DNA of 22,669 bases. Source: a virus. The stretch is from the IMG/VR virus record IMGVR_UViG_3300015374_001367, positions 1 to 22,669 of that record, one strand, 5' to 3'. Made by a program: the position numbers and the translations under genes. Shown here piece by piece: positions 1 to 22,669 of the stretch (within the stretch, counting starts at the first letter, position 1; every line of letters starts with the position of its first letter). Below the pieces are notes generated by a model. The model ran no database searches. It worked only from the letters and a program-made list of their open reading frames with translations, and was not told the origin of the DNA.

Positions 1-615
1 CATGGCTTTGTTGTATTTAGTAGACCAGAAGTAAAACAAAGAATTGAGTTCCTTAAATCAGAGCGAGCAAAGCAATTACACATTGAGCAGATAGATGTTC
101 TTCAAAGGCTTTGGGCTATTGGTACAGCTGATCCAAGAGATCTAGTTAAACACAAATTAGTAAATTGTCGTTTCTGTTGGGGTGTAGATCATCAATACCA
201 GTGGCGTGATGAAGCAGAGTTTGAAAATGCTTTACAGCAAGCAATAGTTGAAGAAGAAGGAATTCAAAAAGAAGATCCTGCTTATTCGGCCAATTATCCA
301 ACCGATGTTGGTGGGTATGGATTCCGCAGAACCAAGCCGCCTCATCCTGAATGCCCGTCATGTGATGGCGAGGGCAAGGGCTATTTACATCTTGAAGATA
401 CTTCAACTTTAAGTGAGTCAGCTCAATTATTGTATGCAGGCGCAAAGCAAACAAAAGAAGGTGTAGAAATCAAAATGCATGATCAAATGGCTGCTTTGAA
501 GTTGGTAGGTCAACACATGGGCCTATTTAAAGAAAAAATTGAGCATGATATTTCAGATCCACTCAAAGAACTATTGATTAGAGCAAGTGGAAATACATTA
601 AAACCTAAAGGATAA
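1..615 (+). CDS. terS: Terminase small subunit, 5'-truncated
   Basis: The reading frame is open from the first base of the window and ends in TAA at 613-615, giving 204 visible codons; the true start lies upstream. The position directly before the large terminase, and the helical N-terminal part, indicate the small subunit, which recognises viral DNA and regulates the motor. Two CxxC pairs are visible: CRFC at 166-177 and CPSC at 352-363, the second followed by a DnaJ-like glycine-rich run (DGEGKG). I recall such zinc-ribbon-like pairs in many proteobacterial phage small terminases. The last 61 codons are helical (MHDQMAALKLVGQHMGLFKEK) and probably contact the large subunit. Only 4 bases separate its stop from terL, so translation is probably coupled. 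Confidence 0.82.
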   Translation, partial: HGFVVFSRPEVKQRIEFLKSERAKQLHIEQIDVLQRLWAIGTADPRDLVKHKLVNCRFCWGVDHQYQWRDEAEFENALQQAIVEEEGIQKEDPAYSANYPTDVGGYGFRRTKPPHPECPSCDGEGKGYLHLEDTSTLSESAQLLYAGAKQTKEGVEIKMHDQMAALKLVGQHMGLFKEKIEHDISDPLKELLIRASGNTLKPKG

Positions 616-619
616 AACC

Positions 620-2164
620 ATGACACCAGATGAGCTTGAAAAAAACTTGTCTGATCCGTGGTGGCGTCTAACAAGTGGTTTTTTATATCAGATACTTATT
701 AAGGGTGATGAAGATACAGAAGGTCTTAAAGCTTCATTCATACCAAATGAACATCAATTGGATTTTATGAATAACCTTTGGTATCGAAACATTATCTTAA
801 AAGCGAGGCAGTTAGGTTTCACAACACTGATAGCAATTTATTATTTGGATTGTTGTTTATTTGGTGAAGGTAATATTCGTGCTGGTATGGTTGCTCAGGA
901 TCGTGATTCTGCTGAAAAGCTATTTCGTGACAAAGTTAAATTTGCTTATGATAATTTGCCACCTGAAATTAAAAAAAGATTCCCTTTAGCGCGAGATAGT
1001 GCGAGCGAGCTTTTATTTGCTCATAATAACAGCTCAATCAAAGTTGCAACGTCTTTACGTGGTTCTACACTTCAGTATTTACATGTTTCTGAATATGGCA
1101 AGATTTGTGCTCAATACCCTAAAAAAGCAAAGGATGTTAAGACCGGTTCTATACCTGCAGTTTCTCCTAATGGGATCGTAATTATTGAGTCTACTGCCGA
1201 GGGAGATCATGGAGATTTCTTTGATATGACCGAAATTGCTAGAAATAAAAAAGACAGTGGTAAGGAATTATCGAAAAAAGACTACAAATTCAATTTCTAT
1301 CCTTGGCATGGTGCGAAAGAATATCAGCTCAATCATAAAAATATCCATATCACAGATAAAGAACATGACTATTTTGACGGCATTGAGCAAGAATGTAATC
1401 TAAAAATTACTTTAGATCAAAGGGCTTGGTATGTAGCAACTCGTGATAGCGATTTCAGTGGATCGTCTGAGTTGATGTGGCAAGAATATCCATCAACCCC
1501 AGATGAAGCATTTAAGAAATCAAAAGAGGGGTGTTGGTATACAGAGCAATTCCTCAAAGTGCGTAAAGAAGGACGTATTTGCACTTTACCGATTAGGACA
1601 GACGTTCCTGTTAATACCTTTTGGGATATTGGTAATTCAGACGGTACAGCTATTTGGTTTCATCAAAGAGTGGGTATGCAAGATTTGTTTATTGATTTTG
1701 CCGAGGGATGGGGCGAACCATACGAGTATTTTGTCAAAATTATGCAATCAAAAGGCTATTTATGGGGCAAACACTATTTACCTCATGATGGTGCGCATGC
1801 AAGACAAGGTGAAAGTAAAAACTTATCCCCTCAACAAATGCTCAAAAATTTAGGTCTAACCAATGTTGAAATTGTGCCTCGAGTATCGGAGCTATTACAT
1901 GGTATTAACCAGACTCGTAACGCCCTAATGAATGATGTTTGGTTTGATGTTGACCGTTGTAAAAGCGGCTTAACACATATAGAGAATTACACACGTAAAT
2001 TTAATGCTCATGCTCAAACGTATACAAGTGAGCCAGTCAAATCAGACGGGCATTCTGAAGCATCTGACGCATTTAGACAGTTTGCTCAAGTACGAGATCA
2101 AATAGGGCGTGTCGCTAAGAAATCTCCACCTCCACCACTTGCAAGACGGACAACATTGTCATGA
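620..2164 (+). CDS. terL: Terminase large subunit (packaging ATPase and nuclease)
   Basis: This is the motor that pumps DNA into the procapsid and cuts the concatemer. At 514 residues it matches the size of P22 gp2 (about 499). The N-terminal ATPase shows an arginine-containing Walker A-like loop, KARQLGFTT at residues 61-69, a Walker B-like stretch (HVSEYG, 155-160), and a coupling motif, STAEG at 191-195. The family signature QEYPSTPDEAF is at 288-298. The C-terminal RNase H-fold nuclease is marked by FWDIGNSDG (D336), LPHDGAH (D390) and the closing SEASDAFR (D483). The start at 620 follows an AAGGATAAA ribosome binding site. The stop overlaps the portal start as ATGA. No damage is visible and all expected acidic residues are present. 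Confidence 0.95.
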   Translation: MTPDELEKNLSDPWWRLTSGFLYQILIKGDEDTEGLKASFIPNEHQLDFMNNLWYRNIILKARQLGFTTLIAIYYLDCCLFGEGNIRAGMVAQDRDSAEKLFRDKVKFAYDNLPPEIKKRFPLARDSASELLFAHNNSSIKVATSLRGSTLQYLHVSEYGKICAQYPKKAKDVKTGSIPAVSPNGIVIIESTAEGDHGDFFDMTEIARNKKDSGKELSKKDYKFNFYPWHGAKEYQLNHKNIHITDKEHDYFDGIEQECNLKITLDQRAWYVATRDSDFSGSSELMWQEYPSTPDEAFKKSKEGCWYTEQFLKVRKEGRICTLPIRTDVPVNTFWDIGNSDGTAIWFHQRVGMQDLFIDFAEGWGEPYEYFVKIMQSKGYLWGKHYLPHDGAHARQGESKNLSPQQMLKNLGLTNVEIVPRVSELLHGINQTRNALMNDVWFDVDRCKSGLTHIENYTRKFNAHAQTYTSEPVKSDGHSEASDAFRQFAQVRDQIGRVAKKSPPPPLARRTTLS

Positions 2165-4389
2165 CAGATGAAAAGAAAAAAGACACTGATATTCTTGTGC
2201 GTGTACGCAAGTTGTGCGATGAAGCCGAGGATTATTGGGCTGATAATTATAAACTGGGCAAAGATGATCGTCAGTTTGTCACAATTGATAAAGCGCAATG
2301 GAGCGAGAAAGACCGTAAAGAGCGTGAAAAAGACGGTATTCCAACGCTTACATTTAACGTGCTTAGAACGTATTGCAAGCAACAAATCAACTCAGCCCGG
2401 TTGAATCGTCAGCAAATCAAAGCTGAGCCTGTTGATGATATTGCTGATCCAGCGATTGCGAAAGTTTTTAATGGATTGTTACGTGACACCGAGATAACCA
2501 GTGGCGCTGATAATGCCTATGACGCAGCAGTTGAGGGCGTGGTTTATGGTGGCATGGGCTTTGTGCGTATTCACGTTGATTACGTTTCACCTGATAGCTT
2601 CCAACAAGAACCCAAAATTCTCACAATCCATAATCCAGAGTCAGTCTATCTTGATCCAATGAGCAAAGAACTAGATGGCTCAGATGCTCGCTATGTTGTA
2701 ATTAAAACATGGTTGCCAAGAGCTGATATTATCGACCAGTATGGTGAAGATGCAGCAAGTGATTTTGATGATTCAATTCAAAATAGTGAATGGCTCAATC
2801 ATGATGATAAAACGGTATGTGTTGCTGAAATGTTTGAGATTCAGCGAAAATCAAAGACTTTGTATTTATTGATTGATGGCACAACCACATACGACAAACC
2901 AGATGATGTATCGCTAATTGAAAAAGAGCGCGACAGTTATGAAGAGAAATGTTGGTGGTATAAGCTTACTGGTACAAAGGTTTTAGAAGATCGCGAATTT
3001 ATTGTACCAATGTTGCCAATTATCCCTGTTTACGGTGATGTGACTTGGGATGGTGAAAAGCGCTATGTGTATTCGATGGTGCATTTTGCTAGAGATCCTC
3101 AAAAGCTTTATAATTTTTGGAAATCATCAGAAGCTCAACAAATTGTAGAGGGATTGCGTAAGCAATATATGGTTTCTGTTGAGGCATCACGTGATTTGCC
3201 TGAATGGGCCAATCCTAACGGTTATCAAGTTTTACGCTATAACCATGTTACTGATGAAAATGATGTGCCATTACCTCCGCCTCAACAAATGCCAGCATTA
3301 ACTGCTTTAAACGGTATTTTAAATGCAGCAGATGGGGCAAAACAAAGTATTGAGCAGATTCTCAATATGCAACCTGCAGCAATGGGGAGTGATGAGCGCG
3401 GACTTTCAGGAAAAGCCATTGGTATGTTGCAACAACGTGCAGATGTAAGTCATTTTCATATTACTGACAACTTGAACAAATCACTTGCTCAGGTTGGCCG
3501 TGTGTTGATTGGGGTTTATCAAAAAGCCTATTCAGTGCAAATGGTGAAACGTATAACTGGTGAAGACAATAAAACTGAGCGTATTCAACTGAATGCACCT
3601 GCGCCAATACAACAGCAAGGGCAACAAGTTGATGGTGTAATTGATGGTATTTTGAATAACTTAACGGTTGGTCGTTATGATATTCGTATGTCTACTGGTC
3701 CAAGCTTTATCAGTCAGCGTCAAGAGAATAAGCAAGCACTTACAGAGTTATTGCAGTTTGTTCCACAGATCGGTCAAGTCGCACCTGACTTATTGCTCAA
3801 AGCGTTTGATGACGGCAATATGCTTGAAGATATTGTTGAACGTATCAAAAAATCTCTTGATCCTGCTTTGACACAAGATGGTGAAGATCCGCAGCTACAA
3901 GCATTAATGCAACAATATCAGCAGCAAATGCAACAGCTTCAACAAGCCTTACAACAGGCTCAAGCACAAGTTGAAGATAAGGATGCAGAACGACAAGCTA
4001 AGCTTGAGATTGAGAAACTCAAAGCTGAAACAACACTTGCAGTTGCTCAACTCAATAATGTGGCCAAAGCTGAATTGGAAGAGCTTAAAGGTGCAATCAA
4101 TATGATTCTGCAACATATGCAACCGCCTCAAGAGTGGCTTGACACTGATATTCAGAATCAACCACCACCTGAACAACAGATTTATCAAGAACCGCCTCAA
4201 GAGGGCGGTTTTTTAATGCCTGAAGATCAACAAATGCTTGAACAGCAGATGTTAGAGCAACAGGCACAGCAACAAGAATTCGCACCCATTGACGGTCAGA
4301 TTGGGAATGATGCGCAAAACATGGCTGTAGATGAACAAAACCCCGAACTTGACGGATTTAATCAAGGCATCAACATAAGTGAGCAGTAG
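2161..4389 (+). CDS. Portal protein, P22 gp1-like
   Basis: This would be the dodecameric ring at the DNA-entry vertex, binding terminase first and the gp4-like adaptor later. Its 742 residues are close to P22 portal (725). The N-terminal and stem parts are rich in conserved aromatic and acidic segments (for example WSEKDRKEREKDGIPTLTFN near the start). From about residue 580 the protein becomes an extreme Gln-rich helical region with a coiled coil at about 610-660, resembling the C-terminal barrel of P22-type portals. A terminator-shaped hairpin lies in frame at residues 676-685, followed at once by Met686 and a Gln/Glu-rich tail of 57 residues. That tail may be a later extension. The start overlaps the terL stop by 4 bases. 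Confidence 0.93.
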   Translation: MTDEKKKDTDILVRVRKLCDEAEDYWADNYKLGKDDRQFVTIDKAQWSEKDRKEREKDGIPTLTFNVLRTYCKQQINSARLNRQQIKAEPVDDIADPAIAKVFNGLLRDTEITSGADNAYDAAVEGVVYGGMGFVRIHVDYVSPDSFQQEPKILTIHNPESVYLDPMSKELDGSDARYVVIKTWLPRADIIDQYGEDAASDFDDSIQNSEWLNHDDKTVCVAEMFEIQRKSKTLYLLIDGTTTYDKPDDVSLIEKERDSYEEKCWWYKLTGTKVLEDREFIVPMLPIIPVYGDVTWDGEKRYVYSMVHFARDPQKLYNFWKSSEAQQIVEGLRKQYMVSVEASRDLPEWANPNGYQVLRYNHVTDENDVPLPPPQQMPALTALNGILNAADGAKQSIEQILNMQPAAMGSDERGLSGKAIGMLQQRADVSHFHITDNLNKSLAQVGRVLIGVYQKAYSVQMVKRITGEDNKTERIQLNAPAPIQQQGQQVDGVIDGILNNLTVGRYDIRMSTGPSFISQRQENKQALTELLQFVPQIGQVAPDLLLKAFDDGNMLEDIVERIKKSLDPALTQDGEDPQLQALMQQYQQQMQQLQQALQQAQAQVEDKDAERQAKLEIEKLKAETTLAVAQLNNVAKAELEELKGAINMILQHMQPPQEWLDTDIQNQPPPEQQIYQEPPQEGGFLMPEDQQMLEQQMLEQQAQQQEFAPIDGQIGNDAQNMAVDEQNPELDGFNQGINISEQ
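4190..4214 (+). terminator. Intrinsic terminator-shaped hairpin inside the portal ORF
   Basis: AACCGCC (4190-4196) and GGCGGTT (4204-4210) form a perfect 7-bp stem around TCAAGAG, and the T run continues to 4214. The repeat lies fully in frame in the portal coding sequence (it encodes EPPQEGGFL) and is followed by ATG at 4216. The arms and the trailing TTTTAATG match the genuine intergenic terminator at 19258-19279. Active ribosomes on the mRNA would be expected to prevent hairpin folding. Confidence 0.6.
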
Positions 4390-4390
4390 T

Positions 4391-5194
4391 ATGGAAGATT
4401 TAGAGCAAACAACAGACAACACTGAACAAACCACAACACCGGCTGAAACAGAGCAATCTGAACAATCGCAAGGTGGTGATGGTAGTGAAGTTGAATTAAC
4501 AGAGGAACAGCAAGCCGAAGCTGCTCAAAAAGCAGAAGAGGAAAAAGCTGCCCAACGGCAAAGTGCGATTGATAGGCGTATTGCAAAACTAACTTGGGAG
4601 AAAAACGACGCAATTCGTAAAGCTCAAGAGTTAGAGCAAAAGTATGCAAGTCAAGCTCAGTCTGCTTCTAAAGAGCCACAATTGCATGAATACGATTCAA
4701 TCGAAGATTATGCAAATGCAATCTCTAAGTTTCAAGCAGATAAAGCACGGCAGGAATACGCAAGTCAACATGAGCAACAACGTAATGATCAATTACATCA
4801 AGCTCAAGCGTACAAACTTGAAGTAGCTGAAGCAGAGTTTTCAAAAGCTCATCCTGATTATCAGCGTGTCGTGGGTTCACTCGTTCATATCAGTGGCGGG
4901 GAATTACCTGAACAACTCAGCAGAGCAGTGCTTGAGTTGGGTGATGCTGCGCCTGCTGTACTTTATGAACTGGGTAAAGATCCTGTTGATATTGTTGAAT
5001 TGCTTGATATGACGCCAACACAGCAATTAATGAAGCTTGGTGAAATCCGAGCAACGCTTAAAAATAGTCCAAAAACTCCAAAAATCCCTAATGCCCCTGC
5101 GCCAGTGACTCCACCAAAGGGTGGGGCAAACTCAAAAAAAGATCCATACAAAGGATCTGATGAAGAGTTTTTGCGCAGCCGTGGTATCAAATAA
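4391..5194 (+). CDS. Scaffolding protein, P22 gp8-like
   Basis: A 267-residue, highly charged, helix-rich protein sits between portal and coat, the position of the P22 scaffold (gp8, 303 residues). It should fill the procapsid, direct coat assembly, and then leave. The N-terminal 60 residues are dominated by Glu, Gln and Thr. Residues about 50-150 are a predicted coiled coil (AQKAEEEKAAQRQ, ISKFQADKARQEY). The C-terminus is basic (PPKGGANSKKDPYKG), matching the positively charged coat-binding end known for P22 gp8. ATG 4391 lies one base after the portal stop; a longer in-frame start at 4379 (GTG) overlaps the portal and lacks a better ribosome binding site. The assignment rests on position and composition. 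Confidence 0.85.
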   Translation: MEDLEQTTDNTEQTTTPAETEQSEQSQGGDGSEVELTEEQQAEAAQKAEEEKAAQRQSAIDRRIAKLTWEKNDAIRKAQELEQKYASQAQSASKEPQLHEYDSIEDYANAISKFQADKARQEYASQHEQQRNDQLHQAQAYKLEVAEAEFSKAHPDYQRVVGSLVHISGGELPEQLSRAVLELGDAAPAVLYELGKDPVDIVELLDMTPTQQLMKLGEIRATLKNSPKTPKIPNAPAPVTPPKGGANSKKDPYKGSDEEFLRSRGIK

Positions 5195-5206
5195 GGTAAT
5201 TGAAAT

Positions 5207-6436
5207 ATGTCAAATAATGTTTTAACGCATGATGTTGTAGCAAAAGAAGCAGCAGCAATGCTAATTGAAGAATCTGTCTTTATTAAATCGATCAACCGTG
5301 GTCGTGAGACAGAATTCAATAAAGATAAAGCAGGTTATAAAGTCGGTTCTCAAGTTCGAATCAAAATTCCACCAGTGCCAATTGTTACAGATGGCAAAGA
5401 ATATAACGGGGATGATGCGGATCTAAACGCCAAAGAATCAACACGTGTTTTAAAAGTTGATACTCAAAAACACGTGTCTTTGGAATTTGGTGCAGCAGAA
5501 CAAACATTGACTCTAACTGACTTTAAAGATCGCTTTTTAAAGCCAGCTATCCAATCTTTGGCAACGACTGTAGATGCAGATCTACTTAAACGTGCAATTG
5601 TGACTGTAAACAACAGCACATTGATTGTGGCTAATGAAATTTCGCCACTTGCGCCTTTTGGTCGTGCACGTGAAATGTTGGCGCGCTCTTTAACGCCTGC
5701 AGCTGGTCGTATTGCCTTACTGTCATCTGAATTTACCAACGGCATTGTTGATACATCAGGCACTCTATTTAATCCAAATGCTGAAATTGCCAAGCAATAC
5801 AAAGAGGGTTATGTAGGCCGTGCACGTGGTTTTGACTTTGTTGAGTCTGAGCATATTTACCGTCAAGTAAATGGTAAAACATCTGGGATTACTGTTAATG
5901 GCGCTGGTCAAACTGGTGGCTTATTGACAGTTGGTGGTTTGGCCAATGGTGATGTGATCAAAGCAGGTCAGGTTTTTAGTTTACCTGGTGTTGAAATGCT
6001 ACATCCATTAACTCGCTTATCTTATGGCAAGCTTATGCAGTTTGTAGTGCTTGAAGATGTAACGGCAGGCGATGCTACAGCAACCCTGAAAATCTACCCT
6101 GAAATCACGCCTGATTTAGTTAATGGGACGAAACAAGCAAATGCCAATGTTTCTGCATCTCCAGCAAACTCCGCGGGCCTAACTTTCGTTGGTGCTGATA
6201 ACGATGTTATTGATCAGGCGCTTTGCTACACCAAAGACGCATTTAGTGCCGCTTTTGCTCCACTGAAAGTCCTTGCAGGTTGTGAGGGTTATACCTTCAA
6301 CACTGAAACAATGGCATTGCGTGTGCAAACGGGTGGCAACTGGGTAAGTGACTATGAAGGAACACGTATTGATGTTCTTTATGGTTTTACCATGGTCCGT
6401 GGTAATCATGCCGCGCGTGTAGGCCGTATCGATTAA
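5207..6436 (+). CDS. Major coat protein, P22 gp5-like
   Basis: A 409-residue protein directly after the scaffold, close to the P22 coat length (430). The N-terminal part (VLTHDVVAKEAAAML, then KVGSQVRIKIPP at about 46-57) and the middle helix (DRFLKPAIQSLATTVDADLL) fit the HK97-fold P22 coat family, in which an N-arm and long spine helix precede an inserted domain. The stretch around residues 220-300 (GQTGGLLTVGGLANGDVIKAGQVF) is rich in Gly and Val, as expected of the beta-rich inserted domain. The ribosome binding site is AAGG about 10 bases upstream of the ATG. The terminator hairpin directly behind the gene could raise coat and scaffold output over the tail genes. Confidence 0.9.
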   Translation: MSNNVLTHDVVAKEAAAMLIEESVFIKSINRGRETEFNKDKAGYKVGSQVRIKIPPVPIVTDGKEYNGDDADLNAKESTRVLKVDTQKHVSLEFGAAEQTLTLTDFKDRFLKPAIQSLATTVDADLLKRAIVTVNNSTLIVANEISPLAPFGRAREMLARSLTPAAGRIALLSSEFTNGIVDTSGTLFNPNAEIAKQYKEGYVGRARGFDFVESEHIYRQVNGKTSGITVNGAGQTGGLLTVGGLANGDVIKAGQVFSLPGVEMLHPLTRLSYGKLMQFVVLEDVTAGDATATLKIYPEITPDLVNGTKQANANVSASPANSAGLTFVGADNDVIDQALCYTKDAFSAAFAPLKVLAGCEGYTFNTETMALRVQTGGNWVSDYEGTRIDVLYGFTMVRGNHAARVGRID

Positions 6437-6449
6437 CCAAAAATAAAAT

Positions 6450-6488
6450 TGACAACACATGCCCCTTAATTGGGGCGTTGTCATTTTT
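6450..6488 (+). terminator. Terminator-like hairpin after the coat gene
   Basis: The outer arms TGACAAC (6450-6456) and GTTGTCA (6477-6483) are perfectly complementary. An inner stem GCCCC (6461-6465) and GGGGC (6472-6476) closes on TTAATT, with a 4-base bulge (ACAT) on one side. A run of five T follows at 6484-6488. It sits in the 64-base gap between the coat stop and the next start. Because essential tail genes lie downstream it must leak or be antiterminated. Confidence 0.75.
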
Positions 6489-6500
6489 GGAGTATGTAAA

Positions 6501-7043
6501 ATGCGTGAATTTCCAAAAATGCTGTATGTGGGTTCTACACAATCACATAAGCATCAAGTTGCACAAAATGAAGATCATGAAGCTGAATTGCGTGAATTAG
6601 GCTTTGTTGATTTTGCAGATTTAGAAAGTGAACAAGGGCAAATTTCAGGCGGTGCGGTTGGCAGTGCATCAAGCGAAGATTTTAAAAACGCTTTTGTACC
6701 TATTGAACAATTTGATGCAGTCAGCGAAGAACTTGTTCAAAAAGAATTACAGCTCAATGTTGCACAAACTGAACGTGATGATTTTAAAGCTGAAAATGAT
6801 GATCTTAAAGCTCACTTGAGCAAAGCACTTGAAGAAAATCAACAGCTCAACGAGCAACTAAGCAAAATGCTAGATGCGGAAAAATATCCAAAACAAGGCG
6901 CAGGAATTGATGTTGATCACAACTCAATGACTTCTGAGCAATTGCGAACAATCCTTGATGCTAAGGGTATTAAGTATTTAGCACGTGACAATAAAGATAC
7001 CTTGCTTGCTTTATTGACTCAGCCAGTTAAAACGGAAGAATAA
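6501..7043 (+). CDS. Coiled-coil protein with C-terminal HeH/SAP-like motif
   Basis: 180 residues, function not established. Three parts are visible: a short N-terminal segment (PKMLYVGSTQSHKH) of a type I associate with small phage head proteins; a long acidic coiled coil at about residues 70-125 (VQKELQLNVAQTERDDFKAE and following); and a C-terminal helix-extension-helix-like stretch (MTSEQLRTILDAKGIKY, then NKDTLLALL) at about 142-171, which resembles HeH/LEM/SAP nucleic-acid-binding folds. Position between coat and the gp4-like adaptor suggests a head-associated or DNA-contacting role. The start is taken at 6501 because GGAG at 6489-6492 is well spaced from it; an in-frame ATG at 6459 lies inside the terminator hairpin. 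It ends 2 bases before the next gene. Confidence 0.75.
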   Translation: MREFPKMLYVGSTQSHKHQVAQNEDHEAELRELGFVDFADLESEQGQISGGAVGSASSEDFKNAFVPIEQFDAVSEELVQKELQLNVAQTERDDFKAENDDLKAHLSKALEENQQLNEQLSKMLDAEKYPKQGAGIDVDHNSMTSEQLRTILDAKGIKYLARDNKDTLLALLTQPVKTEE

Positions 7044-7045
7044 CA

Positions 7046-7669
7046 ATGAAAGTTCGTGATTTAGTCCATGCCTCAGCACGTGCTATTGGCATCATTGCGT
7101 CAGGCGAAAATATGACAGATGCCGAGTTGAGCGATGCAGTATCATCATTGAATATGCTTTTAGGGCAATGGTCTACATCACGAGATTATGTGTTTTCGAC
7201 TCAAGATATTGAGATCGATCTTAGCGGCAATTCGTTATATCAAGTCGAAGCAAATTTGATTTCAGATAATGCCAAACTCAATGACGAAGAAATCAAAATC
7301 TATCGTGATATTACTCAAAACAAGCCTAAAAATTGCATTGAGTATACCAAGGTGCTGAATGGCTATGAGTTGCTTGTTCCCCAAAAATTCACAGGCAAAT
7401 TAACGATTCAATCTTTGATTAGCCCTCAATTTCCACTTAAAGCACTTGATGATCTTACTGTACCAGATGAGTATTTCCGCGCAATTAAATACGCTTTAGC
7501 AATTGAGCTTGCACCAGAATATCAATTACCGATTACTCCTGATGTTCAGCAGCAATATCAGCAAGCTATGCGTATTATGCATCGTGCACAGTCTACACCA
7601 ACACCAGTAAAACCTGATCGAGTATTGATGGGAATAAGTCGTGGTAGATATTGGGGGCATTATGATTAA
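7046..7669 (+). CDS. Tail accessory/head completion protein, P22 gp4-like
   Basis: 207 residues (P22 gp4 is 166). In P22 this adaptor binds below the portal and creates the docking site for gp10 and the tailspikes. Features supporting the call are the helical N-terminus (LVHASARAIGIIASGE then LNMLLGQWS), the central beta-rich segment with NGYELLVPQKFTGKLTIQS, the VPDEYFRAIKYALAIELAPEY helix, and the placement directly before a gp10-like gene. P22-type gp4 also has peptidoglycan hydrolase activity reported; I cannot identify the catalytic residue here. The last 8 bases overlap the next gene, so the two are probably translated in a coupled way. Confidence 0.85.
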   Translation: MKVRDLVHASARAIGIIASGENMTDAELSDAVSSLNMLLGQWSTSRDYVFSTQDIEIDLSGNSLYQVEANLISDNAKLNDEEIKIYRDITQNKPKNCIEYTKVLNGYELLVPQKFTGKLTIQSLISPQFPLKALDDLTVPDEYFRAIKYALAIELAPEYQLPITPDVQQQYQQAMRIMHRAQSTPTPVKPDRVLMGISRGRYWGHYD

Positions 7670-10600
7670 ATTGCCTTTGGTTGGTCCAGCCTACAAAATG
7701 CAATCTCAAAGCATTAGTTGCCAAAATTGTATTAACTGGTATCCGCAAACTATTGAGTATCCAAACGGTTCCCGTGTTGCAGCATTGATGCCTACACCAG
7801 GCTTAAAAAAATTATTTAATGGTGAAGTTGCGGCCACTCGTTGCTTATATGTTTTATCCAATGGTGCATTGCTTGTAGTTATTGGGAAAAAGTTATATCA
7901 CAGTAAGTCAACTAAATTAGATTTAAAAGAGATCGGTTTGATTAGTGCTCTTGGCACAGTGAGAATTGCTGATAACGGGCAAGTTGCACTTATTGTGAAT
8001 GGCACATATACATACGCGCTTGATCTCAAGAAACTAACCTTGACTCGCTTATCAGGATCTACAATCCCTCGATCTACACATGTTTTATTCTTAGATGGTC
8101 GTTTTGTGGTGAATAAAGCAAATACAGGTCAATTCTACTGGTCTGATTTGTATAGCACTAAAGTAAATGCATTGTCTTATGCAACCGCAGAATCTACACC
8201 CGACAATATCACCGCAATTGTGACATTTAACCGTGAATTATGGTTGTTTGGTGCGCAAAGTGTAGAGCGATATTATGGTACCGGTTCAAGTAATTCACCT
8301 TTTTCTCGCTTGTCAGGCGGTGCAATGGCCTTTGGTTGTCTTGCTCCCGATAGCATTGTTTCCTTGGCTACAGGTGTGATTTGGCTGGGTGTTAGTGAGT
8401 TTGGCGGCAATCAGATTGTGATGAGCGGTGGCGGTATTCCTGATCGAATCTCGACTCATGCACTTGAAGAAGAAATTTCCTCATTTACCAAAACTTCTGA
8501 CGCTTCGGCTTATGCTTATCAAATCGAGGGGCATGTTTTCTATGTTATTTCATTCCCATCTGCAAATGTGACTTATTGCTTTGATGTTTCAACAGGTCTT
8601 TGGCATCAACGTTCTTTTACAAATGCGCAGGGCTTACATGAGCGTCATCGTTCTCAGCATCATGCTTATTTCAACAATACCCATATTGTCGGGGACTATC
8701 GAAACGGCAAGCTATACCAACTCGATAACAATACATTCACCGATGATGGTGAGTTGATTTTAAGAGAAAGAACAGCTCAAGCGGTAATTACTGATAAAAA
8801 ATTGACTCGTTTTAGTAAATTAGAAATTGTGTGCGAAACTGGGTTTAATTTAGAGAATGTGCAGAGGATTGATTCTGAACCGCCTTTGATTATTATGTGT
8901 AATGATGAAACAAATAGCGTTCGCGTTGCTATGGCAGCTAAGCAATCTGAGGTTCCTTCAATCGCTGCTAGAGCTTTATCAAATACAAATAATCCAATGG
9001 ATTATTTTGAGTTAAGAATTGATAGTGAAGTATATCCGTTTGATCGACCTTTACCAGAGCATATACAGCTAGAGCCTTCATTTTATCCACGCGTATTTTT
9101 ACCAGAAGGGTTTGATTGGCTTAACGCATTTCAATTTATAAATCTTAATAAGGATTCGACTGCTAAAATTGAATTTCTGTCAAAAAATCCAGAATTATTT
9201 ATTTTTGCGTGGGATAACTCAACTATTGTAAATAATTTTTCAGGAACACATTTTGGAGCGTGTTTAGCAACAAACAAAGAAGTGGATCCTGAGCCGGGCT
9301 TTGATGGTCCAGATTGGTTTGTATTAAACAATGTGACAAATCAAGATTTATATATTGATGATGTTCTAGTTGCAACCGCAAAAGATTGGGATACTCAATG
9401 GGATTATTTAACTCGCTTACAAAGAGTATTTTCTAGTAAAAATATTGATTTACTCTTTGTTGGTGAAATTAATAATAATATTCCTGCGATATATTTACGC
9501 AATGAAAAGATTGCATCCACAAAGATTTCATTCAAAAAAAATGGCTATGTTAAAGGCACTATTACATCACCAGATGAAAATGTTAACACTTCATTTGTTG
9601 AAAGTGATGATGGGGTGACTATCCAACTTGGTAAACAATTTACTGAGGATTTAATTTACAAGCCGAGTGAAAGCAATAATTTCTTTGCATATCAGTATTA
9701 TAGTGTGAGTGACTTTAGTAAAGCTCAAGCGATGATGCAGATTTATATCAACGATCAGCTTTTTGTAACTAACGCGAATGATCCTTTTTACTACTCTAAA
9801 GATTTAGAGAGATGGCACGGCATTCGAGCAATGTCTAAAGAATTTTATGAAGATCCAATTCTTGAAAATATCAATACCTATGTATTTGAGAATATGACAG
9901 AAAAAGAGATCAAATTAAGATTTAGATATTTCACCCCACTAGGTTGCCAGAGTACAAAAACAGCTTTAAATGATTCTGCAAATTATTTAGAGCGGAATTT
10001 ATGTATTGTTCTTGCACCTCGAAAACTTGTTGTAGATGTTAAAGACAGGCCATCTTACGCAATTAATTTAAGGTATGAATTTAGTCGTAAATATCCTGTG
10101 TATTTACAAAGCGACCTCGTCGTTGAATACAACATCAAATCAGACTTAAAACCTTATGTAAATATTGAGGATTACTTTACAGAGCAGTATCCAACTAAAA
10201 TGTGTAATGCATTGTGTAATATGGATCCTAATTACAGCCAGTTTGATCATGTTAAAGCTTCAAGTATTTTTGTTGGTGAATTCCCAAGAAAACTCATAAA
10301 AGGCCAAGAGGGATCTGGTTATGAGAATAGATGGGGAGCACCAATAGAAAGCAACAATCAGTGGATTTATGACGTTTGGGGTAGCAATGTTACTGTGAAT
10401 TTAAATATTGAATCTGAGGTTTATGGATTGGGCGGCGCAGGCGGTAATATCGTTGATCGCTTAACAGGCAACTATGACTTGAATGGACAAAATGGTTTTG
10501 CTCCAATTAGTAACTTTGATGAAGATGTAATAGTCAACTTAACAGTGAAATCAACAGGTAGGATTATTGCTGGTGGGGGTGGAGGCGCTTCATTCCCAAC

Positions 10601-11165
10601 TGGTAAATTAAAGGTTGAGTTTAGAGAAAGACATACTTTTGAAAACTCAAATGAATGGACTGAATGGACTGATTGGCAGTTCGATAAAATCACAGGCGAG
10701 TTTTACTTATTTGGTGGTACTGGTGGTTTGCCTAACGGAATAGTGGGTAATTACAATGCGCCTAATGATGATTTCCCTTATGCATTATCAACAATTTCAA
10801 ATGAATATGCGTTTACTGATTTTTTAAAAAGTAAAATGCTAGACCCTAAGTATGCCTTTGATTTTAATAATGAGGAAATGGCAAAGTTCAATTCGGGGTT
10901 ACCCGGAGGCTTTGCTAAACGATCTGTAAAATCTCCACCAGATGATAGTGATGGCCTTCCTTTTGTTATTAACAATGTTATTGAAAATAGCGGACTATAC
11001 CAGAGGGAGTTTAAACGTAAATGGGAGGACTTAAGGAATGATCAAGCTATGGGTGGTTTGGCTGGTAAGCTTTTTCAAGGTGGCAAAGTGGGCAAAATCA
11101 TAGTGCACAATGGCGGCAAAATACTTACAGATGATGCTAATGATCTCGACATAGAATACCTATAG
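7662..11165 (+). CDS. gp10-like tail hub with a large C-terminal insert
   Basis: 1167 residues, far longer than P22 gp10 (472). Residues 1 to about 395 are the family domain: LPLVGPAYKMQSQSISCQNC, INWYPQ, the repeated-strand propeller (FGAQSVERYYGTG, GVSEFGGNQIVMSGGG), and RFSKLEIVCETGF near residue 390. In this family the text then runs straight into a W-S-D-D-G-G-x-T-W-S segment. Here about 770 unrelated residues follow instead, and that segment is found in the next gene. The insert is AT-rich (hand counts: 14 GC of 60 at 9181-9240, 11 of 60 at 9421-9480, against 30 of 60 at 8281-8340). Its last quarter has glycine-rich loops (YGLGGAGGN near 921, IIAGGGGGAS near 967, FGGTGG near 1017) like those of phage adhesins. 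The ATG at 7662 is preferred over the in-frame GTG at 7641 because of GGGGG at 7653-7657. Confidence 0.85.
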   Translation: MIKLPLVGPAYKMQSQSISCQNCINWYPQTIEYPNGSRVAALMPTPGLKKLFNGEVAATRCLYVLSNGALLVVIGKKLYHSKSTKLDLKEIGLISALGTVRIADNGQVALIVNGTYTYALDLKKLTLTRLSGSTIPRSTHVLFLDGRFVVNKANTGQFYWSDLYSTKVNALSYATAESTPDNITAIVTFNRELWLFGAQSVERYYGTGSSNSPFSRLSGGAMAFGCLAPDSIVSLATGVIWLGVSEFGGNQIVMSGGGIPDRISTHALEEEISSFTKTSDASAYAYQIEGHVFYVISFPSANVTYCFDVSTGLWHQRSFTNAQGLHERHRSQHHAYFNNTHIVGDYRNGKLYQLDNNTFTDDGELILRERTAQAVITDKKLTRFSKLEIVCETGFNLENVQRIDSEPPLIIMCNDETNSVRVAMAAKQSEVPSIAARALSNTNNPMDYFELRIDSEVYPFDRPLPEHIQLEPSFYPRVFLPEGFDWLNAFQFINLNKDSTAKIEFLSKNPELFIFAWDNSTIVNNFSGTHFGACLATNKEVDPEPGFDGPDWFVLNNVTNQDLYIDDVLVATAKDWDTQWDYLTRLQRVFSSKNIDLLFVGEINNNIPAIYLRNEKIASTKISFKKNGYVKGTITSPDENVNTSFVESDDGVTIQLGKQFTEDLIYKPSESNNFFAYQYYSVSDFSKAQAMMQIYINDQLFVTNANDPFYYSKDLERWHGIRAMSKEFYEDPILENINTYVFENMTEKEIKLRFRYFTPLGCQSTKTALNDSANYLERNLCIVLAPRKLVVDVKDRPSYAINLRYEFSRKYPVYLQSDLVVEYNIKSDLKPYVNIEDYFTEQYPTKMCNALCNMDPNYSQFDHVKASSIFVGEFPRKLIKGQEGSGYENRWGAPIESNNQWIYDVWGSNVTVNLNIESEVYGLGGAGGNIVDRLTGNYDLNGQNGFAPISNFDEDVIVNLTVKSTGRIIAGGGGGASFPTGKLKVEFRERHTFENSNEWTEWTDWQFDKITGEFYLFGGTGGLPNGIVGNYNAPNDDFPYALSTISNEYAFTDFLKSKMLDPKYAFDFNNEEMAKFNSGLPGGFAKRSVKSPPDDSDGLPFVINNVIENSGLYQREFKRKWEDLRNDQAMGGLAGKLFQGGKVGKIIVHNGGKILTDDANDLDIEYL

Positions 11166-11174
11166 GAGCGTTAC

Positions 11175-11375
11175 ATGGAACCACTTTTACAGCTGAATTG
11201 GTCAGACGATAACGGTCATACTTGGTCTGATACTCGCCTGATCCCATTAGGTAAAAAGGGTGAGTATCGTAAACGTGTGATTGCTCGTCGGCTTGGCTCT
11301 GGTCGAGATCGAGTCTTTCGGCTCAGATGTTCAGAGCCAATCAAGATCGTCATTATTGAGGGGATTTTGGAATGA
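11175..11375 (+). CDS. Detached gp10 C-terminal segment (66 residues)
   Basis: This short gene encodes what I recognise as the conserved C-terminal end of gp10-like hub proteins: LNWSDDNGHTWSDTRLIPLG, KKGEYRKRVIARRLGSGRDR, then VFRLRCSEPIKIVIIEG. In the usual family protein it is fused behind the ETG segment that here ends near residue 393 of the preceding gene. It has its own start and an AGGAG ribosome binding site at 11164-11168, so it is probably translated and may assemble with the hub as a separate chain. The strong conservation of the motif argues that it is still under selection. It ends by ATGA overlap with the next gene. Reading it as a broken remnant is the alternative. Confidence 0.8.
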   Translation: MEPLLQLNWSDDNGHTWSDTRLIPLGKKGEYRKRVIARRLGSGRDRVFRLRCSEPIKIVIIEGILE

Positions 11376-12004
11376 GCCAAGGCATCCCCTCAAGAGATTC
11401 ACTCGTTGATAGAAACGGCCAGATGACTACAATCTGGCTTATTTTTTTTGAGCAATTGTATTCTGTTTATTCTGACTCGAGTCAAAACAATACAGAATCT
11501 ATTGCACAGATTAAAAAAATTGCAGATCAAGCGCTTGGACTTGCTCAACAAGTAGAATCAAGCAATAAAGAGCAACAAAAGCAAATTGAAGAATTGCACA
11601 AATTAATTACTAATTCAGCGGGCGATTTTGCAACTACTCAAGATATTACAGCAGTAAATAAACGAGTAGAACAGACCGAATATGACTTGCAGCAATTACA
11701 ACTCGCTTTAGATAATTTAAAAAAAACATTTGATGATTCTCAAAAGGAATCAAAAGATACAATCAAAAATCTGCAAGATCAAATTAATGAATTAGCACGG
11801 TCTAGTTTTATTGAGGCGCCAGTAGATGGAAAGACCTATGGGCGAAAAGATTTAGAGTGGTCTGAAATTGTGGCAGTGAAATTATCATTGCCATTTTTTT
11901 TGAGTGATGGAACAAGACAGAGCATTCCACTAACAAGTGATTTTCAACTTCCATTTTTCTTATCAGATGGCTCTCAGCAAAATATTCAAACGGTGACAGT
12001 ATGA
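11372..12004 (+). CDS. Coiled-coil tail protein, candidate tail needle/plug (gp26 position)
   Basis: 210 residues. The N-terminus (IPSRDSLVDRNGQMTTIWL then FFEQLYSVY) is of a type found at the start of small tail proteins following gp10 in podophages. Residues about 35-150 are a long heptad-rich coiled coil (QIKKIADQALGLAQQVESS and onward). The C-terminus carries two copies of LPFFLSDGxxQxI spaced by exactly 20 residues, suggesting a trimeric beta tip. A long coiled coil with a small tip in the gp4-gp10-gp26 position fits the P22 needle (233 residues), which plugs the portal channel and penetrates the outer membrane. Sequence similarity to gp26 itself is not evident, so the name rests on architecture and gene order. 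ATGA overlaps occur at both ends. Confidence 0.6.
   Translation: MSQGIPSRDSLVDRNGQMTTIWLIFFEQLYSVYSDSSQNNTESIAQIKKIADQALGLAQQVESSNKEQQKQIEELHKLITNSAGDFATTQDITAVNKRVEQTEYDLQQLQLALDNLKKTFDDSQKESKDTIKNLQDQINELARSSFIEAPVDGKTYGRKDLEWSEIVAVKLSLPFFLSDGTRQSIPLTSDFQLPFFLSDGSQQNIQTVTV
11879..11998 (+). repeat. Two tandem 60-bp units encoding LPFFLSDGxxQxI
   Basis: The first LPFFLSDG starts at 11888 and the second at 11948, exactly 60 bases apart. The amino acids are conserved while the bases differ at many third positions, so the duplication is old and retained for protein structure. It forms the C-terminus of the candidate needle protein. Confidence 0.7.
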
Positions 12005-12894
12005 CAATTCCCTTAAAACACAGACCAGATGGTTTGGGTGAATTCGAGCCTAATGATGTTGTACCTGTTGAGCATGGAGGTACTGGGGTTTCAACTATCT
12101 TAGATGCTCAAAATGTCTTGGGAATTTCGGATAAGTTAGATCGTTCTGAGTACATCCAACACTTTAAAGGTATATTTAATAGTTATGCAGCTTTGACTGC
12201 GGTTTTACCAACTGCCAACGATGGGGATTATGCTCATATTGACTCAGGTACAGGTTTCGATCGAATGGTCGCTATTTGGGATAGTTCAGACAATAAGTGG
12301 GTAATTAGTCAGGCGAATGCAGGAGCCAATACAGATGAAGTACCAGAGGGTAGTCAAAATCTATATTTTAAAAACCAACGAGTTTTAGCAACAATTCTTG
12401 AAGGTTTGGTTGCTGGTACAAATGCAGAGATATTACCAGCTGATAATGTGATTACTGCATTTCAAAAGTTACAAGCGCAGATTAAGGCTTTAAATACTGT
12501 TTGGGTTAGGGCTGATACTATTGGCACTTTCAACACATCAACAGGTTACGGTAATGGGCAAATTAATGGAGCACCAGCATATTTAGAGTTTGCAAAAATC
12601 AACGGTAATTTATGGGTACGCGGTTTTATAAAAATACCGTACGGCAATGGTCTGGCATATACACTTACTGATAAAACTTATAATGTTTTAACTCAAAACG
12701 ATTCAACGTCAGTAATTTTGAGTTTTTTTATGTATCTCTCTCCATCTCCTACGCGAATTTGGCTCAGATCAAACACGAAAGTAAGTGATCAACAGACTGC
12801 TTCAAATGCAGCACAAACTTTTGTTATACCTGATAACTCTACTGAAGGTGTCTATCACATCACAGCTCAATGCTTAGGTAAATTGGCAATATAA
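12001..12894 (+). CDS. Tail fibre-like protein
   Basis: 297 residues. Two motifs common in phage fibres are visible: VVPVEHGGTGVSTILDAQNV then LGI near residues 20-43, and a DEVPEGSQNLYFKNQRVLAT segment near 113-132 (the form T-D-x-x-E-G-x-x-N-L-Y-F). The region after about residue 165 (LNTVWVRADTIGTFN and onward to the end) is beta-rich and has the look of a C-terminal knob. The gene is coupled to the preceding coiled-coil protein by an ATGA overlap, so the two may act as shaft and knob of one appendage, or this may be an accessory fibre. The order of operon genes and fibre motifs are seen; the precise role is inferred. Confidence 0.65.
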   Translation: MTIPLKHRPDGLGEFEPNDVVPVEHGGTGVSTILDAQNVLGISDKLDRSEYIQHFKGIFNSYAALTAVLPTANDGDYAHIDSGTGFDRMVAIWDSSDNKWVISQANAGANTDEVPEGSQNLYFKNQRVLATILEGLVAGTNAEILPADNVITAFQKLQAQIKALNTVWVRADTIGTFNTSTGYGNGQINGAPAYLEFAKINGNLWVRGFIKIPYGNGLAYTLTDKTYNVLTQNDSTSVILSFFMYLSPSPTRIWLRSNTKVSDQQTASNAAQTFVIPDNSTEGVYHITAQCLGKLAI

Positions 12895-12908
12895 AGAAGG
12901 AGTCAATC

Positions 12909-13394
12909 ATGGATCTACTCAATGCTTTAATTCATCAAAATGAAGTGAACTCAAAAGAAAATGAACCACTCGATTATTATAAGAAAGCGTTTGATTTACA
13001 AAAAAGTTTGTTTGAACTTGAGCAATTAGACATACCTGTTGAACACCATTTTGCACCTGGTAATTATGCGCGTGAATGTTTTTTACCAGCAGGCTCAGTA
13101 GTGATTGGAAAAGTACACCGTCATGCTCATGTGAACATTATCTCAAAGGGCAAAGTAACAGTTGCAACTTCTGAAGGGCTTCATGAATACGAAGCACCAT
13201 TAACCTTTATCAGTGAACCCGGAGCGAAACGAGCTTTGATTGTTCATGAGGATACGGTATGGACCACTGTGCATCCAAACCCATCAGATACGCAGGATCT
13301 TGCATTGATTGAATCCGATGTGATTGTTCCTGAGAGTGAAGTTGAAGCATTTATTCTAAGTTTAAATCAGGAGAAAATCACATGTCATGGGTAG
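12909..13394 (+). CDS. Cupin-fold phage protein
   Basis: 161 residues. A single cupin-like beta barrel is suggested by EHHFAPGNYARECFLPAGS (45-63), the histidine cluster GKVHRHAHVN (H70, H72, H74), the glycine turn SKGKVTV, the PGAKRALIVHEDTVWTTVH segment and H122 in the last of these. These residues could form a metal site of the cupin type. I recall proteins with this layout in late operons of podophages, but no experimentally settled function is known to me. A strong GAAGGAG ribosome binding site sits 6 bases before the ATG. Its stop overlaps the next gene by 13 bases, and it lies where P22 carries gene 14. A structural or assembly role is only inferred from that position. Confidence 0.7.
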   Translation: MDLLNALIHQNEVNSKENEPLDYYKKAFDLQKSLFELEQLDIPVEHHFAPGNYARECFLPAGSVVIGKVHRHAHVNIISKGKVTVATSEGLHEYEAPLTFISEPGAKRALIVHEDTVWTTVHPNPSDTQDLALIESDVIVPESEVEAFILSLNQEKITCHG

Positions 13395-14335
13395 CAGCAG
13401 GTACCGCAGCAGTATCAATCGGGAGTAGTCTTTATGGAAGTAGTAAAGCAAAAAAGGCTGCAAAACAAGCCGCAGCACAACGAGCTCAAGCAGCGAATCA
13501 AGCTGCAGGTCTTCAAAGTGAGGCTTATACAAATGCTGGAAAATTACAGTCTGATGCATCTTTAAAAGGTTCAGGGTTATTAAGTCAAGGCTATCTTGAT
13601 TCAAATAGCAACCTCACTGAAGGATATGACAAAGCTAATGCGACCTTAACCAATGGTTTAAATTCTGCATTAGGATATCAACAACCTTATGCAAATTTAG
13701 GTTCACAGGCGAGTGGTTTACTTTCAAAAGGTTTAGCTGATGGCAGTTTGACACGTGGATTTAACATGGCTGATTTTAATGCCGATCCCGGTTATGCATT
13801 TCGTAAACAACAAGGTATGGATGGAATTCAATCTAGTGCGGCCGCAAGTGGTGGATTGCTTAGTGGTGCAACTCTCAAAGCATTAAATGGTTATAACAGT
13901 GATCTTGCAAGCCAGGAATATCAAAACGCTTACAACCGCTTTGGTAATGATCAGGCTAATGCATTTAATCGTTTAGCAACAACCACAGGAATAGGTCAAA
14001 GTGCAGCAAACAATATGAGCAATATGACGTATAACAATGCTTCTAATATTGCTGGCAATCAAACCACGCTTTCTCAATTGATCTCACAAGGCTTACTTGG
14101 CTCTGCAAATGCTAATGCAGCTGGATTAATTTCATCTGCGGGCTTTAATGCTGATGCGCTTGTAAGTTCTGCAAATGCAAAAGCAACAGGAATTTATAAC
14201 GCTGCTGGTGTCAATGCTAATAGCACAATTCAACAAAGTAATATTAACAACCAAATGCTGAATGATGTTATTAAAAATGGTTCTGCAGGTATTGGTGCTT
14301 TAGTTGGACGCTATGGTGGTGGTAAAACTTCATAA
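13382..14335 (+). CDS. DNA ejection protein, gp7-like
   Basis: 317 residues. The N-terminus is Ala-, Gly- and Ser-rich with a weakly hydrophobic stretch (SWVAAGTAAVSIGSSLYG) followed by a basic-Ala helix, typical of virion proteins that are expelled into the host envelope. The best family marker is residues 135-187: DPGYAFRKQQGMDGIQSSAA, GGLLSGATLKALNGYNSD, then LASQEYQNAYNRF. The last third is a low-complexity Asn/Ala series (SANANAAGLISSAGFNADAL). It is the first of the ejection block, the place of P22 gene 7. The start at 13382 has AGGAG at 13369-13373. It should be packaged in the head and released before the genome. Confidence 0.83.
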   Translation: MSWVAAGTAAVSIGSSLYGSSKAKKAAKQAAAQRAQAANQAAGLQSEAYTNAGKLQSDASLKGSGLLSQGYLDSNSNLTEGYDKANATLTNGLNSALGYQQPYANLGSQASGLLSKGLADGSLTRGFNMADFNADPGYAFRKQQGMDGIQSSAAASGGLLSGATLKALNGYNSDLASQEYQNAYNRFGNDQANAFNRLATTTGIGQSAANNMSNMTYNNASNIAGNQTTLSQLISQGLLGSANANAAGLISSAGFNADALVSSANAKATGIYNAAGVNANSTIQQSNINNQMLNDVIKNGSAGIGALVGRYGGGKTS

Positions 14336-14347
14336 GGTGTAAATATT

Positions 14348-15763
14348 ATGGCGACTCAAAATCCAATCCCTGTTTATTTCAATCCTGAAATTGGCCCAAA
14401 CTATCAAGGCCTTTCATTTGAAGACATAGCAAACTCTTTTAACAATGGCCAACAGTTCAGTAATCAGATTCAACAACAGCAGCAAAAGGGCATTTTAGCT
14501 CGATTGATCGCTCAAAATACTGGTGCAGACGGTCAAGTTGATTTAAATAAGTCTTTACAGTCAGTACAAACAAATCCCAATCACAGATACCAACCTGAAA
14601 TTGTTAATACATTGTCAGGGATGATTCAGCAACAAAATGCAGCTAAATTGAAATCTCAGAATGATGCTTTAACACTTGATGCAGATTTAAATAAAAAATA
14701 TGCTGAAACTGGAAAACTGAAACAAGAGGGATTGGGTAAAGGCCTTGAAAATAGCGAAAAAAAATTAGGAGCTATAAATCAGATCTTTCAAGCTGCTGCT
14801 TTAACTGGGAGCAAAAACAATGTTTTATTGGGTTTGAATGGTGCGCTTAAAAGTGGTGTTATTGATCCTGATACCTTTAATCAGCAAAAGCAAATCGTTG
14901 ATTTAATGTCTCCTGAAGATATTAAATCTTATGCTTCAGGGATTAGCTTTGGAAATGCCAAGGATCCAGCAAGTATATTGTATCAAACAGCAAATAATGC
15001 CGCTGATAATGCTACAAGTTCTGCTAATAATATGCGTACCACCAATGCTTCAATCTATTCTACGGATATTGGCGCTCAAACTGCTGATAAAAACCGTGTT
15101 CAACAAGATTCGCAATTCCAGCAGAATTATACACTTAATCAGCAAAAAGCCTTTTTTGAGCAAAACAAACCAACATCGTATGGCTATGATACTCAAGGTC
15201 GTCAGTATGCAGTTCTTCCAAATGGGAAAGCTGTATATGTGAAAGATGAACAAGGTCAGTATGTTGTTGGGCAACAGAAAGGCGGTAAAGGTCTGAGTGA
15301 GCAGCAAAGTAAGGATGCTTTGTTTGGTGCAAGGATGCAAGAATCAAACGCCATTTTAAACGAATTAGAGAGCAAAGGAATCTCCCAAACAGTTATGAGT
15401 CGTTTACCTTGGTTAGGAGATTCCTTGTCTACTTCGCTTCCATCTGTTTTAGGTGGGGCAAATGAATCTCAAGGAAAATACATGCAAGCTCGCAGAGACT
15501 TCATTAATGCGGTACTGCGTAAAGAATCAGGTGCAGTAATTGCCGATAGTGAGTTTAGCAATGCTGAAAAACAATATTTCCCACAAGTAGGCGACTCAAA
15601 GGAGATTATTGCTCAAAAAGCAAGAAACAGAGACTTAGCAACAAAAATGATCTTGGGGAGTGCGGGGCCTGTAGGACAGCAATTGGTTAATCAAGTCAGA
15701 GGGAAAGAAGGTGCAAGTACCACTCAACCACCTTTGATCAATTCTTCTTCGTTTATGCCATAG
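14348..15763 (+). CDS. DNA ejection protein, gp20-like
   Basis: 471 residues, the same length I recall for P22 gp20. The N-terminal half is Gln/Asn-rich and helical (QIQQQQQKGILARLI near 42-56). The C-terminal domain carries the conserved ejection-protein pattern: RRDFINAVLRKESGAVIADS then EFSNAEKQYFPQVGD, followed by a basic helix (QKARNRDLATKMILG). Such proteins enter the periplasm with the DNA and build a temporary channel. The gene starts 12 bases after the gp7-like gene. It is separated from the next ejection genes by an inserted small transcription unit, which is not expected in this block. Confidence 0.82.
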   Translation: MATQNPIPVYFNPEIGPNYQGLSFEDIANSFNNGQQFSNQIQQQQQKGILARLIAQNTGADGQVDLNKSLQSVQTNPNHRYQPEIVNTLSGMIQQQNAAKLKSQNDALTLDADLNKKYAETGKLKQEGLGKGLENSEKKLGAINQIFQAAALTGSKNNVLLGLNGALKSGVIDPDTFNQQKQIVDLMSPEDIKSYASGISFGNAKDPASILYQTANNAADNATSSANNMRTTNASIYSTDIGAQTADKNRVQQDSQFQQNYTLNQQKAFFEQNKPTSYGYDTQGRQYAVLPNGKAVYVKDEQGQYVVGQQKGGKGLSEQQSKDALFGARMQESNAILNELESKGISQTVMSRLPWLGDSLSTSLPSVLGGANESQGKYMQARRDFINAVLRKESGAVIADSEFSNAEKQYFPQVGDSKEIIAQKARNRDLATKMILGSAGPVGQQLVNQVRGKEGASTTQPPLINSSSFMP

Positions 15764-15767
15764 GATA

Positions 15768-15776
15768 TGCTATAAA
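15768..15776 (+). promoter_or_regulatory. Candidate extended -10 promoter for the secreted-protein gene
   Basis: TGCTATAAA is a TGn extended -10 element lying just behind the gp20-like stop codon. Only a weak -35 (TTCGTT at 15748-15753) is seen, which an extended -10 can tolerate. Transcription would begin near 15783, inside the loop of the adjacent inverted repeat. Confidence 0.4.
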
Positions 15777-15802
15777 TCCCTCATAACTATGGGGGATTTA
15801 TA
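15771..15802 (+). promoter_or_regulatory. Perfect 10-bp inverted repeat covering the ribosome binding site
   Basis: TATAAATCCC (15771-15780) and GGGATTTATA (15793-15802) are perfectly complementary, with a 12-base loop, and end one base before the ATG at 15803. The GGGGGA ribosome binding site at 15791-15796 overlaps the 3' arm. There is no T run, so it is not a terminator. In read-through mRNA the site would be sequestered; a transcript starting in the loop would lack the 5' arm. Confidence 0.6.
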
Positions 15803-16309
15803 ATGAAAATATGGGTTTTAATTTGTGGCTTGCTTGCTTCAAGTTTAAGTTTTGGGGCTGATTGGGTATATGTTAATTCCAGTAATTCTGAAAGTTTTTG
15901 GGTTGATAAGGGTTTTTACAAATACAATGTTAAAAACAACACAGTAGATGTATGGAATAAAGCAATAAAAAAGAAGTCAAATAGTAATGATTTCTATACA
16001 AGTTCGAAGTCTCTAGAAAGATACTCTTGTATGGATAAGTCTTCAAAAAATCTTGCTTATGTTGAATATAAGGAATCTGGAGAGGTATCCAAGTCATACA
16101 CCACCCCCTCTAAAAGTTTCTCAGTAATTTTTCCAGACTCAATTGCTGAAGGGATTTGGGAGGTTGCTTGTAGCTCAAAAGGCAGGGGTTTTAGATTTTC
16201 AAAAAAGCAATTAGAAACTCTCTCAGTTTTTGAAATGCAGGAAAAATATGCCAAAAATGCACCTTATGAGCCCGAATATGTTCCAGAAAGCTTGATATCT
16301 GATAAATAA
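15803..16309 (+). CDS. Secreted small protein (moron), Adhesin_E-like with EYVP tail
   Basis: 168 residues with a clear signal peptide: basic start, hydrophobic core (IWVLICGLLASSL), and a likely cleavage after G18 (SFG|ADW). The mature part has two cysteines (C76, C123) that could form a disulfide, and a pattern recalling the surface-adhesin E-type family (ADWVYV at the start, YSCMDK, then PDSIAEGIWEVAC). I am moderately sure of that family only. The last 14 residues contain YEPEYVPESLI (155-165), the motif repeated in the next gene. The gene sits alone between two ejection genes with its own candidate promoter, an inverted-repeat leader and a terminator at 16392, and is not needed for any known P22 step. 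A lysogenic conversion or superinfection-exclusion role is inferred. Confidence 0.75.
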   Translation: MKIWVLICGLLASSLSFGADWVYVNSSNSESFWVDKGFYKYNVKNNTVDVWNKAIKKKSNSNDFYTSSKSLERYSCMDKSSKNLAYVEYKESGEVSKSYTTPSKSFSVIFPDSIAEGIWEVACSSKGRGFRFSKKQLETLSVFEMQEKYAKNAPYEPEYVPESLISDK

Positions 16310-16391
16310 AGCATCCTAGGGAGTTATTTGTGTAGCTTTCTGTTTTACAAAATCATCCATTGTATCAATCTAATTTAGAAAATAAATCAAG

Positions 16392-16413
16392 AACCCACTT
16401 CGGTGGGTTTTTT
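16392..16413 (+). terminator. Intrinsic terminator after the secreted-protein gene
   Basis: AACCCAC (16392-16398), a TTCG tetraloop and GTGGGTT (16403-16409) form a perfect 7-bp stem followed by T to 16413. It closes the inserted unit; the next gene starts 18 bases later with GGAG at 16419-16422. Confidence 0.88.
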
Positions 16414-16431
16414 AATGTCCGGAGATAAAGT

Positions 16432-17070
16432 ATGGCAAGTCTATTGCAGAAACAAGTTTATCAAGCCTACTTGAATGCAGGCTTGTCACCTAATCAAGCG
16501 AGAATCATCACAGCGGAAGTAGGGCGTGAAGGTTCATTTAGCCCTAAAAATCTGTTTGGGGTGCATATTGACCCTAAAAACGGAGCTGCAAATTTAGGCA
16601 TGTTGTCATGGCAGGGCAACCGTGGGCAAGCGCTTTATCAAGATTTGAAATCAAAGGGTTTGATAAAAGGCAACGGTATATTACCTACTCAAGAAGCGCT
16701 TAACTCAATGGCGCATTTCTCTGTGAACGAGATGAGAAATAACAAAGCTTATAGCAAAACAGCTCAAACCTTTTTGAATAATCCAGATATTGATTATCAA
16801 ACTGGTGCGGCAGTATTGGGGCGAGATTATATCCGATGGCGCTATGACGACCCTGTTTACAAATCAGGGCATGTGAATAGAGATAAGTTTTATCAAGCTA
16901 TGGGTGGAGTGGTAGGACAGCAATCTCAACAAGAATATAAGCCTGAGTATGTTCCGCAAAACCTATTACAAGCTAAAAGTGGGTACAAAGCTGAATATGT
17001 CCCTAAAGACAACTTAACTCAAGAAGGGTACCAACCCGAATACGTTCCACAACAATTATTAGGTGGTTAA
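16432..17070 (+). CDS. Virion lysozyme-fold ejection protein with three EYVP repeats
   Basis: 212 residues. The N-terminal domain matches a phage tail lysozyme-like fold: AYLNAGLSPNQARIITAEVG, REGSFSPKNLFG, then NLGMLSWQGNRG at 54-65; E29 or E33 is the likely catalytic acid. This would open peptidoglycan for the ejection channel. The C-terminal 45 residues hold three repeats of Y-x-(P/A)-E-Y-V-P-x-x-x-L beginning at residues 169, 185 and 200, a probable docking or assembly tail. It lies between gp20-like and gp16-like genes, fitting a hydrolase delivered with the ejection proteins. The stop is followed within 3 bases by the next start. The only odd point is that its repeat also appears in the unrelated secreted protein upstream. 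Confidence 0.78.
   Translation: MASLLQKQVYQAYLNAGLSPNQARIITAEVGREGSFSPKNLFGVHIDPKNGAANLGMLSWQGNRGQALYQDLKSKGLIKGNGILPTQEALNSMAHFSVNEMRNNKAYSKTAQTFLNNPDIDYQTGAAVLGRDYIRWRYDDPVYKSGHVNRDKFYQAMGGVVGQQSQQEYKPEYVPQNLLQAKSGYKAEYVPKDNLTQEGYQPEYVPQQLLGG
16936..17061 (+). repeat. Three Y-x-P-E-Y-V-P protein repeats
   Basis: The repeats are YKPEYVPQNLL, YKAEYVPKDNL and YQPEYVPQQLL, spaced by 16 and 15 residues. Codons differ between copies (for example gtt/gtc and ccg/cct/cca), so it is protein-level conservation and not a fresh DNA duplication. Confidence 0.8.
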
Positions 17071-17072
17071 TC

Positions 17073-19259
17073 ATGGCAGGCGAACAATCTAAAGCATTTA
17101 TAGATGCACAACGAAAAGCTGGGAAATCCGATATAGAAATTTTCAATGCGATGATTGATATTCCTAAATTTAGGGAGGGTATTCAAAGAGGTAATAGTCT
17201 AGGGCATACAAATCGGGATATTGCTCAGGGACTTGGTTTAAACCTACCTGAACGCAAAGCGGTAGATATTAACGAAGTTAAGCAAAAAGCAATGCTTGAC
17301 GAAGGAAAAAAGGCGGGGAAAACTTCTCTTCTTGACTCTATTAATATGGGCATAACAGGAGGGATTGGTGGAGGGGTAGCTCAAGGTTTCTATAAAGCAA
17401 GTGATTTAATTGATAGCGGAATCAATAAGCTAACTGGTGCAGAATACTTGCCAACTGATCGTTATGAAAAATTCACACAACAACGAAAAGATTTTGCAGA
17501 CCTACACAATGCTCAACGTGAAGCCAATGAACAAGGCTTTGATTGGGTTCAATTGGGTACTAATGTTGCAACAGAGTTGCCAGTAGCTGCATTAGGAAAA
17601 GGGTATCAAGGTGCTAAAATACTTTCTGGTGCAGGCGCAAAAGTCACAGGTCGTAATGCATTAGTAGGGATGGGCTTAGGCGGGGCAAGTTTTGCAGATG
17701 ACTCTGATGCCCGATTAGCTCATGCGGCTTTTGGAACTGTTGGTGGGGCAGCTGGAGGAGTGGTTGGAGAAAAAATTGGGCAGGGTTTAAGTAAAGCGAT
17801 ACAAGCAAGTAAAAATGTAAGTTCTAGATTTTCAACAACTCAAACCAACCAATTGCTATCCCAAATCAACCAAAAACTTGATGATGCTTTACGTCAAAAT
17901 GGATTAACTTTAGGCGAGTTGTCTGCGGATATCGTTAATGGATTGCGTCAAGATGCTTTAAAAGCTTTGAGATCAGGTAAAGATTTAAATCCTACAGCAG
18001 TAGCCAGAAAAGCTGTAATTGATCGTTTGGGATTGACTGGAACAAAAGCTCAGATCTCAGGTGATGCAAAGCAATGGCAACAGCAAGCAGAGCTAGCAAA
18101 AATCAATGGAGCGGGTGACCCTCTTCGAGATAAATTTATTGATGACAATGTACAATTAACACGATTACTTAATGAAGTTGCTGATAATACCAAAGGAACA
18201 TCAGTAAATAGTTATGGCCCCATGGATGACGCTCTAAAATCTATTCAAGGTCAACTGGGTCAAAACAAGGATTATATCCGAACAGTTTATAATTCAGCAC
18301 GTCAAGCACAAGGAAATGAGGTTAAAATCGGAGGCGCTGAGTTTGTCAGAGAATCAAATAAGATTTTAAAAGACAATTACGCTTCAATGAGCCTACCCTC
18401 AAGTGTTAAGGCAATTCTCAAAGATATTGAAAAAGATCCAGATCAATTTACTTTGGGTAAATCTGAAGAGATTATTAAACGTCTTAATAAGGAACACAAT
18501 TCAAGTTTAAAACTTGATGGTACAGCTTCAAGTGAAACTTATGCTATTGGGCTAGTACGCGATGCATTGAATAATCGCCAAAACATAACACTTCAAAATC
18601 TTTCAAATCAAAACAATGCTGCTGCTCAACTATATCAGCTTGGACGTCAAGCGCATGGTTTCAATGCTCAACAAATTGAATCAATGCCATTGCTTCAAGA
18701 TGCGATAAAAGGGGTGGAACCCGATAAATTATTTAATAAACGTATTCTGGGTGGAAATGTAAATGAATTAAGTAAAACGATTGATTTATTAAAGAATGTC
18801 AATCCCCAAGCTGTAAATGACATTAAGCAACAAGTCGTTCAATTCATTAGCCAAAAATCAGTTAATAGCAATGGGCAATTTAGCCCGGCGGGCATGAAAA
18901 GAGCTCTCGACAATTTAACTGATCGTCGAATGTTGACGATGTTTACACCTAAGGAGCTTGGTCAAATTAAAGATATTAGCAAGGCTGCCGATTACTTTAT
19001 TACACAACCGCCCCATTCTTATGTAAATAATTCCAATTCTGGATCCGCTATAGCAAATTATTTTATGAGTTTATTAAAGCTTCCTGGTGCAAGAGTGCTT
19101 TTGAGCTCAGTTAAGGATGTTCCAGACAGTATGGCGGTTTCACAAGCAATGAAACCCTCGATTGCTGGTGAAGCAACTCCATCTCAGGCCAATCAAGATC
19201 TGATAGAGAGATTGACTAGAGCAGGCTTGATTTCAGGCTCAAACCTACCAAACCAATAA
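17073..19259 (+). CDS. DNA ejection protein, gp16-like
   Basis: 728 residues (P22 gp16 is 609). The protein is helical, with a basic N-terminus (AFIDAQRKAGKSDIEIFNAM), glycine-rich, potentially membrane-active stretches at about 89-105 (SINMGITGGIGGGVAQG) and about 196-232 (ALVGMGLGGASF, AFGTVGGAAGGVVGE), and long amphipathic helices after that. This composition and the place at the end of the ejection block fit the gp16 role of helping DNA cross the inner membrane. The C-terminal third has many Lys/Gln residues and no recognisable catalytic motif. Its start is 3 bases after the preceding stop. The TAA is itself part of a terminator stem. Confidence 0.8.
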   Translation: MAGEQSKAFIDAQRKAGKSDIEIFNAMIDIPKFREGIQRGNSLGHTNRDIAQGLGLNLPERKAVDINEVKQKAMLDEGKKAGKTSLLDSINMGITGGIGGGVAQGFYKASDLIDSGINKLTGAEYLPTDRYEKFTQQRKDFADLHNAQREANEQGFDWVQLGTNVATELPVAALGKGYQGAKILSGAGAKVTGRNALVGMGLGGASFADDSDARLAHAAFGTVGGAAGGVVGEKIGQGLSKAIQASKNVSSRFSTTQTNQLLSQINQKLDDALRQNGLTLGELSADIVNGLRQDALKALRSGKDLNPTAVARKAVIDRLGLTGTKAQISGDAKQWQQQAELAKINGAGDPLRDKFIDDNVQLTRLLNEVADNTKGTSVNSYGPMDDALKSIQGQLGQNKDYIRTVYNSARQAQGNEVKIGGAEFVRESNKILKDNYASMSLPSSVKAILKDIEKDPDQFTLGKSEEIIKRLNKEHNSSLKLDGTASSETYAIGLVRDALNNRQNITLQNLSNQNNAAAQLYQLGRQAHGFNAQQIESMPLLQDAIKGVEPDKLFNKRILGGNVNELSKTIDLLKNVNPQAVNDIKQQVVQFISQKSVNSNGQFSPAGMKRALDNLTDRRMLTMFTPKELGQIKDISKAADYFITQPPHSYVNNSNSGSAIANYFMSLLKLPGARVLLSSVKDVPDSMAVSQAMKPSIAGEATPSQANQDLIERLTRAGLISGSNLPNQ

Positions 19260-19279
19260 CCGCCAAAAGGCGGTTTTTT
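19258..19279 (+). terminator. Intrinsic terminator after the gp16-like gene
   Basis: AACCGCC (19258-19264), loop AAAA and GGCGGTT (19269-19275) form a perfect 7-bp stem with T to 19279. The 5' arm uses the last two bases of the stop codon. The fibre and lysis genes follow immediately. Confidence 0.88.
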
Positions 19280-19293
19280 AATGCAGGTTCAAA

Positions 19294-20232
19294 ATGACAG
19301 CATACCCATTAACACCAGTGCGATATCGAGCCTTTGACAAAAACGGACAGCCTTTAATTGGTGGTCAGGTTTTTGCGTATGAGGCAGGAAGCACAACAAA
19401 TGAAAAAGATACATATTCTGATAAGGGTATGGAAAGTTTAAATACATGGCCTGTCATTCTTGACGATATGGGCAGTGCATCGATCTATATTTCAGGGGAT
19501 TACTTTTTTCAGGTTTTCGATGCTGAAGGTAATTTGATTGAGGAAGGTGACGGCATTGCTGATGCTGAGTCGATTGCACAAGCTCTGATTGACGGCAACT
19601 CAGGCAGTGCGAGCAATCTTGAGCAACGTGTGACCGATTTAGAGTCAGCGCGTGATGAGCATACAGATCAGATCAATGACCTACTTGACACAACCGCCGA
19701 TCTACAAGAGCAAGTTAAATCAGAAGTTGAAACAGATCGAGACGCAGCGATAAAAGCTGCTGTTGATGCCGCAAAGACTGCTTTAGCTGATGTATTTCAA
19801 GGAAAACTTGATGCTTTAGAAGAGCAATTCGGTGAAGACCTTGAAAAAGTCAAAATCCCAATTGACGGCATTTACATCTCACTTACTAATGTTGATCCAA
19901 AAACGATACTTGGATATGGGTCGTGGCTGGCAATATCTAAAGGTCGTGCAATAGTCGGCTTATCCGATGTTGCTGCAGATCCAAACTGGACCAAAACTGT
20001 CGGCAGTACCTTCGGTGAGTATGACCACATACTAACAAAAGAAGAATTGCCAAAAATCACTGCCAAGGCGGTAAAGCTTCAGTCTATGTACTGGCAATAT
20101 GGTCCGCAAAAAAGACCTGATGAAGGTTTTATTCCTAATTGGGATGAGGCTAATTCGATGTCTGGTGAAGATAAAGCGCATAACACAGTACAACCAAGTA
20201 TGGTTTTTGCCATCTGGAAGCGAACTGCATAA
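19294..20232 (+). CDS. Short tail fibre protein
   Basis: 312 residues. Residues about 1-85 resemble the phage-binding domain found at the N-terminus of tailspikes and fibres (RYRAFDKNGQPLIGGQVFAY, NTWPVILDDMGSASI, YFFQVFDAEGNLIEEGDGI). Residues about 105-190 are a coiled coil (LEQRVTDLESARDEH and so on). The C-terminus resembles a baseplate gp10-C-terminal/collar-type domain: PKTILGYGSWLAISKGRAIV, GSTFGEYDHILTKEELPKI, ending VQPSMVFAIWKRTA. No beta-helix or depolymerase domain is present, so it is a small fibre and not a capsule-degrading spike. A terminator just upstream and a start with AGG 6-8 bases away separate it from the ejection block. The usual host-range role is inferred. Confidence 0.8.
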   Translation: MTAYPLTPVRYRAFDKNGQPLIGGQVFAYEAGSTTNEKDTYSDKGMESLNTWPVILDDMGSASIYISGDYFFQVFDAEGNLIEEGDGIADAESIAQALIDGNSGSASNLEQRVTDLESARDEHTDQINDLLDTTADLQEQVKSEVETDRDAAIKAAVDAAKTALADVFQGKLDALEEQFGEDLEKVKIPIDGIYISLTNVDPKTILGYGSWLAISKGRAIVGLSDVAADPNWTKTVGSTFGEYDHILTKEELPKITAKAVKLQSMYWQYGPQKRPDEGFIPNWDEANSMSGEDKAHNTVQPSMVFAIWKRTA

Positions 20233-20249
20233 AAATATTAGGGGGTTAC

Positions 20250-20522
20250 ATGTCTGAAACGCAGGCAGCAATTGAAGCGAGTGCGGTCGCAATTACTCAG
20301 AAAGTTACAGTTACAAGTGGTGCTACTTCATTCTTCGCATTCTTGGCCAAAGTTGATGTTATCGCTTGGGGCGGTTTATGCGTGGCATTGATAGGCTTAT
20401 TTATTCAGCTGTACTTTGCGATAGCTAAAAATCGACGCGAAAAAGTAGAGCACGAAATGCGTAAAGCAGAACATCAATTACGTATCTTAAAATTAAAGGA
20501 TGAATGTAATGTCAAAAACTAA
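20250..20522 (+). CDS. Holin (small, one strong membrane segment)
   Basis: 90 residues. There is a weak Ala-rich first segment (about 20-33) and a strong membrane helix at about 38-58 (VIAWGGLCVALIGLFIQLYF), followed by a basic, charged tail (KNRREKVEHEMRKAEHQL). The plan resembles P21- or HP1-type holins in which a weak first segment can leave the membrane. It stands directly before a SAR endolysin gene, which needs only a depolarising (pin) holin, so a pinholin role is plausible. RBS AGGGGG at 20240-20245. Its last 14 bases overlap the endolysin gene. Confidence 0.75.
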   Translation: MSETQAAIEASAVAITQKVTVTSGATSFFAFLAKVDVIAWGGLCVALIGLFIQLYFAIAKNRREKVEHEMRKAEHQLRILKLKDECNVKN

Positions 20523-21012
20523 AGTTTGGGCAGTTGGTCTAGCAGCTTCGGCTGCTTTTTTTACATCTTTAATTGGCTATGAGGGGTACAAGTCAAAGCC
20601 ATATTTAGATAGTGCTAAAGTGGCAACGATCGGTATCGGGTCCACATCATATGAAAACGGTACCAAGGTCAAAATGACAGACAAGCCGATTACCAAAGAA
20701 CGTGCGGTTCAAATTGCCAAGGCTCATATTGCAAAAGACGAAGTAGCTTTTAGAAAGTCATTATCTGGCGTGAAGCTTACTCAGACTGAATATGATGTGT
20801 ACTTAGACTTCGTTTACAACTATGGCCAAGCCAACTGGAATGGCTCATCAATGCTCCGTAATTTGAAAGCGGGGCAGTATAAGCAAGCTTGTACATCACT
20901 TTTAAAATACAAGTACGTTGCAAAGCGTGATTGCTCAGTGCGTTCAAATGGCTGCTATGGTGTTTGGACTCGGCAATTAGATCGATATAACAAGTGTATA
21001 GGGGTGCAATGA
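20509..21012 (+). CDS. SAR endolysin, T4-lysozyme type (GH24)
   Basis: 167 residues. The catalytic spacing of T4-type lysozymes is exact: E25, D34 and T40 (E then 9 to D, then 6 to T, as in E11-D20-T26 of T4 lysozyme), in IGYEGYKSKPYLDSAKVATI. The N-terminus has two Lys (K3, K5) and then a weakly hydrophobic Ala/Gly/Ser-rich segment (VWAVGLAASAAFF, 6-18), the hallmark of a signal-anchor-release domain that tethers an inactive enzyme until the membrane is depolarised. Cys at about 126, 143 and 149 could form or exchange disulfides. The start at 20509 is chosen because AAAGGA (20495-20500) is well placed for it and not for the ATG at 20500. The stop overlaps Rz. Confidence 0.9.
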   Translation: MSKTKVWAVGLAASAAFFTSLIGYEGYKSKPYLDSAKVATIGIGSTSYENGTKVKMTDKPITKERAVQIAKAHIAKDEVAFRKSLSGVKLTQTEYDVYLDFVYNYGQANWNGSSMLRNLKAGQYKQACTSLLKYKYVAKRDCSVRSNGCYGVWTRQLDRYNKCIGVQ

Positions 21013-21512
21013 TGCAAGCATTTTTAGCGAAATTCTATGAAACCGTCATTATCGCAATGGCGGTTTTTTTATTGTTGGCCATAACAGCTTTAGGCATTCA
21101 ATCATGGCGAGTAAATCATTTTAAAAGCGAATACACATTATTGAATGCAAAATACAAAACCGAAGCTGCTGAAGCTAAAGCTATGGTAGAACAAGCCAAA
21201 GCCTCAGCAGCACTTAAAGAGAAACAATGGTTTGAACAACAGTTAAAAGCGGAGCAAAACTATAATGCTAAAATTAAACAGATTAAGTCTGATGCTGATC
21301 TTGCTCAGTCCAGCGCTGACAGCTTGTCAAAGCAACTCAAAATTGCAGGCAGTCGCTTGTCCAGTAGTTCCAAAGAAACCATCGTTGAGTACACCATTGC
21401 CAACAGTGACATACTCGAAAACTGCATTACTGAATATCGAACAGTGGCAGAAAAAGCTGATGGACACGCAGCTGATGCAGAAAGATTGAGGGAGGCGTGG
21501 CCCTCTGAGTGA
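21009..21512 (+). CDS. Rz: Rz-like inner-membrane spanin
   Basis: 167 residues, with one N-terminal membrane segment (VIIAMAVFLLLAITALGI) and a long periplasmic coiled coil (KTEAAEAKAMVEQAKASA and following). This is the i-spanin layout. The ATGATG at 21009 overlaps the endolysin stop; the second ATG at 21012 has better spacing to AGGGG (21000-21004), and a GTG at 20994 is less likely. A complete Rz1 gene is nested in another frame. A hairpin with a T run lies in frame in the membrane segment. It ends in a stop that is part of a terminator loop and stem. Confidence 0.85.
   Translation: MMQAFLAKFYETVIIAMAVFLLLAITALGIQSWRVNHFKSEYTLLNAKYKTEAAEAKAMVEQAKASAALKEKQWFEQQLKAEQNYNAKIKQIKSDADLAQSSADSLSKQLKIAGSRLSSSSKETIVEYTIANSDILENCITEYRTVAEKADGHAADAERLREAWPSE
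21041..21070 (+). terminator. Terminator-shaped hairpin inside the Rz membrane segment
   Basis: AACCGTCATT (21041-21050) pairs with AATGGCGGTT (21056-21065) over 10 bp, with one G-U wobble, around a 5-base loop, followed by five T to 21070. It codes for TVIIAMAVFL. Shape and tail match the AACCGCC/GGCGGTT terminator at 19258. Confidence 0.5.
21265..21489 (+). CDS. Rz1: Rz1-like outer-membrane lipoprotein spanin, nested in Rz
   Basis: 74 residues in the +1 frame relative to Rz and completely inside it. The signal sequence is basic then hydrophobic (LSLMLILLSPA) and ends in a lipobox L18-T19-A20-C21, with Gln at +2, which favours outer-membrane sorting. The mature protein is proline-rich (CPVVPKKPSLSTPLPTV), as in lambda Rz1. 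Rz1 bridges to Rz and fuses the inner and outer membranes at lysis. Start is ATG 21265, with GGAG 10 bases upstream. Complete nesting as in lambda is known, but it limits the sequence of both genes. Confidence 0.88.
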   Translation: MLKLNRLSLMLILLSPALTACQSNSKLQAVACPVVPKKPSLSTPLPTVTYSKTALLNIEQWQKKLMDTQLMQKD

Positions 21513-21523
21513 GGGCTTTGTTT
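21499..21523 (+). terminator. Terminator-like hairpin at the end of the lysis cassette
   Basis: GGCCCTC (21499-21505) and GAGGGCT (21511-21517) form a 7-bp stem with one G-U pair and a 5-base loop. The tail is T-rich but interrupted (TTGTTT). The Rz stop codon lies at the loop/3' arm. Confidence 0.6.
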
Positions 21524-21551
21524 AATTTAACTTCTAAGAAATAATTCAAGA

Positions 21552-21749
21552 TTATGGGTTACAAATTTCAAAAATAGTTTTTAAAAGTTGTTTTACTAAG
21601 ATATGTAGAATTTTAATTATTAAAAAACAATTAATTATAGTTAATGTAGTATCAATTAGGTCATCATGAATCACAGCGGTTAGCATAAAAGATACAATTA
21701 AAATAAAAATTAAAAAAAAGAATTTACTATTGAAATATTTTTTGTTCAT
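21552..21749 (-). CDS. Possible small membrane protein
   Basis: A 65-residue ORF on the minus strand with two hydrophobic stretches: FFFLIFILIVSFMLTAV near 10-26 and a second near 32-52 (TTLTIINCFLIIKILHILV). Lys-rich ends would suit a two-helix membrane peptide. The surrounding DNA is very AT-rich, in which Phe/Ile/Leu-rich ORFs arise by chance. The ribosome binding site is poor (a GAG 7 bases upstream). It is convergent to the lysis operon and has no overlapping + strand gene, so it is not a shadow. Function unknown. Confidence 0.3.
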   Translation of the reverse strand: MNKKYFNSKFFFLIFILIVSFMLTAVIHDDLIDTTLTIINCFLIIKILHILVKQLLKTIFEICNP

Positions 21750-21925
21750 GCCTTTACTCTGTATATAAGGGTTATATTATAATAATAAATTCTGAAAATT
21801 TATATATTTTGTGAGTAATAATAGAGTTTAGAATTTAATTTTAATTTTATTTCTCTATATTTTCAATAACTTAGATATTAAATAAAGCTTATTTATAAAA
21901 AAAATAAATATATATATAAGAAAAC

Positions 21926-21953
21926 TTGATTATTTTTATTTTCAGTATATAAT
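21926..21953 (+). promoter_or_regulatory. Sigma-70 promoter for the cold-shock gene
   Basis: TTGATT (21926-21931), a 16-base spacer and a consensus TATAAT (21948-21953) are seen. The likely start is near 21960. It is the best promoter match in the window. Confidence 0.65.
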
Positions 21954-21959
21954 GAGCTT

Positions 21960-22115
21960 AACTAGAAAAAATTATGTTTGGTAAATCTTCTCTAAGTACC
22001 GCAGTATTAGTCATAATCCTTCGTTTTTTTCAGATTTTAAGCTCCATTCTTTATTATTTCGATGTTACAGATAGTCAATTAATTGGCTAAAATTTTTAAA
22101 AAAATAGGATTTATT
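21960..22115 (+). promoter_or_regulatory. Long 5' leader of the cold-shock mRNA
   Basis: If transcription starts near 21960, the mRNA has an untranslated leader of about 155 bases before ATG 22116. Long leaders that refold in the cold are known for cspA-type mRNAs. The leader contains no convincing alternative ORF, and TAGGA at 22105-22109 supplies the ribosome binding site. Confidence 0.4.
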
Positions 22116-22331
22116 ATGTCTAATTCAAATATTGTGAAAGGTACTGTTAAGTGGTTTAACGAAGCTAAAGGTTTCGGTTTTATCCAACCAGAATCAGGTC
22201 CAGATGTTTTTGCTCATTTTAGCGAAATCGCTAGCTCAGGTTTCAAAACCCTTGCTGAAGGTCAACCTGTTGAATTCAGTATTGCACAAGGTCAAAAAGG
22301 ACCAAATGCTGTAAATATTATTGCTGTATAA
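22116..22331 (+). CDS. Cold-shock protein (CspA family)
   Basis: 71 residues, the normal CSD length. The RNA-binding motifs are KGFGFI (RNP1) and VFAHF (RNP2), with the lead-in [12 protein letters not shown] and the tail [11 protein letters not shown]. It binds single-stranded nucleic acid and melts RNA structure in the cytoplasm. The sequence style ([20 protein letters not shown]) is that of Acinetobacter Csp proteins. The start is set by the TAGGA ribosome binding site 6 bases before the ATG; an in-frame TTG at 22083 lacks one. It has its own promoter and terminator, so it is independent of the late operon. Whether it is a phage or a chromosomal gene is not settled by this window. Confidence 0.95.
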
Positions 22332-22353
22332 GCAACAATAAGCAGTACTAAAT

Positions 22354-22381
22354 AAAAGCACTAATTAGTGCTTTTTATTTT
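22354..22381 (+). terminator. Intrinsic terminator of the csp gene
   Basis: AAAAGCACT (22354-22362), AATT loop and AGTGCTTTT (22367-22375) form a perfect palindrome with TATTTT behind. The AAAA/TTTT ends may make it bidirectional. Confidence 0.82.
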
Positions 22382-22411
22382 CTCTTAAAATTATTATTAG
22401 TAATTTTATGA

Positions 22412-22669
22412 ATGTCGATAAGATTAAATTTAGGATGTAAATTGTTAAAAATAAATGATTTAATTGCAAAATCTAAAAATGGTACAGAAATTCTTGTGTC
22501 TTTAATTCCTCTAAATAAAATACAAAGTACACGTGAAGGTTTTAAAACAGTTGAAGTTGGTAAAAGAGTTCTGCTTTCCTCTGGAATCGAAGTTGATTTA
22601 AATTTAGATGGACGTACCTTCTATGCGTCTATAAATCAACTATTTAAATTAAATGATAGAGTTATTTAA
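22412..22669 (+). CDS. Small hypothetical protein
   Basis: 85 residues, not recognised. The ORF ends exactly at the window end with TAA. It has no signal peptide or membrane segment; the middle (GTEILVSLIPLNKIQSTREG) and end (VDLNLDGRTFYASINQLF) look like a small alpha/beta protein. The ATG at 22412 has no ribosome binding site, whereas an in-frame TTG at 22442 follows AGGA at 22432-22435 with 6-base spacing and would give 75 residues, so the start is uncertain. It lies behind the csp terminator in AT-rich DNA. Confidence 0.5.
   Translation: MSIRLNLGCKLLKINDLIAKSKNGTEILVSLIPLNKIQSTREGFKTVEVGKRVLLSSGIEVDLNLDGRTFYASINQLFKLNDRVI

Follow-up and report, generated by a model that had tools for sequence, protein, structure and literature searches.

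A gp10-type tail hub apparently built from two chains, with an exchangeable domain array at the break, in a lineage of Acinetobacter phages

In short-tailed phages, the diversity of host recognition is usually assigned to the fibres or spikes, and the tail hub is seen as a conserved conduit. The closest described counterparts of the hub considered here are the P22-type proteins, namely P22 gp10 (PF11134, phrog_578; PDB 8eap, 8u10, and 9jg6) and the hubs of Sf6 (gp8, 7sg7), Pan3 (9vyg), and Pam1 (7eeq), which share one full-length fold with the modeled Acinetobacter hub when the two chains of the latter are read together (Z 33–38). P22-type hubs are single chains of 440–475 residues, whereas the Acinetobacter lineage has two chains together with an array of 141–776 residues, two relatives having a further gene between the chains. 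A hub-type platform and propeller carrying added domains, as found here, is also known from the nozzle proteins SU10 gp17 and T7 gp12 (PMC9509320, PMC6702177), each of which is a single chain where the present hub has two. In both nozzle proteins, the adaptor is bound by a platform made up of the N- and C-terminal parts, and the fibres of T7 dock on the outer surface, between the propeller and the platform (PMC6702177, PMC9509320). In SU10, the Ig-like domains are placed between propeller blades 2 and 3, whereas the array described below stands immediately before the last ~60 residues of the hub and ends in a free C-terminus. Our literature search found no description of a split tail hub, which does not prove that there is none.

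The DNA analyzed, a stretch of 22,669 nucleotides referred to below as the window, comes from an Acinetobacter podovirus that has head and tail genes of the P22 type, including terminase, portal, scaffold, coat, and adaptor. The order portal, scaffold, coat, adaptor, hub is the one expected for a P22 gp10-type hub, which likewise follows an adaptor gene. The adaptor, the hub genes with their subdivisions, and the gene directly downstream of them lie on the plus strand. The tail adaptor, of the P22 gp4 type (7046..7669; P22_Tail-4, PF11650, E 5.8e-5; phrog_637), would be the expected partner for the platform side of the hub. Downstream of the hub are a 210-aa gene that is predicted to form a coiled coil (11372..12004; weak matches of coiled-coil type only) and, at 12001–12894, a fibre-like gene of its own whose end is variable.

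The first hub chain was listed as an open reading frame of 1174 aa at 7641–11165, with a GTG start at 7641 and a TAG stop at 11163–11165; the hubs of its relatives begin at the ATG of a common MIKLPLVG sequence, which in the window stands at 7662 and gives a chain of 1167 aa (7662..11165). Residues 8–419 of this protein match columns 3–410 of the 486 in phrog_578 (head closure Hc3, P22 gp10 type) with an E-value of 8.6e-95, and PF11134 (Phage_stabilise) scores 24 bits, slightly below its cut-off of 25. The conserved core of the hub (7662..8846), as delimited by the family alignment and by DNA homology, ends in EIVCETGF. The gp10 C-terminal motif WSDD..HTWS..GEY..R..RLG..RDR is present as well, in a separate 66-aa gene at 11175..11375, the product of which matches columns 406–463 of the same family (E 2.1e-12). 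The claim of the first-pass annotation that a gp10-like hub is split here, with its C-terminus left as a separate gene, is thus borne out by matches to successive parts of one profile on two open reading frames and by alignment with uninterrupted gp10 relatives, in which the 66-aa segment corresponds to the gp10 C-terminus.

The displaced end has, as that annotation also held, a ribosome-binding site and start of its own, in that an AGGAG (11164..11168) overlaps the stop of chain 1 and lies 6 nt upstream of the ATG at 11175. The stop of the 66-aa gene in turn overlaps the start of the coiled-coil gene in an ATGA (11372–11375). The unsplit gp10 of Rhodoferax phage P26218 also ends in a similar 4-nt overlap, so that the end of the 66-aa gene corresponds to that of an ordinary gp10. 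The TAG at 11163–11165 and the ATG at 11175 share one frame in the window, a point on which the first-pass annotation was silent and because of which read-through needed testing.

Relatives were drawn from IMG/VR and from bacterial genomes, the genus search covering one genome per species. The split is common to seven Acinetobacter phages or prophages with five different insert arrangements: the window, L002 (whose chain 1 is 95% identical to that of the window), L003, L004, L032 (A. silvestris), L034 (A. halotolerans), and an A. haemolyticus locus, L033, that continues on another contig as L072. L008, a further record from IMG/VR, seems to represent the L034 prophage again. All of the split loci have chain 1, a stop, and then the 66-aa gene, whose product is 79–100% identical to that of the window. 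In about 30 other relatives, which comprise Vibrio, Rhodoferax, Pseudomonas, and Thalassomonas phages and Acinetobacter prophages with hubs ~40% identical, both parts of the hub lie within one open reading frame, with the two segments mostly 6–27 nt apart; L021 and L054 were scored as having them in different open reading frames only because the N-terminal match starts just before the start codon. A 66-aa protein beside a complete gp10 was looked for among the relatives and not found. Most unsplit hubs have a short loop at the break site, and a few hold small in-frame additions there; those of MW202520.1 (L051) and MW202483.1 (L052) amount to ~50 extra residues in the loop at which the seven hubs are split, within one open reading frame.

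In the hub tree, the seven split hubs group together with a support of 100/100 and have unsplit Acinetobacter hubs as their sister (88/84), requiring a single change; as judged from these sequences, the split is a derived state of single origin within the sampled hubs. The comparisons show that gp10 was broken in the ancestor of this lineage, at a short loop that precedes the last ~60 residues. The boundaries are visible in the DNA: the window and the A. silvestris locus L032 are 81% identical in blastn up to 8846, have no match across the insert, and resume at 11175, which is the first base of the ATG of the 66-aa gene, and L003 compared with L032 breaks and restarts in the same manner. Since the split goes back to the ancestor of the seven viruses and the insert has been replaced since, the insert now present is not what divided the gene; of the earlier proposal that a foreign module entered the gene, an exchangeable insert at the break stands, while the current 776-codon insert as the agent of the split does not.

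What lies at the break in the window is an array of about 772 aa that forms the C-terminus of chain 1 (8847..11162; 776 codons when counted from ETGF, in agreement with the ~770 estimated earlier). It has a relative in L002 only, the inserts of the other loci at this site being different, and searches of PDB sequences, phage records, and IMG/VR gave no match to the array beyond L002. The two matching inserts are mostly 94–98% identical, with the exception of a block at 10341–10640 that falls to 81.7%. This mosaic block overlaps the sole segment of the array with an adhesin-type match, a glycine-rich stretch at 10386..10757 (aa 916–1039 of the 1174-aa reading frame), which matches phrog_2056 ("tail fiber protein; host specificity") with an E-value of 3.1e-7 over part of the profile and Pfam GP38 (PF05268) with an E-value of 4.8e-4 and 20.5 bits, below the curated cut-off of 25. 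The resemblance to T-even gp38 adhesins and to phrog_2056 fibre proteins is weak to moderate, and these proteins sit at a fibre tip, whereas the segment in the window belongs to an array borne by the hub.

Across the split loci, the inserts measure 141–776 aa, and their kinship does not track the hub tree. The hubs of the window and L032 are 94% identical, and their inserts have no significant similarity; the first insert modules of L003 and L032 are 46% identical. L004 and the A. haemolyticus locus have, between chain 1 and the 66-aa gene, a complete extra open reading frame (315 aa and 440 aa, respectively) that is 95.5% identical between them, against 79% for their gp4–gp10 DNA. These comparisons show that the inserts have been exchanged independently of the hub. 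Their contents vary accordingly: chain 1 of the A. haemolyticus locus carries BspA-type leucine-rich repeats (LRR_5, E 2.3e-14), and the inserts of L003, L032, L004, and A. haemolyticus contain a module of ~130 aa that starts with C-x-G-A/S and ends with C-L-A/S-P. The same module occurs in a tail-region protein of the unrelated Acinetobacter phages EAb13, TCUP2199, fJoAci04, and Mystique (module HMM E 5e-20 for TCUP2199 and 3e-20 for fJoAci04), in which proteins of about 300–366 aa carry it behind an unrelated N-terminal part. The EAb13 group is reported to infect a wide range of hosts, with a surface polysaccharide as its presumed attachment site (PMC12507263). In two Mu-like prophages that lie in the same Acinetobacter genome, the module stands alone as a gene of 138–139 aa next to a predicted tail sheath, and a virus scan with one such module as the query yielded no confirmed relative. 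Kinship of the window array to this module (E 0.006–0.1) is only suggestive.

Two other marks of foreign origin that had been read from the window fared less well. AT-rich blocks do exist in the insert (minimum 11 GC per 60), and the insert has a GC content of 35.2%, compared with 40.1% for the hub core and 38.5% for the window; blocks with 14 GC or fewer per 60 make up 3.4% inside the insert and 3.1% outside it, and so AT-richness is no sign of foreign DNA here. The short match flanking the insert (8877 and 11178) is real, and it is weak and at the level of chance: GAACCRCYTTT has two exact matches and four at one mismatch in the window, and longer imperfect repeats occur within the region, so that it does not constitute evidence of a target-site duplication.

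From the rapid exchange of the inserts, the host-specificity profile match, and the leucine-rich repeats, we infer that the insert serves host recognition. A different proposal accepts the two-chain hub but takes the array to be structural or decorative, that is, an Ig-like decoration, an extension of the nozzle, or a stabilizer of the tail. SU10 gp17, a hub of this same fold, does have four Ig-like nozzle domains with a mechanical role (PMC9509320), and the lone module gene beside the Mu-like tail sheath would suit a decoration protein; the swapping of unrelated inserts, the profile match, and the BspA repeats are better suited to contact with the host, and we regard a purely structural array as rather unlikely. 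It has to be noted that the host range of this phage may sit in the fibre-like gene at 12001–12894, since the end of that gene varies and it is separate from the array.

The fit of the two hub pieces to one another was modeled for the relative L003, not for the window protein, by folding its hub as one chain with the stop read through and using the aligned family. The model superimposes on P22 gp10 (8eap_D) with a Z of 37.9 and 2.4 Å over 435 residues, model residues 1–601 being matched to 3–470 of the chain, and on the SU10 chains with a Z of 24. By blocks, the pLDDT is mostly 75–95 in the hub, about 62–86 in the C-terminal part, and below 50 in the insert, and the array of the window itself, modeled from two near-identical sequences with AF2, reaches 29.5, so that the array is left without a confident fold. 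No more than 396 of the aligned residues can belong to the chain 1 core, which leaves at least 39 of the 435 to the 66-aa part. This part lies mainly outside the propeller, as the unrelated propellers among the matches listed mostly cover residues ~44–358. Since the two parts of the relative, folded as one chain, fit P22 gp10, the hub is most likely completed in trans by the 66-aa product, with the qualification that read-through modeling as one chain favors packing of the C-terminal part. By analogy with T7 gp12 and SU10 gp17, the piece is most likely not an independent second subunit but the missing part of one domain, of the platform type, with which the hub would dock on the adaptor, and the break in the hub would be placed near the adaptor end and face outward.

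The 66-aa protein might instead be free, with another role outside the hub, chain 1 alone constituting a shortened hub. This appears very unlikely, given that it carries the motifs conserved at the C-terminus of gp10 and that chain 1, which keeps the rest of the fold, would on its own miss the last strands of a domain.

A single-chain hub could still be made if the stop were suppressed and read-through joined chain 1 to the 66-aa part, as the shared frame of stop and ATG in the window, L002, L003, and L034 would allow. In L032, L004, and the A. haemolyticus locus, however, the frames differ, and in the latter two the complete extra open reading frame intervenes, on account of which read-through is no general solution. 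Each of the seven split loci moreover keeps an SD-like sequence before the 66-aa gene and an ATG exactly where the homology starts, and we consider suppression of the stop highly improbable.

The single in-frame TAG that parts the two reading frames in the window could also be a nonsense mutation or an assembly error, with the 66-aa frame as a decaying remnant and not a working gene, a reading that is practically dismissed by the seven independent loci with TAG or TAA stops and stop-to-ATG spacings of 3–37 nt, by the ATGA overlap kept in 7/7 of them, and by the strong purifying selection that the 66-aa gene is under (pairwise dN 0.007–0.19, dS 0.4 to saturation, dN/dS about 0.02–0.1). A foreign-looking stretch within a conserved gene classically points to an intron, an intein, or a homing element, which would be taken out of the transcript or the protein, but the insert continues the hub frame for 776 codons without a stop, is wholly different between several relatives, and has no intron match in Rfam (also at a relaxed threshold) and no Hint, LAGLIDADG, HNH, or GIY-YIG match in Pfam, which makes its removal a negligible prospect.

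Taken as a whole, we think it probable that the lineage has a two-chain hub of the P22 gp10 type, in which an exchangeable array between the two pieces contacts the host surface. The two-chain hub itself, as proposed in the first-pass annotation, is what we infer from the alignments, the selection on the 66-aa gene, and the predicted read-through model. A P22 gp10-type hub is a single polypeptide, whereas here there are two open reading frames in seven loci, with differing frames in three; as this departure concerns the structure of the gene, the hub is best placed as a variant within the gp10 family. In the mechanism that we propose, both chains would be made from one message by coupled translation, and the 66-aa chain would fold onto chain 1 without a covalent link, completing the hub at its adaptor-contacting end. 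Attached to the C-terminus of chain 1, the array would project outside the tail, in six copies per hexamer, where it may touch the host surface. As chain 1 no longer includes the hub's end in its reading frame, arrays of any length, frame, or number of genes could be exchanged without breaking the hub, and the complete additional genes of L004 and A. haemolyticus fit such a release from the limits of frame and length. Whether the break has thereby made an open port out of an internal loop, with the two-chain, DNA-conducting hub carrying evolvable arms for host recognition and both arrays and whole genes being swappable, seems to us evenly balanced.

The split of this lineage is in any case a real and well-supported variant of a known structural protein. 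Here the swappable part sits in the hub gene, and a natural gene fission seems to have freed the swapping from the constraints of frame and length. Swappable adhesin-like domains between the hub genes suggest that a part of the tail can serve as a plug-in site for host-recognition modules, and the arrangement predicts that a P22-type hub can receive its final ~60 residues in trans. Such a locus will probably escape routine annotation, owing to the shortness of the 66-aa piece and the scarcity of database matches for the array; for Acinetobacter phages, it would represent a second candidate locus for host range, beside the fibre gene.

The end of the fibre-like gene at 12001-12894 is also exchanged between the window and L002, a relative with the same split hub, as a second variable locus; identity between the two is 57-66% over window positions 12441-13040, as opposed to 94-97% in the flanks on both sides. 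Further downstream, the window stretch 14541-16340, which spans most of the gene at 14348-15763 together with the gene at 15803-16309, is mostly unalignable with L002 (50-62%), while identity exceeds 90% on either side. In L002 an additional ORF of 127 aa (4957-5340) separates the adaptor gene from the coat-side gene; it is absent from the window, where the counterpart region is about 6741-7041. In L004, another relative, the adaptor gene (5395-6011) is present as two overlapping ORFs of 109 and 102 aa in different frames, perhaps reflecting a frameshift or a sequencing error.

Around the hub itself, the assembly break in A. haemolyticus (between L033:8019-9731 and its continuation, L072) falls in the hub insert, among leucine-rich repeats that are almost identical to one another; repeats of this kind could expand and contract. 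An extra ORF lies between the two hub chains in L004 (8135-9079) and L072 (1287-2609, minus strand); its N-terminus, MP(R/K)ITIRNLDTEINRR, bears a weak likeness to FitA-type ribbon-helix-helix proteins (E about 0.1), an unusual beginning for a virion protein. In the window, a terminator-like hairpin followed by a T run is found at 11417-11439, within the first codons of the gene directly after chain 2 (11372-12004).

The ~130-aa module of some hub inserts also occurs as a stand-alone gene of 138-139 aa in one Acinetobacter genome, G136, where two Mu-like prophages each carry it immediately next to a gene predicted to encode the tail sheath (L077:4964-5380, minus strand; L078:4891-5310, plus strand). 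These lone proteins likely represent a so far undescribed family of small virion-associated proteins.
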